From: a virus
Length of the DNA stretch: 64,000 nucleotides
Virus record (IMG/VR): IMGVR_UViG_3300039109_000042
Span: 1 to 64,000 of that record
Reading direction: 5' to 3' (one strand)
The notes under the pieces were generated by a model that searched no databases, had not been told where the DNA came from, and worked only from the letters and a program-made list of their open reading frames with translations. The position numbers were made by a program, and so were the translations under genes. Position 1 is the stretch's first letter. Each line of letters starts with the position of its first letter. Positions 1 through 64,000 of this stretch are shown here, in pieces.

Positions 1-367
1 GACCATACCCTATGATGCGCATCCCTGACCCGTTCATGTAGATCTGGAGCTGCTTCAGGTTTGACGGTGTTACCCTACTGATGCCACTACCGATCGGATA
101 TACGCCTGATCCCCAGAAAATGGCCTTGTCTGTGAACACCAGCTGTTCCATCAGGCCGTCTTCTTCCCAGCGGACCTCATACACACCCGGAGGCAACTTG
201 GTCAGGGGTATTGGGTTAAACTTACCGCCGAATATACTTGGCACAACCTCACCGTCACCAAGGTCTGCCTTCCAACCCAGGTACATGCCAGACACACCGC
301 CCTTTATCAAGGTACGCGCCAGCTTCTTGTCCTGGACTACCTCATCATACACCATCAGCCTAAGCAT
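1..367 (-). CDS. Hypothetical protein, 3' end outside the window
   Basis: Reads leftward from an ATG at 367 and is still open at base 1, so only about 122 codons are visible. The protein begins MLRLMVYDEVVQDKK, has a GMYLGWK motif and then a strand-rich stretch (YEVRW, LVFTDKAIFWG). Its ATG overlaps the TGA of the upstream gene, so the two are probably translationally coupled as part of the left-arm cassette. I do not recognise a family. Confidence 0.7.
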   Translation of the reverse strand, partial: MLRLMVYDEVVQDKKLARTLIKGGVSGMYLGWKADLGDGEVVPSIFGGKFNPIPLTKLPPGVYEVRWEEDGLMEQLVFTDKAIFWGSGVYPIGSGISRVTPSNLKQLQIYMNGSGMRIIGYG

Positions 368-582
368 CAGGACTCCTTCTTGACTGCCAGCTTCTTGTCG
401 TGGTGGGCTCGTACCATGTCTCGCACCTCACGGTGACGCTTGTCCTTCAGCCTAAACATCGGGATCATTGCGCCGTGGTACAGCTCGGCAGGTCTACCCC
501 GCCTGATCCGCTTACGCCAGGCAAGCAACTTCCGTGGTGGTCGTGCGCCCTTCACCTTCTTGCTCTGCTTATTGCGTGGCAT
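367..582 (-). CDS. Small, very basic hypothetical protein
   Basis: 71 residues, with about a third Lys or Arg, no membrane segment and no cysteine pattern. It opens MPRNKQSKKVKGARPPRK and ends HHDKKLAVKKES. The charge suggests nucleic acid or ribosome binding, but no fold is recognised. It overlaps the downstream gene by the ATGA junction at 364-367 and lies just after the acidic gene at 591..899, so acidic and basic products are made next to each other. Confidence 0.7.
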   Translation of the reverse strand: MPRNKQSKKVKGARPPRKLLAWRKRIRRGRPAELYHGAMIPMFRLKDKRHREVRDMVRAHHDKKLAVKKES

Positions 583-590
583 TGATGCTC

Positions 591-899
591 CTATGAGAGG
601 ATAAAGGCAGTTGGACCCGGGTTCTCATTCTCGTCCGGACCCTCATCTTCGATCTCATCGTCCTCGTCCTCGTCCTGCTCCTTGGTCAAGCCCCAGCGCG
701 ATTGGCTGTAGGCTTCCTCGTGAATCACCTTCGGCTTATCGCTCAGGTTATTGATCCCAAGCACCTGGGTCGTGTGGTGGTAGTCGCCATAGTCACTGGC
801 GAATAGCACATGCTCATCGCGCTGGTCCTCTGGGATGTCCTCGAGCAAACCCATCAGCTCCCTGACCGTCATCGTGCTTGGTCCATCTCGGAAACCCAC
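591..899 (-). CDS. Acidic hypothetical protein, GTG start
   Basis: 102 residues from a GTG at 899, placed 4 bases after a strong Shine-Dalgarno AAAGGAGG. A longer reading from an ATG at 947 is possible, but its first codons would run through the -10 box at 924-929, so the GTG is preferred. The N-terminal half (TVRELMGLLEDIPEDQRD, then VLFASDYGDY) resembles small phage proteins that begin with a short helical module followed by a strand. The C-terminal third is an acidic tail of Asp and Glu (EDEDDEIEDEGPDENEN). Function unknown. Confidence 0.75.
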   Translation of the reverse strand: MGFRDGPSTMTVRELMGLLEDIPEDQRDEHVLFASDYGDYHHTTQVLGINNLSDKPKVIHEEAYSQSRWGLTKEQDEDEDDEIEDEGPDENENPGPTAFILS

Positions 900-923
900 G
901 CTTCCTCCTTTGTTGTTATGTAG

Positions 924-953
924 AATATAACACTGTTGATCAGTCAAGAAACA
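924..953 (-). promoter_or_regulatory. Leftward promoter upstream of the acidic protein
   Basis: On the minus strand TGTTTC, an 18-base spacer and TATATT preceded by TGT. The -10 half matches the phage consensus seen elsewhere in the window; the -35 half is a weaker match than TGTACA. The predicted start of transcription leaves a leader of roughly 18 bases containing the Shine-Dalgarno of the gene at 899. Confidence 0.5.
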
Positions 954-980
954 TCCCGAAAAGTCACCAATACCACCGTC

Positions 981-1196
981 TTATGAGCCGCTCCCTCCCA
1001 TATCATCACGATACGTGAGCCTGTGGAGGTCTCCACGGCAAACGGCCAGTTTCGTTTTGTACCAATTAACTTCAGCTACCAGGTCAATCACACTAAGGGC
1101 TAGTCGACCTGCCTCGGACTTAGTTGAACGAGCGCCAAGGACCCTTGCTGCAAACGATCGTGCGTCTTCAATCGATTCTTCCGACATCTTAAGCAT
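981..1196 (-). CDS. Hypothetical helical protein
   Basis: 71 residues. The start ATG at 1196 follows GGAG with a 5-base spacer and lies 8 bases inside the end of the upstream DUF2786 gene, so the two are probably translationally coupled. The sequence looks like two amphipathic helices (SIEDARSFAARVLGARS, LALSVIDLVAEVNWYKTKLA) followed by a polar tail ending GGSGS. No family recognised. It is the last gene before the promoter that drives the next cassette to the left. Confidence 0.7.
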   Translation of the reverse strand: MLKMSEESIEDARSFAARVLGARSTKSEAGRLALSVIDLVAEVNWYKTKLAVCRGDLHRLTYRDDMGGSGS

Positions 1197-2004
1197 TGCC
1201 GCTCCCTAACAAGCCTTGCCCTGAGCCAACCTGCTTACTGCCTTTAGGCTGCCCGATACCCATCCCCTTCAGCTGGACCTTGTCACCATGCCCAGCACCA
1301 TCCTCCACCCCAGCTGCCGTCCCGTCGCCAGGCTCGCGCATCCTTGGCGCAGCTCCCTTGCCAGTAACCAAGATGTCCCTCACCTCGGCCACCTTGACCA
1401 TCTGGTCCTTGAGCCTCACCATCGCGTACGGGTTGACCTTCTCAGCCTCCTTGACGACGGCTGCTTTGTCCTGCTTGTACCTCTCCGCCAGGCGCGTTAC
1501 GAACCCCATCAACCAACCTGCCTTGTAGCCTCTGGCTAGCTTGACATCACCGCCTGCCTTGCACTCGTAGAAGTACCGAACGTAGTCCTTCTCGGAGTGC
1601 TCGATAGCATATCGGGTAAGGAAGACGGTCATGAACTCGCAGGCCTGGCGGTTTGACCTAGTACCAATGATCATGAACGTGTTGGTCCTGTGCACAGGCA
1701 AGATCCCGCACATGTGGGCATCAGCCACCACGTGGGCTAGCAGCTCCGACCACAGGACCCGGCCTTTCTTGAACGGCAGACCGAACGCCTGCGGGTGGAA
1801 GTAGTGGGCCTTGACTGGATCATGCTGTGCTTCCAGGGCTGCCTCGACGTCGGTCATCTCGAGGTTGTGCTTCAGCAGCAGCTTCTGGACGGCCGAGGCG
1901 AAGGCAAAGGCCTCTGCCTCGTTGCCCAGCTGCTTGGCCGACTCTGCCTTGGCGTGCATCTTCTTGATGCGGTCCAGCAGCTTTTCCATCGGGATCTCGG
2001 TCAC
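1189..2004 (-). CDS. DUF2786-domain protein
   Basis: 271 residues from a GTG at 2004 that overlaps the TGA of the upstream gene (GTGA); AGGAG lies 8 bases upstream. Residues 6-55 (EKLLDRIKKMHAKAESA, then LLLKHNLEM) match the short helical DUF2786 domain found in phage and bacterial proteins of unknown function. Residues 80-200 form a second, mostly helical domain with a conserved look (FMIIGTRSNRQACEFM, ARGYKAGWLMGF), also usual for this family. The last 50 residues are a low-complexity Gly and Lys tail. Biochemical role not known; large among its left-arm neighbours. Confidence 0.8.
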   Translation of the reverse strand: MTEIPMEKLLDRIKKMHAKAESAKQLGNEAEAFAFASAVQKLLLKHNLEMTDVEAALEAQHDPVKAHYFHPQAFGLPFKKGRVLWSELLAHVVADAHMCGILPVHRTNTFMIIGTRSNRQACEFMTVFLTRYAIEHSEKDYVRYFYECKAGGDVKLARGYKAGWLMGFVTRLAERYKQDKAAVVKEAEKVNPYAMVRLKDQMVKVAEVRDILVTGKGAAPRMREPGDGTAAGVEDGAGHGDKVQLKGMGIGQPKGSKQVGSGQGLLGSGNA

Positions 2005-2174
2005 AGCTCACGCTCCTGGTCGAGTTCCTTCTTGGCCTTACGTGCATCAGCCCGTACTATCCAGCGGCTCATGAGCTTGCCTGTGATGGTGTCCCTGACG
2101 ATCCAGGTGCCTCCACCAGTCCACTCATGGTTCTGCTCCACGATGAAGCGTGGCTGCTCCTTGTGCTTGGTCAT
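2001..2174 (-). CDS. Small hypothetical protein, 57 residues
   Basis: Begins MTKHKEQPRFIVEQNHEW and ends KKELDQEREL. A glycine-rich turn (TGGGTWIVRDTITGK) sits between two strands and is followed by a charged helix. It fits exactly between its neighbours: its ATG overlaps the TGA of the gene at 2171 and its TGA overlaps the GTG of the gene at 2004. That double overlap is the main evidence that it is real. No family recognised. Confidence 0.75.
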   Translation of the reverse strand: MTKHKEQPRFIVEQNHEWTGGGTWIVRDTITGKLMSRWIVRADARKAKKELDQEREL

Positions 2175-2368
2175 AGTTCTCTACCAGCAAAGAGTGCCGC
2201 TATCTCATGCCGCTCGTCAAAGTCAAGTAGGTGACCTCGTCCACAGGTGTTAGGTACATCTGCCTCTGTGACCTTCCTACCGCGCTCTACGTTGATCCTG
2301 ATCTTGCCGCCGCAGAGCTTACCGCCAGGTTCATCGGTCATCTCGCATCTTATGATACGGATCATCAT
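2171..2368 (-). CDS. Small hypothetical protein with cysteine pairs
   Basis: 65 residues starting MMIRIIRCE. Cysteines at 8, 19 and 42 with a CGRGH motif suggest a small zinc-binding ribbon, although only three cysteines and nearby histidines are present. It overlaps the genes on both sides by a few bases. Similar cysteine-bearing small proteins recur in this arm (2797, 4614, 4787, 5840). Confidence 0.7.
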   Translation of the reverse strand: MMIRIIRCEMTDEPGGKLCGGKIRINVERGRKVTEADVPNTCGRGHLLDFDERHEIAALFAGREL

Positions 2369-2571
2369 ACCTTCCTGTCGATCTTGAACCTGCCGAGGCC
2401 AGTGACCCCGTACTCGGTGAAGCGCATCACGTTGCTGAACCGCTCGATGTAGATGGACAGCTCACCCGAAGGGAGCCTGTTCCTGTAGTACGCCTTGAGC
2501 TCACGCCCGTTGCTGGTGTCGAGCACCACCAGCTCATCGCCTGGGATAAGGCGCGTTAGGTCAACGGCCAT
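2365..2571 (-). CDS. Hypothetical beta-rich protein
   Basis: 68 residues from the ATG at 2571, which follows GGGGAGG at a 9-base spacing; a longer in-frame reading to 2637 lacks such a site. The sequence alternates short strands (DELVVLDTSN, RELKAYYRN, LSIYIERFSNVMRFT), typical of a small barrel such as an SH3-like or Tudor-like fold, but no family can be named. The start codon lies within the end of the upstream gene. Confidence 0.7.
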   Translation of the reverse strand: MAVDLTRLIPGDELVVLDTSNGRELKAYYRNRLPSGELSIYIERFSNVMRFTEYGVTGLGRFKIDRKV

Positions 2572-2800
2572 CTTGAATACCCTCCCCTTGAAGGAGCTCC
2601 CTATGATACCTGTAGTATAGGTCACGCCTGGTACCATCTAGGTGACCTAGCAGGTCTTCCTCATACAGGCTGATGAAGGCAAGGCTGATCTTGTCGCCAG
2701 CATAGCTACGGCTGACAAACGGCTCATGCATGACCTTCATCTTGGTGTCTAGCGCGGCCATCAGGAATGCGCGACGCATGTAGTTGGTGGCGAGGGTCAT
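2561..2800 (-). CDS. Hypothetical protein
   Basis: 79 residues, MTLATNYMRRAFLMAALDT to LLQGEGIQDGR. The ATG at 2800 overlaps the TGA of the upstream zinc-finger gene (ATGA); a longer frame to 2866 is possible but would overlap that gene. The middle has a helix-rich, aromatic character (YEEDLLGHLDGTRRDLYYRYHRELL). Function unknown. Confidence 0.7.
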   Translation of the reverse strand: MTLATNYMRRAFLMAALDTKMKVMHEPFVSRSYAGDKISLAFISLYEEDLLGHLDGTRRDLYYRYHRELLQGEGIQDGR

Positions 2801-3021
2801 AGCTTGCCCTCCACGTAACACCGGACGCACTCTGATGTTCCTGGGGCGCGTGGCTCTAGGCCACACTCGCTGCAGACCTCTGACTCCTTACGTATAGCAA
2901 AGCTGTACGCCGCTCCGATACCTCCGAAGCTGTCGAGGACCTTCTTCTCGATCTGATCGACCACATCGAACATGTGCTGGTCGGCGTTGCGCTCGACGGT
3001 GTATCTGGGGTAGAGGCGCAT
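2797..3021 (-). CDS. Small zinc-finger protein
   Basis: 74 residues. The C-terminal part holds CSECG and CVRC separated by 11 residues, a four-cysteine zinc ribbon. The N-terminal part (MRLYPRYTVERNADQ, DVVDQIEKKVLDSFGG) looks like a small alpha-beta unit. Its ATG overlaps the TGA of the gene at 3021..3194. The ribbon suggests nucleic acid or protein binding; no specific role is visible. Confidence 0.75.
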   Translation of the reverse strand: MRLYPRYTVERNADQHMFDVVDQIEKKVLDSFGGIGAAYSFAIRKESEVCSECGLEPRAPGTSECVRCYVEGKL

Positions 3022-3194
3022 CAGCCCTCCTGTTTGGAGAGGAGGTTGCTGAGCTTGTGGACCGCCCTGTTGACGGCACCAACGAACGTGACATCCTCTG
3101 CCTCGACCATCACCTTGGACAGCGGTGTCGGGATGGGCAGGCTTCCGAACTGACCTGTGCCAGTAAGGGTGAGCTGTACCTTGAACTTCTCCAC
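3021..3194 (-). CDS. Small hypothetical protein, GTG start
   Basis: 57 codons from GTG at 3194, which is preceded by CGGAG at a 5-base spacing; the stop shares bases with the ATG of the next gene. It begins MEKFKVQLTLTGTGQFG, an N-terminal strand resembling the starts of the proteins at 47891 (MKEFRIKINIKLQ) and 62773 (MNKYRVKISYTLN). Without the GTG the frame would give only 29 residues. It is the first gene of the cassette to its left; no clear promoter was found before it. Confidence 0.65.
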   Translation of the reverse strand: MEKFKVQLTLTGTGQFGSLPIPTPLSKVMVEAEDVTFVGAVNRAVHKLSNLLSKQEG

Positions 3195-3681
3195 TATGAC
3201 TCCGGGGCTAACCGTGGCGTGCTATGGGCACGTCGCCAGGCTGATGGGCTCATCAGTACGGATCTGATCCGCAGACACAGGTAAAGGTAAGCCTAACTCC
3301 CGATTCCCTCAAGATTGTATCGGACACGGTTTGCTTACCACCTCAGGCACCACCCCTGGCGCTGAGTCCTGTGTTTCGCCCTGCTGTACCTCCGGAGGGA
3401 ATTGAACCCTCACCATGACGCCTCGTTCCGGAACTACTACGTCATGTGTAGCCTTTTCAGGCTTGGTTCTCGGCGGCTATGCCTACAATATGTTGGGGCC
3501 AGGACTTACCGCTGTGCGCGCACAACGGGCTTTATCTTCACCTGTAACGAGCCCCCTAGGGATCGCCGCTGATTTCCCCTTGTGAGGAGCCGGGTCAGCA
3601 GTAACCCGTCCGGACCTGGAGTACCGAGAGCTGGCAGGCGTTCGACTCGTCCTGTAGCGTCTGGCCTGTGCCGTCCGACTA
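3195..3681. other. About 490 bases without a recognisable gene
   Basis: Neither strand holds a convincing gene with a ribosome binding site. The stretch is rich in inverted repeats: CATGACG (3410s) pairs with CGTCATG (3440s) around a GTTCCGGAAC palindrome, GGGT and ACCC frame a hairpin near 3594-3610, and TGTGCGCGCACA is a 12-base palindrome near 3514. A minus-strand T-arm-like sequence (GAGGG, TTCAATT, CCCTC) occurs near 3400 but no matching acceptor stem is found. It may hold a structured RNA. Confidence 0.4.
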
Positions 3682-3966
3682 CTAGACCGTTGCCGTGGCC
3701 TGAACAGCCGCCTCTTTCTTCATCAGGCAGCGGTAGTGCGCGATGTGCTTCGCCGGCTTCCGCGCTGCCGCAGATCCGGGGAAGTTCGCCTGCACGGTGA
3801 CCGTGAGGTCCTTGGTGCTGACGCCCGCCAAGATGCCCTGGCGGATGGTCTGACGAATCGACTTCGGTGGAGCCTGCTCGATCGTCTGTGGCTCGGTCGA
3901 CTTCACGACCTCGGTGACGCTGGCCGCAGCCAGGCGCTTGCCCTTGCTCTTGCTCTTGGTGCTCAT
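3682..3966 (-). CDS. Phage paralog-family protein (IRQ domain), copy 1
   Basis: 94 residues. The N-terminal 35 are a Lys and Ser-rich linker. Residues 36-85 are the repeated domain of this phage: SIRQTIRQGILAGV, a helix with TVTVQANFPG, then KHIAHYRCLMKKE. The same pattern occurs in the products at 6921, 8824 and 49349. It is translated from the shared leader ATAGCGGAGAGTC and transcribed from the promoter at 4035-4064. The domain resembles small helical DNA-binding modules seen in other phages as conserved hypotheticals; no activity is known to me. Confidence 0.8.
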   Translation of the reverse strand: MSTKSKSKGKRLAAASVTEVVKSTEPQTIEQAPPKSIRQTIRQGILAGVSTKDLTVTVQANFPGSAAARKPAKHIAHYRCLMKKEAAVQATATV

Positions 3967-3990
3967 GTTGACTCTCCGCTATGGGAAATG

Positions 3991-4073
3991 GATGGTGGCA
4001 CTTTCGCCGAACGTTCGTCAGCGAACTCGTTAACAACTTAACATACCAACGACATCAAAGTACATACCGCAGA
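3991..4073 (-). repeat. Promoter-leader repeat, copy 1
   Basis: About 83 bases nearly duplicated at 4531..4612. Shared parts are the GATGGTGGCAC segment, the hairpin with CGAACGTTCGTCAGCGAA, and the -10 and -35 boxes. The copies drive two unrelated products, so this is duplication of a control region rather than of a gene. Confidence 0.75.
4035..4064 (-). promoter_or_regulatory. Leftward promoter, phage consensus
   Basis: Minus strand: TGTACT, 18-base spacer, TAAGTT preceded by TGT. It lies 70 bases before the ATG of the gene at 3966, and the transcribed leader includes a GTTCG-CTGA-CGAAC hairpin. The block 3991..4073 is repeated at 4531..4612. Confidence 0.7.
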
Positions 4074-4095
4074 ACTAACTCGTTTGGAGCTTATT

Positions 4096-4165
4096 GACAG
4101 GGGCAGGAGTTGAACCTGCGGCCTCCGATGAAGTCACGGTGCTCTACCGCCTGAGCTACCCTGTC
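4096..4165 (-). tRNA. tRNA gene with irregular anticodon arm (possibly Glu, UUC)
   Basis: On the minus strand a perfect 7-bp acceptor stem (GACAGGG with CCCTGTC), D-arm GCTC-AGGCGGTA-GAGC and T-arm GCAGG-TTCAACT-CCTGC. The 21 bases between D and T stems are one or two short of normal. Placing a 7-base loop by length gives ACTTCAT, anticodon UUC followed by A37, but position 33 would be C instead of U and two stem pairs fail. CCA is not encoded. A functional tRNA-Glu, a CAU or UCA reading, or a degenerate tRNA are all possible. Confidence 0.6.
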
Positions 4166-4170
4166 TTGTC

Positions 4171-4512
4171 TTACTGGCTGATCGTCACGTCCACGAACGC
4201 TGGATCAAGGTACTGAGTGATGTCACCCATCGGGAACAGCTCGATACGCGCCTTGTCACCCAAGGCGTAGACACACCCACTGCTCTTGGTCTGTGAGGCG
4301 TCGGTCACCTTCGCGACCTGCGCGGCGTCCTTCAAAAAGATCGCCTGCCACTGCCAGTCGACCCATGACACCTGCAGGTTGAACTGGGCTGGGTTGGCGC
4401 ATGCCACGACCTTTGTGGTAATGGCGTGTTGGCGGGCGAATGGGTCGGGCCCAATCGAGTCCTGGCAAGCGGCCAGGCCGAGTACTGCGGTGAGGAGCAG
4501 GAGTCTTTTCAT
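4171..4512 (-). CDS. Putative phage-encoded lipoprotein
   Basis: 113 residues. MKRLLLLTAVLGLAAC is a lipoprotein signal with lipobox LAAC, giving a lipidated Cys16 after cleavage. Residue 18 is Asp-like in context (CQD), which in enteric bacteria would favour inner-membrane retention. The mature part holds two further cysteines (VVACANPAQF, KSSGCVYALG) that could pair, and ends in beta strands. Lipoproteins expressed from phages can act in superinfection exclusion or lysis; neither is shown here. The CQDSIGP start resembles host-type lipoproteins of Gemmatimonadota. It has its own promoter at 4574-4603. Confidence 0.75.
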   Translation of the reverse strand: MKRLLLLTAVLGLAACQDSIGPDPFARQHAITTKVVACANPAQFNLQVSWVDWQWQAIFLKDAAQVAKVTDASQTKSSGCVYALGDKARIELFPMGDITQYLDPAFVDVTISQ

Positions 4513-4530
4513 GGTATAACCTCTGGATAG

Positions 4531-4612
4531 GATGGCGGCACCTTCGCCGAACGTTCGTCAGCGAACTTGTTACAATCTAACATTCCAACAGCATCAATGT
4601 ACATGCCGCAGA
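4531..4612 (-). repeat. Promoter-leader repeat, copy 2
   Basis: About 82 bases matching 3991..4073 closely, including the CGAACGTTCGTCAGCGAA hairpin in the leader and the promoter boxes. It stands immediately upstream of the lipoprotein gene. Confidence 0.75.
4574..4603 (-). promoter_or_regulatory. Leftward promoter of the lipoprotein gene
   Basis: Minus strand: TGTACA, 18-base spacer, TAGATT preceded by TGT. It sits just beyond the stop codon of the gene at 4614..4790 and gives a leader of about 55 bases before the lipoprotein ATG. Confidence 0.7.
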
Positions 4613-4613
4613 T

Positions 4614-4790
4614 TCACTTACCCAACAGGATCGCCTCTAGCTCAGTATGCAAGAGCGCGGCGCAGGAGTGACAGTACTTCGTGGAATGCACCAACTGAGG
4701 GTAGGTGGATGTTCGCGCCTCAAGTACCGCAGGTTTACCGCACGACCCACATTGGTCTGTCTTGTCTGTGGTAATCTTGATCTCGATCAT
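4614..4790 (-). CDS. Small zinc-ribbon protein, 58 residues
   Basis: MIEIKITTDKTDQCGSCG opens the protein; a second pair, YCHSC, follows about 25 residues later, giving a C-x2-C and C-x2-C zinc ribbon. The ATG overlaps the TGA of the upstream gene (ATGA). The C-terminus is a helix (LLHTELEAILLG). It lies directly against the promoter of the lipoprotein gene. Specific role unknown. Confidence 0.75.
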   Translation of the reverse strand: MIEIKITTDKTDQCGSCGKPAVLEARTSTYPQLVHSTKYCHSCAALLHTELEAILLGK

Positions 4791-5173
4791 GAGCCTTCAC
4801 CGCAGCCACGACCGCTGATCCTGTCACGCTCACCGATGGTATCGTGCAGCGTGGTTGTACCATATATTGCCTTGAGCAGGCGCGGGTCTGCAGGGATGCC
4901 TTGACCTGTCTGACTGTCATCAGGTAGGCCGTCAGCGCAAAGTCGACATAGGACATCATCGCCAGCGCCGTCACCTGACATGTAGTAGTCGGCGACGTTA
5001 TCGTCGTCGCGCTTACCGTTGTGTGGGATCCTTGACCCACATGAGTCACAGTGGAACGACTCCCGGTCGATCCTGAACACGCCGTCTGGGCGCATGTCCA
5101 AATCCATGTTCACCTGCCATACCAAGCTTTTCTCGCGCTCGGTCAAGCTGTGGTCAATGAATGGTGCAGTCAT
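4787..5173 (-). CDS. Hypothetical protein with a central zinc ribbon
   Basis: 128 residues. CDSCG near residue 42 and CRLC near residue 77 form a split zinc ribbon around an acidic insert (DDDNVADYYMSGDGAGDD). The C-terminal part is polar and glycine-rich (GRGCGEGS). Both ends overlap neighbouring genes by the ATGA pattern. No family recognised. Confidence 0.75.
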   Translation of the reverse strand: MTAPFIDHSLTEREKSLVWQVNMDLDMRPDGVFRIDRESFHCDSCGSRIPHNGKRDDDNVADYYMSGDGAGDDVLCRLCADGLPDDSQTGQGIPADPRLLKAIYGTTTLHDTIGERDRISGRGCGEGS

Positions 5174-5502
5174 GCCTCCGCCTCCGTCGCCAGGACGGGC
5201 ATCAGCATGACCTCAAACCAAAGGTCCGTCTGCTTGGTGAAGTTCTCGATGGTCAGGTTATGGGCATAGTCGATCTGCTCCTGGGTCGAGTACTCGTCCG
5301 TCTCGGACCTGATGAACTCGATCTCCCGCTGTGTGGCCCAACGCTCCAACACCTCGTTCTCGCCGTCCTTAGGTATGGTGATGCCCAAGGACTTGAGGAA
5401 CGCAGGCTCGACCACAGCCGCGACATCGACGATGTCACTACTGTTGGGATCGTGGCGGAGGATGACATAGACATCCGCATATGATACCCTTACCTTACCC
5501 AT
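5170..5502 (-). CDS. Hypothetical protein
   Basis: 110 residues, MGKVRVSYADVYVILRHDP to LATEAEA. It begins with a strand and is then largely helical, with an acidic C-terminus. It is the first gene after the promoter at 5550-5579 and uses the shared leader ATAGCGGAGAATC, so it heads a transcript that also covers 4787 and 4614. No family recognised. Confidence 0.75.
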   Translation of the reverse strand: MGKVRVSYADVYVILRHDPNSSDIVDVAAVVEPAFLKSLGITIPKDGENEVLERWATQREIEFIRSETDEYSTQEQIDYAHNLTIENFTKQTDLWFEVMLMPVLATEAEA

Positions 5503-5549
5503 GGTGATTCTCCGCTATGGTGGGGTGGTTGACTTGTTTCATCGACTTA

Positions 5550-5579
5550 AATCTAACATCCCAACAACATCATTGTACA
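5550..5579 (-). promoter_or_regulatory. Leftward promoter, phage consensus
   Basis: Minus strand: TGTACA, 18-base spacer, TAGATT preceded by TGT. It lies 48 bases upstream of the ATG at 5502, between that gene and the stop of the gene at 5586. Confidence 0.7.
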
Positions 5580-5585
5580 TACCGC

Positions 5586-5843
5586 CTAGGGCTTCTCAGG
5601 CATCAACAAGGTATCCTCAGCCTCCTCAAAGGCATTGGCTACCCAGAGCGGAAGCTGATGTTCCTCGATCGGGTCAAGCTTCCCGATCCGTAACTCTGCC
5701 TTCACCTGTGGGTGGAAGTCGACCAGCAGGAAGTCGATGTCCTCGGTGCCTTTCTCGATGGCATGATGTATCGCCTTCTCGTTGACAGGCTCACTGTCAT
5801 CGACCGCCAAGAACACCTCGACCTGTGCTCGGTAATGCCTCAT
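5586..5843 (-). CDS. Hypothetical protein
   Basis: 85 residues, starting MRHYRAQVEVFLAVDDSEPV. A strand, a helix (EKAIHHAIEKGTEDIDF) and two more strands (LLVDFHPQVKAELRIG) suggest a small ferredoxin-like alpha-beta fold, with an acidic, proline-containing tail. The ATG overlaps the stop of the gene at 5840. Function unknown. Confidence 0.7.
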   Translation of the reverse strand: MRHYRAQVEVFLAVDDSEPVNEKAIHHAIEKGTEDIDFLLVDFHPQVKAELRIGKLDPIEEHQLPLWVANAFEEAEDTLLMPEKP

Positions 5844-6118
5844 AGCGGTATCTCCTGATAGATGCCGGCACCAACGGTTCCTGGAACCACCTCGCCTGGC
5901 GGGTTGGTGCTATGGCCAGTGAACGGCGCACACGCCAAGCAGTGGACCACGCACATCACGGCTCCGACCTCGTCCGTTGTCTCGAACATCTCCTGCATGA
6001 ACTGGACCGTGGCCGCGTCGACCCTGAACCGCACACCACACCCCTTGCATGGCATGGTGTGGCGTGTCCAGACGTGCCCAGCCTTGTGCTGGATCACGCC
6101 ACACCTGTCGTAGGTCAT
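5840..6118 (-). CDS. Cysteine-rich hypothetical protein
   Basis: 92 residues. Histidines and cysteines cluster (HTMPCKGCGVRFRVD, then CVVHCLAC), which makes a bound metal likely. The start MTYDRCGVIQHKAGHVW also carries Cys and His. It overlaps neighbours on both sides. No specific family recognised. Confidence 0.7.
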   Translation of the reverse strand: MTYDRCGVIQHKAGHVWTRHTMPCKGCGVRFRVDAATVQFMQEMFETTDEVGAVMCVVHCLACAPFTGHSTNPPGEVVPGTVGAGIYQEIPL

Positions 6119-6315
6119 GGTATGATCACCTCGGCATTGATCTTGACCGCATCTAAGGCCACACCATATCCTTCGGCCTTGATGAAGTCATGCCAGTGGC
6201 TCTTGGCCTTGTCGTAGGCCTCCGACTCGTTGTCGGCGAACACCAGGACTGCGCCAGCGAGGTCAGTGACCCCGCCATCGGCGCTGCCCGTGTAGATCTT
6301 GATGTGGTAGATCAT
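6115..6315 (-). CDS. Hypothetical protein (YHI family), copy 1
   Basis: 66 residues from the ATG at 6315, which overlaps the TGA of the upstream gene. It starts MIYHIKIYTGSADGGV and continues with FADNESEAYDKAKSHWHDFI. The product at 8109..8312 starts MMYHIRLHDEEGYSYG and has a similar order of strand, glycine-rich turn and helix, so the two look paralogous. A small ferredoxin-like fold is plausible. Role unknown. Confidence 0.7.
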   Translation of the reverse strand: MIYHIKIYTGSADGGVTDLAGAVLVFADNESEAYDKAKSHWHDFIKAEGYGVALDAVKINAEVIIP

Positions 6316-6629
6316 GATGCCGCCCAACCGAAGAAATACCAGCGGCTGAAGGCGTGCCCATCGTTGCCCGCGACCGCTATGGCACCGGCCTTCTGCCACT
6401 TCTCGATCTCGGGGTCCTTGCCATCGAGGTACGGCTCCTCGATCGCGGTGATCTGGTCCTGCTTCACCGGCTTGGCTTGAACCACCTTCACACCATGCGT
6501 GGTGCTGATGGTCCCGTTGTAACCGTCATGACCGCGCATGTACAGGGCTTTGTCTACCAGCTCCTTGTACGCCTTGGCCACGTCCTTCTCGCCTGGGCGG
6601 CCCATCACACCAAAGGTGCAGGCTCCCAT
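6312..6629 (-). CDS. Conserved phage protein with GHDGYNGTI motif
   Basis: 105 residues from the ATG at 6629, which shares a base with the TGA of the gene upstream (TGATG). It carries KELVDKALYMRGHDGYNGTI near residue 25, a pattern I have seen in small proteins of unrelated phages, and ends with AFSRWYFFGWAAS. Known family members have no established function. A longer in-frame reading to 6725 overlaps the upstream gene and lacks a ribosome binding site. Confidence 0.7.
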   Translation of the reverse strand: MGACTFGVMGRPGEKDVAKAYKELVDKALYMRGHDGYNGTISTTHGVKVVQAKPVKQDQITAIEEPYLDGKDPEIEKWQKAGAIAVAGNDGHAFSRWYFFGWAAS

Positions 6630-6799
6630 CAGGACCTCACCGCCATCTCGGCACATCTGCCATTGACCAACATGGCAAGAACCTCGGCGCCTGGGCGCAC
6701 GGTCTGTGTGGTCCGCTGTTCCCACCAGTTGTTGAGCAGGCTCAGCGCGGTCAGGTACTCCAGGAATCCTGGGACCTTCACCTCAGTCTTGGTATACAT
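6629..6799 (-). CDS. Small hypothetical protein
   Basis: 56 residues from ATG at 6799, preceded by GCGGAGGATCG, a form of the shared ATAGCGGAGA leader. It starts MYTKTEVKVPGFLEYL and contains LSLLNNWWEQRT, an amphipathic helix. No promoter box was found directly upstream, so it is probably read from the 7375 promoter. No family recognised. Confidence 0.65.
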   Translation of the reverse strand: MYTKTEVKVPGFLEYLTALSLLNNWWEQRTTQTVRPGAEVLAMLVNGRCAEMAVRS

Positions 6800-6877
6800 C
6801 GATCCTCCGCTATACGGGGTGGTCTGGCGCATCGTCCGTCGGAATCGACGTCCAATGACGGCTCGTCAGCACGGCTA

Positions 6878-6921
6878 TCTGCCGTGGACACCATGCCTGC
6901 GCGGCACGGTGTTTCGCCGAT
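6878..6921. other. Two adjacent hairpins downstream of the 6921 gene
   Basis: CACGG-CTATCTG-CCGTG and CACCATGCC-TGCGC-GGCACGGTG (one mismatch) stand back to back immediately after the end of the leftward gene at 6921. There is no run of T on either strand, so they may slow or process the transcript rather than terminate it. Confidence 0.4.
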
Positions 6922-7304
6922 CACGCACCAACCTTCGGTAGCAAACCTTCTTTCCGCAGCTTGGAGCGGTAGAAGGCGATGTGGATCGTGCTCTTGGCGG
7001 CGGCAGCCGTACCCGGCTTGGCCTCGGCCAACCACGCCGCGATCGTCTTGGTATCCTCGCCAGCGAGCAGCCGGCTCCGGATGCCCTGTCGGATCGAGCC
7101 TGGGTTCGTCGGAGCGACGTACGTCGGCTTCGTCTTCGCGGCAACGACCGCGGCAGCTGCGGCTCGCTCCGCCTCACGGCGCTGCTTCTTGTTCTCCGGT
7201 TTCGGCGCAGCAAGATCGGCTGCGGCCTGTGCCATCAGCTCGGCACGCATCGTTGCCTGCTCATCTGCCGACATGATGTCGGTCGTACCCTGTGCCTGCT
7301 CCAT
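6921..7304 (-). CDS. Phage paralog-family protein (IRQ domain), copy 2
   Basis: 127 residues starting MEQAQGTTDIMSADEQ. The N-terminal two thirds form an Ala, Glu and Lys-rich helix and linker. Residues 73-122 are the shared domain: SIRQGIRSRLLAGE, then LAEAKPGTAAAAK and HIAFYRSKLRKEG. It is made from the promoter at 7375-7403 and the leader ATAGCGGAGAATC. Best matched by copy 1 (3682) and copy 3 (8824). Function unknown; the repeated use suggests a phage-specific DNA-binding or adaptor module. Confidence 0.8.
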   Translation of the reverse strand: MEQAQGTTDIMSADEQATMRAELMAQAAADLAAPKPENKKQRREAERAAAAAVVAAKTKPTYVAPTNPGSIRQGIRSRLLAGEDTKTIAAWLAEAKPGTAAAAKSTIHIAFYRSKLRKEGLLPKVGA

Positions 7305-7374
7305 GTGTCGATTCTCCGCTATCGGGGTGGTTGCTGCTGCGGAATCATTTGATTGCCGCAGGTTTATCTTATTC

Positions 7375-7403
7375 AATCTAACATCCGAAACTAACAAAGT
7401 ACA
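7375..7403 (-). promoter_or_regulatory. Leftward promoter, phage consensus
   Basis: Minus strand: TGTACT, 17-base spacer, TAGATT preceded by TGT. It lies about 70 bases before the ATG at 7304. Confidence 0.7.
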
Positions 7404-7439
7404 TACCGAAATTAAAACTCCCTTGGAGCTACGATACCG

Positions 7440-7628
7440 CTATGCCAAACTGTGTCCAATTGAATCTTCGATCCTGTTCTCCATCTCCGCAACGAGCCAA
7501 TTCGCGGGATTCCAACCCTCCAAGGTGCCTTTGAACGCCTTGTAGTCATCGTCCCGAATAGGGAACGCTTCCGTTTGCTTGTACTGCGGATCAGTGTCAT
7601 CCGTGATCGTGATTTGGACCCGTATCAT
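7440..7628 (-). CDS. Hypothetical protein
   Basis: 62 residues, MIRVQITITDDTDPQYKQT to IEDSIGHSLA. An N-terminal strand is followed by an acidic loop and a C-terminal helix (NWLVAEMENRIEDS). GGAGA lies about 10 bases upstream of the ATG. A single-gene unit between two consensus promoters (7375 and 7660). Function unknown. Confidence 0.75.
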   Translation of the reverse strand: MIRVQITITDDTDPQYKQTEAFPIRDDDYKAFKGTLEGWNPANWLVAEMENRIEDSIGHSLA

Positions 7629-7659
7629 ATCGACATTCTCCGTGTGAAATTCATGATTA

Positions 7660-7689
7660 AATCTAACATACCTAGATGTATAAAGTACA
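7660..7689 (-). promoter_or_regulatory. Leftward promoter, phage consensus
   Basis: Minus strand: TGTACT, 18-base spacer, TAGATT preceded by TGT. The flanking sequence CCGAAATAAAAACTCCCTTGG is nearly identical to that beside the 7375 promoter (CCGAAATTAAAACTCCCTTGG), so the similarity extends upstream of the -35 box. Confidence 0.7.
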
Positions 7690-7703
7690 TACCGAAATAA
7701 AAA

Positions 7704-8108
7704 CTCCCTTGGCGCTACTGTGCCGGGATATCACAAATGTGCTACCGTAATCGGTGCGCGTTTGCACCGACAACCTAAAAAGGCCCAAGTTATGTGGCTC
7801 CTTGCACTTAGGTAAAGGATCCGGTGCCTCGATTCAACTACCTGTCAACCACCTGCTGGTGCCTTGCCCGGTCCGATAGTGAGTCGTTTTCGACACGATG
7901 TACCGGAAACATGGGCCGACAACAGTCCGATAACGGTTCAACCCGCCACGGGCCCAGTGACCAATGTACCTGCTCAGGGTACCCAGATCCTCACATCACA
8001 CGGCAAATTTGCGTAGGGTACCGGCCTCGGGCCAGGGTACCAATGGAGGGTACCAGGGGTTCCCGGCACCAGGTCACGGTACCGAGGTCCCAAGTGTGTT
8101 GCACAGGG
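7704..8108. other. About 400 bases without a gene; GGTACC cluster
   Basis: No supported gene on either strand; the long plus-strand frame across it shows no ribosome binding site and runs antisense to real genes. From 7978 to 8083 the palindrome GGTACC occurs five times (7978, 8017, 8036, 8049, 8078), four of them inside the longer AGGGTACC. Further copies fall at 8469 and 8645 in the adjacent genes. A protein-binding array or replication element is possible. Confidence 0.5.
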
Positions 8109-8312
8109 TCACCGGGTCATGTGGGCCTCAACCACCTTGATGGAGCCTTCCAACCGGTAGCTCTTGTGGACGGCAGCAGCGATGTCCCTGGCGGCTGCTG
8201 CCAGCTCGAAGGTCACGTAGGCGGTGGCCTCAGCAGGGTCTTGGCTCCAGCCGAGGTCCTGGATGCCGTACGAGTAACCCTCCTCGTCATGGAGCCGAAT
8301 GTGGTACATCAT
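8109..8312 (-). CDS. Hypothetical protein (YHI family), copy 2
   Basis: 67 residues from the ATG at 8312, overlapping the TGA of the upstream gene. It starts MMYHIRLHDEEGYSYGIQD and continues with an alanine-rich helix (VTFELAAAARDIAAAVHKSY). The opening matches the product at 6115..6315. The frame extends upstream to 8462 but that part overlaps another gene and lacks a start signal. Confidence 0.7.
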   Translation of the reverse strand: MMYHIRLHDEEGYSYGIQDLGWSQDPAEATAYVTFELAAAARDIAAAVHKSYRLEGSIKVVEAHMTR

Positions 8313-8467
8313 CAGTCTACCCTCGTGATGAAGAGCACCGGCTCCACCCGGCTGACGTTGTCGAGGATCTGTGCCACATGCTCCTGGCAAGGGTTTATTA
8401 TCGGTGCCTTCGCGTCTGGGGTCGTGGTCACCGAATACACGCTGGGTCTTCCGCAAGCACATCTCAT
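8312..8467 (-). CDS. Small hypothetical protein, 51 residues
   Basis: Starts MRCACGRPSVYSVTTTPDAK; the ATG at 8467 follows AAGGAG by 10 bases. Two cysteines are at positions 3 and 5. The C-terminal half (EHVAQILDNVSRVEPVLFI) is helix then strand. The stop overlaps the ATG of the next gene (ATGA), which supports it as a real gene. Confidence 0.65.
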   Translation of the reverse strand: MRCACGRPSVYSVTTTPDAKAPIINPCQEHVAQILDNVSRVEPVLFITRVD

Positions 8468-8494
8468 GGGTACCAATCTCCTTCCTGGGAGGTC

Positions 8495-8521
8495 GCCGCC
8501 CGGGACACTCGCCCGGGCGGC
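8495..8521. other. Strong GC-rich hairpin
   Basis: GCCGCCCGGG, a 7-base loop and CCCGGGCGGC form a perfect 10-bp stem between the stop of the leftward gene at 8538 and the start of the gene at 8467. No T run follows on the minus strand, so it is not a textbook intrinsic terminator; an attenuator or mRNA-stability element is possible. Confidence 0.55.
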
Positions 8522-8537
8522 TGGCTCCGTGGGGTGG

Positions 8538-8744
8538 TTAGTGCGGGTAGCGCTGGTTCATCGTAGGTGCCACAACCTCAAGCACCACGTCCACGAGGGG
8601 CTCGTTCGGCCAGAACTGGGCGGTCTCCCTCAGCAACCAGCGCTGGTACCGCTGTCTCTCGTGGAGGGTGTTGTTCTTGGGGGTGCGGAGGTCGAACAGC
8701 GTCTCGCAGAACAGGACCATCTGCGCCTTCGTTGGTGCCGTCAT
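8538..8744 (-). CDS. Hypothetical protein
   Basis: 68 residues from ATG at 8744, which follows CAGGAG at 6 bases. It starts MTAPTKAQMVLFCETLFDLR and contains ERQRYQRWLLRETAQFWP, so it is largely helical with exposed arginines. No family recognised. Confidence 0.7.
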   Translation of the reverse strand: MTAPTKAQMVLFCETLFDLRTPKNNTLHERQRYQRWLLRETAQFWPNEPLVDVVLEVVAPTMNQRYPH

Positions 8745-8823
8745 GTGTTGCTCCTGCTGAGGTGGTTTGTCTTGGTGCCGTGCTGCGTGGGGCTGCCTGC
8801 CCACGCTCAGGTTGGTGCCGTTC

Positions 8824-9093
8824 TTACTCGCTCACTTCCTGCGTGGCGATGGTGCCGTTCTTCTCTTCCTTCTTGATCTGTCCCTTGTACCAACCGTAGT
8901 GCTTGTTGAACTTGGAGCACGCCGCGGTGGTGGGGTGGAACTTGTTGATCTTCGCCTGTGTCTCGCTCTTAGGCACGCCAGCGAGGATGTCCCCGCGGAT
9001 GGTTTGGCGAATGGAGAGCGGGAGAGGGTTGTTGACTTTGTTCGACTGCGTCGTGACGGTGGTGTGGGTGGATTGCTGCGCGACTGTGGTCAT
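8824..9093 (-). CDS. Phage paralog-family protein (IRQ domain), copy 3
   Basis: 89 residues. A 26-residue Thr and Gln-rich N-terminus leads into the shared domain: SIRQTIRGDILAGVP, ETQAKINKFHPTTAACS and YGWYKGQIKKEEK. It is the first gene of the left arm. GGGAG lies a few bases upstream of the ATG. No TGTAC promoter was found before it, although the AT-rich region from 9120 to 9310 contains suitable -10-like sequences. Confidence 0.8.
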   Translation of the reverse strand: MTTVAQQSTHTTVTTQSNKVNNPLPLSIRQTIRGDILAGVPKSETQAKINKFHPTTAACSKFNKHYGWYKGQIKKEEKNGTIATQEVSE

Positions 9094-9338
9094 TTGGATC
9101 TCCCAGATGGGGTGGTTTTCGCATCATGAAGAATCAACGAATCAATTAACTCGTTAATTTTCATAAATAAATATATATTATTGGTATTCCGGGAGATACT
9201 TCCTTGCATCGTGCCCAAAAATAGCGCTAGCCTCACAAATAGAAATACGTTATTTCTCATAAGTGTTCCATTAAGTATTTCGTAATGGCTAATAACAACG
9301 CATAACTCCTAACTAGCATATTGCTGCTGTGCATTCTG

Positions 9339-9624
9339 ATGACACCCGGAAACACTCACCAAAATGAGTCGCGTATTGTATCGCCCGCGCGCGCGTAGAG
9401 ACGGGGGCCCACCTGATCAATACAAACTATTAACACAATTAAATTATGTCATGACACTTGACACCCGGAATAGGACTCAAAGTGCACTGTTCCTGGGACC
9501 AAGAACCAGGACGCACGAGGCCTGGCGACATGTACCTCTGGTCCTCTCTCTTGATGCCAAGCCCACATCAGTTTTATTCGGTTATCTGCACAAATTAAAG
9601 CTCTACGCAATGACACATGACACC
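9339..9624 (+). repeat. Boundary repeat R1
   Basis: Four ordered blocks: A, GACACCCGGAA at 9341; B, 30 bases at 9442-9471 ending GACACTTGACACCCGGAAT; C, TCTCTTGATGCC at 9547; D, TTAAAGCTCTACG then TGACACATGACAC at 9595-9624. All four recur in the same order on the other strand at 39764-39551; block B matches 29 of 30 bases. The blocks are noncoding in both places. Confidence 0.85.
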
Positions 9625-9665
9625 TCACCAGTCCCAGTCCCCCTTCATGCCGCCTGGCTTGGCGG

Positions 9666-9694
9666 TGTACAAGACCTTCCCGGTATGTTATGAT
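9666..9694 (+). promoter_or_regulatory. Rightward promoter for the packaging genes
   Basis: TGTACA, 17-base spacer, TATGAT preceded by TGT. It lies about 50 bases before the small terminase ATG and is the only clear consensus promoter between R1 and the structural module. Confidence 0.7.
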
Positions 9695-9742
9695 CCGTTG
9701 CACACAGAGCAACCGTGACAGGTCCTCAGCTAAGGTCATCAT

Positions 9743-10243
9743 ATGCCTCGTCCAGTCAGAACCGACGGCAAGAAGAAGGGCGCCAGGCGATCCGATACCC
9801 CCACCAGGCACGCAGCGGTGAAGGCCGGGATCACCAAGGAAGACCCGAAACCCAACGGCGGCATCCCGCGGTTGGAGCTCGTGGAGTCCGTGCTGTACGA
9901 GATGGCCAAGAGCTATGCCAGCTACGACACCCTGGGGTGCATCTTTGGTGTCTCGGGTGCCCACATCCAGCAGACCTACCCGGGTTTGGTTGAGAAGGCG
10001 CGCGCCGAGGGCCTGAAGAACCTGCACGCGGCACAGTTCGCGGCCGCCACGCAGGATCGGAACCCCACGATGCTCATCTGGCTCGGCAAGCAGTACCTGA
10101 ATCAGAAGGATGTCAACCGCACTGAGCACACCGGGGCCGACGGCAAGCCGATCGAGACCCAGAATCAGAACTTCAACAGGGCTGTTGCCTACATCCCTGA
10201 GAACAACCGCGATCCTGCGCCCGAAGAGCCGAAAACCGAGTAA
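9743..10243 (+). CDS. Terminase small subunit
   Basis: 166 residues. The middle has a helix-turn-helix-like segment (YDTLGCIFGVSGAHIQQTYP, about residues 58-77), followed by AQFAAATQDRNPTMLIWLG, the signature of many small terminases (a short helix pair before a conserved LIWLGKQYL). It would recognise the phage DNA end and hand it to the large subunit at 11112. A Shine-Dalgarno is weak (AAGG). The basic, Lys-rich N-terminus is usual. GIY-YIG and a small gene separate it from the large subunit. Confidence 0.85.
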   Translation: MPRPVRTDGKKKGARRSDTPTRHAAVKAGITKEDPKPNGGIPRLELVESVLYEMAKSYASYDTLGCIFGVSGAHIQQTYPGLVEKARAEGLKNLHAAQFAAATQDRNPTMLIWLGKQYLNQKDVNRTEHTGADGKPIETQNQNFNRAVAYIPENNRDPAPEEPKTE

Positions 10244-10279
10244 TCTCCGTCCCGCCAGGCACGCTACGCGAGTCCGCTG

Positions 10280-10344
10280 CTCATCCAGGCACACGCTCTG
10301 CGTCCCAAGACATGGCTTTGGGCTCACGGGAGTCCCTGGATGAG
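10280..10344 (+). other. Nested hairpin between terminase and GIY-YIG genes
   Basis: CTCATCCAGG and CCTGGATGAG (10 bp) enclose a 45-base loop that itself contains CCCAA paired with TTGGG. The 180-base gap that holds it has no gene. Possible uses are transcript processing, or part of the packaging site, since the cos or pac sequence often lies beside the small terminase. Confidence 0.5.
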
Positions 10345-10424
10345 TGGATTCATGTCTAAGTCACCGCAAATGTCACAGGGTTCACCCAAAAGCCGCCGAC
10401 GCCATGACCGTTAGCACCTAGACG

Positions 10425-10919
10425 ATGACTGTCTTACCTAAGGCACTGATCGGACCAATCAAGATGCGTCTCGGGGTCGACTGCACCGGCCTCCTGAGCG
10501 TCGCGGGCATCTACCGGATCTTTTGTGCACCCCTAGGTAGGTCATACATTGGTCAGACGACGGATGCAGCCCGCAGGTGGCTCGAGCACCAGCAGGACCT
10601 GTGGTCTGGGCAGCATATGAACTCAGCCTTGCAGACTGCGTTCGACCTCTACGGCTACCAGGCCTTCACGTTTAGCGTCTTGGAGCGTTTGCCACAGCGC
10701 TACCATGAGGCGACCTATGCCTTGGCTGAGGATCGTTGGTTACGTCTGCACCGACAACAGTCTACCGTGTTCAACGTAAGACCGGCCGGCACCGATCACT
10801 GGTTAACCAAGACGGCAGCTGGGCGGGAGGCGGGCAAGGCGTGGCTAAAAGCCGACCAGGCCGGACGTGAAGCACGTCCTCAGGGCAACTTTCACCGACG
10901 TAATAAGGATCACCTGTGA
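10425..10919 (+). CDS. GIY-YIG homing endonuclease
   Basis: 164 residues. G28-I29-Y30 and Y41-I42-G43 with Q44-T45 are the GIY-YIG signature; arginines at 50 and 51 fall where the catalytic arginine is expected. The C-terminal part is Arg and Lys-rich and ends FHRRNKDHL, likely DNA-binding. It is free-standing between the two terminase genes, a frequent place for homing endonucleases, so it is probably a selfish element rather than part of packaging. The stop overlaps the GTG of the next gene. Confidence 0.85.
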   Translation: MTVLPKALIGPIKMRLGVDCTGLLSVAGIYRIFCAPLGRSYIGQTTDAARRWLEHQQDLWSGQHMNSALQTAFDLYGYQAFTFSVLERLPQRYHEATYALAEDRWLRLHRQQSTVFNVRPAGTDHWLTKTAAGREAGKAWLKADQAGREARPQGNFHRRNKDHL

Positions 10920-11146
10920 ATGAGAGGCCTAGGCGCATTGAACCCATCAAGAATCGACCTGTACGTGAGCAGGCGACCATTCACCTCGTTAGTCAGTTGC
11001 GCCGGGCATTCCAGCGGTATGTTGATGCCTTTGACGAGGCTGAACGTCAACAGGCCTTGGCTGATTTTAACCGGGCAAGTGTTAACCTTGAGATCATCGG
11101 GATCCCGTTAGATGACAGCGACACTGCAGCAGGACCCGATCGTTGA
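10916..11146 (+). CDS. Small hypothetical protein, GTG start
   Basis: 76 residues from GTG at 10916 (AAGGAT 6 bases upstream), overlapping the end of the GIY-YIG gene by GTGA and running 35 bases into the large terminase gene. A helical stretch (LVSQLRRAFQRYVDAFDEAE, residues 24-43) dominates. The long overlap implies coupling with terminase translation. Function unknown; a packaging accessory is one guess from position. Confidence 0.65.
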   Translation: MNERPRRIEPIKNRPVREQATIHLVSQLRRAFQRYVDAFDEAERQQALADFNRASVNLEIIGIPLDDSDTAAGPDR

Positions 11147-12581
11147 GATTAAGCCTCAGCCAGGGCCACAGGAACAGTTCCTAAGCACATCGGCAGATAT
11201 CGCTATCTATGGTGGTGCAGCTGGTGGTGGAAAGACCTGGGCTGAGCTGGTAGAGCCACTACGCTTCCTGCTGCCATCAGAGCGGTGGGAGCACGGGGTC
11301 AAGGGGTTCTTTGGGGTGATCTTCAGGCGCACAGCGCCAATGATCCGAAATGAGGGTGGCCTCTGGGATGAGTCTCAGACACTTTACCCACACTTTGGGG
11401 CCAAGCCACGGGAGACCATCCTGGAGTGGGTCTTTCCAAACGGTTGTACGATGCGCTTTGCGTCGATGCAGCATGAGAAGGACAGGCTCAACTGGCAAGG
11501 TAGCCAGATACCTTATATAGCTTTTGACGAGCTGACCCACTTCACGGAGGAGCAGTTCTTTTACATGCTCAGCCGGAACAGGAGCATGTGTGGGGTTAAG
11601 CCGTACATCAGGGCCACCACCAATCCTGACGCTGACAGCTGGGTGGCTGAGTTCATCAGCTGGTGGATTGACCAGGAAGAGGACAGCCCGACCTATGGCC
11701 TGCCTATCCCTGCCAGGGCTGGTGTGTTACGCTACTTCATCAGGCTGGATGGGGTCATCACCTGGGGTGATACCAAGAAGGAGCTGTATAGCCGCCTGCC
11801 AAAGATGCCTGCTGACGTTGACATCTCGAAGCTGGTCAAGTCGGTCACCTTCATTCCAGCCACGATCTATGACAACAAGAAGCTGCTCGATCAGAACCCG
11901 GAGTACCTGGCTAATCTGCTGAGCCAAAGTTACGTGGAGCGTGAGCGTTTGCTCGGTGGCAACTGGAAGGTCAAGCCAACCGCCGGCAAGATCTTTAACT
12001 CCAGCTGGTGGAACAACAAGACCTTGGATGCTGCCCCAGCTGAGGGGATCCGCTGGGCACGGTACTGGGACAAGGCTGGGACTGACGAGATGGAGGCCAC
12101 AGGCAGGACGCCATACACGGTAGGTGTGCTCATCGGGAAGGATCGGCACAACATCTACTATATCAGGGACGTCAAGCGAGAAAGGCTCTCTGCCATGAAG
12201 CGGGAGCGGCTCATCAAGGCCACCGCATATGAGGATGAGGCAATCCTGAGTAGGTCGGTGAAGATCTTCGTGGAGCAGGAGCCAGGTTCTGGTGGCAAGG
12301 AGTCAGCTGAGGCTAGCACCAGGAACCTGTCAGGCTTCATCATCAAGACGGACAGGGTCACCGGCGACAAGATCAGCCGAGCCTTACCGATGTCTGCCCA
12401 GGTGGAGGCAGGAAACGTCTATCTGATCAAGGGCGACTGGAACAAAAGCTACATTCAGGAGCTGCACGCTTTCCCAGACAACGAGATCAAAGACCAAGTT
12501 GATGCCTCATCAGGTGGCTTCAATAAGCTGTCAAGGCTACATAGCTACGATCTCAAAGATTGGCCGACCTCAGGTCGATAG
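11112..12581 (+). CDS. Terminase large subunit
   Basis: 489 residues. Walker A GGAAGGGKT at 34-42, Walker B IAFDE with D139 and E140, and coupling motif RATTNPD at about 167-173 define the ATPase that pumps DNA into the prohead. The C-terminal nuclease has an acidic site near RYWDKAGTDE (about 315-324), VEQEPG (about 389-394) and a late Asp near KDQVDASSGGFNK. Length is normal for the family. The start overlaps the previous gene. It would work with the small subunit at 9743 and the portal at 12639. Confidence 0.95.
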   Translation: MTATLQQDPIVEIKPQPGPQEQFLSTSADIAIYGGAAGGGKTWAELVEPLRFLLPSERWEHGVKGFFGVIFRRTAPMIRNEGGLWDESQTLYPHFGAKPRETILEWVFPNGCTMRFASMQHEKDRLNWQGSQIPYIAFDELTHFTEEQFFYMLSRNRSMCGVKPYIRATTNPDADSWVAEFISWWIDQEEDSPTYGLPIPARAGVLRYFIRLDGVITWGDTKKELYSRLPKMPADVDISKLVKSVTFIPATIYDNKKLLDQNPEYLANLLSQSYVERERLLGGNWKVKPTAGKIFNSSWWNNKTLDAAPAEGIRWARYWDKAGTDEMEATGRTPYTVGVLIGKDRHNIYYIRDVKRERLSAMKRERLIKATAYEDEAILSRSVKIFVEQEPGSGGKESAEASTRNLSGFIIKTDRVTGDKISRALPMSAQVEAGNVYLIKGDWNKSYIQELHAFPDNEIKDQVDASSGGFNKLSRLHSYDLKDWPTSGR

Positions 12582-12611
12582 TGTACGTCAAGAGCTAGTG
12601 TGCGCTAGATT
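12582..12611 (+). promoter_or_regulatory. Rightward promoter before the portal gene
   Basis: TGTACG, 18-base spacer, TAGATT. It starts directly after the terminase stop codon and leaves a leader of about 20 bases before the portal ATG. The -10 is the TAGATT form also seen in the left arm. Confidence 0.65.
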
Positions 12612-12638
12612 CACCTCACCACTAAACTAACCAGGCCT

Positions 12639-14402
12639 ATGGCACTTAGAGCTACCATACCACAAGGTACCAAGGCGCGTGCTGTTAAGGCGCTGAAGGC
12701 TGCGCAGACTGCCATGAGCTTTCTGGATAGTCGCCATCCGATCTATGTGGCCAACCATGATCGCTGGGTGATCAACGAGTCGAGGTACGCTGGTGGTGAT
12801 GACGTCCTTGACGAGCTAGAGGCGTTCGACTGGGAGACTGACCTTACGATTATCGGTCATCTTGAGAAGCGCAAGAACCAGGCGATCTACATCAACTTCC
12901 CTGAGATCTTCTGTTCAGCCATAGCAGGCCATCTGCTTCGATTTGCCCCTAAGCCTGGTACTAACCTGGATTTTGGTGGCTTAGGAAAGGTCGGTAAGAC
13001 CAAGACGACCACGTCCAGGGCCGACATGATCTATAACAATCCTGATGGCCCCGGCAGCACAGGCTCAGGCTGGGACCTTTGGTGGAGTGACACCTCGAAG
13101 CTAGCGGCTGTCACAGGGCACAGGTGGATCTATGTAGAGTCACCCGATGAAGCCCCGATGACACAGGCGCATGAGGCGCAGGGCATGCGCCCGTACCTGT
13201 GCGAGTACTCCCCGATCGATGTTACCAACTGGTCATATGACAGCAAGGGTAACCTAGAGTTTGCAGTGCTACGCTTCTGGGAGTACTACCCTGAACGAGT
13301 CGTCACCTTTGCCTTTGACCAGGCAACGTTGCAGGGGTTCAGTTACCTGCTGCTGGTTCGCGAGGGCTATGCTGGTATGGGGTTGGAGTACTCAGGAGGT
13401 GGCTGGTTCAAATTCACCCCGGAAAAAGAGCCCTACGACAATGGAGACTTCGCTGACACCATGGGCGAGATCCCGCTCTTCCCTCTCTTCTATGAGAGAA
13501 GCAAGGGGACACGCAAGCGGCCAGCGATGAGCAGGCCTGGTGTGACGGAGCTGGGACAGGCTGCCATCGCCGGTATGAACGTAGGGTCAGCCGCCAACTT
13601 CAACGCGATTGATATCGGGCAGGGGCTTACCTTCTTTATGGGAGTGGATCAAGATGGACAGGAGCTTGCAGTTGGCCAGATCAAGCGCGGTGATCGCTGG
13701 ATTGGCGTCCCACCTAATGAGGATACCGAGATCACCCCGCACCTCGCTATGTCAGGTCAGGCAAGTGTCACCAGCAGCTTGTTCGATGCCAGAGAGCGGG
13801 CCATCTGGGCAGCTGCCGTACAGCTGGGCATCTCTGAGGCAGCAGGACCATCAGCCGCGCCTAGTGCAAAGTCTGGACCTGGTCAGTCAGGGGCAGGTCA
13901 GCAGGCATCACACGCCACGAGCCAGGCACCAAAGATCACGAAGGTAGCTGCCAACCTTGAGATGGCTCAGCAGATTGCCATTGACTTTTTACATCTTAGG
14001 TTTGGGTTAGGCAAATCAACCGGATCAGTTACCTGGCCTAAGAAGTTCGACCTTGTCGAGCTTGTTGACCGGATCAAGCAGTATTTCGAGGTGAGCCGTC
14101 TGTCTGGTGTTGCTAGCCCGACTGTTGACAGCACGGCGATGACGCAGGTTGCCAAGGACAAGGGGCTTATCGGTGCTGATCCTGCTGTAGAGCAGAAGGT
14201 GCTGACCGAGTTCCAGGGGGCTGCCAAGACCAAGCAGCTGGCTGCTAAGAACCAGGCACAGGGCAAGGTGGCAGGAGGTGCTGCAGGCAGCAAGATGGCG
14301 CCACCTCAGAAAGGAAGCACTGCCGACAAGCAGAAGGCGCGTGAGGCAGGAAAGAAGCAGGACAAGAAGCAGGCAGGTAGGAACACTGGTGGTCTTAGGT
14401 AG
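12639..14402 (+). CDS. Portal protein (DUF4055-like)
   Basis: 587 residues, position and size fitting the dodecameric portal through which DNA enters. The first 110 residues are helical with a hydrophobic segment (FPEIFCSAIAGHLLRF). GEIPLFPLFYERSKG near 278 and the helix-rich stretch after 300 fit portal proteins of the DUF4055 type, as far as can be judged by eye. The last 90 residues are a Lys, Gln and Ala-rich tail (EAGKKQDKKQAGRNTGG). It follows the terminase, as usual, and has its own promoter. Confidence 0.8.
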   Translation: MALRATIPQGTKARAVKALKAAQTAMSFLDSRHPIYVANHDRWVINESRYAGGDDVLDELEAFDWETDLTIIGHLEKRKNQAIYINFPEIFCSAIAGHLLRFAPKPGTNLDFGGLGKVGKTKTTTSRADMIYNNPDGPGSTGSGWDLWWSDTSKLAAVTGHRWIYVESPDEAPMTQAHEAQGMRPYLCEYSPIDVTNWSYDSKGNLEFAVLRFWEYYPERVVTFAFDQATLQGFSYLLLVREGYAGMGLEYSGGGWFKFTPEKEPYDNGDFADTMGEIPLFPLFYERSKGTRKRPAMSRPGVTELGQAAIAGMNVGSAANFNAIDIGQGLTFFMGVDQDGQELAVGQIKRGDRWIGVPPNEDTEITPHLAMSGQASVTSSLFDARERAIWAAAVQLGISEAAGPSAAPSAKSGPGQSGAGQQASHATSQAPKITKVAANLEMAQQIAIDFLHLRFGLGKSTGSVTWPKKFDLVELVDRIKQYFEVSRLSGVASPTVDSTAMTQVAKDKGLIGADPAVEQKVLTEFQGAAKTKQLAAKNQAQGKVAGGAAGSKMAPPQKGSTADKQKAREAGKKQDKKQAGRNTGGLR

Positions 14403-14648
14403 ATGCCTGACAGTCGCCCTATCGTTCGTCAGCGGGTCTCACTCACTGCAGGTGGTATGCAGGACGATGAGGCAGAGGCCTGGGAAGGTGGGATCACTGA
14501 CGTGACAGTCTTGGCAGTAGATCCTGATGAGGGCATCTGGACCGTGTGGGATCACACCACACGTGAGCTGCGGATGATCAGTTTCGATGAGAACTCGAAC
14601 TGGGCCTGGGTCGATCCCACGCCGGATGTTGTTGACGACCAGACCTGA
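14403..14648 (+). CDS. Hypothetical structural-region protein
   Basis: 81 residues, MPDSRPIVRQRVSLTAGGM to DPTPDVVDDQT, with its ATG directly after the portal stop. It is acidic and probably beta-rich (DVTVLAVDPDEGIWTVWDH, then ELRMISFDEN). It could be a minor head component or a regulator; no family recognised. Confidence 0.7.
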   Translation: MPDSRPIVRQRVSLTAGGMQDDEAEAWEGGITDVTVLAVDPDEGIWTVWDHTTRELRMISFDENSNWAWVDPTPDVVDDQT

Positions 14649-14652
14649 CTAG

Positions 14653-14681
14653 TTTACAGAGGGCTCGGGTCGTACTACAAT
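14653..14681 (+). promoter_or_regulatory. Rightward promoter before the scaffold gene
   Basis: TTTACA, 17-base spacer, TACAAT, the closest match to a standard sigma-70 promoter in the window. It precedes the scaffold, decoration and capsid genes, which need high expression. Confidence 0.6.
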
Positions 14682-14758
14682 ACGCGCACGTACAATACTG
14701 GGCAATCGGTTGGCCCCAACAGCCGTACCACTGGGTTCTCCACCCAAACGGAGTGCAC

Positions 14759-15556
14759 ATGACACCGGAAGAGCTGAAGCAGTTTGGTGAGCTGGCGAAG
14801 AAGTATGAACCAGCTGACAAGGATGCTGTGCTGAAGATCGTGAAGGATGACATCCATCCGATCTTTCAGGACATCAACGATGGTGGACGAGCAGCGGCGA
14901 ACACAGCCGCACAGACCAAGATCACGAAAGCCGAGGGTGAACGTGATACTGCTCTGGCGAAGGTCACCAAGGTAGAGAAGGACCTGGCCGATCTAAATGG
15001 TCAGGCACCTGATGCCGCCAAGCTGCGGAAGAAGTACGAGGATGACCTGACTGCTGCTCGGACGGACTTCGACACCAAGACGGTTGCTCTCAAGAATCAG
15101 CTCAAGGACACGAGGAAGGACAACAACCTAAACAGGCTTGTTGACATCCTCTCAGATCCAGCCGGTGAGTATCAGATCAACCGCGAGTATGCGGAGACGA
15201 TCCTGATCAAGAAGCCGGAGGTCGCCGGACGCGTTGTCGTTGATGATGACGGCAAGTTGACGGTGTTGAAGGCCGGAACCACGGACATTCCGCTGGTGCC
15301 ACCTTCTGATGGCAAGAAGACGCTGCTTCACCTGCTCGCAGACGACGTTGCACCAACCGTTGAGAAGACGTGGAAGATCAGCGGTGTGAGGCGTGGCTCC
15401 AACACAAAGGGGTCTGGTGGCGGGGATGGTGAGGTGTCGACGGACAAGAAGGTGTTCACCGACATCAGGACGAAGACGCAGGCCAAGGAAAAGGCTGCGG
15501 TTGAAAGTAAGAAAGGCCCATCTGGGTACGAGAAGCTCAGGTCAGGTCGTAGGTAA
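14759..15556 (+). CDS. Putative capsid scaffold protein
   Basis: 265 residues from the ATG at 14759, which follows ACGGAG at 5 bases; an in-frame GTG at 14753 is less well placed. Residues 45-130 are a charged, heptad-like helix (AEGERDTALAKVTKVEKDLA and onward), typical of scaffolds that form coiled coils. The C-terminal 60 residues are Lys, Gly and Ser-rich, as in scaffolds that bind the inside of the capsid. Its place just before the decoration and capsid genes supports the call. Confidence 0.75.
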   Translation: MTPEELKQFGELAKKYEPADKDAVLKIVKDDIHPIFQDINDGGRAAANTAAQTKITKAEGERDTALAKVTKVEKDLADLNGQAPDAAKLRKKYEDDLTAARTDFDTKTVALKNQLKDTRKDNNLNRLVDILSDPAGEYQINREYAETILIKKPEVAGRVVVDDDGKLTVLKAGTTDIPLVPPSDGKKTLLHLLADDVAPTVEKTWKISGVRRGSNTKGSGGGDGEVSTDKKVFTDIRTKTQAKEKAAVESKKGPSGYEKLRSGRR

Positions 15557-15580
15557 ACAGCAACTCACTGGAGAACTCAC

Positions 15581-16003
15581 ATGCCGGTTCGTTTTAACAA
15601 AACCGTCACGTCATCAGGGACGATCTACGGCCGGCCTTTCGTCGGTCCGACAAATCATACGGCCCAGATCAGCGTGGACATCACGCTGCTCACAGCAGCT
15701 GAGGTGGACAGCTTCGGGTATTTGAAGCCAGGTGTCGCCTTCACTGCAGCCGGGGTCCTGATTCCCGCCGCAGGGGTTGTCTTTGGCGTTACGCCAGAGT
15801 CACTTGACGTGCTTCACATCCTGCCTTACAGCGGGATCACATTCGCAGCCGCGCTTGCCGCGGCCGGCGTGCAGCAGCTTGCCGTCGTAACAATCGGGCA
15901 GGTTAACAGGAAGATCATGGAAGACAACCTTGGTCGTGTCCTGACTGCCAATGAGATTGCTGGCTTTGGTCTTGCCGGCTGCCTCATCAAACTTCTGGCT
16001 TAA
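15581..16003 (+). CDS. Putative head decoration protein
   Basis: 140 residues. A short polar N-terminus is followed by VDITLLTAAEVDSFGYLKPG and then many small hydrophobic strands rich in Ala, Val and Gly, with a closing helix (NEIAGFGLAGCLIKLLA). Order, size and composition match head decoration proteins of the lambda gpD kind that trimerise on the capsid surface. Some phages of this type place an equivalent protein here without a confirmed structure, so the call is by position and composition. Confidence 0.65.
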   Translation: MPVRFNKTVTSSGTIYGRPFVGPTNHTAQISVDITLLTAAEVDSFGYLKPGVAFTAAGVLIPAAGVVFGVTPESLDVLHILPYSGITFAAALAAAGVQQLAVVTIGQVNRKIMEDNLGRVLTANEIAGFGLAGCLIKLLA

Positions 16004-16017
16004 AGGAGAACAAGACA

Positions 16018-17088
16018 ATGGCCTTCTTCTCCTGGGTTGGAGCGGAACAGCGTCTGTCCAACGCTGCGCTCACCGTGCTTGTACAGGCAATCAGCCCAAA
16101 CGATCAGGACCAGCTCCTGTGGGATGTGTTCTTTCCCCGACAGGACGTCGACAGTGTGGTGGTCGAGACGATCACGCCGTTGATTGCAACACGTTTTGTC
16201 TCTGACCGGCGTGAGTGGAACGCGAGAGGTCGGTTCATCCCGCAGGAGTTCCCAGGTACTGGGGAACTTGAGATGGTGCCGATTGAGGCGTACTTCAAGC
16301 TCGCCGAGCGTGAGATCCAGAACCTTGAGGAGACGGCCTACGCCAATGAGGCGTTGTTCCAGAAGCTCCTCGGTGTCCAGATCCCCGATCGTACTGAAGG
16401 CCTGGCGCGAGCCAACCTTCGGCGTATCGAGCTGGACACGTTTAACGCTTGGTCCTTGGGCCAGGTGTCGGTACGCAACCCTGTCACAGGTACGCTGTAC
16501 ACCGCGTCCTACGGGTTCGATGTTACCAGGTACACAACCGCAGGTCCAGCGTGGACCGGTGGTGTTGGTGGCACGGCGTACAACAGCCTGCTCACGTGGC
16601 TGCTCGCCGGTATTGACCGAGGCATGACGATCCAGGGTGTCATGCTGCGGCTTTCCACCCGTGAGGCGATCAGAACATCGGCGCCGAACATGGCCTTCCC
16701 TGTCAACACGAACATCCCACCTGTCCTTGCGGACGTGGAGAAGAGGCTTTCGGACGAGATCGGTGCCGAGTTCCGCTTCTACCTGAACGAGCGGCACGTG
16801 GACGTGTTCGCAACCGGTGGTCTTGCCACCACGGTCACGAAGCTGTGGCCAGCTCTGACAGTGGCAGTTGTTCCTGCAGGTGAAACTGTAGGGTTCCAGG
16901 CGTATGCCCCTGTGGCACGCGCGTTCGACATCAGCCGCACCAGCCCGGAAGCGGAGATCGACGTGAACGGCATGATCGCGTACACGGAGACCGCCGGAAA
17001 CGGCCGTGAGCTGACGGTGGAGTGCCAGGTGAACGCGATGCCAGTACCTCTGGAACGCAACATCTGGGTCATCAACGCCGGCATCTAA
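16018..17088 (+). CDS. Major capsid protein
   Basis: 356 residues, single copy, with AAAGGAG upstream and the gene order scaffold, decoration, capsid. The N-terminus (SWVGAEQRLSNAALTVLVQA) is followed by LLWDVFFPRQDVDSVVVET and a mixed alpha-beta body; strand-rich later parts (AEFRFYLNERHVDVF, ELTVECQVNAMPVPLERNIW) fit the phage capsid protein E branch of the HK97 fold. It forms the icosahedral head with the proteins at 14759 and 15581. Confidence 0.85.
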   Translation: MAFFSWVGAEQRLSNAALTVLVQAISPNDQDQLLWDVFFPRQDVDSVVVETITPLIATRFVSDRREWNARGRFIPQEFPGTGELEMVPIEAYFKLAEREIQNLEETAYANEALFQKLLGVQIPDRTEGLARANLRRIELDTFNAWSLGQVSVRNPVTGTLYTASYGFDVTRYTTAGPAWTGGVGGTAYNSLLTWLLAGIDRGMTIQGVMLRLSTREAIRTSAPNMAFPVNTNIPPVLADVEKRLSDEIGAEFRFYLNERHVDVFATGGLATTVTKLWPALTVAVVPAGETVGFQAYAPVARAFDISRTSPEAEIDVNGMIAYTETAGNGRELTVECQVNAMPVPLERNIWVINAGI

Positions 17089-17103
17089 CCGGATGGTCAA
17101 TAG

Positions 17104-17131
17104 GCTGGTAGGGCACATCCGTCCTACCAGC
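17104..17131 (+). other. Hairpin after the capsid gene
   Basis: GCTGGTAGG, a 10-base loop and CCTACCAGC give a perfect 9-bp stem 15 bases after the capsid stop. The 3' side is TGATTT only, so it is more likely a partial terminator or an mRNA stabiliser that lifts capsid expression above its neighbours. Confidence 0.55.
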
Positions 17132-17160
17132 TGATTTGACATAGCTTGAGGAACAAGCGA

Positions 17161-17691
17161 ATGACTGCAACAAAGACGGAACGCGCGCTCATCCGGGCCA
17201 TCAGCGTGAACGGGGAGATGTTTGTCCCCGGTCAGGAAGATGAGATGGAGGCAGCGTTGCAGGCTCATGAGGACGCCCAGGATAAGGACGGTAAGTTCAA
17301 CGTCAAGGACGAGCTGAAACGGCTCGAGACCATGGGGTCCATCGCAGGTTTCGCTGATGTGGCCGAGGAAGACTACATCGAGTCGGACGCAGATCGGCGC
17401 GCCACCAAGGAAAAGAACGGTCATCTGCTTCAGGACAAGCGGCCACTTCAGCCGTCAGGTCCTCCAGCACCAACCATGGAGGATGTCCAGCGAACGGCTG
17501 ACGACAACGTGGTCGCCGAGAAGATGGCTGGTGGCAAGAAGGAACCCGAGGCGGACAAGGCGAAGCTTGCCAAGGCCACCAAGGAAGCGAACGAGGAGCT
17601 GGAGGAGTCACAGGTGCAGCAGGAGTCTGAGCAGGTCGAGGCTCCGGCCAAGGCCACCAAGGCCAAGGCAAAGGGAAAGGCAAAGAGGTAG
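17161..17691 (+). CDS. Hypothetical virion-region protein with Lys/Ala-rich tail
   Basis: 176 residues from ATG at 17161 after GAGG. Residues 1-60 are compact (ALIRAISVNGEMFVPGQEDE, then a helix). From residue 100 it is low complexity: alternating Glu, Lys, Ala and Gln ending KATKAKAKGKAKR. Such a basic tail can bind DNA, and the position after the capsid gene often holds a head completion or minor head protein. No family match. Confidence 0.7.
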   Translation: MTATKTERALIRAISVNGEMFVPGQEDEMEAALQAHEDAQDKDGKFNVKDELKRLETMGSIAGFADVAEEDYIESDADRRATKEKNGHLLQDKRPLQPSGPPAPTMEDVQRTADDNVVAEKMAGGKKEPEADKAKLAKATKEANEELEESQVQQESEQVEAPAKATKAKAKGKAKR

Positions 17692-17702
17692 CAACACCAA
17701 GA

Positions 17703-17744
17703 CCCCGGAAACGTCTGCCCTAGCAGGGCAGGTCCGCGCCGGGG
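17703..17744 (+). terminator. Nested GC-rich stem-loop, possible terminator
   Basis: CCCCGG pairs with CCGGGG around an inner stem CTGCCCT-AGC-AGGGCAG. It is followed by CATCCCCTTTCTC, pyrimidine-rich but not a clean T run, so termination may be partial. It stands between the capsid-linked genes and the connector genes. Confidence 0.5.
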
Positions 17745-17769
17745 CATCCCCTTTCTCTGAGGAGCCAAG

Positions 17770-18120
17770 ATGCTGTATGACGTAGCCGATCACCCCCTGC
17801 TCTCAGAGGAAGCAGCACAACTCGGGTCCCTTGAGCTTGGCGCACAAGCCAGGATGGCAGAGACGCTGCTAGGTCTGTTGGCGTTCACGGCCTTTGACCC
17901 GATAACTGATCAAGATAAGTACGACCGTGCCACAGATGCTGTGGCCCTTCAGGTAAGCTACCAGGTAGCTGCTGGTATTGAGGCGTTTTTATCGATCCTG
18001 GATAGGCGCGGTCTTAGGATCAGACACTACCGTGGACGTGGCCGCATGCCTCCTGTCCACTCAGCTGCCAAAAAGATCATCTCGGCGATCAGGCCAGCTA
18101 CGATCATCTCTGGTCGATAG
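17770..18120 (+). CDS. Putative head-tail connector
   Basis: 116 residues, mostly helical, starting MLYDVADHPLLSEEAAQLG. LGLLAFTAFDPITDQDKYDR and VALQVSYQVAAGIEAFL fit the short helical gp6-like adaptors that bind below the portal ring. The C-terminus is Arg-rich (HYRGRGRMPP). Order (connector, closure, neck, terminator, tube) strongly supports the assignment even though the sequence alone would not. Confidence 0.65.
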   Translation: MLYDVADHPLLSEEAAQLGSLELGAQARMAETLLGLLAFTAFDPITDQDKYDRATDAVALQVSYQVAAGIEAFLSILDRRGLRIRHYRGRGRMPPVHSAAKKIISAIRPATIISGR

Positions 18121-18122
18121 GC

Positions 18123-18479
18123 ATGAACTATCCACATCAAATCACTGTCTACAGGCCTGCAGGCAATGCTGACCCAACCCCTATCGTTCAGGACCCTGAC
18201 ACTGGTCATACGGCTGACAGTGATCTCACTGATGACAACACTACAGTCTGGACTGGCCGCTGTGACGTCCAAGATATCGGCGAGGTCCTGAAGCGAGACC
18301 CAGCAGGGCAACCAGTGCTCGAGTCGGACGCCACCTGCTTTCTGGCAAAGGAGCGTGCAGTAACCCTCGTGGAAGATGGGGACCTGGTGACGATCACCTG
18401 GGAAGATCAGACAACCAGTGACGCCCAGGTCCTATCCAGGCGACGTCTTGACGGGGTGCTGGCTCTTCGTCGACTCTGA
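18123..18479 (+). CDS. Putative head closure (stopper) protein
   Basis: 118 residues, beta-rich (QITVYRPAGNADPTP, TTVWTGRCDVQDIGEV, VEDGDLVTITWEDQ). Small barrels of this kind follow the connector in siphophages and seal DNA in the head. Its stop shares bases with the next ATG (TGATG). The assignment rests on fold character and order. Confidence 0.6.
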   Translation: MNYPHQITVYRPAGNADPTPIVQDPDTGHTADSDLTDDNTTVWTGRCDVQDIGEVLKRDPAGQPVLESDATCFLAKERAVTLVEDGDLVTITWEDQTTSDAQVLSRRRLDGVLALRRL

Positions 18480-19054
18480 TGCCTCGTACCTGGCTCAGCC
18501 TCTTCAAGACACAGCTGGCAGATCCTGACATGCAGGACTTCATGAGCAGCATCGAGCAGACCATGGACGGCTGGATCGTGGAGATCTTGAACCTGGTGAT
18601 GCTTGATGCAGTAACCTACCTGAAGAGCTACACCAGCAAACGTAACCCGCCGAGATATAGGCGTAAGTTCATGCTCAAGGACTCGGTCAGGGTCAAGGTT
18701 ACCAAAAAGAACGTAGGCTCCATCTCGCCTGATAGGCCTGCTCACCCTGGTGGTTGGTCAGATGTGGAAGGGGACATGCGCGACGCGTACTACGGCAGGG
18801 TGGAGAAGGGTGAGAATGGCGGTTGGCGTCTGGTGATCGGTAACAGAGATCATGCGGCAGCCTTCGTTGAGGCGATGCAAGGGTTGTTCGTGGTCACTGG
18901 TGTCTTTGATAAGGGTGGTCCTGTGACAAGGGCCTTGGTGAAGTACCTCAGGATGTATGCCCCAGGGACCAAGATCGCGCAAGGGTTCCAAGGTGTTGAG
19001 ACCAATGCTAAGGGCACAGGTATCGTTGACTCTGTCACGGCGGGTGCACTATGA
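18479..19054 (+). CDS. Putative neck protein (HK97 gp10-like)
   Basis: 191 residues. It starts MPRTWLSLFKTQLADPDMQD, has a Lys-rich middle (KFMLKDSVRVKVTKK) and GRVEKGENGGWRLVIGNRDH, a strand pair and turn usual for HK97 gp10-type proteins. A late helix (VTRALVKYLRMYAP) closes it. These proteins join the head and tail. The stop overlaps the next start by ATGA. Confidence 0.6.
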   Translation: MPRTWLSLFKTQLADPDMQDFMSSIEQTMDGWIVEILNLVMLDAVTYLKSYTSKRNPPRYRRKFMLKDSVRVKVTKKNVGSISPDRPAHPGGWSDVEGDMRDAYYGRVEKGENGGWRLVIGNRDHAAAFVEAMQGLFVVTGVFDKGGPVTRALVKYLRMYAPGTKIAQGFQGVETNAKGTGIVDSVTAGAL

Positions 19055-19521
19055 AGTTACGGTACACAGAGTTTTGGCAAGCTGTCAAGGCTCAGCTTAA
19101 CACTGCCTTGATGCAGTCGATCTTAGGCGGTCCAGCCAGGGTCTATCTAGAATCTGATGACTACTCACAGCCAGAAGGTGTTGAGGGTGGTGAGTGGGGT
19201 CGACTTGTGATCGTGCCTACAGCAACCCTGTGGGCAGACGCTGACAGTTCAATGGGACCGACACGGAACCTGGCTTTCATGGTAAGGGTAGAGCTGTCAA
19301 ATTTTACTCAGGTAGGGTACGATCATACGATCCCGCTTGATGCGGCCCAGGACGAGGCGGAGAACCAATTGGTCGGTTGGGTCCCTGTCGGTTTCACAAG
19401 GATCAATGTTGTGCTGCCTATCTACCTGCAGGCGAACAGGCAACCACTTCCACTGTGGGACGAGGATCGAGGCCTATACTTCACGAGTGCCCAGTTTAGG
19501 ACTGAGGTGACCAAGGTCTAG
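19051..19521 (+). CDS. Putative tail terminator protein
   Basis: 156 residues, starting MKLRYTEFWQAVKAQLNTA. An N-terminal helix is followed by strands (RVYLESDDYSQPEG, RLVIVPTATLW, FMVRVELSNF) in the pattern of small alpha-beta terminators that cap the tail tube and meet the head. It lies directly before the tube gene, the expected place. Confirmation would need a structural search. Confidence 0.6.
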   Translation: MKLRYTEFWQAVKAQLNTALMQSILGGPARVYLESDDYSQPEGVEGGEWGRLVIVPTATLWADADSSMGPTRNLAFMVRVELSNFTQVGYDHTIPLDAAQDEAENQLVGWVPVGFTRINVVLPIYLQANRQPLPLWDEDRGLYFTSAQFRTEVTKV

Positions 19522-19525
19522 TAGG

Positions 19526-19555
19526 TGTACAACGAGTCGATATACAAGCTAGCTT
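19526..19555 (+). promoter_or_regulatory. Rightward promoter before the tail genes
   Basis: TGTACA, 18-base spacer, TAGCTT. The -35 and spacing fit the phage consensus; the -10 is the weakest of the set. It lies about 45 bases before the gene at 19599. Confidence 0.5.
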
Positions 19556-19598
19556 TCAGTGGTCAACAAACCTCCACCAGCTCCAGGAGATCATCACC

Positions 19599-19880
19599 AT
19601 GGCAACAAAAGAGGTGACACTTCTCAGGTCGTTCGGTTTCATTGACGCCGATGAGAAGCAGCACTACTTCACCCGTGATAATCAGGATACCATCCTGGAG
19701 ATTGTTGGTGAAGCGAACCTGCAGGCTTACGTCGACAACGGGATCATCGAGGTCTACGATGGTCACGAGGTCATGGCCAAGACTCCGGTTCGAGCAGTCC
19801 CCAAGGGACCCGGTCTGAACCCTTCGGTAACCACGACCTCGGCAGCTCATGCCAAGTCGACTTCCAAGAAGGAGAACTAA
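19599..19880 (+). CDS. Small hypothetical tail-region protein
   Basis: 93 residues, MATKEVTLLRSFGFIDADE to STSKKEN. The first 60 residues are compact (TILEIVGEANLQAYVDNGII, EVYDGHEVMAK) and the tail is Ser, Thr and Lys-rich. Short proteins like this often precede the tail tube gene; no established function. Confidence 0.65.
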   Translation: MATKEVTLLRSFGFIDADEKQHYFTRDNQDTILEIVGEANLQAYVDNGIIEVYDGHEVMAKTPVRAVPKGPGLNPSVTTTSAAHAKSTSKKEN

Positions 19881-19883
19881 CCG

Positions 19884-20534
19884 ATGACCGGTCTAACTCC
19901 CTTCTCGCTGGCGGCGGCCATCGCGTCAATCGGTGTTGCCGAGGTGTATATCGGCGATCCCATTACGGCGATCAACGGCATGCTCAGCCTGGGTGGTGTC
20001 GAGGGCACCATCGAGGTTTCGCCAGGCTACAACTCCAACCCTCTCACGGCCCCGGAGCTTACGGGTGACGTGGCTCACCAGATGGTCACCACGCTGGGTA
20101 ACGTGACCGTTAAGATCCCGCTGATCATCCAGGACATGACGGTCATCCCGAAGATCTCACCAACCGGTACAACGGGTGGTGGCTTCTCGATCCCGCAGAA
20201 GGCGCAGGAAACTGCCGTCCTCATTGTTCCGCGGAACCTGGTCGGTGGCAACCTCAGCAACGCGACCGGTCTTACCACCGGTTGGGTAAGAACAGCAGGT
20301 AACGGGGTCGGCGCAGCTTCAGGTGCTCCGGCAGCCCCGATCAACGCCATCTGGTTCTGGCGTGCAACACCGACGTACGCCTCACTCCCGTTCCAGTACT
20401 CGAACGGAGGCAAGATCATCATCGAGGTGACGTTCACCGCCATGTTTGATGGCACCAAGCCGGAAGGTCACAAGGTCTTCACTATCGGAGACCCAACGGC
20501 GATCCCCACAACCCCAATCGCGGTCAAGATCTAG
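19884..20534 (+). CDS. Major tail tube protein
   Basis: 216 residues. It starts MTGLTPFSLAAAIASIGVAE and is strand-rich with glycine turns (TVKIPLIIQDMTVIPKISPT, NAIWFWRATPTYASLPFQ), fitting the two-sheet tube subunits of siphophages. It precedes the chaperone pair and tape measure, the invariant order, and the RBS AAGGAG lies before the ATG. Hexamers would stack to make the tail shaft. Confidence 0.8.
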   Translation: MTGLTPFSLAAAIASIGVAEVYIGDPITAINGMLSLGGVEGTIEVSPGYNSNPLTAPELTGDVAHQMVTTLGNVTVKIPLIIQDMTVIPKISPTGTTGGGFSIPQKAQETAVLIVPRNLVGGNLSNATGLTTGWVRTAGNGVGAASGAPAAPINAIWFWRATPTYASLPFQYSNGGKIIIEVTFTAMFDGTKPEGHKVFTIGDPTAIPTTPIAVKI

Positions 20535-20546
20535 GCGGAGGCCACG

Positions 20547-21041
20547 ATGGGCATTGCACCAGCATCCCAGGAACTGATTCAGGCAACGCAGGATACCCTG
20601 CGCGGGATGGCGGTCAATGTGCACCAGGAAGTTGGTAACGTCGGGCTTGCCAGTGATATGGCAGGCTCGGCGTACCTGGCGTACGGTCGTCATCGCTATG
20701 AGGTTCCACCCGTACAGTACAAGTATGCTGTTGAGCTGGAGGAGATCAGGCTCAAGCTTGATGAGGTTGCCGTTGGCGACTCAAGCCTTGAGCAGAATAG
20801 ACAGATGGGTGAGCTGTATGACCGGGCAGTTAAACTGTTCCCGAAGCTCTTACGGCCCACGTTTGGCGTTCAGCGACTGCTGTGGAGATGGGTATCAAAC
20901 CCCTTCCTAACCGCATCCCCAGTAGACATCGCCACCCTGATCTATTTTTTCTGTTCGTGCCGGATGAGGTCGGAACTCCGGCTCGAAGCGAGCTCAGCGA
21001 TGAGAAGAAGCCGACCATCCACGATGCAGTTGATGCCCTAG
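20547..21041 (+). CDS. Tail assembly chaperone, short form (gpG-like)
   Basis: 164 residues, the unshifted product. Residues 1-135 are well formed (PPVQYKYAVELEEIRLKLDE, then PVDIATLIYFF). After residue 135 the frame runs on to 21041 with an Arg and Ser-rich tail, which is the short extension made when no shift occurs. The gene lies between tail tube and tape measure, the standard site. The chaperones load the tape measure during assembly and are absent from the finished virion. Confidence 0.85.
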   Translation: MGIAPASQELIQATQDTLRGMAVNVHQEVGNVGLASDMAGSAYLAYGRHRYEVPPVQYKYAVELEEIRLKLDEVAVGDSSLEQNRQMGELYDRAVKLFPKLLRPTFGVQRLLWRWVSNPFLTASPVDIATLIYFFCSCRMRSELRLEASSAMRRSRPSTMQLMP

Positions 21042-21250
21042 CTCAGTTCGTCCTGGCCTACCCGGCTTGGACGGCAAGCACAGGGTATCCACTGAGCTGG
21101 CGTCACTTCATCGTGGGCATAAGACGCCTGACAAAGGCACGTGCACAACACTCCCTCGATATGTATCGAGCGTCTGCTATAGCTCAAGCAAAGGTCGAAG
21201 ACCGTAAGCCTTGGGTAGATGAACAAGAAGCCTTAGCCGGGTACAAGTGA
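20547..21250 (+). CDS. Tail assembly chaperone, frameshifted form (gpGT-like)
   Basis: A -1 shift at TTTTTTC (20945-20951) joins the first 135 residues to a second frame: LFVPDEVGTPARSELSDEKK and onward to AGYK at 21250, about 234 residues in all. The second frame has no start of its own near the join that carries a ribosome binding site. The long form would carry the tape measure-binding extension. Coordinates give the whole span although translation changes frame within it. Confidence 0.85.
20945..20951 (+). promoter_or_regulatory. Programmed -1 frameshift site
   Basis: T TTT TTC read in frame with codons TTT and TTC in the P and A sites, the classical X XXY YYZ slippery heptamer. The shift leads into the open downstream frame described in the gpGT-like entry. 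A pseudoknot was not resolved by eye in the following 60 bases. Confidence 0.85.
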
Positions 21251-21253
21251 CCT

Positions 21254-21631
21254 ATGTCATGGCCAAAAACAAAAATCCTTAACTGTCGAGAATGCGGCAA
21301 GTCACCGACCAAAGTTTTTGGTCTATGTCAACAGTGCTATTCTAAGACTCCCGAGTGTAAATACCAGGTTCTAACATCAGCCCTGAAGCAACACGGAATT
21401 GATGTTGAAACGTATCAGGCGATGTTGCTTGACCAAAACGGCGGTTGTGCTATTTGTGGCAATGGTCCTGGTAGTGGGAGGAAAAAGCGCCTGTGCGTGG
21501 ATCATAACCACACAACAAATAAGCTCCGAGGTCTTCTTTGCGACAGATGCAATAAGGCTCTTGGTTTATTTGGCGACGATCAGAACCTTATGCGTCTTGC
21601 TATTGCCTATCTAGTTTTGAAGGGAGGTTAA
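21254..21631 (+). CDS. Endonuclease VII-like HNH protein
   Basis: 125 residues. Zinc pairs CRECG and CQQC at the N-terminus are followed by CAICG and then VDHNHTTNKLRGLLCDRCN, the catalytic HNH zone of the Endonuclease VII family (D-H-N-H with a downstream CDRC). In this phage it is free-standing between chaperones and tape measure, and its base use is more AT-rich than its neighbours, so it is more likely a mobile homing-type gene than the phage's junction resolvase. A second member is at 61575. Confidence 0.85.
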   Translation: MSWPKTKILNCRECGKSPTKVFGLCQQCYSKTPECKYQVLTSALKQHGIDVETYQAMLLDQNGGCAICGNGPGSGRKKRLCVDHNHTTNKLRGLLCDRCNKALGLFGDDQNLMRLAIAYLVLKGG

Positions 21632-21632
21632 G

Positions 21633-24600
21633 GTGGCCGAGCCTGACGGTGCAGGAGGGATCAAGCAGGCCATCCGTGTCTTCCTTGACAAGGCCAGCCT
21701 CGCTACCGTAGCGGCCGAGGCCAAGGCGTCTGCCCAGAACATCGCCCAGCAGATCGCGGATGCCTTCAAGCTGGTCAAGATCCCGGACATTCAGCCACTG
21801 GATCCGAGCAAGACCAAGGCCGTCCTCAAGGAGTACAAGAAGGACGTAGCCGGGGCAACAGCCGAGCTTAAGCGCTTGCAGATGGTCCAGCAGATGAACA
21901 ACACGACCCTCACCGCCTCTGGTCGTGTGCTCGCTGCCCTTGGTGTTAACGTCTACAAGACAAGCTACGCATACCAGACGCTTGTTACCAATATCAAGAA
22001 CCTTGGCTCTGGGATAGCTCCTGCCACCGCCAGCCTCAGGAACATGTTCTCACAGATGTCTGGTTCCTGGCTGGGCATCCTCAAGAGCTTCGCTGGACAG
22101 CTAGGCATCGCGTTCAGCGCCTACAGGTTGATCGCCTTCGCTAAGTCCGCTGTTGAGACTGCCGGAGAAAGCCAAGCCGCCTGGGCTAGACTTTCCAGCA
22201 CCTTAGCTGATTTTGGTATTCCTCTTAGCTCGGTTCAGGGCGATGTAGAAAAGATGGTGGCCAGTCAGGCTAAGCTTGGTGTAAAGAGTCAAGAAAGTGT
22301 TGAGGTGCTGTCTACCCTGGTCCAGCTGACAGGTGACTATAAGAAATCGTTAGCTGCAACATCTGTTGTCATAGATCTTACGATCGCCAGGCATATGGGC
22401 ATGGAGCAGGCAGCTAAGGCTGTAGGCCGTGCCATTGAAGGTGATACGTTGCTGCTCAGCAGGCAAGGTATCTACCTTGACAAGAACAGGGACGCGATCG
22501 AGCAGCTCTCTGAGCGTATGCGTGGTGAGCTTCAGGCGCGTGCAGGGACATTAGCTGGAAAGGTGCAGATCGTCTCAAGCGCCTACAATGACATGAAGAT
22601 TGCTATTGGTAACGCGCTGCAGGCAGGTAGTGGAAACATGGCCACAAAGCTGGTGGACATTCTGCAGTCGATTACTGTCTGGGTAAAAGCGAATCAAGAT
22701 GCCTTTGACGCCTGGATGGGTGTCTTCAAGATCGTTGGTGCTGCTGTCTTCTACATCCTGCGCGGGTTCGTGACATCCTTTAAGTTGGTTGAGGCGGCCA
22801 TCGGGCTTACTGCCGCAGGTTTTGTGCTGATGAAGGACGCAGCAGTCATAGCTGGGTCAGGCATTGCCATTGCCTTGATGACTGCAGCAAATTTAACGGT
22901 GAAGGCTTGGGACTTCGTCTTTAAGACCCACCACGATGGTCTTGAGAAGATGATCAAGGAGGCAAAGGGTGCTGCTACTGAGGCTAATACCCACATCAAG
23001 AGCCTTAACAAAAAGACTGGTCAGGCCTTGACTGATCTGTTTGTGCCAGAGGATAAGCCAGCAGGGGCACAGGCACCAGACTTTGCGATAGGTACTGCCG
23101 GTAAGATCAATGCTAGGGTACAACAGAGGTGGCATACTGATGTTAGCCAGCTTGGTAACATCGCCTTGCATGGGCGTGAGGACGCTGCCACAGCTGCTGT
23201 TGCTGAGCTGAACAAGAAGCTGCAGGAGCAGGAGCAGATCGTCACTGATCTATCAGCAAATGACGAGCTTCGTGGCAGAAGCCTTGGAGCCATCAAGGAT
23301 GCTGAGTCGAACATCGCCACCATCAAGAGGATCCAACTAGAGTACGAGAAGAAGATGAACGATAACGCTGCACAGCGTCGAAAAGATGCAGCGACCATGC
23401 AAGAGATCGAGAGACTTGGTAGGGTATCAAGGCAGGCTGAGAGTCCGGCAGACCAGGCGGCAGCGATGCAGGGACTGGTCAGGATCCAGAAGAACCTGAC
23501 AGCTGAGCAAGCCAAGACAGTAAAGTATTCTGAGCGGTACTTTGTCTTGCAGAACATGATTGACCAGGTTGAACACCAGCGAGATGAGCGTTCAGCCTTG
23601 CAGGACAAAGAGTTCAAGGATAGGATCGATAGGCTTCATGACCAGATCCTGTTGCATGTCGATGAGGCCAAGGCGGCAGACGATCTAGCTGGCATCATGA
23701 AGGAGCTTAACCTGCAGATGGCTGCTGCGGTTACTGTTGAGGACAGGCTCAAGGTTGCCCAGCGACAGCGGATGGTTGAGCAGGCAATGCACACCACAGC
23801 TGAGGGTCGTCAGGCCAAGACCACCCAGTTCGAGGTAGATCTTGGCGACCCTGCTAAGCGAGGTGCAGCTGAGAAGGGATTACTGGCTATTGACAAGCAG
23901 ATCACCTCTGAGATCTTCAGGGCTAAGACCCTGAACATGGACATCAATGACTTGCTTGTCGAGCAGAAGAACATCAGGGATGCTTTGTCCGCTATCCAGC
24001 ATACCTCTGTTGCTGATATCCGTAAGGAGATTGGTGATGCTCGGGTCTTGGCCAAGAGCTGGGGCACCAGGAAGTCTGCCGCTGAGATGTATCAGAAGGT
24101 GATTGACGACATCAACAGTCAGCTGGACGGTCACATCGCCTTGACTGATGAGGAGCGTAAGCATCTGCAGGTTCTTCTTGACACAGCTACACAGGGCCTA
24201 AATCACCTGAAGGTCATCACCGGAAGCATGGTAGATGAGTTTAAGCAGCTTTGGGAGGAGGTAGGTCAGTCGTTCATTGACAACGTCTCGACAAAGATCT
24301 CTGACAGCTGGACCAGGGCAGCTGAGCTGATGCTAGGAGATCTGCATGACATCAAGAAGGCTGCTACTACAGCGTTCCAGGGCATGGGCAAGGCGTTTGC
24401 CTCAGAGATCAAGGCCATCGCCACCTTGGAGGCCAAGAAGCACATCGCTGAGGCGGTGTCGGAAGGTGCCGAGGCGATCAAGGCCTTAGCTAACCATAAC
24501 TGGCATGCTGCCGCGATGCATGCTAAGGGTGTAGGTCACCAGCTGCTTGCTGCGGCTAAGTGGTCGGCCTTGGCAGGAGCAGCAGGCAACATCGGTGGTC

Positions 24601-24797
24601 AAGGCGTCTCTGGAGCTTCTGGCAGTGGTGGTAATAGTGGTACCACCGCGGATGAGGCCAACAAGCAGGGACCTATCATCTACCTAAAGATTGACGGGAT
24701 GGACCCGAATAACCCGAAGCATCAGGAACTTGCTGGTGCTACGATCGAGAAGTGGCAAGAAACAGCGCACGGTGCGCAGATCGCCTTCAAGGGGTAG
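21633..24797 (+). CDS. Tape measure protein
   Basis: 1054 residues from a GTG at 21633 after AGGGAGG. The first 180 residues are a helical region, with a hydrophobic segment near residues 370-420 (VGAAVFYILRGFVTSFKLVE and IAGSGIAIALMTAANLTV) that fits the membrane-inserting part of tape measures. The rest is a long, charged, helical rod (for example ELNKKLQEQEQIVTDLSAND). By the usual 0.15 nm per residue the tail would be near 150 nm. It fixes tail length and is ejected with DNA. Confidence 0.9.
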   Translation: MAEPDGAGGIKQAIRVFLDKASLATVAAEAKASAQNIAQQIADAFKLVKIPDIQPLDPSKTKAVLKEYKKDVAGATAELKRLQMVQQMNNTTLTASGRVLAALGVNVYKTSYAYQTLVTNIKNLGSGIAPATASLRNMFSQMSGSWLGILKSFAGQLGIAFSAYRLIAFAKSAVETAGESQAAWARLSSTLADFGIPLSSVQGDVEKMVASQAKLGVKSQESVEVLSTLVQLTGDYKKSLAATSVVIDLTIARHMGMEQAAKAVGRAIEGDTLLLSRQGIYLDKNRDAIEQLSERMRGELQARAGTLAGKVQIVSSAYNDMKIAIGNALQAGSGNMATKLVDILQSITVWVKANQDAFDAWMGVFKIVGAAVFYILRGFVTSFKLVEAAIGLTAAGFVLMKDAAVIAGSGIAIALMTAANLTVKAWDFVFKTHHDGLEKMIKEAKGAATEANTHIKSLNKKTGQALTDLFVPEDKPAGAQAPDFAIGTAGKINARVQQRWHTDVSQLGNIALHGREDAATAAVAELNKKLQEQEQIVTDLSANDELRGRSLGAIKDAESNIATIKRIQLEYEKKMNDNAAQRRKDAATMQEIERLGRVSRQAESPADQAAAMQGLVRIQKNLTAEQAKTVKYSERYFVLQNMIDQVEHQRDERSALQDKEFKDRIDRLHDQILLHVDEAKAADDLAGIMKELNLQMAAAVTVEDRLKVAQRQRMVEQAMHTTAEGRQAKTTQFEVDLGDPAKRGAAEKGLLAIDKQITSEIFRAKTLNMDINDLLVEQKNIRDALSAIQHTSVADIRKEIGDARVLAKSWGTRKSAAEMYQKVIDDINSQLDGHIALTDEERKHLQVLLDTATQGLNHLKVITGSMVDEFKQLWEEVGQSFIDNVSTKISDSWTRAAELMLGDLHDIKKAATTAFQGMGKAFASEIKAIATLEAKKHIAEAVSEGAEAIKALANHNWHAAAMHAKGVGHQLLAAAKWSALAGAAGNIGGQGVSGASGSGGNSGTTADEANKQGPIIYLKIDGMDPNNPKHQELAGATIEKWQETAHGAQIAFKG

Positions 24798-24800
24798 ACC

Positions 24801-25229
24801 ATGGCCGTAACAGCCTTAGTACCGCGCATCGTCTGGGGGACTGGCCCAACGACCTTTGACTTTACGCTGCCGATGAAGATGTGGAACCCAAAGGATGTGA
24901 CGATTGGCGGGTTCGGCAAGGCGAGTACTGGCGTACCTGAAGCCGTGCTGATCCGGCGTGAGCACCTGCTGATGACCACCCTTAGGTTCTATGAGGCGCA
25001 GCTGGGCAATGTGCAGGACTGGATTGAGTACGTCACTGACAACGCGGCCAGCTTCACGTTCAGGTTGAACAAGACCGACGCAGCAACCGACTATGTGGTC
25101 TACCTGGAAAAACCACACATGACCGATGACGTTGACATTCAGCGTGATCAAACGTACCTTGGTGCTTATACCCTTGACATTACCATCCGGACTATTGCTG
25201 GAGCACGCTTCACCACAACGATCCTCTGA
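24801..25229 (+). CDS. Putative distal tail protein
   Basis: 142 residues, [20 protein letters not shown] to GARFTTTIL. It is beta-rich with [12 protein letters not shown] and [20 protein letters not shown], and lies immediately after the tape measure, where the distal tail or baseplate-hub partner is expected. The last base of its TGA region is shared with the start of the next gene (TGATG). No confident family name. Confidence 0.65.
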
Positions 25230-28200
25230 TGTCACTGTTTAGCAGGGTCACGATCTATCTTGATGACGATATAACCGTGATGGTGCAGGTCTCAACAGAC
25301 CCTGCCCACGCAAAGCCGTATCTTTTGGCTGACAGCCTTGTCTACGGTGAGAGCAAGATTGACTTTCCAAACGGTTCAGCAGGCATAGGTCAGTTCAGCT
25401 TCAAGCTCCTGGACAAACGCACAATTACAAACGATCAGACGACAGGGTTCTTCACGGCCTTGCTTGCCGACGTAGGTGGACGCGGCAATATCATGGGTCA
25501 CCGCGTTGTTTGGGAGAGGCAGCAGATCGGCGGAGGTGGTGCCTACACCACACAGTTCGATGGCATCGCTGATGACTGCAGGCTTGACGAGACCTTGGTG
25601 CAGTATCAGATCCCTTGCCGTGATGTCAGAGAGCGTGAGCGGGTTAACCGCATCTTCACCAAGCACAACCGAGGCACGTCACTCCTGCCCAACGGCCCGG
25701 TAGCTGGCTGGGGGCGTCAGGCAGGCCTACCTGGGCGTGCAGGTTCTGCTGGTAAGCTCATCCCGCCAGTTACACCGCTGACTGGTGTCTTCTGGAGAGA
25801 CCCGAATGTCCCGACCTTAGCAGGTAGGATCAAGACCACCGCGAATCAGTTCGACCTGATGATCGGTGGTAGCAGGTACCAAGCACTACAGAACTATGGG
25901 GCCTTGACCCAGGGCAGTGGCATCACTGGTGGTGATACCTCGGTTGCCTTCAGGAACGTGGTTGTCTGGTGGAGAGCCTACCCTGGTGGTGGTGCCTGGA
26001 CTGAGCTGGTCAACATGCCTGCTGTGCCTGGCACCGCCTACGCCATGCAGAACGTCTTTCCACAGGGTGTTGGTACCTTTGACTCAGCAGAGAGCGCCAG
26101 CTTTGTTTCCAAGAGCCTGCATGACAAGGTCAACCTGTATGTGAACCTGACTGGGCCTAATATCCCGGCACATACACAACAGGTTGAGTTCATGGTGCTG
26201 GCAAACGGTCAACCTACGAATGAGGCGCCGATCTATTGGGAAGGTAACCTTGGCCAGCTGACCAAGGACATCTATGATGGTGTCTGGTCAAATTATCCGC
26301 CTGGCATACGTTATGATGCCGCGGCCATGGCAGACTTTATCGCCAAGTCCTTTCAAGGTTCTGCCCTGATCAAGGCGCCAGAGGACAACGGTCTACAATG
26401 GGTCCAGGAGAACACCTACAAGGTGCAAGGTTGGGCGCCCTCTGTGCCTCCCGAGACAGGGCTAGTGACACCGATTCAGTACAACCTGCCTAACGATACT
26501 ACGCCTTTGCTATCGCTGACAGACTCGATAGTCAAGGAGGACGCCAAGTGGGAGCTGAACAAGGACGAGCTGATCAATGAGATAAACTTCAACTATGAGG
26601 CGATCTTCGTCGTTGATAGCAAGTATCCAACCTCATTCAGCGGGCTTGACGCACTAAACAACTCCAATAAAGTAGAGCCACCAGCGCAGCGCCTTGGAAC
26701 CGTACCAATCACCTATGTCGAGGTGGCTGTAAACAGCCAAGCTCTGCTTGGTGCCAAGGTCCTGAAATATGACCCAGTCACCATTAAGCTGTTCGGGATC
26801 CTGACGCCAGATGGTCTTGATACCAGGATGTGGCCTGATATCGGGTCTAAGCTCGCTAAGGACCGCACAAAGGAGGTCTTGGACCGCTTCACGTTCGCAG
26901 GCCAGCGACTTATCGTGAGCGCCAGGCGGACTGGAGCGGGGGTGGCTGCCGCCAGGATGGGTGACTGGGCCATCTGCGGAGTCAGTTGGCTTCCTGACTA
27001 CATAAGCCAGAAGCGTGGTCTCAACCGCCTGATGCAGGTAGTCTCTGTCAATGATGATGACAGCGTCTTCCGGAAGCTTACCTTATCTGACGCTGGTCCG
27101 AATGCCACACCATCAGGCCTTCCTGTCCTGGGAGCCATCACACAGGTAGATGGTGTAGTTGACATCGCCTTCACCTCAATCCCGGCTGGAGTCTTTGCTC
27201 AGGTCGACTTTGCGATAGATACCTTGGAGCCTGCTGCAGACTCTGGTGACTGGATCAGCGCTGGTCGCACAGCCTTAGCCACTGACCATATCACGATAGG
27301 GCCCTTCCCGCCTGGCACGTCCATCTGGATCCGGGCGGTAGGCCAAGAGCCAGGAAAGCGTCGGTCAGCGTTTGCGACCTCGGTCAACATTGCTATCACG
27401 GTTGTGCCTTTGATCTTGGCGCAGCAGATCACGTTTGATGCTGATGGGCACCCACGCGTTAGCTGGCAGGCTTCCGCCTTGACCTTGGGCGTGCGTGTCA
27501 GCTATGTGGTCTACGACGCAGCGACTGATGCACCTGCCTTCACGAACACCATTGATGCTGATGCTAGCCTGCTGTCAGTACAGCTTCCGGTCATCACGAC
27601 CTATGGGCAAGCTGTGGCTGTTATGCTCACGCCGTACCCTGGGTTTGCGGCTGGTGTTGTTTCTGGCGTAGCAGGTACAGCCTCAGGCATAAGCTTGGCC
27701 AGGAATGTAGCGCTTAAGCCAGTAGACATGATCGTCGAGCCACTGACATCAGAGACGACAAGCACTGGTACCTTGACCTTGACGATCACTGATCCTCATG
27801 GCCGGCTTACCTTGGTTGAGTTCAAGACACAACCAGGTAATGGCGCGATAACCGGTTGGATAACTGATGCTGTTGTTCCTTACGCTACCTCAGTCGCCTT
27901 GGTGGAAAAGCAGGTAAGTCGGATCTGGTATCGTGTCTCAGGCACAGATGATAACGGGATAGTACGTGTGCTTGCTGAGGATGTGGTGACGTATGTAGCT
28001 GGATCTACGCCGCTTGCACCGATCATCCAGGCCTTGAGCTTCTCAGCAGCTGGTGCCTTGACCGTGTTCTTGACTGGTGATAGTGACACTGCCTCAATTG
28101 CAGCTGCGGCTGTCGTTGGATCTGACCCTACTGCGACGCAGATCAGGGCAGGTAGCTCGATCAACGCTAGGGTAGGATCGATCGTCTTCGCTGGGCCATA

Positions 28201-29167
28201 CAACGAGGGTGATGAGGTACATGTCGGTGTCTTTGCTTACAATGGCGCAAGCAAGACAGGCCTTGAGTCACTTGCTGTCTTTGGGACGATCAGGCGTGTC
28301 ACGACGGGCCCCACTGGTCCAACCGGGGTTGGCACAACCGGTCCGACGGGAGCCACTGGCGTTGGGACCACCGGCCCTACCGGTCCAACCGGGGTTGGCA
28401 CGACGGGAGCGACCGGGGTGACGGGTCTCGGAATCACATGGCGCGGGACGTGGAGCGGTGCGACGGCCTATGCAGTAAACGACGCCGTCCACGATGGAGG
28501 CTCGGCCTACATCTGCATTCTTGCCAACACGGGCCAGGTGACTTCCAACGCAACCTATTGGAGTCTCACCGCGGAGAAAGGAACTACCGGCCCCACTGGA
28601 GTCGGCACAACCGGAGTGACGGGACCGACTGGCGTTGGAACCACGGGAGCAACAGGCCCCACGGGCGTCGGAACTACTGGAGCTACAGGACCGACAGGAG
28701 CCAAGGGCGCGAGGTGGCTCGGAGCGTGGTCGAGCAGTACGGCGTATGTCGTTGATGACTTGGTGTCATCCGGGGGCGTTACCTACATCTGCATCCTTGG
28801 ACACACGAACCAAGTGCCGCCGAATGCGACCTATTGGGGTGTCGTCGCAGACAAGGGTGCTGACGGGGGGCTCGGGCCTACCGGAGTTACGGGACCGACT
28901 GGCGTAGGAGCCACAGGCCCGACCGGCGTAGTAGGTACTACAGGAGTGACCGGCGTGACGGGAGCGACTGGCGTTGCTACAGGCGGGTTAACCAATCAAG
29001 GAGCATGGTCCTCCACATTCGGCACCTACGCCGTTGGTGCGACTGTTACCTATTTGAGCTGCACTTTCGTTTGTTACAAATCACATATCTCCAGTTCCAG
29101 CACCACCCCGACCTGGGATGCGACCGATGGACATTGGGGGAAGCTCGGAAATTGTACGGCGTTCTAA
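25229..29167 (+). CDS. Tail tip protein with collagen-like repeats and carbohydrate-binding-like domains
   Basis: 1312 residues. The N-terminal 550 residues are the tail-tip body ([20 protein letters not shown] at the start). Residues about 600-1020 are a series of fibronectin-type III-like beta domains. From about 1025 the chain has Gly-x-Thr repeats in three blocks, such as [12 protein letters not shown], separated by aromatic modules beginning near residues 1069, 1161 and 1253 (for example [20 protein letters not shown]). These resemble CBM5/12 chitin-binding-type modules. The C-terminus would be the receptor-binding end. Thr in these repeats are typical O-glycosylation sites. Codon use changes in the C-terminal part. 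Confidence 0.8.
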
Positions 29168-29189
29168 AACTCTTTAAGGAGAAGTCACA

Positions 29190-29357
29190 ATGATTACCGA
29201 AAAAGGCACATGGTCGGCTGACGTGAATTACGTCGTTGGCGACTCAGTCCAGTATCAAGGCAGCACCTTCCACGCGAAGCAGGCCAATCAAAACGCGGCG
29301 CCGACGTGGGAAGGCGGCGATGTATGGAAGCGGGTGACTGACGGCCCAGCGTTCTAA
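29190..29357 (+). CDS. Small carbohydrate-binding-like module protein
   Basis: 55 residues, preceded by AAGGAG. KGTWSADVNYVVGDSVQYQG and the end DGPAF match the aromatic module repeated in the preceding tail protein ([16 protein letters not shown]; end NCTAF). It is a free copy of one such module, possibly a head or fibre ornament or a decoy for glycans. A frameshift origin from the large gene is unlikely because both have stop codons and own signals. Confidence 0.75.
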   Translation: MITEKGTWSADVNYVVGDSVQYQGSTFHAKQANQNAAPTWEGGDVWKRVTDGPAF

Positions 29358-29376
29358 CCCTCACGGAGAAACGAAC

Positions 29377-29598
29377 ATGAAGGGGAAATGGGAATACGCG
29401 ATTGTTGTGGCGACTGTTGTTCTGATCGCTGCTGCTCTGATGAATTGGAGAATCGCGTTGGTCGCGGCGGGCGCCTGCGTCATCATCGCAGCCGGAGTGC
29501 TGGCGTTTGGCAATCCATCGCGCGGTAGTGGCAGCGTGAGCGGCGGCGGCGGATCGAGCGGATCAACGGGCACTGGCACGGGCGGCAAGCAACTCTGA
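29377..29598 (+). CDS. Hypothetical membrane protein with Gly/Ser tail
   Basis: 73 residues. Two hydrophobic segments (YAIVVATVVLIAAALM, residues 6-21, and IALVAAGACVIIAAGVLAFG, residues 26-45) are followed by a glycine-serine tail (GSVSGGGGSSGSTGTGTGG). The two-segment hairpin fits a small holin-like or accessory membrane protein. Its TGA shares bases with the ATG of the glycosyltransferase (TGATG), so they are made together. Confidence 0.7.
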   Translation: MKGKWEYAIVVATVVLIAAALMNWRIALVAAGACVIIAAGVLAFGNPSRGSGSVSGGGGSSGSTGTGTGGKQL

Positions 29599-30842
29599 TG
29601 CGCCTGCACTTATTGGCAATTCCTCACACCGTAACGTGCGGCTGTTTTAGCCACTGCGCATACACCGCGAAGGTTCTCAAATTCCCGGCGATGATGCTGC
29701 CGCTGGGATATGACATCATCCACTACGGCGTTGGAGGTGCCGACTTCGGCTTTCACTGGAAGAGAACATGCAGTGATGGCAACCCCGGCTCATTAGAGTT
29801 GGTGGACATAATGACCGGAGCCGAGCAGAACGCGCTGCGCGGCCACGACGGATCGGACCCGACGAGGTACTACGGCGACGATGCGAATGTCGGCACGCCG
29901 CTATATAAGGAGTTCAACCGGAGACTCAGGCTCGCCCTGATCGAGCGAGTAACGCAAGCCGATTTAGTCTTGCTCCCGTTCGGCCACGCGCACGGCGATG
30001 CCCTTTCAGACCTTCCGTTCAAAATGGTCGAGAGCGGGATCGGCTACGCGACGTTGTACGCTCCGGCCCAATTCAAGATTTTCGAGAGCTATGCGTGGAT
30101 GCACTTCCACCAGGGGCGCGAGGATCGGTACGGTAGAAACTACGAGTGGGCGATCCCTAACTATTTCAATGTGGACGATTGGGATCTGCAACTCGCCCCC
30201 GACATGAACACCGTCGTATTCCTCGGTCGGATCTGTGACGTGAAAGGATTGCCGACCGTAGTGGAGATCGCCAAGCGCAGGCCCGACTTGCGGTTCATCA
30301 TCTGCGGGCAGGGCGATCCCGCTCCGTATCTCACGCAGCCGAACATCGAGTATCGCGCGCCGATCACGGGCAAAGCGCGGAGCGCCTATTTGGGCAATGC
30401 GCGCGCGGTCTTAATGCCCACCGTGTTCACCGAGCCCTTCGCTGGTGTGGCCGTCGAAGCTCAGATGTGCGGGACTCCAGTTATCAGCACGTCTTACGGC
30501 GCATTCACGGAGACGATTGAGGACGAGGTGACGGGATTCCGTGCTCACACGCTCGGAGATTTTCTAGCAGCGCTGGACCGCGCGCCGGATCTTGATCGAG
30601 CCTACATCGCCGATCGCGCTCGCAGACTCTACGGGTATGAGCGAGTCGGCAAGATGTACGACCGAGCTTTTCAGCAGATCCAGGACCTGCAGGGGGAGGG
30701 GTGGTACTCACCAAGAAGCGTCTTTCAACGGGGAACAAGCCATGACATGGACAGCATCACACCAGGTAACAGTGACGGGTCACAACAAGGAATCAGCCGG
30801 ACGCGTCGTGCACTACCTCCGGCCAATATTGGCGGGGAATGA
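29598..30842 (+). CDS. Family 4-like glycosyltransferase
   Basis: 414 residues. The C-terminal half carries the Rossmann-type donor site of GT-B enzymes: VVFLGRICDVKGLPT near 210, LRFIICGQGDPAPY near 232, and EPFAGVAVEAQMCGTPVIST near 280-299, in which the E-x7-E-type pattern of GT4 is visible. No signal peptide. It lies next to the collagen-like tail protein and would be well placed to add sugars to its Thr residues. The last 35 or so residues (from about GTSHDMDSITPG) are out of character and overlap the next gene by 101 bases. Confidence 0.8.
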   Translation: MRLHLLAIPHTVTCGCFSHCAYTAKVLKFPAMMLPLGYDIIHYGVGGADFGFHWKRTCSDGNPGSLELVDIMTGAEQNALRGHDGSDPTRYYGDDANVGTPLYKEFNRRLRLALIERVTQADLVLLPFGHAHGDALSDLPFKMVESGIGYATLYAPAQFKIFESYAWMHFHQGREDRYGRNYEWAIPNYFNVDDWDLQLAPDMNTVVFLGRICDVKGLPTVVEIAKRRPDLRFIICGQGDPAPYLTQPNIEYRAPITGKARSAYLGNARAVLMPTVFTEPFAGVAVEAQMCGTPVISTSYGAFTETIEDEVTGFRAHTLGDFLAALDRAPDLDRAYIADRARRLYGYERVGKMYDRAFQQIQDLQGEGWYSPRSVFQRGTSHDMDSITPGNSDGSQQGISRTRRALPPANIGGE

Positions 30843-30996
30843 GCAGATCCAGTTTCAGGCTGGGATCATCGTGACCGATGAGAAGAACATCATCCCAGAT
30901 GACACCGTGATCAGCATCAGTCTTTCTGCTTCATCTGTTACTGCACCGGCGCCTGCGGGTAAGGCCGGTGTCGTAGGCAAGGCTGGTCCTTCCTGA
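30742..30996 (+). CDS. Hypothetical protein overlapping the glycosyltransferase
   Basis: 84 residues from ATG at 30742 after GGGGAAC. It starts MTWTASHQVTVTGHNKESAG and ends GKAGVVGKAGPS, a beta-rich body with a Pro, Gly and Ala-rich end. Codon use is like the phage body rather than the glycosyltransferase. The 101-base overlap with the upstream gene suggests that gene was inserted here. Function unknown. Confidence 0.65.
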   Translation: MTWTASHQVTVTGHNKESAGRVVHYLRPILAGNEQIQFQAGIIVTDEKNIIPDDTVISISLSASSVTAPAPAGKAGVVGKAGPS

Positions 30997-31001
30997 TCAG
31001 G

Positions 31002-31031
31002 TGTACAACGGGTCGTGCTGAGGGCTAGGTT
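31002..31031 (+). promoter_or_regulatory. Rightward promoter upstream of the lysis region
   Basis: TGTACA, 18-base spacer, TAGGTT. The sequence GGTGTACAACG at its start is shared with the 19526 promoter. The hairpin 31011-31044 overlaps the spacer and -10. Confidence 0.55.
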
Positions 31032-31044
31032 CATCAGCACGACC
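31011..31044 (+). terminator. Strong hairpin overlapping a promoter
   Basis: GGTCGTGCTGA and TCAGCACGACC form an 11-bp stem with a 12-base loop, followed by TTCTTCCTTT. As a read-through terminator it would stop transcripts from the tail-fibre genes, while the promoter inside it starts a new one for the lysis genes. Confidence 0.55.
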
Positions 31045-31064
31045 TTCTTCCTTTGAGAGGCAGC

Positions 31065-31436
31065 ATGATCCAGCTTGACCTCACCACCTTGAGCCCGTAT
31101 CAGATAGCCTTCTCCCTTGAAGATGGGACCAAGGTGCTGGTTGAGGTGATCCCGACCCTGATCGAGGGGTTGAAGGACACCTTCCAGCTGCAGGGTCGTG
31201 CCTGGCAGATCAATGACGACGGTAGCAGGTACATTGATAGTGAAGGGCACGCCGTGATCACACCGGTAAAGAAGCGGATGGTCTCAGTGACCATGAACGA
31301 CAGCAGCCTGCACGACGAGATGGCTGATGCAGCGGCCTCACTAGTAGAACAGTTCAAGGTGCATGTCCAGCTCCGTGAGGCCTTTGCAAGAAAGGCAGCG
31401 ATGCTTCCGCTTGACCCAGACCAAGGGAAGTTCTAA
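31065..31436 (+). CDS. Hypothetical protein
   Basis: 123 residues from ATG at 31065 after GAGAGG. It starts MIQLDLTTLSPYQIAFSLED and has ITPVKKRMVSVTMNDSSLHD, then a helical tail. The ATG of the next gene overlaps the end. Function unknown; its position before the membrane genes does not decide it. Confidence 0.7.
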   Translation: MIQLDLTTLSPYQIAFSLEDGTKVLVEVIPTLIEGLKDTFQLQGRAWQINDDGSRYIDSEGHAVITPVKKRMVSVTMNDSSLHDEMADAAASLVEQFKVHVQLREAFARKAAMLPLDPDQGKF

Positions 31437-31849
31437 TGGATGAGTCTAGTAACCTTCGACAGGGCGGTCCAGATGCACCCAACCGTGATACTGACTTCGA
31501 TCTCGTTGGGCGTATCGGGAAGGTCATCGAACGCTACAAAATCTTCTATATCATGGCTGGTGCCATCATGGCTTGGTGGGGCAGGAACGTTGTTGTTCCA
31601 CTCCGTGAATCAGCCCTGACAACGACCGAAGTTAGGCTGGTCAATGTCAAGATGGATACGCTCCGGAGCCAAATGACGGTTCGTCTTGATCGAGCCGATG
31701 CTGATCGAACCCGCATGATAGAGATCCAGGAGAACCAGAGCATGATCCTGGGCACGCTCACGCGGCTACAGTGCCTTCGCACCACGCTAGTTGACAGAGC
31801 AAAGATTGACCTCAACTGCAAGGACATCCCGGTTGAAGTACCACGCTGA
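31436..31849 (+). CDS. Membrane protein, candidate holin or spanin component
   Basis: 137 residues. One strongly hydrophobic segment (FYIMAGAIMAWW, residues 39-50) follows a charged N-terminus. After it comes a long polar helix rich in Arg, Asp and Met (MDTLRSQMTVRLDRADADRT). One TM segment plus periplasmic coiled coil fits an inner-membrane spanin (i-spanin) or a pinholin, which cannot be separated by eye. It overlaps both neighbours by an A or TGA and ATG junction. Confidence 0.6.
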   Translation: MDESSNLRQGGPDAPNRDTDFDLVGRIGKVIERYKIFYIMAGAIMAWWGRNVVVPLRESALTTTEVRLVNVKMDTLRSQMTVRLDRADADRTRMIEIQENQSMILGTLTRLQCLRTTLVDRAKIDLNCKDIPVEVPR

Positions 31850-32142
31850 TGTATGACTGGCTGAAGAAGTTTCCTGGGCATCCTGCCATGATCGTCTTGA
31901 CGATCGTCATGACAGCCTGCACAGGGATCATCGTGCTAACACACATGGCCTTAGGTAATACCATGCCTACTGGCTATGACGGTTGGTACGTGTTCCTTGG
32001 TGGTCTTGCTGGTGTCAACGTCGCCGGTCTTGCTGTCAATCGCACAACCGACTACCAGTACCAGATGATCAAGAACGCGGCACAACCGTCGACCGTATCG
32101 ACCGGTGGTCCAACCACCGTGGAGGTAAAACCGAGTGTATGA
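31849..32142 (+). CDS. Putative holin
   Basis: 97 residues with two hydrophobic segments: AMIVLTIVMTACTGIIVLTH (13-32) and WYVFLGGLAGVNVAGLAV (46-63). The short charged N-terminus and C-terminal polar tail fit class II holins. It lies directly before the amidase, the expected endolysin. Its end overlaps the amidase start by 8 bases. Confidence 0.6.
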   Translation: MYDWLKKFPGHPAMIVLTIVMTACTGIIVLTHMALGNTMPTGYDGWYVFLGGLAGVNVAGLAVNRTTDYQYQMIKNAAQPSTVSTGGPTTVEVKPSV

Positions 32143-32695
32143 CACTCAAGCATGGCCAGTGATCCAGGCAGCTGACTATCAGCACTATACTGCTGGTCGT
32201 CGCTACGTCACCACCTGCTGTATCCACGACGCTGAGTACCCTGAGGTCGAGGGTGGAGCCAGAGGTGTTGCCAGGTACTTCCAGCACCCTGACAAACCGT
32301 CATCTGCCCACATCTGTGTCGACGACAAGGAGATCATCCAGTCGGTAATGGACAATGACATTGCCTACGCGGCAGGTCACCACGCGAATCAAATCGGTGT
32401 TCACATCGAGATCGTTGGGTACGGAAAACAGACCCTAGCAGAGTGGCTTGACTGGTATGGTGTAGCAGCCTTGGCGCTTGCGAGTGACGCAGCTGCGCAG
32501 TACTGCCTAAAGTACGGGTTACCACCAGTCAGGCTCACTGTGCCTCAGATCATCGCTGGCAACAAGGGAATCTGCGGCCATGTCGACTTTACCAACGCCT
32601 ACCATGAGTCAGACCACCAGGACCCTGGGCCTAACTTCCCTTGGGACTATTTCATGATGTCAGTGAACAACTTCTACCAAGCACGGAGCAGATGA
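32135..32695 (+). CDS. N-acetylmuramoyl-L-alanine amidase (endolysin)
   Basis: 186 residues of Amidase_2/PGRP type. Zinc ligands are likely H31 (CIHDAE), H149 (GHVDF) and D163 (DHQDPGP), with Y or W residues around them (NFPWDYF). It would cut the amide bond between N-acetylmuramic acid and the stem peptide. No signal peptide, so it relies on the holin for export. Two extra cysteine-rich features (TTCCIHD, KGICGHV) are unusual and could be structural. Confidence 0.9.
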   Translation: MYDTQAWPVIQAADYQHYTAGRRYVTTCCIHDAEYPEVEGGARGVARYFQHPDKPSSAHICVDDKEIIQSVMDNDIAYAAGHHANQIGVHIEIVGYGKQTLAEWLDWYGVAALALASDAAAQYCLKYGLPPVRLTVPQIIAGNKGICGHVDFTNAYHESDHQDPGPNFPWDYFMMSVNNFYQARSR

Positions 32696-33504
32696 TGACC
32701 GACGTCAATATCCTAGCGCCTGCCGTAAGACAGACACCACGCTACGGCTGGCTTCCTGATCTACCTGACAATCGTGATCATCTCTGGGCTCCTAAGAAGA
32801 CAAGGCGTGGTGTACTGCCTAAGCTTCCTTCCAGGGTTGACCTCAGGACCACTGGGTTCATGCCCTCGGTCTACGACCAAGGCTACCTTGGCAGCTGCAC
32901 AGCAAACGGTGTAGCTGGTGCCTATGAGTATGAGCAGCGACGCCAGGGCCTGACTGACTATATGCCCAGTCGGCTCTTCATCTACTACGAGGAGCGCCGG
33001 ATCATCAACACGCTCAACTCAGATAGCGGTGCCTTTATCCGTGACGGCCTAAAGGTTGTGAACAAGCTGGGAGCTCCTCACGAGAACCTGTGGGCGTACG
33101 ACATCAACGGGTTCACGGTGCAACCACCTGCAGAAGCGTACGAGGACGGCCTTGCCCACCAGACGATCGCCTACGCCTCGGTGGATAACAGGATCCAGGT
33201 GCCTGTCAAACAGGCCTTGGCACAGGGGCTTCCAGTTGTCATGGGCTTTACCGTGTACCCGTGGTTCGAGAGCCCATCAGCAGGCGTTTGCACACCCGTC
33301 CCGAACCAGCAGGTACTTGGCGGCCACTGTGTCTGCATCGTTGGGTACGAGAGGATGATCGGAAGTCATAAGATCTGGGCGATCGTACGAAACAGCTGGG
33401 GTCCTGGCTGGGGCGATCAGGGCTACTGCTACATCCCCATGGCTTGGTTGTGCAACTACTACAACGCCGATGACTTCTGGATCATTCAACAGGTCGAGAC
33501 ATGA
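32692..33504 (+). CDS. Papain-like C1 family cysteine peptidase
   Basis: 270 residues from ATG at 32692, preceded by CGGAGC and overlapping the amidase stop. Q63 and C69 (YDQGYLGSCT), H212 (LGGHCVCIVGY) and N234 (RNSWGPGWGDQGY) are the oxyanion residue and catalytic triad of C1 peptidases. The first 45 residues (GWLPDLPDNRD) resemble a propeptide-like lead. Such peptidases occur in some phage lysis or tail modules; here it lies inside the lysis cassette, so a role in cutting peptide cross-links or host proteins is likely. No signal peptide. Confidence 0.85.
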   Translation: MMTDVNILAPAVRQTPRYGWLPDLPDNRDHLWAPKKTRRGVLPKLPSRVDLRTTGFMPSVYDQGYLGSCTANGVAGAYEYEQRRQGLTDYMPSRLFIYYEERRIINTLNSDSGAFIRDGLKVVNKLGAPHENLWAYDINGFTVQPPAEAYEDGLAHQTIAYASVDNRIQVPVKQALAQGLPVVMGFTVYPWFESPSAGVCTPVPNQQVLGGHCVCIVGYERMIGSHKIWAIVRNSWGPGWGDQGYCYIPMAWLCNYYNADDFWIIQQVET

Positions 33505-34118
33505 AGATCCCAGGACTCGGTAGCCTCAGCGCCGCCCGGCATGGGATCCTAGGTGGTGCCGGCATTGTCCTGGCTGTGGTGCTCGTTGTCTTCACCTACA
33601 CCAAGATTGATGATTGGCGCACTGCCAGGCGTAACGCGCAGCTAGCCTCAGCTGGTAAGCAGGTGGTCGTGGCAACAACCTTAGCAGGCCAGGCGGACTC
33701 TGTGCAGACTGAGATTCGACCTACCAAGCAGGGCTTCAATGCCCTGCTGAACAGCCCGCAGGTCAAGAACAACCCTACGGCTAAGATCGTAGGTGACACA
33801 GCGAAGAAGATCATCAAGGCTGACTCAGTCACCATTGACAAGCAGAAGAAGGCAATTGCCCATCTGGATACTGCGGTTACGAACCTACAGGACGCTGGTC
33901 CACCGCTGGGGTCACGCGCAGTCCCGTACGGTATTGTCGGCTATGTTGCATCCAGTCGACAACGAGCTGTTCCTGTGGGTGTGCTTGGCCTTGATTATCG
34001 ACTGTTGCCTCATGTCATGGCACACATTGAAGGTAGCTACTCTCCACCAACTCCAAAGGATCTGAAGCAGACTCCTGATTGGCGTATCTTGGTTGGTGGT
34101 AAGATCACCTTTCGCTAG
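33501..34118 (+). CDS. Membrane-anchored protein with outer membrane-like C-terminus, spanin candidate
   Basis: 205 residues. An N-terminal TM segment (AGIVLAVVLVVFTYT, residues 20-34) precedes a long polar helix (TAKKIIKADSVTIDKQKKAI), and the last 45 residues look like two to three outer-membrane beta strands (VPVGVLGLDYRLLPHVMAHI, then WRILVGGKITFR). An inner-membrane anchor, coiled coil and outer membrane end is the arrangement expected for a single-protein spanin, but a lipobox is missing. Its place at the end of the lysis cassette supports this reading. Confidence 0.6.
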   Translation: MKIPGLGSLSAARHGILGGAGIVLAVVLVVFTYTKIDDWRTARRNAQLASAGKQVVVATTLAGQADSVQTEIRPTKQGFNALLNSPQVKNNPTAKIVGDTAKKIIKADSVTIDKQKKAIAHLDTAVTNLQDAGPPLGSRAVPYGIVGYVASSRQRAVPVGVLGLDYRLLPHVMAHIEGSYSPPTPKDLKQTPDWRILVGGKITFR

Positions 34119-34147
34119 GTACCCGATCGACACCTGTTAGCTAGATT
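34118..34147 (+). promoter_or_regulatory. Rightward promoter, GGTACC form
   Basis: GGTACC, 18-base spacer, TAGATT. It keeps the central GTAC of the phage -35 box. It starts at the stop codon of the lysis gene at 33501 and leads into the gene at 34178. Confidence 0.5.
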
Positions 34148-34177
34148 CATGTCCACACCCTCTTAGAGGACCAGATC

Positions 34178-34576
34178 ATGGCGACAAAAGAGAAAGGTAA
34201 GGCGGTCAAGGTGCCTCATGGGACACCCATCCCAGAGGGGCAGGACCTTGATACGTCTGACTACGTCAACGAGGTCGGTCCTTACGACGACGACATCACC
34301 AAGCATCCACAGTACCACGAGAACGCGTATGTGGGGAGCCAGGAACCACAGCTTGCTGAGCGTGTAGAGCAGCTGAAGGCGGAGTTCTCTGAGGCACCGG
34401 AGGATATTCACTTCGAGCGTAGGGTCAACACACGATCGGGTCTCGTGACCGTTACCCTGGAGTTTCCGGACGGCGACAAGTTCGGAGGTCAAGGGCCTAC
34501 CACAGCCGAGGCAATCACCGCCCTTGAGACAAAGCTCGTTAACAAGCGAGCGCCTGTCACGGAGGTGACCAAGTGA
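34178..34576 (+). CDS. Hypothetical protein
   Basis: 132 residues, MATKEKGKAVKVPHGTPIPE. The N-terminal half is disordered and acidic (DTSDYVNEVGPYDDDITK) and the C-terminal half forms a beta sheet and helix (GLVTVTLEFPDGDKFGGQ, then AEAITALETKLVN). The ATGA at the end couples it to the next gene. No family recognised. Confidence 0.7.
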   Translation: MATKEKGKAVKVPHGTPIPEGQDLDTSDYVNEVGPYDDDITKHPQYHENAYVGSQEPQLAERVEQLKAEFSEAPEDIHFERRVNTRSGLVTVTLEFPDGDKFGGQGPTTAEAITALETKLVNKRAPVTEVTK

Positions 34577-35262
34577 GACCCTTCATCTACACCTATGTGG
34601 CGTTGCTCATCGCCCTGTTCATGTACATGACCAGCGGAGCATGGCTGCAGCCGAAAGACTTCATGGTTAACCTTCGGTTAAGGCTACTTGAGCTTGGCCA
34701 CAGGTTCAGGAAGGTGCGGTGGCAAGCAGGCTTGAAGATCATCCCACTCTTCATGATCGGTGTGGTTTATGTCGGCTCTGACCTCTCAGCCATCCACCTT
34801 AGGCCGGATATCAACGGCACCTTCATGGTGGAAAGTGCTGATGGGGTGATGATCCCACATGCTGTGGTCAAAGACTACGGTGTGGTTGCCAGAAAGTCTG
34901 TCACCACAGCAGGGATCACCCTGCTTGCTAATGCCTTCCTCAACACGTTCGAGACCGAGCTGTTCAACTTCCATGCCTCTGGTACTGGTGGCACGGCAGA
35001 GAGCATCGCGGACACGCTGCTCGTAACCGAGGTCGAGACGCGTGTCGCTGGTACACAGTCAAGCCCATCTGCAGGCGTGTATCGTACCGTAGCTACTGTG
35101 ACGTACACGGCCACGAGGACGATCACGGAGCATGGGATCTTCTCTGTCATCACCTTCAATACGGTAAGCTTGCTTGATCGTTCGCTGTTTACGGGTATCC
35201 CAGTGCTTTCTGGTGATTCAATACAGTTTACCTATAACTTCACCTACACGGCTGGTGGTTGA
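34573..35262 (+). CDS. Phage structural protein with N-terminal membrane segments
   Basis: 229 residues. Two hydrophobic segments (YTYVALLIALFMYMTS, residues 6-21, and IIPLFMIGVVYVGS, residues 57-70) precede a beta-rich domain. FNFHASGTGGTAESIADT and TATRTITEHGIFS, and the end IQFTYNFTYTAGG, are a phage-conserved pattern of unknown function often near tail-fibre genes. A strong terminator follows at 35283. Confidence 0.65.
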   Translation: MRPFIYTYVALLIALFMYMTSGAWLQPKDFMVNLRLRLLELGHRFRKVRWQAGLKIIPLFMIGVVYVGSDLSAIHLRPDINGTFMVESADGVMIPHAVVKDYGVVARKSVTTAGITLLANAFLNTFETELFNFHASGTGGTAESIADTLLVTEVETRVAGTQSSPSAGVYRTVATVTYTATRTITEHGIFSVITFNTVSLLDRSLFTGIPVLSGDSIQFTYNFTYTAGG

Positions 35263-35282
35263 TCGATAGCAAGCAGACTTAC

Positions 35283-35322
35283 CAGGGAGCGTGGCGCCTT
35301 GCTGCGCTCCCTGTTTCGTTTT
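35283..35322 (+). terminator. Intrinsic terminator
   Basis: CAGGGAGCG and CGCTCCCTG form a 9-bp stem with a 13-base loop, followed by TTTCGTTTT. This is the clearest simple terminator of the structural module, lying 20 bases after the stop of the gene at 34573. Confidence 0.85.
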
Positions 35323-35333
35323 AGGAGACCCTG

Positions 35334-35969
35334 ATGGCTGATCTAACTGGTAGTACCGCCACAATAGCTACCCCACCCTTAGATGGTACTGAGAAGCTGC
35401 TAGCCTCAGACACAGGGGTAGATGTTGTTGTCACCGTACGACAGGTAGCTGCTTACGTAGGTGATGCTTTGGGCAATGAGTCGGTAGCTGCGCAAAGCCC
35501 TCCGGCTGCTGCCACGACCTATCTCATTGGGTCAGACATCCTAGTACCAACTACTGAGCGGGTAAAGGTTGGTACAATATTTCGGTGGCATGGCATCGTC
35601 ACAAAAACTGCGGCAGGAACACTGGCGTCCAGCATCTTGGTCAAGTGTGGTATTAACGGCTCAACAGCAGACGCCACCCTACTCACGTTCGCACTGCCTG
35701 CTGGCACAGCGGTTATTGACACGGGCTATCTCGAGATCAACGTCACGATACGCGTTATTGGAGCAACTGCCACGCTACATGGTTCCTTGCTCTTCACCCA
35801 CAACTTGGCAACAACTGGCTTGATCATACAGAATCAGTCTGTTGAGCAGGCGACAAGTGGTACGTTCAACAGCGCCGTAGATGTGCTTAGGTTTGGTCTA
35901 GCATTCACGGCAGGCACCTCACAGGCGTGGACCTTCCAGTCGCTCTTTGGTGAGGCTAAAAATCTATAA
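35334..35969 (+). CDS. Putative tail or appendage protein
   Basis: 211 residues. The start MADLTGSTATIATPPLDGTE is a common one in phage structural proteins. The body is Thr, Ser and Ala-rich and strand-like (IFRWHGIVTKTAAGTLASSI, then VDVLRFGLAFTAGTSQAWTF), fitting a beta-helical or jelly-roll appendage. Its stop shares bases with the ATG of the next frame (TAATG). Function inferred from type only. Confidence 0.6.
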   Translation: MADLTGSTATIATPPLDGTEKLLASDTGVDVVVTVRQVAAYVGDALGNESVAAQSPPAAATTYLIGSDILVPTTERVKVGTIFRWHGIVTKTAAGTLASSILVKCGINGSTADATLLTFALPAGTAVIDTGYLEINVTIRVIGATATLHGSLLFTHNLATTGLIIQNQSVEQATSGTFNSAVDVLRFGLAFTAGTSQAWTFQSLFGEAKNL

Positions 35970-36136
35970 TGGCACAGAACTTTAGCCTTCTAGCACGTAC
36001 CCTTCAAACGGGCGATACTGCTTTTGGCCCCTTCAACATCCCAGCTAGTACGGCTCTTATCGTCATGACGTTTGATGTTGCAGCAATGGTGGCAGGGCTT
36101 TACCTACCGCTCCCGTCTAGATGTAGGCGCAGGTGA
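35969..36136 (+). pseudogene. Truncated structural protein, likely broken
   Basis: 55 residues, MAQNFSLLARTLQTGDTAFG to SRCRRR. The first 40 (FNIPASTALIVMTFDVAAMV) look like the start of a larger structural protein, then the frame ends in an Arg-rich tail unlike a domain. The region to 36167 has no further matching frame. The start MAQ resembles the gene at 36399 (MAQTLFLRSNASGVF). A frameshift or deletion probably left this fragment. Confidence 0.5.
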
Positions 36137-36167
36137 GCAAGAGAATTGACAAACTTCTACTCCGCGG

Positions 36168-36398
36168 ATGATGTGGCACCTACGCTACGGCTCATGGTGG
36201 ATGGTGCAGTGGATGTGGCTCGGCTGGATTTCAGTTGGGTTTCATATCGACTTCAAGCATCATCACATGGATAATGGCGAGAGCTACGGCCCGTACATCG
36301 ACCTCCATCTGGGGCTCGCCATCGTGAGCATCGGGAATAACCCTGTGTATTGCAGCGACACCCGCGTATCATACGCTATCCCGAGGAAGCAGGGCTAA
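36168..36398 (+). CDS. Conserved phage protein of the GPYIDLHLG type
   Basis: 76 residues. The second half, FHIDFKHHHMDNGESYGPY then IDLHLGLAIVSIG, is a pattern I recognise from small proteins in many tailed phages; function is not known. The start MMWHLRYGSWWMVQWMWLGW is Trp-rich and could be a membrane-surface segment. A shorter start cannot be excluded because no strong RBS precedes the ATG. It ends directly before the GTG of the gene at 36399. Confidence 0.6.
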   Translation: MMWHLRYGSWWMVQWMWLGWISVGFHIDFKHHHMDNGESYGPYIDLHLGLAIVSIGNNPVYCSDTRVSYAIPRKQG

Positions 36399-39062
36399 GT
36401 GGCACAGACACTCTTCCTTCGCTCAAATGCTTCTGGCGTTTTTAGTGGTGATTTAACATTAGAAACAGTCGCGGGTGCAGCCGATTATACAGCATTTCCA
36501 ACTTCGATCCAACGAGCTAAAACACTAGCAAGTTGGCTGTACAACCCACTGGTGGCAAGCAATACCACAGCGATTAGCGACCCGCCCTCCACCACTGTCT
36601 TAAGTGTTGGCTGGTGCTTTGATGCAGCCGCAGCAGGTTCTTATGCCGATGCTGACTGGACGATCAATCTGCTTTTCACAGATACAGTCGCGGCAGGGTC
36701 AGTAACATATGAAGCTCAGCTATGGGTGTTGAATGCAGCTGGCGCCATAGTTTCCCAGATCGGTGGGCTAGTAGCCTCTGCTGTCGTTACTCCAATAATC
36801 GCCAACACGAGGCAGGTGCTGACGATCACCGCACCCGGCATCATCACACTAGCAGCAAATCAATATCTCTACCTCGAAGTTTATCTCAAGCAAACCGTTT
36901 CATCAGGCTCCAACTCAGCGACCTCGGCACTAATTCTTGATGACCCGACCAGCACGCTGCAGGGTTGTATCGTCACCCCGAACTTCACAGCATCCGGGGC
37001 GACCGACAGCTTCAACAGAGCGAATGCTAGCGACTTAGGTACGAACTGGACGGTTCAGTCCACCTACAACGCATTTGCTCTCACGAGCAACGAAGCAGTG
37101 GTGAACTCGGCTGGCACCGCATCTGAATACAACAACACGTGGACCCCCACCGCCGCCCAGTATTCCAAAGTTATACTCGGCTCTGTCATTGACACCGGGC
37201 CTTCAGGTAATACGAGCGCAGGTTCAGGTCCCGCTGTCAGAATGTCAACGACAGCAGGCACGCATTATCGCGTAATGTGCGTTTCGACGGGCATCGCTCT
37301 CTTCAAGAGAGCTGCCGCCACCACACAGCTTGGTGCTACCTATACCCACACCTGTGTCACCGGCGACGTTGTAGAACTCCGCATCACCGCAGCACACGTT
37401 CTTACGGTTCTCCTGAACGGCGTTTCGATCATCACCTATGATGATTCTGCTGGTACACCCCTCACCGACAACATGGTGGGGATGATGGGTGTGGCGTGGA
37501 ATTTGTTTTCGACGTTAAACAGTTGGGAGGGCGGGGACCTTGCTGCTGCGCTCCCTGCTCCTTACCAGCGTTGGGGTCTTGAGGCAGGAGGCGGATTTGC
37601 TTGGGCACTTGAGGCAGGAGTCGGCTATTGGATCACTGAGGCATCTGGTCCAGGTGGTACAACCTACACCCAGTCAGTTGGAGGTGGTGCTACACCTACA
37701 GGTTATCTAGCTAGAAAGACAGGTAAGACATTTGGGGGCGGAGTAACGCCAGCTGGGGCTATTGTCCGTTCGACACGCAAAGCCTTTGGCGGCGGTTCCA
37801 CACCTTCGGGTGCTCTGTTAAGACTAATGGCCAAGATCTTCACGGGCGGCGCTACTCCTGCTGGGGCCCTTGCACGTCGGATCAGCAAAACCGTGGTAGG
37901 TGCCATGACTCCTAGCGGAGCATTAGCCACCCTAAAACTGATCATGCGCACCTTATCCGGTGGTGTAACACCAACAGGTAACTTGAGCAGACGTGTCAGT
38001 AAAACTGTTAGTGGTGGAGCTACCCCCTCAGGTACCTTGGCGAAGCTCATGTCCCGGATCTTTGGTGGCGGTGTTACACCAACAGGTAGCCTAAGCAAGG
38101 CACGAGGCCAGATCTTGGGCGGCGGTGCAACACCTGCAGGAGCTGTCAGTCGTCAACCAAATAAGGCTATAGGTGGTTCATCGACCCCAGCTGGTGTTGT
38201 CGCCAAGCTGATCAACAAGATCCTGGGAGGAGGTGCTACCCCTATTGGAACCTTGGTCCAAGCTAAGGTATTTCTAAGATCTTTGGCTGGCGGTGTTACG
38301 CCCTCAGGGTCTGTTGCCAGGCGCGCTAACAAGGTCTTTGGCGGCAACACCACACCAGCAGGCACCTTAAGTCGTGTGGTTGCCCATCTGCTAACCTTGG
38401 TAGGAGGGATCTTTCCCTCAGGTACCTTGACAAGACAAGCAGCCAAGACCTTTGGTGGTGGTGTCACCCCAGGTGGAGTAGTGTCAGCCGCAAAGGTCTT
38501 CCTCAGGACATTGACAGGAGGTGCCACCCCAACAGGTACCTTGGCTCGGCGAGCAAATAAGGTCCTGGGCGGGTTGGCCACGCCGGCGGGTGTCCTGACA
38601 CGGCTGATCAGGAAGATCTTAGCGGGTGGTATCACTCCCACTGGTACGCTGCTTCGGGGAAAGTTCAGCACAAAGGTGCTGGCTGGAGGTGTCACACCAA
38701 CAGGGACTGTATCGCGTCAGGCACAAAAGAACCTAGGTGGTGGTGTCACTCCTAGTGGCGCTTTGATCAGGCGTATCTTTAAGACAATTGTAGGTGCTGT
38801 TACTCCGGCTGGTCTGCTGGATCTTGGTAAAAGGCTACACCTAACCTTAGAGGGAGTTGTCACCCCCATTGGCGACCTTCTCGCTGTCTTTGGGAATGCT
38901 TTCCAGTTCTTTTTTACCGTGATACGAGGTGGGGCTAAGTTTGGAGCAAGCCTGTTCTACTCAGGTCCTAAGACCTCGGTTAAGGGTGATCCAACGGGTG
39001 GACCAAAGATCAACGCTGACAACACAAGTCAGTCCAAACTCAACGAGAAGCGGAGGTTATAG
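36399..39062 (+). CDS. Large fibre-like protein with 22 tandem GGG-TP-G repeats
   Basis: 887 residues from a GTG. Residues 1-200 form one domain; about 200-380 look like a concanavalin-type lectin fold (SFNRANASDLGTNWTVQS, and VVELRITAAHVLTVLLNG). From about residue 425 to 830 there are 22 repeats of 18 to 20 residues with the core GGGxTPxGxLxR, for example TFGGGVTPAGAIVRSTRK. The repeats are strongly basic at their end. The last 80 residues turn into a short hydrophobic stretch and a Lys and Asn-rich end. A receptor-binding or adhesion role is likely by architecture. Confidence 0.7.
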   Translation: MAQTLFLRSNASGVFSGDLTLETVAGAADYTAFPTSIQRAKTLASWLYNPLVASNTTAISDPPSTTVLSVGWCFDAAAAGSYADADWTINLLFTDTVAAGSVTYEAQLWVLNAAGAIVSQIGGLVASAVVTPIIANTRQVLTITAPGIITLAANQYLYLEVYLKQTVSSGSNSATSALILDDPTSTLQGCIVTPNFTASGATDSFNRANASDLGTNWTVQSTYNAFALTSNEAVVNSAGTASEYNNTWTPTAAQYSKVILGSVIDTGPSGNTSAGSGPAVRMSTTAGTHYRVMCVSTGIALFKRAAATTQLGATYTHTCVTGDVVELRITAAHVLTVLLNGVSIITYDDSAGTPLTDNMVGMMGVAWNLFSTLNSWEGGDLAAALPAPYQRWGLEAGGGFAWALEAGVGYWITEASGPGGTTYTQSVGGGATPTGYLARKTGKTFGGGVTPAGAIVRSTRKAFGGGSTPSGALLRLMAKIFTGGATPAGALARRISKTVVGAMTPSGALATLKLIMRTLSGGVTPTGNLSRRVSKTVSGGATPSGTLAKLMSRIFGGGVTPTGSLSKARGQILGGGATPAGAVSRQPNKAIGGSSTPAGVVAKLINKILGGGATPIGTLVQAKVFLRSLAGGVTPSGSVARRANKVFGGNTTPAGTLSRVVAHLLTLVGGIFPSGTLTRQAAKTFGGGVTPGGVVSAAKVFLRTLTGGATPTGTLARRANKVLGGLATPAGVLTRLIRKILAGGITPTGTLLRGKFSTKVLAGGVTPTGTVSRQAQKNLGGGVTPSGALIRRIFKTIVGAVTPAGLLDLGKRLHLTLEGVVTPIGDLLAVFGNAFQFFFTVIRGGAKFGASLFYSGPKTSVKGDPTGGPKINADNTSQSKLNEKRRL

Positions 39063-39412
39063 TGCCCCCTGTACATAACATCTACGGTGATCAACCGTAT
39101 GAGTACGAGGTTGATCTCGAGAAGCGGAGAGGAACCGATGGTGCTCTTATCCCGGCCACAGGTCTGCTGGACGTCTACATGACGGTCGCTGCTGCACCTG
39201 GTGGTGCTGAGATCAACCCTGCGCTTACTGTGGCTATGGCTGAGCGGTCGGCTATGCCTGGGCGATACTACGGGACCATCCCTACTGTAGCGGTCAATAC
39301 CTGGCTCAAGGGCACGTACAACCGAAAGAAAGTGCAAGTTGTGGCCTATAACACCGCGGCTGACGTGCGGGTGGAGAGTGAGGTGACAATGCTCGACGTT
39401 AGGGCTATATAG
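39062..39412 (+). CDS. Hypothetical protein, end of the structural module
   Basis: 116 residues from GTG at 39062 (the preceding TAG overlaps). It starts MPPVHNIYGDQPYEYEVDLE and contains VAAAPGGAEINPALTVAMAE, then GRYYGTIPTVAVNTWLKG, a beta-rich pattern. It may be a fibre partner or chaperone for the preceding protein. No family recognised. R2 begins downstream. Confidence 0.65.
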   Translation: MPPVHNIYGDQPYEYEVDLEKRRGTDGALIPATGLLDVYMTVAAAPGGAEINPALTVAMAERSAMPGRYYGTIPTVAVNTWLKGTYNRKKVQVVAYNTAADVRVESEVTMLDVRAI

Positions 39413-39460
39413 CTCAAGCTAACGCACGTTGTGTGCCTCTTTCATCCCAAAGCACATGTT

Positions 39461-39484
39461 TCTGTCACTGGGATGCTCACGTGA
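39461..39484 (+). repeat. 3'-end element, copy 1
   Basis: TCTGTCACTGGGAT followed by ACGTGA after a few bases. The 14-base core is identical at 59589-59602, also about 20 to 50 bases after the stop of the last gene of a rightward operon. It overlaps the 3' side of a hairpin here. Confidence 0.6.
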
Positions 39485-39550
39485 TACATCCTTCAAAGGA
39501 TCTAGCCCCGCTTACCCAGAACGCGAGCCAGAAGCACGCCTAGAGCCAAA

Positions 39551-39764
39551 GTGTCAAGTGTCACGTACGTAGAGCTTAAATATGTGTGGTTCTGCATAGA
39601 GAATGGATGGCCGGGCGGCATCAAGAGAAGGGACTCGACGCGTCGATTCCGGGTGTCAAGTGTCGTGACATAATTGATAGATGAAAAATAAGAGATAACC
39701 TCGCCCGCCCCCCCTAACTCGCTCGTGTACGCGTAACGCTATACGCAGAAAAATTCCGGGTGTC
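39551..39764 (-). repeat. Boundary repeat R2, inverted copy of R1
   Basis: On the minus strand blocks A to D appear in the same order as in R1 (9339-9624): A at 39764-39754, B at 39675-39646 (29 of 30 matches), C at 39628-39617, D at 39579-39551. The spacing is shorter than in R1 between B and D by about 60 bases. The two copies flank the 30 kb structural module as inverted repeats. Confidence 0.85.
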
Positions 39765-39814
39765 TTCTCCGGCTCCCGCTGAGACTCACCTTGGTATCTT
39801 TGGTTAGTCGGCGG

Positions 39815-39844
39815 TGTACGTGGATCAGCCGAAGATGTTATAGT
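39815..39844 (+). promoter_or_regulatory. Rightward promoter for the replication genes
   Basis: TGTACG, 18-base spacer, TATAGT preceded by TGT. It lies about 45 bases before the GTG of the gene at 39890. Confidence 0.7.
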
Positions 39845-39889
39845 CTGTGCATAGCGAAAACCCACAAAACCAGCACGCCAGGAGACACA

Positions 39890-40165
39890 GTGCCAGACCC
39901 AATCAACATGGGTAAGCCAAATCCCAGGTGGGACAGCCCGAATGCCACACCTTGGTTTCACTCGTTGCCAGACAGATCACCCTACCTCTACTACAGGACG
40001 CCCGAAGGCAGGCGGCTCTGCTTTCCCGAGGCTGAGGTGCGTCACATCATGCTGGAGCGGGTTGGTGAGGCAAGACAGATCATCCTGACCGCAGAGAGCG
40101 GGTGCAGGTTCAGTGTGACAAGCATGAAGCCAGAGGTCCAGTCAAGCCTTGCTAATCAGGCTTGA
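39890..40165 (+). CDS. Hypothetical protein upstream of the SNF2 helicase
   Basis: 91 residues from GTG at 39890 after AGGAG. It starts MPDPINMGKPNPRWDSPNAT and has SPYLYYRTPEGRRLCFPEAE, then MLERVGEARQIILTAESG. Short aromatic and strand-like segments suggest a small beta protein. The end overlaps the next gene by 17 bases. No family recognised. Confidence 0.65.
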   Translation: MPDPINMGKPNPRWDSPNATPWFHSLPDRSPYLYYRTPEGRRLCFPEAEVRHIMLERVGEARQIILTAESGCRFSVTSMKPEVQSSLANQA

Positions 40166-42104
40166 CGTAGTCGCGCAGGAGCTTGTCCTCAAGGACGAGT
40201 CCCGACAACATCTAGCTGCCCTGCGCCTGCTGCCTGGTAGAAGATGGGTAGGCACAGAGGCCAGCTGGCGTATGCCCTACGTCAAGGAGTGCTGGGAAGC
40301 CATCGTGGCGCATGGTTGGCCTACTGGAGGGATCACACCTCCAGACAGGTGTGGCTACACGATCACACAGCCTGCTGGCAAGTCCTTCATCGAGATCAGG
40401 ACCCTGCAGACCCCACAGGACGTGGACAGGTGCAAGCGGATCCCTGAGTATCGCACCTTCAGCTCTGTTGACAGGTGCTGGACATGCAAACCTACCAAGA
40501 CCAATGTTGACTACCTGATCAAGGCCTTTCCGCAGGCAGCTTGGTTAGGTTCTGCTTTTGGCCTGAAGCAGGAGGCTGTGGCGATAAGCATGCAGGCGCC
40601 AAAGGACATGGCTAGCCAGATCATGGCCACGTACGATAAGACCATCACAGTGATCGATGACTACGCCTTCCGGACATCGCCATATCCGCACCAGCTTGAG
40701 GCGTTCGGGATCAGCCGACACCTCGTGGAGTTTGCCTACTTCATGGAGCAGGGCACAGGCAAGACCTGGGTGGCGATCAACAACGCCTGCTACCTGTTCC
40801 TGCAGAAGAAGATCGACGGCCTCCTGGTAATCTGCCCCAACGCCATGAAGGACGTCTGGGATGAGCAGCTCCAGGAGCACGCCACCGAGTCCATTGACCT
40901 CGACATCTTCGTCTGGGAGGCTCGTACCAGGCACAAGGCAGAGGCCTGGATCCTTAGGCAGCAGAACGGCGTCCAGCCCCTCAGGGTCCTGATCATGAAC
41001 ACCGAGGCGTTCTCCGGTGAAATTGGAGCCAGGGTCGGGTCCCTCTTTGTCGCCAGGCACGGAACATACGCGGTTGTCGATGAGTCGACCAAGATCAAGA
41101 GCAACTCAGCGAAGCGTACCAAGACTATCACGAAGATCGGGAAGGGTGCCTATTATCGTCGGATCATGTCAGGCGCGCCGGTTGTTCAGAGCCCGCTCGA
41201 CATCTACAGCCAGGCCAGGTTCCTGAACATCGCCTGGCTTGGTCACAGCAGCTACTGGAGCTTCAGGAACAGGTACGCGATCATGGGTGGGTTTAACATG
41301 CGCCAAGTGGTCGGGTACGCTCACCTTGACGAGCTGCAGGCTCTTATAGCCAAGTTCAGCTATCGGAAGCTTAAGTCAGAGTGCCTGAACCTACCTGAGA
41401 AGATCTACGAGAAGCGGCTCTTTGACCTTGAGCCAGATCAGCAGCAGCTGTACGATGACATGAAGAATGACATGCAGGCCGAGCTTCAAGGCCAGAAGTA
41501 CTCGGTCACCATCGCCTTGCAGAAGATCACCGCCCTGTCCAGGATCTGTGGCGGCTTCTTTCCATATGACGGTGAGGATGAGGATGGTTTGCCTATGCGG
41601 ATGCTCACCGAGATCCCTGGGACCAACCCAAAGCTAGTGGCCCTGTATGACCTCATCGAGGACAGTCCTGGTGACAAGTTCATCATCTGGGCCAAGTTCA
41701 CGGCTGAGATCGAGATGATCGGGGAAGCGTTGGCAGAAACCTTTGGCCAGGATCAGGTGGTGCTCTTCTATGGAAAGACAACCAAGGCTGAACGAAAGGC
41801 CAATAGACTCGCTTTTCAGAACAACCCTGAACGAGCCAGATTTTTTGTTGGACAAGCTAAGGCAGGAGGCATGGGGCTTACCCTTACTGCCAGCCATCAG
41901 GTCGTTTATTACAGCAACGATTACGACCTTGAGGCAAGGATCCAGTCTGAGGACCGTGCACATCGTATTGGGCAAACAAAGAATGTGGTATATACCGACC
42001 TCGTTGCTAAGGGAACCATCGACCTTCGACTGCTCACATCCTTGCGTAACAAGAAGGGATTGGCCGACCTCGTTACTGGTGACCCAACCTTCAGCTGGCT
42101 ATGA
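40149..42104 (+). CDS. SNF2-type (SF2) DNA helicase/translocase
   Basis: 651 residues from a TTG at 40149; starts further in are possible but would remove the first domain. Residues 1-110 form a DNA-binding-like lead (LLPGRRWVGTEASWRMP). Helicase core: Walker A G202-T206 (MEQGTGKTW), DEST box at 311-314, then the C-terminal half with AGGMGLTLT and motif VI EDRAHRIGQTKNV. The family remodels protein-DNA complexes or drives branch migration. In this phage it opens the replication operon, so a role in DNA replication or recombination is likely. Confidence 0.9.
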   Translation: MLIRLDVVAQELVLKDESRQHLAALRLLPGRRWVGTEASWRMPYVKECWEAIVAHGWPTGGITPPDRCGYTITQPAGKSFIEIRTLQTPQDVDRCKRIPEYRTFSSVDRCWTCKPTKTNVDYLIKAFPQAAWLGSAFGLKQEAVAISMQAPKDMASQIMATYDKTITVIDDYAFRTSPYPHQLEAFGISRHLVEFAYFMEQGTGKTWVAINNACYLFLQKKIDGLLVICPNAMKDVWDEQLQEHATESIDLDIFVWEARTRHKAEAWILRQQNGVQPLRVLIMNTEAFSGEIGARVGSLFVARHGTYAVVDESTKIKSNSAKRTKTITKIGKGAYYRRIMSGAPVVQSPLDIYSQARFLNIAWLGHSSYWSFRNRYAIMGGFNMRQVVGYAHLDELQALIAKFSYRKLKSECLNLPEKIYEKRLFDLEPDQQQLYDDMKNDMQAELQGQKYSVTIALQKITALSRICGGFFPYDGEDEDGLPMRMLTEIPGTNPKLVALYDLIEDSPGDKFIIWAKFTAEIEMIGEALAETFGQDQVVLFYGKTTKAERKANRLAFQNNPERARFFVGQAKAGGMGLTLTASHQVVYYSNDYDLEARIQSEDRAHRIGQTKNVVYTDLVAKGTIDLRLLTSLRNKKGLADLVTGDPTFSWL

Positions 42105-42286
42105 CCAAACCTTGTGTGATGTGGTCAGTGGGCCCTAGGATCCATGGCGGGAAGGAGGCATGCGGTAAACTTGCCTGGCATGGCGCCTTGGCCCCACCCA
42201 GCTCAGACATCCCGTACCTGCCTATCTGCAACGACTGCATCAAGAACCTTCAGTGGCCAAAGGAGATGCTTAGGCTGTTAACCTGA
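42101..42286 (+). CDS. Small cysteine-containing protein
   Basis: 61 residues, overlapping the helicase end by 4 bases (ATGA). MTKPCVMWSVGPRIHGGKE, then ACGKLAW and LPICNDCIKN give four cysteines in the spacing of a zinc site. No family recognised. Confidence 0.65.
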   Translation: MTKPCVMWSVGPRIHGGKEACGKLAWHGALAPPSSDIPYLPICNDCIKNLQWPKEMLRLLT

Positions 42287-42289
42287 TGT

Positions 42290-42318
42290 TTCCCTTGGCA
42301 TGACCAATGAGTTATATT
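42290..42318 (+). promoter_or_regulatory. Possible rightward promoter
   Basis: TTTCCC, 17-base spacer, TATATT. The -10 fits the phage consensus but the -35 lacks TGTAC, so this is weak. A leader of about 130 bases with ATAGCGGAGAGTC leads into the gene at 42459. Confidence 0.35.
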
Positions 42319-42458
42319 GAACGTCCACGAAGAAGTAGCAACAAGGGGTGACCGTATCCCCTCGCAGTTCTGGGTCATGTCTGCAGATGTGGCTACAGGA
42401 CATAAACTCGGTGACAGGTCGGAGAGACGGCCAGCTTATCTTATAGCGGAGAGTCAAC

Positions 42459-42794
42459 ATGGCAACTCAGATCAACCCTTACAGACCTACTGTCTATCTT
42501 GTCCAACAGGATAGTCGGAAGAACTTTACTGGTGCGTTGGAGTATGGTTCAGTTGAGCCGTTGCTTGAGGAGCGGGAAGAGCTTGACATGTTCAATAGCC
42601 GAAAGATTATTGAGAAGCTGCAATATGGCCTACGTGACATGCAGCAAGAAGATTTCCTGATCCCAATGGGCAACCCTGTCTCTATTGGGATCGCATTCGC
42701 TATCGCTGCCAAGATCACTGGCGGCTGCTTCAACGCCCTTAAGTGGGACGGCCAAGAGATGAGGTACTTTGTGTCCAAGATCGACCTACGTTGA
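42459..42794 (+). CDS. Hypothetical protein
   Basis: 111 residues, MATQINPYRPTVYLVQQDSR, translated from the leader ATAGCGGAGAGTC. It combines polar helices (EPLLEEREELDMFNSRKI) with a small hydrophobic stretch (VSIGIAFAIAAKITGG). No family recognised. It starts a group of two small genes that runs to the DNA-binding protein at 43398. Confidence 0.7.
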   Translation: MATQINPYRPTVYLVQQDSRKNFTGALEYGSVEPLLEEREELDMFNSRKIIEKLQYGLRDMQQEDFLIPMGNPVSIGIAFAIAAKITGGCFNALKWDGQEMRYFVSKIDLR

Positions 42795-42815
42795 CCGTTT
42801 ACCTATAGAGGAGAG

Positions 42816-43358
42816 ATGAACACCAAGCTGAAGAAGAAAAAGCCAATCCCGTCGCACGATAAGACGGAGGCGATGAACCTGCTTGTGGGTGTGTCCGAGC
42901 AGGAAGATGCCGAGCTTCAGGAGAAGATCAAGGTCCCTGCGACTAACCAGGACCTGATAGCGCTCGCCCAGGAGATGTTGATCAGCAAGCAGGAAAGCGA
43001 TCGCCTGGAAGCCGAGGCCAAGCAACATAAGGACCGATATAACCAGCTCAGGACCCGCGACGTCCCAGACAAGATGCGGGAGCTTGGGTTCGTCAGCAGC
43101 TCAGGTAAAGGCAGCTTCACCTTTGATGGTGGCAAGATCCACCTCGAGACGAAGCTGAATGCCAGCTGCGCTTCAGCCAATCAACCCGTCCTGTACAAGT
43201 GGCTGCGTGGGCACGACGCTGGCGGCTTGATCAAGGACGTAGTTCACCCGTCCACCTTAACCGCGTTCGTCAAGGAGCGGCGCGAGCAAGGGTTGGAGGA
43301 TCCGCCGGGCATCTCAGTCTGGGAGGAGACCAAGGCCAAGCTGACCTCAACCAAATGA
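42816..43358 (+). CDS. Conserved phage protein, replication region
   Basis: 180 residues. The N-terminal 90 are a Lys and Glu-rich coiled-coil (LISKQESDRLEAEAKQHKDR). FTFDGGKIHLETKLNA and LIKDVVHPSTLTAFVKERRE are a pattern found in small proteins near phage DNA-binding genes. It lies directly before the protein at 43398, so a joint role in replication or recombination is plausible. RBS GAGGAG. Confidence 0.6.
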   Translation: MNTKLKKKKPIPSHDKTEAMNLLVGVSEQEDAELQEKIKVPATNQDLIALAQEMLISKQESDRLEAEAKQHKDRYNQLRTRDVPDKMRELGFVSSSGKGSFTFDGGKIHLETKLNASCASANQPVLYKWLRGHDAGGLIKDVVHPSTLTAFVKERREQGLEDPPGISVWEETKAKLTSTK

Positions 43359-43397
43359 CCTGCAGTTCAACTTCAATACCTATGAGGATGCAATCCA

Positions 43398-44264
43398 ATG
43401 ACGACAAGATCAGCGACAAAGACACAGCCAGCTAAGCCTGCTGGTAAGTCTGTAGTGAAGCAGGAGGCGAAGTCAGGCGGGTTGGTCGTCCCGATCGACA
43501 AGGACCTGATGAGCGTGTTTGCTGAGCATGCTGGCGAAGGTGTTGGCAACGCTCAAGCAACCGACTACGCGCTTCCCTTCATCTATCTTCTCCAGAAGCT
43601 GAGCCCAGCGACGGATGAGATCGAGGGTGCGGAAGCCGGGATGTTCCTGAACACCGTCACTCGCAACGTCACCGAGGAGACGACCATCATCCAGGTCGAC
43701 TACAACAAGTGCTACAACGAGTGGATCCCGCGTGACGATGGTGGTGGGTTCATCGCGTCGCACAAGTCCCTCGCTGAGGCCGAGCAGAATCGGCAGCAAG
43801 GTCAGAACAAGAAGGGGAACGGGCCTAAGACGCAGATCGTCGAGACGGCCAATCACTACGTCCTGGAGCTTCAGCCGGACGGCACGTGGATGCAGGCGAT
43901 CCTGTCCCTCACCAGCACAAAGCTGAAGGCCAGCCGGACGCTGATGAGCCGCATCGCGCAGGTGACGACGGACATTCCAGGCAAGGGTCTGGTGCAGATG
44001 CCCAGCTTCGCCAAGAAGTATCTCGTCAAGCCCACTGGGCCACACGAGAATGAGAAGGGCAAGTTCTACGCTATCGAGATCGTGCCAATCGAGGGCGAGG
44101 AAGGTTGGGTCGCTGATCCAGCCGTCGTGCAGCAGGCGATTGCCTTCGCCAGGTCCTTGAAGGCTGGAGCCAAGGGCGCTGACTTCAACAAGCTCAACGA
44201 CGAGGTTGTCGAGGTCGAGCTTGAGGATGCCGAGGAGAAGGCGTCGGGCAAGAAGAAGTTCTAA
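43398..44264 (+). CDS. Putative single-stranded DNA-binding type protein
   Basis: 288 residues. A basic, Lys and Ala-rich N-terminus is followed by YALPFIYLLQKLSPATDEIE and FLNTVTRNVTEETTIIQVD, a strand pattern like that of phage proteins annotated as SSB-like with an OB-type core. The acidic C-terminus (NDEVVEVELEDAEEKAS) is typical of SSBs, which bind partners with it, although here it ends GKKKF. It would coat single strands for the helicases and polymerase. The match is by pattern, not by a known signature. Confidence 0.55.
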   Translation: MTTRSATKTQPAKPAGKSVVKQEAKSGGLVVPIDKDLMSVFAEHAGEGVGNAQATDYALPFIYLLQKLSPATDEIEGAEAGMFLNTVTRNVTEETTIIQVDYNKCYNEWIPRDDGGGFIASHKSLAEAEQNRQQGQNKKGNGPKTQIVETANHYVLELQPDGTWMQAILSLTSTKLKASRTLMSRIAQVTTDIPGKGLVQMPSFAKKYLVKPTGPHENEKGKFYAIEIVPIEGEEGWVADPAVVQQAIAFARSLKAGAKGADFNKLNDEVVEVELEDAEEKASGKKKF

Positions 44265-44275
44265 CCAAGGCAGTC

Positions 44276-44342
44276 CTGTAGGCCAGTGGAGCCGGACGCC
44301 ATGCCGGTTCCTCTTGGTTGGACTTGTCCACTGGTCCTACAG
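44276..44342 (+). ncRNA. Long stem-loop before the primase gene
   Basis: CTGTAGG plus CCAGTGGA (44276-44290) pair with TCCACTGG, a bulged T and CCTACAG (44327-44342), a 15-bp stem with a single bulge. Inside the 36-base loop CCGG pairs with CCGG. There is no T run after it. Such a stem is too strong to be chance and is noncoding. Confidence 0.65.
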
Positions 44343-44347
44343 CTCAC

Positions 44348-44455
44348 GACCGTGAAGTAAAGCCAGGGGTGGTGATCAGACACCCGCCGGAAAGGCACCA
44401 GAGGTCCGTGAATCATTCCCTCTGGATCTGCAGGTTCGATGCCTGCCCACGGTCA
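44348..44455 (+). ncRNA. tRNA-like RNA with enlarged arms
   Basis: GACCGTG (44348-44354) pairs with CACGGTC (44448-44454), a perfect 7-bp acceptor-like stem. Next to it GCAGG-TTCGATG-CCTGC is a canonical T-arm. Between are CCAGAGG paired with CCTCTGG over a 14-base loop, and GGGTG paired with CACCC. Total length is about 107, longer than a normal tRNA, and no anticodon arm of standard size is present. The T loop holds an ATG in frame with the primase. Confidence 0.5.
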
Positions 44456-44486
44456 TCCAGCTAGTGGTCCAACCAATATCCAGCCC

Positions 44487-46058
44487 ATGGCATCTAACGG
44501 CAACGGTAATAACACCGACGTGCTGAGGTTTCAACGTCTCTTCAAGGGGCGTGAGACGATGCATGGTAGGTGGCGGAGTGACATAAAAGGCAGGGTCATC
44601 AAGGGACCAGCACCAGAGGAGGCGTGGCGTGAGCACCTCAATGGCGGTGACATGCTTGATGTACGGATTCTTGGTATGGGTCCTACTATGCTTGACAATC
44701 AGTGCTATTTCGGTGCTATCGATCTTGATGACCGAAACAAGACTGATCATCAGGTCATGGCTGCACTGGTTGAGGCGGAAGGTCTACCGCTAATTACCGT
44801 TAGGTCCAAGTCTGGCGGCTATCACTTCTTCCTGTTCCTCAAGGACCCAGCTCCGGCAGCGACCGTCAAGAAGCGGCTTCTTGAGTGGGTTAAGCGGCTT
44901 AAGCTCCAGAATCCGCCAGGTAAGACGGGGGTCCGTCCTCCAGTCGAGGTATATCCGAAGCAAGCCGAGCTTAAGGCAGATCAAGATGGCAATTGGCTCA
45001 ACCTACCCTATTACGGTGCGTTAGACCCAGTCAGTTACGGGGTCACCTCAGAAGAACCTAAGCTCAGCTTCAAGCGGTTCCTTCAGACGGCCGAACGTGC
45101 CATGATCACCTCAGGCCAGCTTGAGGCGTGGACCAAGAAGGGTGGAGCTACCGGGTTCTTTGACAAGGGCCCTCCTTGCCTTAACAGCCTTCATGACCTT
45201 GGGTTTCCAGAAGGCCAACGTAACTCTGGCCTGCAAAATGTTGCCATCTACTTTAAGCAGGCATTTCCAGAGGACTGGGGTGAGCGGTTAAGCGCCTATA
45301 ATGAGTCTGGCAAGGTGGACCCACCCCTCAAGGAGCGTGAGCTCAAAGGGATCATCGACTCGGTAGGCAGCCATGAGTACAACTACAACTGTGATGATCT
45401 ACCGATAAAGCCTCACTGCCAGAAGGGTGAGTGTAAGAAGCAGCGATACGGCGTCCTTGGGAAGCGACGCGAGCGTCAGGAGGAGCAGATGCCTGACCTT
45501 ATCAACCTGCGCAAGATCACCACTGACCCACCCATCTGGCTGCTCGACGTTGCCGAGGCTGAGGTCACCATGGGCACGGAAGACCTGATGCTGATCCCAC
45601 GCTTCAGGAAGGCGGTCATGGAGCGGTGCAACGTGATCTTTCCGCTTATGCGTCAGGGTGACTGGGACGCGATCCTGATTGAGCTGCTAGCTAACCTTGT
45701 CACCATCGAGGCACCAGAAGATGCCGGGACCTCAGGCCAGTTTAAGATGCTTGTGCGAGAGTTTCTGCAGCGACGCCAGCAAGCCGTCACACGCGAAGAC
45801 TTGCTGTCAGGGATGCCCTTTGAGGAAGGACCAAGGACCTTCTTTCGAGCTCAAGACCTACTCGCGTTTCTGCAGCGAAAGCATTTCCGGGAATATGACG
45901 CTCACCAGGTCTATACGGAGCTACGTCGTCAGTTCGGTGTAGGTAAGGGCAGGTGGAACATCAAGAAGGCGACCGTGCAGTTCTGGTTTGTCGACACGCC
46001 GCAAGACGACCAGCAGGAGGAGTTCTCACCCTTGGAACAAGAGGCGGTGAAGTTCTAG
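44487..46058 (+). CDS. Archaeo-eukaryotic type primase (TOTE-like AEP domain)
   Basis: 523 residues from ATG at 44487; an upstream in-frame ATG at 44439 lies within the tRNA-like RNA and has no RBS. D79-L80-D81 (FGAIDLDD) and H113 (SKSGGYHFF) match the metal-binding and histidine motifs of AEP primases, and GQRNSGLQNVA resembles the zinc- or DNA-binding zone after it. The C-terminal 180 residues are a helical region ending near QDDQQEEFSPLEQ. It could prime DNA synthesis for the polymerase at 52977. Confidence 0.75.
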   Translation: MASNGNGNNTDVLRFQRLFKGRETMHGRWRSDIKGRVIKGPAPEEAWREHLNGGDMLDVRILGMGPTMLDNQCYFGAIDLDDRNKTDHQVMAALVEAEGLPLITVRSKSGGYHFFLFLKDPAPAATVKKRLLEWVKRLKLQNPPGKTGVRPPVEVYPKQAELKADQDGNWLNLPYYGALDPVSYGVTSEEPKLSFKRFLQTAERAMITSGQLEAWTKKGGATGFFDKGPPCLNSLHDLGFPEGQRNSGLQNVAIYFKQAFPEDWGERLSAYNESGKVDPPLKERELKGIIDSVGSHEYNYNCDDLPIKPHCQKGECKKQRYGVLGKRRERQEEQMPDLINLRKITTDPPIWLLDVAEAEVTMGTEDLMLIPRFRKAVMERCNVIFPLMRQGDWDAILIELLANLVTIEAPEDAGTSGQFKMLVREFLQRRQQAVTREDLLSGMPFEEGPRTFFRAQDLLAFLQRKHFREYDAHQVYTELRRQFGVGKGRWNIKKATVQFWFVDTPQDDQQEEFSPLEQEAVKF

Positions 46059-46345
46059 TGGCAGTCTACGTCGATGACATGAAGGCGGAGTTTGGTCGAA
46101 TGATCATGTGCCACATGGTCGCTGATACCCATGATGAGCTGGTGGAGATGGCTGACAAGCTCAACCTGAACCGTAAGTGGCTCCAGAAGCCAGGCACAGC
46201 TGGGGAGCACTTCGACGTGTCCTTAGGCTACAGGGCCAAGGCCGTGAAGCTAGGGGCCAAGGAGATCACCTGGACAGAGTGCGGCGAGATGTGCTGGAAT
46301 CGTCGTGGTGAGGCAGGTAAGCTGGCGTACTATGGACATCGTTAA
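46058..46345 (+). CDS. DUF4031-family protein
   Basis: 95 residues from GTG at 46058, which overlaps the stop of the primase. MAVYVDDMKAEFGRMIMCHM, followed by DELVEMADKLNL and YRAKAVKLGAKEITW, matches the short DUF4031 family. Members are widespread in bacteria and phages; activity is not known. In this phage it sits between primase and helicase, so replication linked. Confidence 0.8.
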   Translation: MAVYVDDMKAEFGRMIMCHMVADTHDELVEMADKLNLNRKWLQKPGTAGEHFDVSLGYRAKAVKLGAKEITWTECGEMCWNRRGEAGKLAYYGHR

Positions 46346-47822
46346 GTTCTTTGGCCCGCCTGGCACGGGCAAGACCACGACCCTGCTGAACGTCATGGCC
46401 GAGGAGCTGAAGCGGACGGATCCTGACAGGATCGCCTTCCTTACCTTCACCGTCCATGCCCGCAAGGTGGCCATCGAGAAGGCCCTGGAGCGGTTTCCCA
46501 ACCTGACCAAGGACGACCTCAAGTACTTCAAGACCCTGCACGCCATCTGCTACCATGAGCTGAACATGACCATGGGCGGTATGGTGAAAGGTCCCAACGA
46601 CATGAAGGAGCTGGCTGAGAAGCTCGGCCTGCTATTTACCTACAAGGTCAAGCACGGTGGTGCTGAGGCCATGATGGAGATCCCGTATGGTGGAGAGATG
46701 GGCGACCGACTGTTGCAGATTGATCACGTTAGACGCCACCGAATGCAAGCTCTTGACGATGGTTGGCGCTGCCAGTTCGATGACGATCTTAACATGTTCC
46801 AGGTCAGGAGGTTTGTTAGCGAGTATGGTGCTTGGAAACACCGAGAGGGGCTTCGCGACTTCACCGATCTACTGGAACAAGCGACCGAGCCTTTGGATGT
46901 GGACGTGGTCATTGTTGATGAGGCGCAGGATCTGTCGGTTCTCCAGTGGACCACTCTTCACCGACTTACGCGCAATGCAGCAAGAATGTACATCGCAGGT
47001 GATGATGACCAAGCGATCTTTACCTGGGCCGGAGCTGACCCGCTTGCTCTCATCAACCACCCAGGCAGAGCTGTGGTCCTTGACCAATCGTATCGTGTCC
47101 CGATGGCAATCCAGCCTATCGCTACAAGACTGGTGGAAAGGATCAAGGTACGACAGCCAAAGGTCTGGAAGCCGCGCCCTTCACAAGGTCGACTGAGGTA
47201 CGCTGGCGAGACGCAGCTGCCATCGTTCGACGAGGAAGGCAGCTACATGATCCTGTACCGACAACACTACCTCGTCAAGGAGATGGAGAAGCATGTTAGA
47301 TCCCTTGGTGTCTCGTACAGCCGTGGAGATATCCCGGCTCCTGGGGCTGAGTGGGGCAAGTCAATCATCACCTGGGAAAGCCTTCGTAAAGGCAAGACCG
47401 AACCAGAACGAGCCGTTCACTTCATGCTCGACGCCCTTGCCCTGGACGATAGCCAGCGTAAGCGCTTGGGCCGCCTGGACCGAAATAGATCTTACGGCTT
47501 AGCTGACCTCGGGCTGGACGATGATAGGCCTTGGTTTGAGGCGTTTGAGAAGGTATCGCTCGACGATCGCCAGTACCTGAGGTCCCTGATCAGGCGGCAT
47601 GGGGCGAAGGGGATTACCGATAAGCCTAAGGTCCACCTGTCCACGATCCATGCAGCAAAGGGGGCTGAGCGAGATCATGTCGTGATGCTTACCGAGACCT
47701 CTGATCGCGTCAGGGACATCATGATGACTGATCCTGATGACGAGCGGCGGGTGTTCTACGTGGGAGTAACCAGGGCCAGAGAGTCATTGACCCTCATCGG
47801 GTTAGATAACCCGCTCTTGTGA
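46332..47822 (+). CDS. SF1 UvrD/PcrA-like DNA helicase
   Basis: 496 residues from ATG at 46332. Walker A GPPGTGKT at 8-15, DEAQD box at 196-200, GDDDQAIFTWAGA near 222-234 (motif III), SYRVP (motif IV) and YVGVTRARE near the end (motif VI) define the fold. It would unwind duplex DNA 3' to 5' as replicative or repair helicase. The start overlaps the DUF4031 gene by 14 bases; an ATG 9 codons earlier is out of place. Confidence 0.92.
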   Translation: MDIVKFFGPPGTGKTTTLLNVMAEELKRTDPDRIAFLTFTVHARKVAIEKALERFPNLTKDDLKYFKTLHAICYHELNMTMGGMVKGPNDMKELAEKLGLLFTYKVKHGGAEAMMEIPYGGEMGDRLLQIDHVRRHRMQALDDGWRCQFDDDLNMFQVRRFVSEYGAWKHREGLRDFTDLLEQATEPLDVDVVIVDEAQDLSVLQWTTLHRLTRNAARMYIAGDDDQAIFTWAGADPLALINHPGRAVVLDQSYRVPMAIQPIATRLVERIKVRQPKVWKPRPSQGRLRYAGETQLPSFDEEGSYMILYRQHYLVKEMEKHVRSLGVSYSRGDIPAPGAEWGKSIITWESLRKGKTEPERAVHFMLDALALDDSQRKRLGRLDRNRSYGLADLGLDDDRPWFEAFEKVSLDDRQYLRSLIRRHGAKGITDKPKVHLSTIHAAKGAERDHVVMLTETSDRVRDIMMTDPDDERRVFYVGVTRARESLTLIGLDNPLL

Positions 47823-47832
47823 ACTGTTGGTA

Positions 47833-47862
47833 TGTACTTAGGTGTGTTGGCTGTGTTACTAT
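47833..47862 (+). promoter_or_regulatory. Rightward promoter, phage consensus
   Basis: TGTACT, 18-base spacer, TACTAT preceded by TGT. It starts 10 bases after the helicase stop and leads into the gene at 47891. Confidence 0.7.
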
Positions 47863-47890
47863 TAACCATCAACATGATAGAGGATAGCAG

Positions 47891-48124
47891 ATGAAGGAGT
47901 TTCGGATCAAGATCAATATCAAGCTCCAGGCAGAGGACATGGGCGATGCTTTTGGTGAGCTTGCTACCCTCGCCACCAATCGAGCGAATATGATTGGTGC
48001 TGATGAGGACTTCACGCCGGACCCTGAGCCGGTGTTTACTGGTGAGATTGACATTCATCCCACCGAGCAAGAAAACCCGCTAACTGGCGAGGTTTTCACC
48101 AACCAGCGAGGTATCCTATCGTGA
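47891..48124 (+). CDS. Hypothetical protein (KFRIK family)
   Basis: 77 residues starting MKEFRIKINIKLQAEDMGDA. The first strand and helix (FGELATLATNRANMIG) resemble the product at 62773 (MNKYRVKISYTLNVLGNDID and AWSAIAKHF), and the start of the 3021 gene is similar. The second half is acidic and Pro-rich. GTG of the next gene overlaps the stop. Function unknown. Confidence 0.65.
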   Translation: MKEFRIKINIKLQAEDMGDAFGELATLATNRANMIGADEDFTPDPEPVFTGEIDIHPTEQENPLTGEVFTNQRGILS

Positions 48125-48906
48125 CCGCAGTCAACGAGGCGATCCCAGAAGAGGACCGTCAACCAACAAGGACAGGCCGTGCCGAAAAGACGCGTACGTT
48201 CGACCAGACGTTCCTTGACACCGACACGGACGTCATCCACCGAGACTATATCGCCCACGCTCTTCGCTGGGGTTTTTCCAAGCGAAACTTCATCGTTCAC
48301 GAAGTTACGGGCGTGCTGGATGTCGGTTGTGGACCAACACGGCCGATGCTTCTTGTTCTCTTCGGAGGCATCGGTGCGTTTCCGCTGGCGAAACGGTACG
48401 TTGGTGTGGACCTCAACAAGATCAAGCCGACGCAGCACAAAAGGTCGACGCTCTACCAGGAGTTCAACTTCATCGAGCGGGTCGAGGAGCTCCGGAAAAA
48501 GGAAGGCGCGTTCGAGCTGATCACCAACTTTGAGGTCATCGAGCACATGCCTATTGCCAAAGGGCAGGAGCTGCTTGTGGCCATGAAGCGGATGCTGGCC
48601 CCTGGTGGTCGGATCCTGCTCAGCACTCCAGTGTACGATGGCAAGGCCAGGGCAGCTAACCATATCCACGAACATACAATCTCGGAACTTACTGGTCTTA
48701 TAGATCAGGCAGGTCTCAAGGTCGTAAATCGTTGGGGAACCTTTGCGAACTATAATGACATCAAGAAGGTAGCGGCTCCTGAGCATCTGCAAACTCTCAA
48801 TGACATCCGGTCATGGTTTGGTAACGAGGTAGCAGCTTGTTTCTTGGCTCCTTTATATCCTGACCAGTCCAGGAATAACTTCTGGGAAATCGTTGCCAAG
48901 AAGTAG
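48121..48906 (+). CDS. Class I SAM-dependent methyltransferase
   Basis: 261 residues from GTG at 48121. Motif I D67-V-G-C-G71 (LDVGCGPTRPM), an acidic end of strand 2 (YVGVDLNKIKP) and the motif NFEVIEHMPIAKGQE define the Rossmann-type methyltransferase core. The C-terminus has no DNA-methyltransferase signature (no DPPY or PC), so a small molecule, protein or RNA target is more likely than DNA. Overlaps the next gene. Confidence 0.8.
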   Translation: MTAVNEAIPEEDRQPTRTGRAEKTRTFDQTFLDTDTDVIHRDYIAHALRWGFSKRNFIVHEVTGVLDVGCGPTRPMLLVLFGGIGAFPLAKRYVGVDLNKIKPTQHKRSTLYQEFNFIERVEELRKKEGAFELITNFEVIEHMPIAKGQELLVAMKRMLAPGGRILLSTPVYDGKARAANHIHEHTISELTGLIDQAGLKVVNRWGTFANYNDIKKVAAPEHLQTLNDIRSWFGNEVAACFLAPLYPDQSRNNFWEIVAKK

Positions 48907-49258
48907 TGGTTGGAACCGAGAGGATGTAGCCTGGCTTTCAGGTATCTGGGAAGGTGAAGGTTGCTTTACCATCTCTAATCATTCTGGTGGTAAACGACCA
49001 TCACAGCAGCAACTTCGCCTTGTGTTGACTACGACAGATGAGGAGGTTGCTCGTCGGTCTTATGCTATCTTAGGCCTTGGTAGGATTTATGCTTATCCTG
49101 CCGGGTATACTCGAGGTGTAGGTAAGGCTGTTTGGTTGCATGGTATCAGTGCAGCTGCCGAGGTTTATGCGACCTGCGCCTTACTGTTTCCGTTCATGAG
49201 TTATAGGCGACAAGCAAGGATCATTGAGCTAGTGCAGTGCTTCAAGGACAAGCAGTAG
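48893..49258 (+). CDS. LAGLIDADG-like endonuclease, small
   Basis: 121 residues from a TTG at 48893, overlapping the end of the methyltransferase by 14 bases. WLSGIWEGEGCFTI is the LAGLIDADG-type motif (glycine and acidic residue before a cysteine-phenylalanine turn), and LRLVLTTTDEEVARRSYAIL follows as the usual second part. One motif means it would work as a dimer. It is more AT-rich than its neighbours, a sign of transfer. Confidence 0.7.
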   Translation: MPRSSGWNREDVAWLSGIWEGEGCFTISNHSGGKRPSQQQLRLVLTTTDEEVARRSYAILGLGRIYAYPAGYTRGVGKAVWLHGISAAAEVYATCALLFPFMSYRRQARIIELVQCFKDKQ

Positions 49259-49281
49259 CTCTTAAAACAACAGATCGGCTA

Positions 49282-49311
49282 TGTACATGGGTGTTGCTGT
49301 TATATTATATT
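49282..49311 (+). promoter_or_regulatory. Rightward promoter, phage consensus
   Basis: TGTACA, 18-base spacer, TATATT. A second overlapping TATATT in the same stretch follows TGT directly. It leads, through ATAGCGGAGAGTT, into the gene at 49349. Confidence 0.7.
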
Positions 49312-49348
49312 GTTGTCATGAGCGCAAACCACATAGCGGAGAGTTCAC

Positions 49349-50047
49349 ATGGCAACCGAAGAGAAGCCGGCATATGTCCCGGTAGCACCGGATGTCTCCA
49401 GCTTCAAGAACGCGATAGCCGTTCATTCGATCGGCGAAGGGCTTGAGGTCATCATCTATGGGAGCTTGGGACGGACCTTAGATCTGGCCGAGAGGGAGAT
49501 CAACAACAAGCAGGTGGTGAACGCGTACAGGTTTCTTTCTGGGGACGAGCGGCTGGACTTCAGCATGATCGCGGCCAGGAAGGTGGTCCTCTACGAGGTG
49601 CAAAGTGCCTGGTATGAGGCAAATGGGAAAGACATCCCCCAATCAGTGATGTCATCACAGGAGTCTATACTCCGGGAGGCCATGGTGGCCACGAAGCAGA
49701 AGGACGAAGCCGCAGCCGCGGCAGGCGAAAAGAAGGCGAAGGAGCCCCGTGTCACGGTGAAGTCAATTATCGAGGCCGGCCTTCGTGCAGGAACTGCCAA
49801 TGAGGAGATCCTCAAGCAGGTGAAGAAGGTGTTCCCCGACGGTAAGGCTGATGACAGCCACGTGCGCTATTACAGGCACTTCCTCGTGAAGGCTGGCGAG
49901 CTCGAGAAGCTGCCGCGCGTCACGAAGCCGAAGGCGGAGAAGGCCCAGAAGACCGTGACGGAAGCGGCCAAGGGCGATGCACCGAAGGCGTCGGGCAGTA
50001 AGCCGACGAAAGCGACCTCCAGCAAAGGCGCCGCGAAGAAGGCGTAG
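49349..50047 (+). CDS. Phage paralog-family protein (IRQ domain), long member
   Basis: 232 residues, starting MATEEKPAYVPVAPDVSSF. Residues 1-110 are a separate domain of unknown type; 113-132 are an Ala and Glu-rich linker. Residues 133-185 carry the shared domain: TVKSIIEAGLRAGTANEEIL, KKVFPDGKAD, then YYRHFLVKAGE. The rest is a basic Lys, Ala and Ser tail. It comes from its own promoter and the shared leader. The long member shows that the domain can be joined to others, so a binding module is likely. Confidence 0.75.
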   Translation: MATEEKPAYVPVAPDVSSFKNAIAVHSIGEGLEVIIYGSLGRTLDLAEREINNKQVVNAYRFLSGDERLDFSMIAARKVVLYEVQSAWYEANGKDIPQSVMSSQESILREAMVATKQKDEAAAAAGEKKAKEPRVTVKSIIEAGLRAGTANEEILKQVKKVFPDGKADDSHVRYYRHFLVKAGELEKLPRVTKPKAEKAQKTVTEAAKGDAPKASGSKPTKATSSKGAAKKA

Positions 50048-50098
50048 TACCGGTGGGGTAGGTCTGGTCATGACAAACTAGTAGGCTTGAATCTGCCA

Positions 50099-50115
50099 GC
50101 CCGGCGTGCCGGGGC
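50099..50115 (+). other. GC-rich inverted repeat in the 50048..50188 gap
   Basis: GCCCGGC, GT and GCCGGGGC form a tight inverted repeat between the paralog gene and the MazG-like gene. No T run. It may mark a partial stop or processing point; otherwise the gap holds only the shared leader ATAGCGAAGAGAC before 50189. Confidence 0.35.
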
Positions 50116-50188
50116 ACGAACACAGCAGGTTAGCCGAAACCGGGCCAGGTCTACCCCAACGCTTTTCACCCATAGCGAAGAGACCGAC

Positions 50189-50668
50189 ATGAGCATCACG
50201 AACTACGGTGAGGTCCACCTATTCCACCGGAAGATGGGCCTCACTCACCCCAAGATCCCACAGCTCTTGGATGAGGAAGCCAGGCAACGGCGCGTTAAGT
50301 TCATGCTAGAGGAGCTCAACGAGTTCATCAAGGCGTGTGAAGACAATGACATCGCCTTGGCTGCTGATGCTCTGATTGACCTGTGCTACGTGGTCATGGG
50401 CACAGGTGTCATGATGGGCCTGCCTTGGCAGGCTCTCTGGGATGCCGTGCAATATGCCAATATCCGGAAAGAGCGTGTGCCTGACGATGGTAGTGGACAC
50501 CATTTTGGCGTGGTCAAGCCGCCAGGCTGGAAGCCTCCAAATATCAAGGCCGTGCTGGATCGATACACGGACCTGGCCTTGGCTGTGCCTCAGGCGGACA
50601 TCATCCCAGAAGCCGAGGACACTGAGAGCATCACCCACAAGATGATAAAGGATGCTGGCGGCCCATGA
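50189..50668 (+). CDS. MazG-like nucleotide pyrophosphohydrolase
   Basis: 159 residues from ATG at 50189. FMLEELNEFIKACEDND and AADALIDLCYVVMGTGV form the paired-helix E-x2-E and D-x3-D metal site of the all-alpha NTP pyrophosphohydrolases (MazG or PRA-PH branch). It would remove pyrophosphate from nucleoside triphosphates, possibly sparing modified ones. The gene begins the nucleotide cluster and overlaps the next start by 4 bases. Confidence 0.75.
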   Translation: MSITNYGEVHLFHRKMGLTHPKIPQLLDEEARQRRVKFMLEELNEFIKACEDNDIALAADALIDLCYVVMGTGVMMGLPWQALWDAVQYANIRKERVPDDGSGHHFGVVKPPGWKPPNIKAVLDRYTDLALAVPQADIIPEAEDTESITHKMIKDAGGP

Positions 50669-51555
50669 AACTGATCATCCTGGAAGGTCCTGATGGAGCC
50701 GGCAAGACGACCTTAGCCCGTCGGTCTGCTCACATGGAGTACATCCATTTTGGACCACCACCTAAAGGTAAGCTCGGCGCTTGGCATCAGTACCACGCCT
50801 TGCTCGAGGACTTGTGGGATAACCCAAGGATCGGTGGAGTGGTGGTTGATCGCTTCATCCATGGTGAGAAGATCTATGGCAAGCTGCTACGCGGCGGTAC
50901 TGACCTTACCTGGGCCCATATCCGGATGCTGGAGCGTGTCCTGATGGGCATGGACGCGCAGCTGGTCATCTGCCTGCCGCCCTGGGGCACGGTGCTTCGC
51001 AACTGGACCATGTCCTGGACCATGTCCAAGGATGAGCTGCTGACGTCATCACGCGACCTGTATGATACCTACGATTTCTACCTAAAGCTGCTCGGTGACA
51101 GCTGCCGCATGCTGCCTAGGTCCATGTTTGACTACACCAGCATGACGTTTCCTGAAGGATCTGGTAGCCAGTTGACCAACACAGGACCTGGCATCGGGAT
51201 GTTTGCTCCTGGCAACACGCTGCTTGTTGGTGATGAGGTCAACAAGAAGGCCGGCAAGGATGGTTGGCCCTTCGTCGCGCCCGGCGGCTCAAGCCTCTGG
51301 CTAGCAACCTTGCTGGAGAACGCCAAGATCCCAGAGCATGGGCTGTACTGGATCAACGCTAAGACAGATGGTCAGGAGACTGGTGGTAGCTTCCTCGATG
51401 CGTTGGCTCCAGGCAAGGTGATCGCGATGGGTTTGAAGGCATCACAGTGGTGTAACCGACATGTCCAAGGTAGATTTTACACCATCTCCCACCCGCAGTA
51501 CCACAAACGTTTTCGGCACAGTGAACCGTACCCTCTAATCGACCTGCTCAGATGA
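50665..51555 (+). CDS. dNMP kinase fused to a uracil-DNA-glycosylase-like domain
   Basis: 296 residues. P-loop G8-P-D-G-A-G-K14-T (ILEGPDGAGKTTLARR) and VVVDRFIHGEKIYGKLL fit dTMP-kinase-like enzymes in residues 1-165. Residues about 178-296 (NTLLVGDEVNKKAG, PFVAPGGSSLWLATLL, YWINAK, GKVIAMGLKASQ, ISHPQYHKRF) follow the order of UDG family motifs, with the HP near the C-terminus. Catalytic residues are not certain. It may phosphorylate a modified dNMP and recognise bases, but the fusion itself is what is seen. Confidence 0.7.
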   Translation: MKLIILEGPDGAGKTTLARRSAHMEYIHFGPPPKGKLGAWHQYHALLEDLWDNPRIGGVVVDRFIHGEKIYGKLLRGGTDLTWAHIRMLERVLMGMDAQLVICLPPWGTVLRNWTMSWTMSKDELLTSSRDLYDTYDFYLKLLGDSCRMLPRSMFDYTSMTFPEGSGSQLTNTGPGIGMFAPGNTLLVGDEVNKKAGKDGWPFVAPGGSSLWLATLLENAKIPEHGLYWINAKTDGQETGGSFLDALAPGKVIAMGLKASQWCNRHVQGRFYTISHPQYHKRFRHSEPYPLIDLLR

Positions 51556-51674
51556 TCAAACGAATCTTAACAAAGCTTAATGAGCTGTACTATGACAGGC
51601 GGTTCTTTTACGGCTTTATCTCTGGTGAGATCTTCATGGGCATCCTCATGCTGATCATGGACCTGCTCAGATGA
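51552..51674 (+). CDS. Small membrane protein, 40 residues
   Basis: MIKRILTKLNELYYDRR, then FFYGFISGEIFMGILM and a short end MDLLR. One hydrophobic segment of about 15 residues could span or graze the membrane. Both ends overlap neighbours by ATGA, fitting exactly between the kinase and ThyA-type genes, which is the main evidence that it is translated. Role unknown. Confidence 0.6.
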   Translation: MIKRILTKLNELYYDRRFFYGFISGEIFMGILMLIMDLLR

Positions 51675-52636
51675 CCTTTGTCTACGGTAACATGCCTGAG
51701 GCATATCGGGCGATCATCAAGCACATCATCGACTTTGGACGCAATGTCAGCCCCAGGGGTATGATCACGAAGGAGCTGATCGGGTACAGCTTTAGCCTGG
51801 AAGATCCTGCCTATAACGTCGTCACGCAAGCTACCAGAAAGGTGAGCCTTCCCTTCATGGCTGCTGAGGGGATGTGGATCCTGTCGGGGTCGAATGACGC
51901 CAGGCTCATCACGCCGTACAACTCGAACATCAAGGCGTTCGCTGATGACGGCTTGTTCTTCCGTGGTGCCTACGGGCCTAAGGTCATGGACCAGATGCCA
52001 TACATCATCCAGACCTTGCGTGACGATCCCGAGTCGCGCCAAGCACTGTTGACCATCTGGCGTGAACGTCCAGGTCCCAGCAAGGACATCCCTTGCACGA
52101 TCACGATGCAGTTCTTTGTGCGCGATCAACGGCTGCACATGGTGGTCTACATGCGGTCAAATGATGCCTGGCTGGGTCTACCGTACGACGTCTACAACTT
52201 CACCTTGATCCAACGTTATGTCGCCTCGCTTCTTGTGCTGGACGTTGGGCGGTATCACCACCACGTTGGTAGCCTGCACCTGTACCAGAAGAACTGGGCA
52301 AAGGCAGAGCTGCTTCTGCGTGAGCCACTTAGCTTTATCCCTATCGTGCAGTCAGATCCTCTGACAGCCCCCATGCCTCCCGAGGTGCTCACCGTGTTCA
52401 CTGGGATGTCTCTTCTTGGGATGAACACAGGGGTAACTGCCAAGGATGTTAACAGCTGGATAGATCTGTCAGAGTCGAAGGCCTATCCAGAGTGGATTGA
52501 CATGCTGTACATGTGCGCGTACCGATTCCATAAGGACATTAGCCTGCTGCCTAAGCAGCTGCGGAACCTCGTGATGTACTGGGACAATTATATTGACAAG
52601 CAGGCGGAGGAAGATGTCGAAAAGCTTGGAGGTTGA
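51671..52636 (+). CDS. ThyA-family pyrimidine C5-transferase, likely dCMP-specific
   Basis: 321 residues of the thymidylate synthase fold. Catalytic C142 (DIPCTITMQF), R162-S163-N-D165 (phosphate and folate contacts), and H203-x-Y205 (SLHLYQKN) are present. In thymidylate synthases the residue 31 after the Cys is Asn; here it is D173 (LGLPYDVYN), as in T4 dCMP hydroxymethylase (C148 and D179). It may therefore methylate or hydroxymethylate dCMP using folate, feeding modified cytosine. Neighbours are a kinase and MazG-like enzyme. Confidence 0.75.
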   Translation: MTFVYGNMPEAYRAIIKHIIDFGRNVSPRGMITKELIGYSFSLEDPAYNVVTQATRKVSLPFMAAEGMWILSGSNDARLITPYNSNIKAFADDGLFFRGAYGPKVMDQMPYIIQTLRDDPESRQALLTIWRERPGPSKDIPCTITMQFFVRDQRLHMVVYMRSNDAWLGLPYDVYNFTLIQRYVASLLVLDVGRYHHHVGSLHLYQKNWAKAELLLREPLSFIPIVQSDPLTAPMPPEVLTVFTGMSLLGMNTGVTAKDVNSWIDLSESKAYPEWIDMLYMCAYRFHKDISLLPKQLRNLVMYWDNYIDKQAEEDVEKLGG

Positions 52637-52853
52637 CGAGAACCCGATGCGGGCCATTTCCCAGCTGCTAGGCACGACACACCTTGCTGCGGTCGAGATG
52701 CAGGAGACCATCAAGCTAATGGACGTGCCACTCAACAAGTGGAAGGTGCGCCAGCTGGCCATGGCCCATGCTAAGGATCTAGAGGAAGAGACGAAGAACC
52801 TCATGCAGGTACATGACAATGTCTGCCGACGACTTAAAGAGATCGGATATTAA
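52614..52853 (+). CDS. Hypothetical protein
   Basis: 79 residues from ATG at 52614 after GGAGGAAG, overlapping the end of the ThyA-type gene. MSKSLEVDENPMRAISQLLG is followed by a long amphipathic helix (WKVRQLAMAHAKDLEEETKN). No family recognised. Confidence 0.65.
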   Translation: MSKSLEVDENPMRAISQLLGTTHLAAVEMQETIKLMDVPLNKWKVRQLAMAHAKDLEEETKNLMQVHDNVCRRLKEIGY

Positions 52854-53028
52854 CGTTGAGGGCGTGGTCATTGATCCAGACCAAGCTAGTGAGATCTTGC
52901 TGCGTGTCCTTAGCCAATACCTTGATGCCGTCCATGATAGTCAACCAGTTATCCTTGTCTCGAGTCCTGACCTAGCATGTCTTCTGGCAATGGCATCTTT
53001 GTGGGCTCAAGCAAAGCCTCCGACCTAA
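52819..53028 (+). CDS. Hypothetical protein overlapping the polymerase start
   Basis: 69 residues from ATG at 52819. MSADDLKRSDINVEGVVIDP is followed by a helix (QASEILLRVLSQYLDAVHDS). It overlaps the previous gene by 35 bases and the polymerase by 52. The codon pattern looks natural, so it is probably a real gene, but the double overlap lowers confidence. Confidence 0.55.
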   Translation: MSADDLKRSDINVEGVVIDPDQASEILLRVLSQYLDAVHDSQPVILVSSPDLACLLAMASLWAQAKPPT

Positions 53029-54833
53029 CCTTCTGGCTTGACCTGAGCCGAGAGGAGCGGGTGGGTGTTGACACGGAATGCACCGGCCTAGGTCATACTG
53101 ATGTACCTGTCGGGGTTTCCATCTGGACTCAGTCAGGTATCGGACGCTACTATCGCTGGGGTCATGAGGAAGGTGGCAACAACTGCACGCTTGCCGACTT
53201 CATCCGCTGGGCTCGTGTTGAGCTGTCCCACCCAAACGTAGAGTACTGGTTCTTGAACGCCTTGTTCGACCTTCGGATGCTGTGGAACATCGGGGTCAAC
53301 GTCAAGGGCATCATTAAAGCGGCCGACACAGCCTGCAGCCTGCTGAACGAGTACGAGAACGCCTATACCCTGGAATACCTCAGCAACAAGTACACCCCAG
53401 AGGTAGCCAAGGACAGCCGAGAGCTGGACGTGTACTGCGCTGCCAAGTTCGGTGGTGTACCTACCAGACGGGCTCAGGCCAAGAACTACTGGCGAGCCTC
53501 AGGTGAGCAGGTGGCAGCCTATGCGATAGGCGACGCCAGGGCCACCTTAGCCATCGGGATCCTAAAGGAACCTGAGCTGTACCTGCCAGACAAGGATGAC
53601 TACGACCTGAAGGATGTCTGGCAGACCGAGATCACCTTGATCCCTGTGCTGCACAGGATGTACCGAGCTGGGGTCAGGATAGATCCTGATCGTTGCAGGT
53701 TCGTCCAGTCAGAGCTGCATGCCCGGCATGATGTCTACAAGCACGAGTGGGACAAGATCAGTGGTGGCTTTGGTTTTGGCGAGCGCACCAAGCTGATCGA
53801 GCTGTTCAACAGCCTCAACATCAAGTTCCCGCGTCACCCGCCGACTGAGCGGATGAAGATGAAAGGCATCATGATCGGCAATCCTGCGATCGACAAGTAC
53901 TTCCTGGAGGAGCTTGACCATCCCATCGGGAAGATCATGCGTGGCATGCGTCAGACAAGCCACTATGCTGACACCTTCATCCAGAGCTACCTGCTGGATA
54001 ACCTCCGGCCTGGCGACCTAATCTACCCCGAGTTCCACCCTACCAGATCAGCTAAGGGTGGGACCATCACAGGTAGGTTCAGCTCGGCAGGCACGCTGAA
54101 CGCCCAGAACATACCAGCCAGAGACGAGGAGTGGGCACCACTTATCCGTGGGATGTTTGTCCCGATCAGTCCTGACCACCAGTGGCTCAAGCTCGATTAC
54201 AGCCAGATCGAGTACCGGTTCTTCGCGCACTACGCTGGTGGCAACATGCGTGATGCCTACAACAATGACCCAGACACTGACTTCCATGAGTTCGTCATGG
54301 AGGTTACTGGGATGCCTCGTAAGCCCAGCAAGAACCTGAACTTTGCCAAGCTGTATGGTGCTGGGGTCAAGAAGGTAGCCCTGATGTTGGGCTGTTCATT
54401 GGAGGAGGCTCAGGAGTTCATAGATCTGTATGACAGAAAAATCCCCGAGGCTAAGAAGCTGATCACGCTTGCCATGAACCGTGCCTCGGTGCGCGGGTTC
54501 ATCAGGACCTGGGGCGGACGTACCTTGCGCTTCCAGCGCCGTGGTCAAGGTTACGATAAGACCTTCACCGCCCTGAACAAGCTGCTGCAAGGGTCCAGCG
54601 CTGACCTAACCAAGCAGGCGATGATCGCCGTGGATCAGCATATCGACTGGGAGGATTCGGTCATGCACCTGACCGTCCATGATGAGCTGGACTTCTCCGT
54701 GCCTAAGGGTTCAGCAGGGGTCAAGAAAGCCAAGGAGCTGAAGCAGGTGATGGAGGCGTTTGAGCTATCAGTCCCGATCAAGGCGGCTGCTGAGATGGGA
54801 CCTGACTGGGGTCACACCAAGGAGGTTAAGTGA
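52977..54833 (+). CDS. Family A DNA polymerase with 3'-5' exonuclease
   Basis: 618 residues. Exonuclease: D32 and E34 (VGVDTECTGL), then NALFDLRM and YAIGDARA. Polymerase: motif A D407 (LKLDYSQIEYRF), motif B R448, K452, F456, Y460 (RKPSKNLNFAKLYG) and motif C H568-D569-E570 (LTVHDELDF). No 5'-3' exonuclease domain, as is usual in phage enzymes. It would be the replicative polymerase. Confidence 0.95.
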   Translation: MSSGNGIFVGSSKASDLTFWLDLSREERVGVDTECTGLGHTDVPVGVSIWTQSGIGRYYRWGHEEGGNNCTLADFIRWARVELSHPNVEYWFLNALFDLRMLWNIGVNVKGIIKAADTACSLLNEYENAYTLEYLSNKYTPEVAKDSRELDVYCAAKFGGVPTRRAQAKNYWRASGEQVAAYAIGDARATLAIGILKEPELYLPDKDDYDLKDVWQTEITLIPVLHRMYRAGVRIDPDRCRFVQSELHARHDVYKHEWDKISGGFGFGERTKLIELFNSLNIKFPRHPPTERMKMKGIMIGNPAIDKYFLEELDHPIGKIMRGMRQTSHYADTFIQSYLLDNLRPGDLIYPEFHPTRSAKGGTITGRFSSAGTLNAQNIPARDEEWAPLIRGMFVPISPDHQWLKLDYSQIEYRFFAHYAGGNMRDAYNNDPDTDFHEFVMEVTGMPRKPSKNLNFAKLYGAGVKKVALMLGCSLEEAQEFIDLYDRKIPEAKKLITLAMNRASVRGFIRTWGGRTLRFQRRGQGYDKTFTALNKLLQGSSADLTKQAMIAVDQHIDWEDSVMHLTVHDELDFSVPKGSAGVKKAKELKQVMEAFELSVPIKAAAEMGPDWGHTKEVK

Positions 54834-55024
54834 TCGATGATTATGTAGCGCAGGTAACTTCTGCCAGACACGATTGGATAACAGCAAAAGAAGGACGTAT
54901 CGCAGCACTTGTACTTTCTGTTGGTGAACAGTGTAGAAAAGCGATTACTGATGAAGATGTTATCCGGGTCAGTAGAATGGCTTTTGATGCATTTGTGCTC
55001 TTGGTAAAGGACGATTTAAGGTAG
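54830..55024 (+). CDS. Small hypothetical protein, GTG start
   Basis: 64 residues; the GTG overlaps the polymerase TGA. MIDDYVAQVTSARHDWITAK is followed by helices (VIRVSRMAFDAFVLLV). Single domain, no family recognised. Confidence 0.6.
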   Translation: MIDDYVAQVTSARHDWITAKEGRIAALVLSVGEQCRKAITDEDVIRVSRMAFDAFVLLVKDDLR

Positions 55025-55027
55025 GTA

Positions 55028-55057
55028 TTTACTTTAGGCGTATCGATGACATATATT
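55028..55057 (+). promoter_or_regulatory. Rightward promoter
   Basis: TTTACT, 18-base spacer, TATATT. The -10 fits the phage consensus; the -35 keeps TAC. It precedes the ATG at 55071 by only 13 bases, so the leader is very short. Confidence 0.6.
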
Positions 55058-55070
55058 AACACATAACATT

Positions 55071-55397
55071 ATGGCAAGAACAGCGATCAGAACCGTCCGT
55101 CTAAACCTTGACGTGTCGAACAGGATGCTTATCCTCTTTGGCTCGATCAAGAACACACACCGCCAGCTTGGGCTGGAGGGCATGCTCCCATACCAGACGG
55201 TCTACGAGGCGTTTCATGGCCTGCCTATCCGACCAGAGCACAAGGACACCATCGAGGATGCCTGGAATCGTTGGCAGCTGTACTACCTTCGCCCTGAGGT
55301 CCCTGTCTCGGACCTGCTGCAGATCACGCCTGAGACTCGCACCACTTATCCTATATGGCTTCCCAAGCGCAACGGGAAATTGAGGTCACATGCCTAA
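55071..55397 (+). CDS. Hypothetical protein
   Basis: 108 residues, MARTAIRTVRLNLDVSNRML. The middle helix (HRQLGLEGMLPYQTVYEAFH) and YYLRPEVPVSDLLQITPETR suggest a DNA-binding helical fold. Its end overlaps the next gene by 8 bases. No family recognised. Confidence 0.65.
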   Translation: MARTAIRTVRLNLDVSNRMLILFGSIKNTHRQLGLEGMLPYQTVYEAFHGLPIRPEHKDTIEDAWNRWQLYYLRPEVPVSDLLQITPETRTTYPIWLPKRNGKLRSHA

Positions 55398-55611
55398 CAC
55401 CGTCTATGTTGCCAAGGATACAAGCGGTACGTTCATGTTCGACAGGCGCCCCGTGTTTGAGGACGGGATCTGGATCGCCTCAGCTGGGTCAGACGTCATC
55501 TCAGAGCTTACCTGGAACGAGGTCAAGATGCTTGGCCTTGAGCTAGGCGAGAATGAGTGTTGGGACGTCACGGTCATCGGAACCTTGCTCGAAAAGATCC
55601 CTGATGCCTGA
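55390..55611 (+). CDS. Hypothetical protein
   Basis: 73 residues, MPNTVYVAKDTSGTFMFDRR, beta-rich (GIWIASAGSDVISEL), ending with an acidic helix. Both ends overlap neighbours by a few bases. No family recognised. Confidence 0.65.
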   Translation: MPNTVYVAKDTSGTFMFDRRPVFEDGIWIASAGSDVISELTWNEVKMLGLELGENECWDVTVIGTLLEKIPDA

Positions 55612-55888
55612 CTATCTGATCTATAACCGATCTACCAATAGTAAGACTGGTAAACTGCTGTTTAAGGGCGAACCGATCAAGGCCGTTGATATAGATGCTG
55701 CTATCTATAAGGCCTTGCGCAAGGACAGCAACATGTCAGGTGGCCGTAGCAAGCTGCGCAGAGGTCGTCTTATGGCTGTGCTGGCGCCTGCCATCAAGGA
55801 GGTCACAGTCACCGTACCTGAGCACGTCGAAGGCCTTACCCCAGAGGAGATGGTAAACGTCCTTAAACCGAAGGTAGAGCTGACATGA
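55604..55888 (+). CDS. Hypothetical protein
   Basis: 94 residues from ATG at 55604, overlapping the previous stop by 8 bases. MPDYLIYNRSTNSKTGKLLF, then RSKLRRGRLMAVLAPAIKE gives a basic helix, followed by VTVTVPEHVEGLTPEEMV. Role unknown; a longer reading lacks signals. Confidence 0.65.
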   Translation: MPDYLIYNRSTNSKTGKLLFKGEPIKAVDIDAAIYKALRKDSNMSGGRSKLRRGRLMAVLAPAIKEVTVTVPEHVEGLTPEEMVNVLKPKVELT

Positions 55889-56187
55889 TGGACAAGCTTG
55901 CATACAGTATCCTATGGCTGTTTGGTCTGCTGTGGTTAACCGGTTGGGTCATCAAACAGGAAGGAACCTGGTGGGACGTTGCCTTTGGCCTGCTTGTCGT
56001 GGCATGTGTCATCCAGCTGGGTTTGATTCTGTACGACGCCAGCGACGTGATGTCCCGGCGAAGGATGTGGAACAAGTTGCGTGGTAGACCGATAGGGCCT
56101 GATGGACCTACAGGACGTAAGGGTGAGCCTACCTTGTGTCCACACGGCTTTATGGACTGGGATGATTGCCCGGCCTGTAGGCATTAA
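55885..56187 (+). CDS. Membrane protein
   Basis: 100 residues with two hydrophobic segments (LAYSILWLFGLLWLTGWV, residues 5-22, and VAFGLLVVACVIQLGLIL, residues 32-49). The C-terminal half is polar and ends CPHGFMDWDDCPACRH, a possible metal site. Function unknown; it overlaps the stop of the gene before. Confidence 0.65.
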   Translation: MMDKLAYSILWLFGLLWLTGWVIKQEGTWWDVAFGLLVVACVIQLGLILYDASDVMSRRRMWNKLRGRPIGPDGPTGRKGEPTLCPHGFMDWDDCPACRH

Positions 56188-56203
56188 CCAATAGAGGAGA
56201 GTT

Positions 56204-56860
56204 ATGACAAGACCGAGTAGACAGGAGATGTTCATGCAGGTAGCCCATGTCGTCAAGCAACGAGCTACCTGCCTTAGGGCTCAGGTAGGTTGTGTCATCA
56301 CCAACTTATCTGGGACCTCGATCGTCAGCATGGGGTACAACGGCAACGCTATGGGCCTACCTGACACCTGTGACTCCTCAGAGCCAGGTGCTTGCGGCTG
56401 CCTGCATGCTGAGGAGAACGCCCTGCTGAAGGCGCCATACGGCAGGGCTCTGGTCCTGTACACAACGACCAGCCCTTGCTTGATGTGTGCCAAGCGAATC
56501 CTGAACAGCTCAATCACCGACCTCTACTTCGATGAGATCTACCGCGACATGTCAGGCCTGCAGCTGCTACAGAAGCAAGGCATCAGGACCACGCGGCTTA
56601 GCGGCATGAGCTGGTGGCAAGATCAGATCTACACAGCCAAGGCAGAAACCACCAGTGTAAAAGCCCAGCAGCGCCTTATTGGTGTCGCCCTGATGTCATT
56701 CATCAGGATGTTTCTACCGAAGAGCTTTCCTGATCCACAGGTCAACGAGCGATTCAGGTACGAGCTTGATGAACGTACCACACAGGCGGTGCAAGATAGC
56801 CACGTCAGTGTCACACCCTCTAGTACACTGCATAAGACCTTGGTCATTGAGGTTCGGTGA
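56204..56860 (+). CDS. dCMP deaminase
   Basis: 218 residues. Zinc site H68-A-E70 (CLHAEENALL) and P91-C92-x2-C95 (SPCLMCAKR), with E70 as the proton shuttle. It deaminates dCMP to dUMP. Residues up to about 135 match the deaminase core; the last 80 (ending TLVIEVR) are an extra C-terminal region of unknown use. In phages with modified C it helps balance pyrimidine pools. Own leader ATAGAGGAGAG. An N-terminal CLRAQVGC may bind a second zinc. Confidence 0.9.
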   Translation: MTRPSRQEMFMQVAHVVKQRATCLRAQVGCVITNLSGTSIVSMGYNGNAMGLPDTCDSSEPGACGCLHAEENALLKAPYGRALVLYTTTSPCLMCAKRILNSSITDLYFDEIYRDMSGLQLLQKQGIRTTRLSGMSWWQDQIYTAKAETTSVKAQQRLIGVALMSFIRMFLPKSFPDPQVNERFRYELDERTTQAVQDSHVSVTPSSTLHKTLVIEVR

Positions 56861-56861
56861 G

Positions 56862-57161
56862 ATGCTCAATGGCCACCAGGACCTCATCCCCAACGTCCAG
56901 TACACAGACGTCGGTCCGATTGTCGATGGTATCCCACAGCTCGTACCCGAAGACGGTTGGTATTGGTTGCGTGTTGGTCTTGGACCACGTTGTCAGTGGC
57001 ACATCTGCTACATTGAGGACTTCTGGATCAAGACCCTTATCGAGATCTGGAATTGGAACAGCCCTGATTTCCACGAGCGGCATCAAATTGGTCCTAGGCT
57101 CGATCCGCCTGGGCCGGGAGCACCGCCATTCATCCGTAACCATGACCAGTGGGAGCACTAG
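56862..57161 (+). CDS. Hypothetical protein
   Basis: 99 residues from ATG at 56862. MLNGHQDLIPNVQYTDVGPI, then WYWLRVGLGPRCQWHICYI, a strand-rich core, and a proline-rich C-terminus (RLDPPGPGAPPFI). The stop borders the next gene. No family recognised. Confidence 0.65.
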   Translation: MLNGHQDLIPNVQYTDVGPIVDGIPQLVPEDGWYWLRVGLGPRCQWHICYIEDFWIKTLIEIWNWNSPDFHERHQIGPRLDPPGPGAPPFIRNHDQWEH

Positions 57162-57365
57162 GTGAAGATCCGACTTGTTGATGAGGCTGAGGACCACTAC
57201 GTCGAGGTGCCAGATTCCGTTGAGTTCCCCAGGGTGATCATCTACGCAGGCCAAGCCTACCTGTACGACGATCATGGTTTCTACAGGGTGGTGTACTCGC
57301 ACACGATAAAACCAGAACAGCGAACTCATCCAGGTGAGCCAGGATGGAATCCAAATGGCGATTGA
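57162..57365 (+). CDS. Hypothetical protein, GTG start
   Basis: 67 residues, MKIRLVDEAEDHYVEVPDSV, beta-rich (RVIIYAGQAYLYDDHGFYRV). GTG directly after the previous TAG. It overlaps the next frame by 11 bases. No family recognised. Confidence 0.6.
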   Translation: MKIRLVDEAEDHYVEVPDSVEFPRVIIYAGQAYLYDDHGFYRVVYSHTIKPEQRTHPGEPGWNPNGD

Positions 57366-57546
57366 CCCATACTATCCACCGAAGGCAGGCGACAGGAGGT
57401 GGTCTGACTTCTTCGGCTCATTTCTGGAGATGGTCACGTATACTGCCGACAACGACTTCTACTTCAAGGTGATCGACAACCCGCGCTGGCCTGCCGAGAT
57501 GTACAAGAACAAGAGTCGCTGGACAGACCTAAGGGAGCAACCATGA
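57355..57546 (+). CDS. Hypothetical protein
   Basis: 63 residues from ATG at 57355, MAIDPYYPPKAGDRRWSDFF, aromatic-rich. AGGATGG precedes it, which is weak. An ATG seven codons earlier (57334) is an alternative. Overlaps the next start by ATGA. Confidence 0.6.
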   Translation: MAIDPYYPPKAGDRRWSDFFGSFLEMVTYTADNDFYFKVIDNPRWPAEMYKNKSRWTDLREQP

Positions 57547-57692
57547 TACGTCGCCTTGTACTTTGGCTCCTTGATAGGACGTGCGCTATGACCGGTCATG
57601 CCGGCGGATGCTGGCTCCTAAACAGATCTCCGTTGCGCTGGTTATGGTATTGGTCGAGCGGTGTTGTTACAAAGCTGGAGCGATCACCATGA
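57543..57692 (+). CDS. Small hypothetical protein, 49 residues
   Basis: MIRRLVLWLLDRTCAMTGH, then Trp-rich (RWLWYWSSGVVTKLERS). It fills the gap between the previous gene and the NUDIX gene, with ATGA junctions at both ends. A hydrophobic N-terminus may place it at a membrane. Its reality rests on the overlaps. Confidence 0.5.
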   Translation: MIRRLVLWLLDRTCAMTGHAGGCWLLNRSPLRWLWYWSSGVVTKLERSP

Positions 57693-58117
57693 AGCATTAC
57701 GTCTTAGGCCTGGTCTTCAGCCAGCATGAGGGTCGCATCGCCCTGCTCAGAAAGAGACGTCCTGACTGGCAGGTGGGCAAGCTCAATGGGATCGGCGGTC
57801 ACATCGAACCAGGTGAGACACCTCTGCGAGCTATGGTGCGAGAGGCTGAGGAGGAAGTCGGTCTTAAGATGCCAGCCAGATGCTGGGAGGAGATCGCCAC
57901 TTTCAGGTATCCCAGGACATGGGAGCTGTTCGTGTTCAAGACCAATCTACCCCTTCCTACTGAACCCGAGGAGCTCATGGGTCAGGAGGATGAGCAGGTT
58001 GAGGTCCACAGCGTTAACACGTTATACCTGCAAGACTGCATCCCGAACCTTCACTATCTGGTGCAGTTCGCCGTGCGTCGTTATGACGGCGATTACCTTT
58101 ACATGGTGGCCCAATGA
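57689..58117 (+). CDS. NUDIX hydrolase
   Basis: 142 residues from ATG at 57689 after GGAG. Nudix box G37-x5-E43-x7-R51-E-A-E-E-E-V-G58 (GHIEPGETPLRAMVREAEEE). It hydrolyses a nucleoside diphosphate linked to another group; the actual substrate cannot be told from sequence. It may clean unwanted nucleotides. GTG or ATG overlap with the next gene. Confidence 0.9.
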   Translation: MKHYVLGLVFSQHEGRIALLRKRRPDWQVGKLNGIGGHIEPGETPLRAMVREAEEEVGLKMPARCWEEIATFRYPRTWELFVFKTNLPLPTEPEELMGQEDEQVEVHSVNTLYLQDCIPNLHYLVQFAVRRYDGDYLYMVAQ

Positions 58118-58533
58118 AGATGACACCGAACAGATGGGGTCTCGTGGCCATGTTTATCTGGCTCTTTATCCTAGCCTTCGCTATCTGGACAACCCCAGCA
58201 CAAGCTCAGCGAACCTACTGGGTAGTGCCAATTGACACCTTGGCCATCGGTAGACTCAAGCACACACACGTCCAGGTGACAGGTAAGGTGATCTACGTCA
58301 ACGCAGAGACAGATGGTGACATCCACGTTAAGGTAGGATCACCTTCCGGTAGATTTATCATGGCAGAGTGCATCCCTAAGCTACCGTGCGTAAAACCAAA
58401 AGTCGATTCGGTCATCACGGTGTTCGGGATAACGCGTTGGGATCCAGAGCACGGTTGGGCTGAGGTGCATCCGGTAGAGTCTTGGAACTACTATGTTCCA
58501 GCAATGCTAGCTAAGAAGCCGGCTCGAAGGTGA
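58114..58533 (+). CDS. Exported protein, OB-fold-like
   Basis: 139 residues. Signal peptide: MKMTPNRWGLVAMFIWLFIL then AFAIWTTPAQAQR, with cleavage after AQA likely. The mature part (HVQVTGKVIYVNAETDGDIH, then VITVFGITRWDPEHGW) has the strand order of an OB-type fold. Two cysteines (AECIPKLPC) could pair. It is an exported phage product of unknown use, perhaps modifying the cell envelope. Confidence 0.7.
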   Translation: MKMTPNRWGLVAMFIWLFILAFAIWTTPAQAQRTYWVVPIDTLAIGRLKHTHVQVTGKVIYVNAETDGDIHVKVGSPSGRFIMAECIPKLPCVKPKVDSVITVFGITRWDPEHGWAEVHPVESWNYYVPAMLAKKPARR

Positions 58534-59018
58534 TCGAGAATGAGTGGTGGTCCAGGTACATCAAGCCCAGGTGGCATAACCGCGAGAAGAGGTGGGTTGC
58601 CAGGAAGGTGCAGGACGTCACCAACAAGGGCGCACCTGACGTGGATGCCTGCTGGGAAGGCTGTGCAGTAAAGATCGAGCTGAAGTATGCCAACGCGCTT
58701 CCAGCTAGGCCTGACACCAAGGTTACATTCAGCCGCTACAGCAAGGATGAACCCAATAGGCGCACGATCCTGAGCCGCGAACAGGCGAGGAACCTGGGTG
58801 ATTGGCGATCAGCAGGTGGTATCGCCTACATCCTCATTGGCATAGGCAAACAGTGGTGGTTTGTTGACTCCGTCTTCTTCACCAACCCTAACCTAGTTGA
58901 GAACGACGGGGTCACCGTGAAGCGCCTAGATGAGATCGCCCTCCTGTCAGGGTTCCGTGAGGAGCTGCAGATGGTACCTGAGTTCATGGCTCGTAACAAC
59001 AAACTAGGCATCATGTGA
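58530..59018 (+). CDS. VRR-NUC-like nuclease
   Basis: 162 residues from GTG at 58530. G34-x-P36-D37 and E50-x-K52 (KIELKYAN), followed by LSREQARNLGDWRSAGGIAY, form the PD-(D/E)xK core of VRR-NUC or related phage nucleases, often structure-specific. The N-terminus is Trp and Arg-rich (WWSRYIKPRWHNREK). It may resolve replication or recombination intermediates. Start overlaps the previous TGA. Confidence 0.75.
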   Translation: MIENEWWSRYIKPRWHNREKRWVARKVQDVTNKGAPDVDACWEGCAVKIELKYANALPARPDTKVTFSRYSKDEPNRRTILSREQARNLGDWRSAGGIAYILIGIGKQWWFVDSVFFTNPNLVENDGVTVKRLDEIALLSGFREELQMVPEFMARNNKLGIM

Positions 59019-59287
59019 GTGACCGCAGCCTACCAGAAGGTATCGTTAATGTCAGGTTTCATGGCCCAGATGCACCAGGCTATGGCCCTGAGCACTTCGA
59101 CAGGCTCATGACCATTGACAAGGTGGCCGTGGCCATGTACGGCTGTCTCTACGACGAGCTAGGCGACAGTGAGGAGCAGGACCTGGTCATCGCCCACTGT
59201 CTTGGTGAACCAGCCAAGCGTGAGGCGCTACACGTACGTCAGCCCTGGCACCCGCGAGGGCTTCCCAGATCACAACGGAGGATCTAA
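59015..59287 (+). CDS. Hypothetical protein, GTG start
   Basis: 90 residues, MSDRSLPEGIVNVRFHGPDA, with HFDRLMTIDKVAVAMYGCLY then an acidic helix, ending basic (HPRGLPRSQRRI). GTGA junction with the nuclease gene. No family recognised. Confidence 0.65.
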   Translation: MSDRSLPEGIVNVRFHGPDAPGYGPEHFDRLMTIDKVAVAMYGCLYDELGDSEEQDLVIAHCLGEPAKREALHVRQPWHPRGLPRSQRRI

Positions 59288-59288
59288 C

Positions 59289-59570
59289 ATGTCAACAGGC
59301 AACGGAGAAAAGCAGCAAGAGCCAGCACCTGACAGAATTGAGGTGCAGGCTACGATGGACCTGAAGGCTGGCACAGCTACCTTCACCGAGAAGAAGGTCA
59401 ATGGTGTCATCATGCTAGATCCCAAGACGATTGTCATCCCAATCCAAACGCTTATGATCATGGGCGCACAGGCCTTGTTAGCGATGAACGGGATCTCCAC
59501 TGGTGGTGCAGTAAGGGTAACCAAAGAAGGCGCGACTGAGCAACAGGACAAGAGGATCATCACCTCGTAG
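59289..59570 (+). CDS. Hypothetical protein, last gene of the rightward arm
   Basis: 93 residues from ATG at 59289 after GGAGGAT. MSTGNGEKQQEPAPDRIEVQ, then strands (TMDLKAGTATFTEKKVNGVI) and a hydrophobic helix (TLMIMGAQALLAMNGIS). Followed by the 3' element at 59589. Function unknown. Confidence 0.7.
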   Translation: MSTGNGEKQQEPAPDRIEVQATMDLKAGTATFTEKKVNGVIMLDPKTIVIPIQTLMIMGAQALLAMNGISTGGAVRVTKEGATEQQDKRIITS

Positions 59571-59588
59571 GCCCAAAGGCTCGCGTTC

Positions 59589-59609
59589 TCTGTCACTGGG
59601 ATTACGTGA
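59589..59609 (+). repeat. 3'-end element, copy 2
   Basis: TCTGTCACTGGGAT and nearby ACGTGA match 39461-39484. Both copies follow the last gene of a rightward operon. A CCCA and TGGG pair frames part of it, weaker than in copy 1. Confidence 0.6.
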
Positions 59610-59746
59610 GCTCATAGAGTCTCATGAGAAAACTTACCCTCACTCTGAGCGCGAGTCTGGTGACAAAGAACATCATCAGAAAAGTGTCTTTCTTGTAGAA
59701 GAGTTGACCAGGAAAGACCAGCGCGCCAGACGGGCATGACGGTCGG

Positions 59747-59776
59747 TGTACAGCGATAGGCTTGGGTGGCTATGTT
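59747..59776 (+). promoter_or_regulatory. Rightward promoter, phage consensus
   Basis: TGTACA, 18-base spacer, TATGTT. It leads into the gene at 59823 with a leader of about 40 bases. Confidence 0.65.
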
Positions 59777-59822
59777 CCATGAGCTTAAGCAAAGCACCAT
59801 TAAAACCTCTGGAGGAGCTCAC

Positions 59823-59987
59823 ATGCCAAGATTGCTGCGACAGGCTGCTGGTCACCCAACGACCAGCAACGCTCGTCCCCTGGACATCAAGGGACGGAAC
59901 AAGGCAAAGGGTGCCACAAAGCCCACGTACAAGGGACCGACAACGAGCCGTAAGGCTCAGAAAAGGGCGATCACCCGTAGTCGCTAG
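59823..59987 (+). CDS. Small, very basic protein
   Basis: 54 residues from ATG at 59823 after GGAGGAG. MPRLLRQAAGHPTTSNARPL, then KGRNKAKGATKPTYKG and a Lys and Arg-rich end. A nucleic acid binding or virion role is likely by charge. It has its own promoter and is closed by the terminator at 60013, so it is a separate single-gene unit. Confidence 0.7.
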   Translation: MPRLLRQAAGHPTTSNARPLDIKGRNKAKGATKPTYKGPTTSRKAQKRAITRSR

Positions 59988-60012
59988 CATCGGACGGGTG
60001 CTTACGGTTATG

Positions 60013-60051
60013 AGAAAGGCCAGGAGCGTTTTGGTTGCTCCTGGCCTTTCT
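60013..60051. terminator. Strong bidirectional terminator
   Basis: AGAAAGGCCAGGAGC, 9-base loop GTTTTGGTT and GCTCCTGGCCTTTCT form a perfect 15-bp stem. The A and T ends serve both directions. It lies between the rightward gene ending at 59987 and the leftward gene ending at 60070, so it closes both operons. Confidence 0.9.
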
Positions 60052-60069
60052 AGCGTCTGCTGCTTGGAG

Positions 60070-60306
60070 CTAGCTGCGGATGCCCCAGTCTAGCCTGCTG
60101 GCGACACGAGCCAGACACAGTTCATATTGCTCCTCGGCGGCTGTGACTGCCTGACCGACACCCTGATCAGACTCCCAGCCCCAGGTCTGTGCAGCCTCAC
60201 CCAGCTCCAGCAGCAGCTTCTGGTCTAGGTAAGATAGCTTTCGGACACGAGCTGCTGTGTCGGTGTCCATGTGGGCTAGGAGCTGCTTGACCTCCTTCTT
60301 GTTCAT
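60070..60306 (-). CDS. Hypothetical helical protein
   Basis: 78 residues from ATG at 60306, overlapping the stop of the gene upstream (ATGA). MNKKEVKQLLAHMDTDTAA, then helices (RKLSYLDQKLLLELGEAAQT, VTAAEEQYELCLARVASR). No family recognised. Last gene of the right arm before the terminator. Confidence 0.7.
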   Translation of the reverse strand: MNKKEVKQLLAHMDTDTAARVRKLSYLDQKLLLELGEAAQTWGWESDQGVGQAVTAAEEQYELCLARVASRLDWGIRS

Positions 60307-60497
60307 AGGACCGGTATCTCGCGCAGCTCGATGCAGGTCTTGTCCTGGTTGATTGGACAAAGCAACCTGCAGACCTCAAGGATGCCGAGTGCCTTCATCC
60401 ACGTCTTCATGGCCTCGGTGTCACCACCATTTGGCTGTGCTACCTCAAGGCAGTCCTCCAGCGCCTTGAGGTCAGCATCGTACATCTTGGCGATCAT
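60303..60497 (-). CDS. Hypothetical helical protein
   Basis: 64 residues, MIAKMYDADLKALEDCLEVA, helix-rich, with ILEVCRLLCPINQDKTC carrying three cysteines. ATGA overlaps on both sides. Probably follows the DUF932 gene in the same transcript. No family recognised. Confidence 0.7.
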   Translation of the reverse strand: MIAKMYDADLKALEDCLEVAQPNGGDTEAMKTWMKALGILEVCRLLCPINQDKTCIELREIPVL

Positions 60498-61477
60498 GCG
60501 GCGATCGCCTGAAGCAGCTCGACCTTCGCCGCCCGCTTGAGACGTTCACCAGCACCCAGCCAAGCGTTGGTCAGCCTGGCGTTCTGCGTCCGACCGTACT
60601 CGTGGTCGATGTACTCGGTTACCGCGTTGAGGACCCCCCAGGCAGTGTCCTTGGCTGAGGTCAGCAGCGCACCCTTGCCAGCACCCATGAACAGCTCAAC
60701 TACGCGCTGGACAGTTCGTCCTTGCTTCTCCAGCTCTGTGGTCGGATCTGACCCGAAGATGGAGGCCACGAGCCTGACAGCATCCTCCTTCACCAGCGTG
60801 GCCTTGCTGAGAAGCCTGGCCTCGTCCTTGAAGCTGCTGAATCGTTCGGACGCGATCCCAAGCTGCTGCTTGACCTTGTCCTGCCTGGCCTTGTTGAACT
60901 CGGTGGTGTGCCAGATCTTGATGCTGGCCCCTTCGGCACCTAGTGACGCCATAAGGGTATTGGCGCAGACCACCCTGATGGCGGTCATCTTCCCGATCAT
61001 GCCCTTCCCGTACTGGTGCGGGTTCATCAGCATGACATAGCCGAGGACACGATCGCCGCCAGCCAGCTTGAACTCGTCGCTCATCTTGGCCAGCACCCAG
61101 ATCTGTTTCCCGCCATTCAAGGCCCCTGCAGTGTCGATGAACATGTCACCGGCGCCAAGGTACTCCTGGAAGAACTCCAGCACCTCGATGTTCTGGTGTG
61201 GCACGTAGCCCTTGCCTGAGACGTCCAGGACAGCCTGCGTGTCACCGCGGTAAAGCACCTGGTGGTCAGGGTCGGACTTGATCGCGTCCGGTGAATCGCC
61301 GACCTGGAAGAGCACCGGTCTACGCTCGACCTTCCATGCTAGCCCCGCTGCCTTCTGGATCTCCTTGATGCTTGCGCCTTTGGCGATGCTCTGCCCAAGC
61401 CCGTGCCACGGCGTACCTTCCGTGCCCACATAGGCCATGGCGTCTTGGCCTGTGCTGTTGTCAATGTCGTGCGACAT
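60494..61477 (-). CDS. DUF932-family protein
   Basis: 327 residues matching the phage and plasmid DUF932 family (TIGR03299-like). AYVGTEGTPWHGLGQ at the start, YRGDTQAVLDVSGKGYVPHQ and AIRVVCANTLMASL in the middle are characteristic. Members often occur near replication genes and carry no known activity. Here it heads the right-arm transcript, with the leader ATAGTGGAGGTC and the promoter at 61537-61566. Confidence 0.85.
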   Translation of the reverse strand: MSHDIDNSTGQDAMAYVGTEGTPWHGLGQSIAKGASIKEIQKAAGLAWKVERRPVLFQVGDSPDAIKSDPDHQVLYRGDTQAVLDVSGKGYVPHQNIEVLEFFQEYLGAGDMFIDTAGALNGGKQIWVLAKMSDEFKLAGGDRVLGYVMLMNPHQYGKGMIGKMTAIRVVCANTLMASLGAEGASIKIWHTTEFNKARQDKVKQQLGIASERFSSFKDEARLLSKATLVKEDAVRLVASIFGSDPTTELEKQGRTVQRVVELFMGAGKGALLTSAKDTAWGVLNAVTEYIDHEYGRTQNARLTNAWLGAGERLKRAAKVELLQAIAA

Positions 61478-61536
61478 CTGTGACCTCCACTATAGGATGT
61501 GTGGATGCGTCCACACGCGCGTTTTTCTCCTAGCTT

Positions 61537-61566
61537 AATATAACACACTCGACACACCCAGGTAAA
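61537..61566 (-). promoter_or_regulatory. Leftward promoter of the DUF932 gene
   Basis: Minus strand: TTTACC, 18-base spacer, TATATT preceded by TGT. A leader of about 55 bases leads to the ATG at 61477. Confidence 0.65.
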
Positions 61567-61574
61567 TACCTAAA

Positions 61575-61859
61575 TTAAACTAGGTATCTTATGGCCTCGT
61601 ACAGCAGCTCTGGGTCATCTCTGAACATCGCCAAGCCAGTGTTGCAGGCGTCACATAGCAGACTCCGAACCTTACTGGTCTTATGGCAGTGGTCCACTGC
61701 CAGATCGGCCGGCTTCCTACAGATAGCACACCTACCAGCTTGATCAATGATCATCTTGGTATACTGAGTAAACGTGATACCATACTTGATCCTTAGCCAG
61801 TATTTGAGCCGGCTCCGTGCGGCACTTTTCTTTACCTGCTCAGGTGTAAGTCGTATCAT
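61575..61859 (-). CDS. Endonuclease VII-like HNH protein, second copy
   Basis: 94 residues. CAICRK, VDHCHKTSKVRSLLCDACN is the HNH core (D-H-C-H with CDAC), as in the protein at 21254, with YLV at the end. It lacks the N-terminal zinc pairs of that protein. It lies upstream of the promoter for the DUF932 gene and overlaps the next gene by ATGA, so it may be mobile or a resolvase. Confidence 0.8.
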   Translation of the reverse strand: MIRLTPEQVKKSAARSRLKYWLRIKYGITFTQYTKMIIDQAGRCAICRKPADLAVDHCHKTSKVRSLLCDACNTGLAMFRDDPELLYEAIRYLV

Positions 61860-62041
61860 CAGTCGACCCTTGTGACCATCCTGGCAGCATAGGCCACGTG
61901 GCTGGCGAACAGGGAGTCAACCTGCTCCTTTGTCGAGCCCGGCTTCATGCTCCAGTGGGCACCGCACGAGCAGACCGTCCAGCCATCTGAGGCGTAGAAC
62001 ACCGCCCAGTTGATATTGGTATGCTCAACGGGCTCAGCCAA
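61859..62041 (-). CDS. Hypothetical protein, TTG start
   Basis: 60 residues from a TTG at 62041, preceded by GGGAGG at 4 bases; it overlaps the end of the HAD gene by 8 bases. MAEPVEHTNINWAVFYASDG, then WTVCSCGAHWSM, a short cysteine motif, and a helix. A longer reading to 62083 lacks a start signal. Confidence 0.6.
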   Translation of the reverse strand: MAEPVEHTNINWAVFYASDGWTVCSCGAHWSMKPGSTKEQVDSLFASHVAYAARMVTRVD

Positions 62042-62399
62042 TGATCCTCCCGGTGTTTGCCTCAACCCGCCTGGCTCGATCATCCCACAGCTCCAGCATG
62101 TTGAAGTCCTTCTCGCTGACCGCCTCCAGCTCAGTACCGACGTACAGCCTTGTCCAGGTCTTGATTAGCTCTTTCTGGATGTCCCTGAACCCCTGCGGTA
62201 GGTTAGAGGACACTCTGGCAGTCACGATACGAACCTCCCAGCCCTGACGTAACCAGGATCTAACACGGTCAACCATAACCGGCACAGGTCCACCGATCTC
62301 TTTGCCGATGACCAGGTTCTCCTCGTGGAGGCTCAAGGTGCCGTCAAGATCGACACCGATCCAGCCGTTGGTCCTAACCCTAGTGCTAGCGCCCGCCAC
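62034..62399 (-). CDS. HAD-superfamily phosphatase
   Basis: 121 residues from a GTG at 62399. Motif I WIGVDLDGTLSLHEE (D-x-D-G-T) and motif II IVTARVSSN fit the HAD fold; the late D-D pair in LELWDDRARRVEAN is motif IV. It is close to small phage 5'-nucleotidase or polynucleotide phosphatase types. The longer frame to 62549 overlaps a gene with better signals, so the GTG is preferred. Confidence 0.75.
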   Translation of the reverse strand: MAGASTRVRTNGWIGVDLDGTLSLHEENLVIGKEIGGPVPVMVDRVRSWLRQGWEVRIVTARVSSNLPQGFRDIQKELIKTWTRLYVGTELEAVSEKDFNMLELWDDRARRVEANTGRIIG

Positions 62400-62613
62400 G
62401 TTCTCTGGCCTCCTGGGCCCTGGTCTCCTCAGTGATCGGGCGATAGCGACTGTCGCTGATACGACGTTCGAGCGCCTCGATGAAGCTGTCCCACCTAAGG
62501 CAGAGCACGCCCTTTGGCGCCTGGACGATGATCTCGTCGGTTGCGGCATTATACTGGATCATGTGCTTGCTCAGGGCACGTTGGACTGACATGCTGCTAC
62601 TTCTTGCTGGCAT
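62386..62613 (-). CDS. Hypothetical protein
   Basis: 75 residues from ATG at 62613 after CGGAGAG. MPARSSSMSVQRALSKHMIQ, then strands (IIVQAPKGVLCLRWDSFI) and a helix with acidic residues, ending RERGGR. It overlaps the HAD start by 14 bases. No family recognised. Confidence 0.65.
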   Translation of the reverse strand: MPARSSSMSVQRALSKHMIQYNAATDEIIVQAPKGVLCLRWDSFIEALERRISDSRYRPITEETRAQEARERGGR

Positions 62614-62773
62614 CGTTGCTCTCCGGGTATTGGGCCTTGATGGCCTTGTAGATCTCACGTTGTGTGCTGTTCCCCTTGTCGAACCCTGCTACTACCTGCA
62701 TGGGCGTTATGCCAGCCTCCTTGGCTGACATCAACACCTGCTCAATCGCCACTGACATGCGCTTGGTGGTCAT
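62597..62773 (-). CDS. Small hypothetical protein, 58 residues
   Basis: MTTKRMSVAIEQVLMSAKEA, then AGITPMQVVAGFDKGNS and a Lys-rich end. Helical, helix-turn-helix-like in its first two helices. The ATG at 62773 shares a base with the TGA of the gene upstream (TGATG), and the stop lies 17 bases inside the next gene. That fit supports it. Confidence 0.65.
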   Translation of the reverse strand: MTTKRMSVAIEQVLMSAKEAGITPMQVVAGFDKGNSTQREIYKAIKAQYPESNDASKK

Positions 62774-62955
62774 CACGCCGAGGTCACCTGTAGCCCTGGG
62801 TCAAGCTCCAAGGTCAAGTTTGCCTTCAGCACGTCGGCATCCTTGTTGAGGGCTGCTTCATCAGGGAAATGCTTCGCGATAGCTGACCACGCCTCGTCGA
62901 TGTCGTTGCCCAGGACGTTCAGGGTATAGCTGATCTTCACTCGGTACTTGTTCAT
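62773..62955 (-). CDS. Hypothetical protein (KFRIK family)
   Basis: 60 residues from ATG at 62955 after AGGAG. MNKYRVKISYTLNVLGNDID and DEAWSAIAKHFPDEA resemble the product at 47891. C-terminal strand ends LQVTSA. Overlaps both neighbours. Function unknown. Confidence 0.7.
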   Translation of the reverse strand: MNKYRVKISYTLNVLGNDIDEAWSAIAKHFPDEAALNKDADVLKANLTLELDPGLQVTSA

Positions 62956-63209
62956 GTTTCGTCTCCTGGTTTGTGCATGCAGCCTTCGCCGCATCCAACG
63001 GTCATGTGCAGGTTCTCTAGGCGCAGGCCCATGTCGATAGCGAGCGGTTCTTGCTCTCGACACAGTTGGATCATCTCTATAAAGCTGATGGTTGCTGCCT
63101 CCTTGTCGTTCTCCCTGGCGTTCAGGAACTGTTGCCAGAGCAGGATGATCATCCTGCCTTGCAGGGGATCTAGACCAATGAGGCTGACCTTCTTATTGGA
63201 GATTGGCAT
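62952..63209 (-). CDS. Hypothetical protein (TVGC pair, member 1)
   Basis: 85 residues from ATG at 63209 after AGGA. MPISNKKVSLIGLDPLQGRM and the end LHMTVGCGEGCMHK. It shares its helix pattern and the end LHxTVGC with the next gene upstream (63193). The two cysteines near the end may bind a metal. Start at 63224 is an alternative. Confidence 0.65.
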   Translation of the reverse strand: MPISNKKVSLIGLDPLQGRMIILLWQQFLNARENDKEAATISFIEMIQLCREQEPLAIDMGLRLENLHMTVGCGEGCMHKPGDET

Positions 63210-63456
63210 TGTCAGTCCTGTCATGGCAGTGATCAGCGCACCCAACAGTCTTGTGCAGGAAATTTATCTTGGCTACCAGGCCAACCCAGCCATCCTCGCC
63301 CATGTGGTCCCTGGTCTCCTCCAGCATGATCCCGCCGTGGATGACTCGCTCAAGGTCACCGGCGTTAGAGGCAGTGTACTGCAGGACAAGATCCAGCAGG
63401 AACCGAGCCTGCATCTCTGTCAGCTCGCCCAGGATCGTTATCTTACGCTGTGCCAT
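63193..63456 (-). CDS. Hypothetical protein (TVGC pair, member 2)
   Basis: 87 residues, MAQRKITILGELTEMQARFL to HDRTDNANLQ, with LHKTVGCADHCHDR near the end, matching LHMTVGCGEGCMHK of the neighbour. The leader ATAGCGGAGAGTC precedes the ATG. The two look like a tandem duplication that has diverged. Role unknown. Confidence 0.7.
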   Translation of the reverse strand: MAQRKITILGELTEMQARFLLDLVLQYTASNAGDLERVIHGGIMLEETRDHMGEDGWVGLVAKINFLHKTVGCADHCHDRTDNANLQ

Positions 63457-63468
63457 CTTGACTCTCCG

Positions 63469-63774
63469 CTATCTACTGTAGTGGCCGTTTCCAGGTTGGA
63501 AGTAGGCTGTGTCGACGCTCAGGAGCTTACCTTGCCATGCTGTACATACGAGCTGATCTGACTTCCTGCGCCTGATGAACTGCCACCTGCCTGGTGCACG
63601 CTGCACCGCCTCTGACACCCTGTACCTGAGCCCTGGTTCTGCCTGACTACAGGCATGGTAGCTTAGCTGTTTCAGGCTATCCTCCTGCGCCTGGGCTATC
63701 ACCTGGGCTACGAGCGGTTGCTGGCCTGAGATGCACTGACCTACGCCAGCCAGGATCAACGCTCCCAGGAGCAT
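63469..63774 (-). CDS. Hypothetical exported or membrane-anchored protein
   Basis: 101 residues from ATG at 63774; MLLGALILAGVGQCISGQQ is a hydrophobic N-terminus that acts as signal or anchor, with a Cys at 14 but not a proper lipobox. The rest is soluble and polar (YHACSQAEPGLRYRVSEAVQ). Longer readings to 63885 add an Arg-rich part but overlap another gene. Weak RBS (AGG). Confidence 0.6.
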   Translation of the reverse strand: MLLGALILAGVGQCISGQQPLVAQVIAQAQEDSLKQLSYHACSQAEPGLRYRVSEAVQRAPGRWQFIRRRKSDQLVCTAWQGKLLSVDTAYFQPGNGHYSR

Positions 63775-63791
63775 GACGCAACCTAACGTTC

Positions 63792-63983
63792 TTAGGGGTA
63801 GCGAAGACTCAGGATGATCGCGAAGTGCCACGCGAGCCAATCGTCGTAGCCCACTGTGACTCCGAATTGAAATATGGTGTTCCATTCTGCCCTCGGTGGA
63901 ACTAGTTGTGGTGCCTCATCTGGATGCAGGATCGCGTGCTCGGTCGCCGGGTAAGACTCGCCGACAGTCTCCTCGTGCTTCAT
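63792..63983 (-). CDS. Hypothetical protein, possibly leaderless
   Basis: 63 residues, MKHEETVGESYPATEHAILH to AIILSLRYP. A -10 box ends only a few bases before the ATG at 63983, so the start of transcription may coincide with the start codon. GAGGAG lies inside the gene after the ATG. FQFGVTVGYDDWLAWHF suggests strands. No family recognised. Confidence 0.55.
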   Translation of the reverse strand: MKHEETVGESYPATEHAILHPDEAPQLVPPRAEWNTIFQFGVTVGYDDWLAWHFAIILSLRYP

Positions 63984-63988
63984 ACTAC

Positions 63989-63994
63989 AATATA
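63989..63994 (-). promoter_or_regulatory. -10 box at the right edge
   Basis: TATATT preceded by TGT on the minus strand, as in the consensus promoters. The -35 would lie beyond base 64000, outside the window. Confidence 0.5.
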
Positions 63995-64000
63995 ACACGT

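Follow-up and report, generated by a model that had tools for sequence, protein, structure and literature searches.

The DNA of phage Xp12 has 5mC. In phage T4, the Asp located three residues before the catalytic Cys of gp42 (position −3) activates a water molecule, so that a hydroxymethyl rather than a methyl group is produced, whereas thymidylate synthase (TS) has Leu there; Ser94 of the T4 enzyme is also counted in the hydroxymethylation signature (PMC6400193). The CMP hydroxymethylase MilA owes its preference for ribose to Lys133 and Ala176, and Arg and Ser at these positions restore preference for dCMP (PMC5175136). Modified-cytosine contigs were reported to carry PF00303, PF01503, PF00383 and PF14437 as a co-occurring set, and positions 147 and 177 (E. 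coli numbering, used below) were the top two associated with such contigs (PMC8670742). Phage AXL1 is closely related to Xp12, and the two have similar digestion patterns (PMC9206674). The DNA of phage AXL3 resists 35 of the 37 restriction enzymes that have sites in its genome, and the two that cut it both recognize A/T-only sites; its authors read the ThyA-fold gene as encoding thymidylate synthase and did not assign the modification (PMC7504290).

We analysed bases 1–64000 (the window, 64,000 bases) of the 65,496-base IMG/VR virus record IMGVR_UViG_3300039109_000042. We propose, with a probability of roughly 0.85, that the ORF at 51671–52636 encodes a dCMP 5-hydroxymethylase (HMase) and that its neighbours form a supply line for 5hm-modified cytosine in virion DNA. 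From homology, active-site residues, conservation of the cassette and the restriction resistance published for AXL3, which has the same cassette, we infer this reading, including the activity of each enzyme and the final base.

A ThyA-fold gene in a nucleotide cassette

The genes of the putative cassette, in their order along the window, are as follows.

48121–48906, plus strand: class I SAM methyltransferase at the head of the cassette (PF13489, 1.7e-13)
50189–50668, plus strand: MazG/PRA-PH-type NTP pyrophosphohydrolase (NTP-PPase; PF01503, 1.3e-15)
50665–51555, plus strand: fusion of a kinase and a UDG-fold domain (family scan, profile matches, AlphaFold)
51552–51674, plus strand: 40-aa ORF (MIKRILTKLNELYYDRRFFYGFISGEIFMGILMLIMDLLR) coupling kinase and HMase through ATGA overlaps on both sides (read from the sequence)
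51671–52636, plus strand: putative AXL3-type pyrimidine (dCMP) hydroxymethylase of the ThyA fold, HMase, 321 aa (PF00303, MilA match, AlphaFold model)
52977–54833, plus strand: family A DNA polymerase (PF00476, 2.6e-52)
56204–56860, plus strand: dCMP deaminase (PF00383, 2.3e-17; PF14437, 2.8e-9)

The four Pfam families of the modified-cytosine set are all present in this genome, and the MazG-like hydrolase and dCMP deaminase that an earlier, sequence-only reading had placed beside the enzyme are indeed there. ATGA start/stop overlaps at 50665, 51552 and 51671 chain the NTP-PPase, the kinase, the 40-aa ORF and HMase; the NTP-PPase ORF is open from 50087, with ATG 50189 as the likely start, and HMase runs from ATG 51671 to a TGA ending at 52636. 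A near-identical stretch, GACCTGCTCAGATGA, lies at the 3′ ends of the kinase ORF (51540–51555) and of the 40-aa ORF (51659–51674), where it supplies each ATGA overlap, and suggests a small duplication. A small ORF behind the methyltransferase (48893–49258; WLSGIWEGEGCF) resembles by eye a homing endonuclease of the LAGLIDADG type, and a GIY-YIG homing endonuclease (10425–10919; phrog_7168, phrog_5123) lies before the terminase. The window also holds a single tRNA-Lys (CTT) on the minus strand (4095–4165) and a papain-family cysteine protease, unusual in a phage (32641–33504; PF00112, 2.6e-16), which adjoins the endolysin gene at 32135.

HMase matches PF00303 with an E-value of 6.9e-27 (94.7 bits, cutoff 24.3), and this profile together with the catalytic Cys, C142, places it in the ThyA superfamily. 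Its closest solved relative by sequence is MilA (2.6e-38), the best thymidylate synthase following at 5e-23. The AlphaFold model, with pLDDT mostly above 85 over residues 1–220, gave the same order when searched against the PDB: MilA was the top match (1.4e-22) and thymidylate synthases came next (8e-17). When phages were searched at the DNA level, no near relative turned up.

An ordinary thymidylate synthase, making dTMP from dUMP supplied by the dCMP deaminase, would agree with the PF00303 match and with the PHROG label of the ORF, ‘thymidylate synthase’. HMase is, moreover, the sole ThyA homologue in the 65,496-base record, in which a search for ThyX found none. Evidence against this reading comes from Asp at position 177, Thr at 147, Asp at −3 and the absence of the TS tail (see below), and by phages AXL3 and PW916, which have an HMase homologue alongside a separate ThyX; we give it very little credence.

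Active-site residues and the predicted reaction

Residues were assigned by alignment with E. coli ThyA, T4 gp42, SPO1 gp29 and MilA. The main positions are the following.

51965–51967, plus strand: G99, at the position of T4 Ser94; the sole T4 signature residue missed
52085–52087, plus strand: D139, counterpart of T4 Asp145 (Leu in E. coli TS)
52094–52096, plus strand: C142, catalytic nucleophile, aligned with E. coli Cys146 and T4 Cys148
52097–52099, plus strand: T143, counterpart of E. coli His147 and T4 Thr149 (Thr also in MilA)
52187–52189, plus strand: D173, predicted cytosine-selecting Asp, aligned with E. coli Asn177, T4 Asp179 and MilA Asp186

The sequence-only reading had noted that C142 and D173 are 31 residues apart, as are Cys146 and Asn177 of E. 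coli ThyA and Cys148 and Asp179 of T4 gp42. Numbering and spacing are correct, and alignment puts both residues in exactly those columns; since homology spans about 220 residues, a chance spacing is no concern. C142 is invariant across the 188 relatives surveyed. Two marks of pyrimidine hydroxymethylases, an Asp or Glu at −3 from the catalytic Cys (here D139) and the lack of the TS tail, are both found: the C-terminal tail of TS (...APVAI in E. coli) has no equivalent in the alignment, and the C-terminal extension of HMase is unrelated to it. D173 provides the Asp at position 177 expected of a dCMP hydroxymethylase. Besides Cys148, Asp179, Thr149 and Asp145, HMase matches Glu60, Tyr96 and Ser169 of T4 gp42, which likewise lacks the TS tail, and E66, R162, D165, H203 and Y205 of HMase also agree with the hydroxymethylase reading, the functions ascribed to the residues following PMC6400193, PMC5175136 and PMC8670742.

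MilA, as the best PDB match, raises the possibility of a ribonucleotide CMP hydroxymethylase rather than a DNA-precursor enzyme. MilA (PDB 5jnh, 5b6d) resembles HMase in Asp186, in the Thr, in the Asp at −3 and in a large C-terminal extension. However, its Ala176 and Lys133, the source of ribose preference, correspond to S163 and R123 in HMase, the deoxyribose state, as expected of an enzyme acting on dCMP. Given also the phage DNA-replication context of the gene, we regard a MilA-like activity as extremely improbable.

Against the hydroxymethylase reading, HMase and T4 gp42 show a low identity when compared directly (31% across 119 aa), and the motif G99-A100-Y101 lacks the Ser or Thr found two residues before the catalytic Tyr in enzymes of the T4 type, with Gly taking the place of Ser94. 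This position is occupied by Ala in SPO1 gp29, which is known to hydroxymethylate dUMP, so Ser94 is not universal among hydroxymethylases. In the IMG/VR loci fetched with the neighbouring kinase (described below) the same column splits into 44 Ser and 34 Gly, which indicates that both forms serve the same cassette. SPO1 gp29 further shares with HMase the Asp at −3 and an Arg-Gln phosphate pair, and differs in having Asn both at 177, where it goes with uracil, and at 147. HMase also departs from T4 gp42 in having Gln in place of Arg124.

The Asp at 177 would also suit a dCMP methylase that makes 5-methyl-dCMP as in phage Xp12, with 5mC in the DNA. According to Liu and Santi (1992), as cited in PMC8670742, the change of Asn to Asp alone converts TS to a dCMP methylase, and phages of the Xp12 type also have Asp177 and a dCMP deaminase. 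We compared HMase with the enzyme of AXL1, which stands in for Xp12 (MT664984), so that the contrast between methylation and hydroxymethylation rests on one Xp12-type sequence. AXL1 likewise has dCMP deaminase and NTP-PPase neighbours, but its enzyme, 27% identical to HMase, has Asn at −3 and Pro at 147, where HMase has Asp and Thr. It also lies next to a DHFR gene, which fits an enzyme producing dihydrofolate (DHF). No DHFR was found in the present genome by a search that was positive in 9 of 14 control genomes, as expected if tetrahydrofolate (THF), and not DHF, is the product. Thus neither mark of the Xp12 type, a residue other than Asp at −3 or a DHFR companion, is seen here, and HMase also lacks the TS tail that closes the active site for hydride transfer. 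The Asp and Thr beside the catalytic Cys and the absence of DHFR favour hydroxymethylation over methylation, and we consider the methylase reading unlikely.

The claim that D173 is a dCMP-selecting Asp is therefore backed by D173 itself, T143, D139, S163 and R123, the missing TS tail, the missing DHFR and the association of this Asp with the cassette (see below), the exception being the change of Ser94 to Gly. By homology to T4 gp42, Cys142 would attack C6 of a dCMP held by Asp173, and the methylene of N5,N10-methylene-tetrahydrofolate would be joined to C5; Asp139 and Tyr101 would then direct water, not hydride, to the exocyclic methylene, giving 5-hydroxymethyl-dCMP and THF. In the proposed pathway, the NTP-PPase would deplete dCTP and yield dCMP, the kinase domain would convert 5hm-dCMP to the diphosphate, and host NDP kinase would produce the triphosphate. 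The phage family A DNA polymerase, which would need to accept a modified dNTP, would insert it, and the dCMP deaminase would divert surplus dCMP to dUMP/dTMP. In that case the virion DNA would contain 5hmC, or something derived from it, and would be protected against restriction.

The kinase fusion and the final base

The dNMP kinase expected from the sequence-only reading turned out to be only part of a larger protein: a P-loop kinase domain is present, yet it is fused to a UDG-fold domain. The N-terminal part (about aa 1–165) is thymidylate/dNMP-kinase-like, and its assignment, weak from the single sequence, is clear for the family, 36 of 42 relatives matching Thymidylate_kin; its profile match to YorR has an E-value of 6.7e-14. 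The UDG-fold part (about aa 178–296) matches PF03167 in 7 of the 42 relatives (best 1.7e-4), and profile matches include the UDG TM0511 (2e-4) and type-4 UDGs. The AlphaFold model of the whole fusion (pLDDT 91.8) resembles YorR/TMPK and type-4 UDG, and Thermus UDG is among its fold matches (7e-5). Among the 42 relatives, P202-F203, N231 and G256 hardly vary, and 30 retain H276-P277; by analogy with the UDG family these would be uracil-pocket residues.

AXL3 encodes a full-length homologue of the fusion, and so do PW916 and ctUtU524, where the ORF lacks an annotation; at least 78 IMG/VR loci keep the fusion beside a predicted dCMP hydroxymethylase. Other phages have the kinase without the UDG domain (ct3Et533, 187 aa), which suggests that kinase activity is probably the core function and the UDG domain an addition. 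A UDG-fold domain attached to the kinase was an unexpected part of the cassette, and within the collection of papers searched, none describes a thymidylate kinase–UDG fusion in phages. Tentatively, and with considerable doubt, we suggest that a widespread 5hmC system of a non-T4 kind has the fusion as one of its dedicated components. The protein might either phosphorylate 5hm-dCMP while the UDG-fold domain reads bases and polices uracil or unmodified nucleotides, or join a kinase to a glycosylase-fold transferase that acts on 5hmC in DNA and builds a further cytosine derivative, the conserved methyltransferase perhaps taking part.

We also looked for enzymes that could alter 5hmC further. The genome has no match to the carbamoyltransferase family PF02543, for which controls were positive, and none to the T4-Gluco-transf and AGT families in a search run without a positive control. 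One glycosyltransferase gene was considered.

29598–30842, plus strand: GT4-type glycosyltransferase, next to the gene for a collagen-like tail protein (PF13692, 3.8e-15)

This gene directly follows a large gene (25229–29167) with collagen-like GTTGPTG repeats. Its phage relatives are cyanophage glycosyltransferases, the closest of which overlaps a tail-fibre annotation, and it is absent from the examined flanks of the cassette relatives. We therefore set it aside as a 5hmC glycosyltransferase; it is probably not a DNA glucosyltransferase and may instead glycosylate the tail fibre. The base in virion DNA may be plain 5hmC or something made from it.

An AXL3-type lineage

Pairwise identity to HMase is 41–48% for AXL3, PW916 and HTVC119P, 37% for MilA and 27% for E. 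coli TS. In a tree built by a quick method, HMase groups with AXL3, HTVC119P, ct3Et533 and the IMG/VR cassettes, with T4 gp42, SPO1 gp29, MilA and AXL1 falling outside this group; T4 gp42 sits on a very long branch and many of the inner ones are weak, so the tree gives a coarse picture only. Judged by sequence comparison, HMase belongs to an AXL3-type branch, nearer to MilA than to T4 gp42, and its nearest relatives in isolated phages are AXL3 and its kin, not T4.

Gp28 of Stenotrophomonas phage AXL3 and its counterpart in Pseudoxanthomonas phage PW916 (41–42% identity) have all the diagnostic residues and the same cassette order, including the kinase–UDG fusion; AXL3, PW916 and ct3Et533 share the order methyltransferase, NTP-PPase, kinase, HMase, dCMP deaminase. 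AXL3 differs in that its genes are annotated as a pathway of ordinary thymidylate synthase and in also carrying ThyX; the window has the polymerase between HMase and the deaminase, and its HMase has a longer C-terminal extension. Cytosine modification is a testable candidate explanation for the restriction resistance of AXL3. The suggestion that the present phage may carry modified cytosine is favoured by the sequence tests and by its closest homologues in isolated phages, which lie in the same cassette, AXL3 DNA being cut only by A/T-only enzymes.

Scanning IMG/VR with the single HMase protein gave no matches, and an alignment was used as the query instead. As the search pattern of this HMase-anchored set itself contained the Asp at 177, the set was excluded as evidence for that residue. 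We relied on loci for which the kinase alignment was the only query, as this presupposes nothing about a ThyA-fold neighbour, and took residue counts from alignment columns. A ThyA-fold gene lies in the available stretch of 78 of these 80 loci. Asp is found at 177 in 77 of the 78 genes (the remaining one is cut by the contig end), and Asp at −3 and Thr at 147 are each present in 77. Much of the cassette set is seen in most IMG/VR relatives, and homologues of the methyltransferase occur in AXL3, PW916, ct3Et533 and many IMG/VR loci. The MetaGPA modified-cytosine contigs (PMC8670742) resemble this arrangement in having Asp177 ThyA homologues together with PF01503 and PF00383/PF14437; they differ in that no carbamoyltransferase is found here, and the main text of that paper does not mention a kinase or a glycosylase.

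Asp177 hydroxymethylase genes were also noticed in other settings. In nine loci, mostly from Comamonadaceae/Sphaerotilaceae genomes, the gene is chromosomal and lacks the phage cassette, with a conserved downstream gene of 306 aa and, by eye, an apparent toxin/XRE-metalloprotease antitoxin pair; these loci could be a defence or modification island. In four Micromonosporaceae loci it adjoins a carbamoyltransferase-like gene, with an NAD-dependent epimerase-like gene upstream, and the locus looks like a nucleoside natural-product cluster.

The likeness to T4-type modification drawn by the sequence-only reading held in part. T4 has comparable companions (a dCTPase-like hydrolase, a dNMP kinase and a dCMP deaminase), and the precursor pathways resemble each other in function; HMase, however, is of the AXL3-type branch, and the T4-type glucosylation half was not found in the search without a positive control. 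Very probably, the cassette functions like the T4 precursor pathway but is a differently built gene set.

If the hydroxymethylase reading is true, this phage builds its genome with altered cytosines and thereby resists bacterial restriction enzymes. It would belong to a lineage, separate from T4, of phages that probably modify cytosine; this lineage comprises many IMG/VR contigs and the cultured AXL3, PW916 and Pelagibacter phages, and most of its enzymes bear the annotation of an ordinary thymidylate synthase. The comparison suggests a residue rule, in which Asp/Thr as opposed to Asn/Pro beside the catalytic Cys would separate 5hmC from 5mC phages, and brings to light the kinase–glycosylase-fold fusion as a possible component of base modification.
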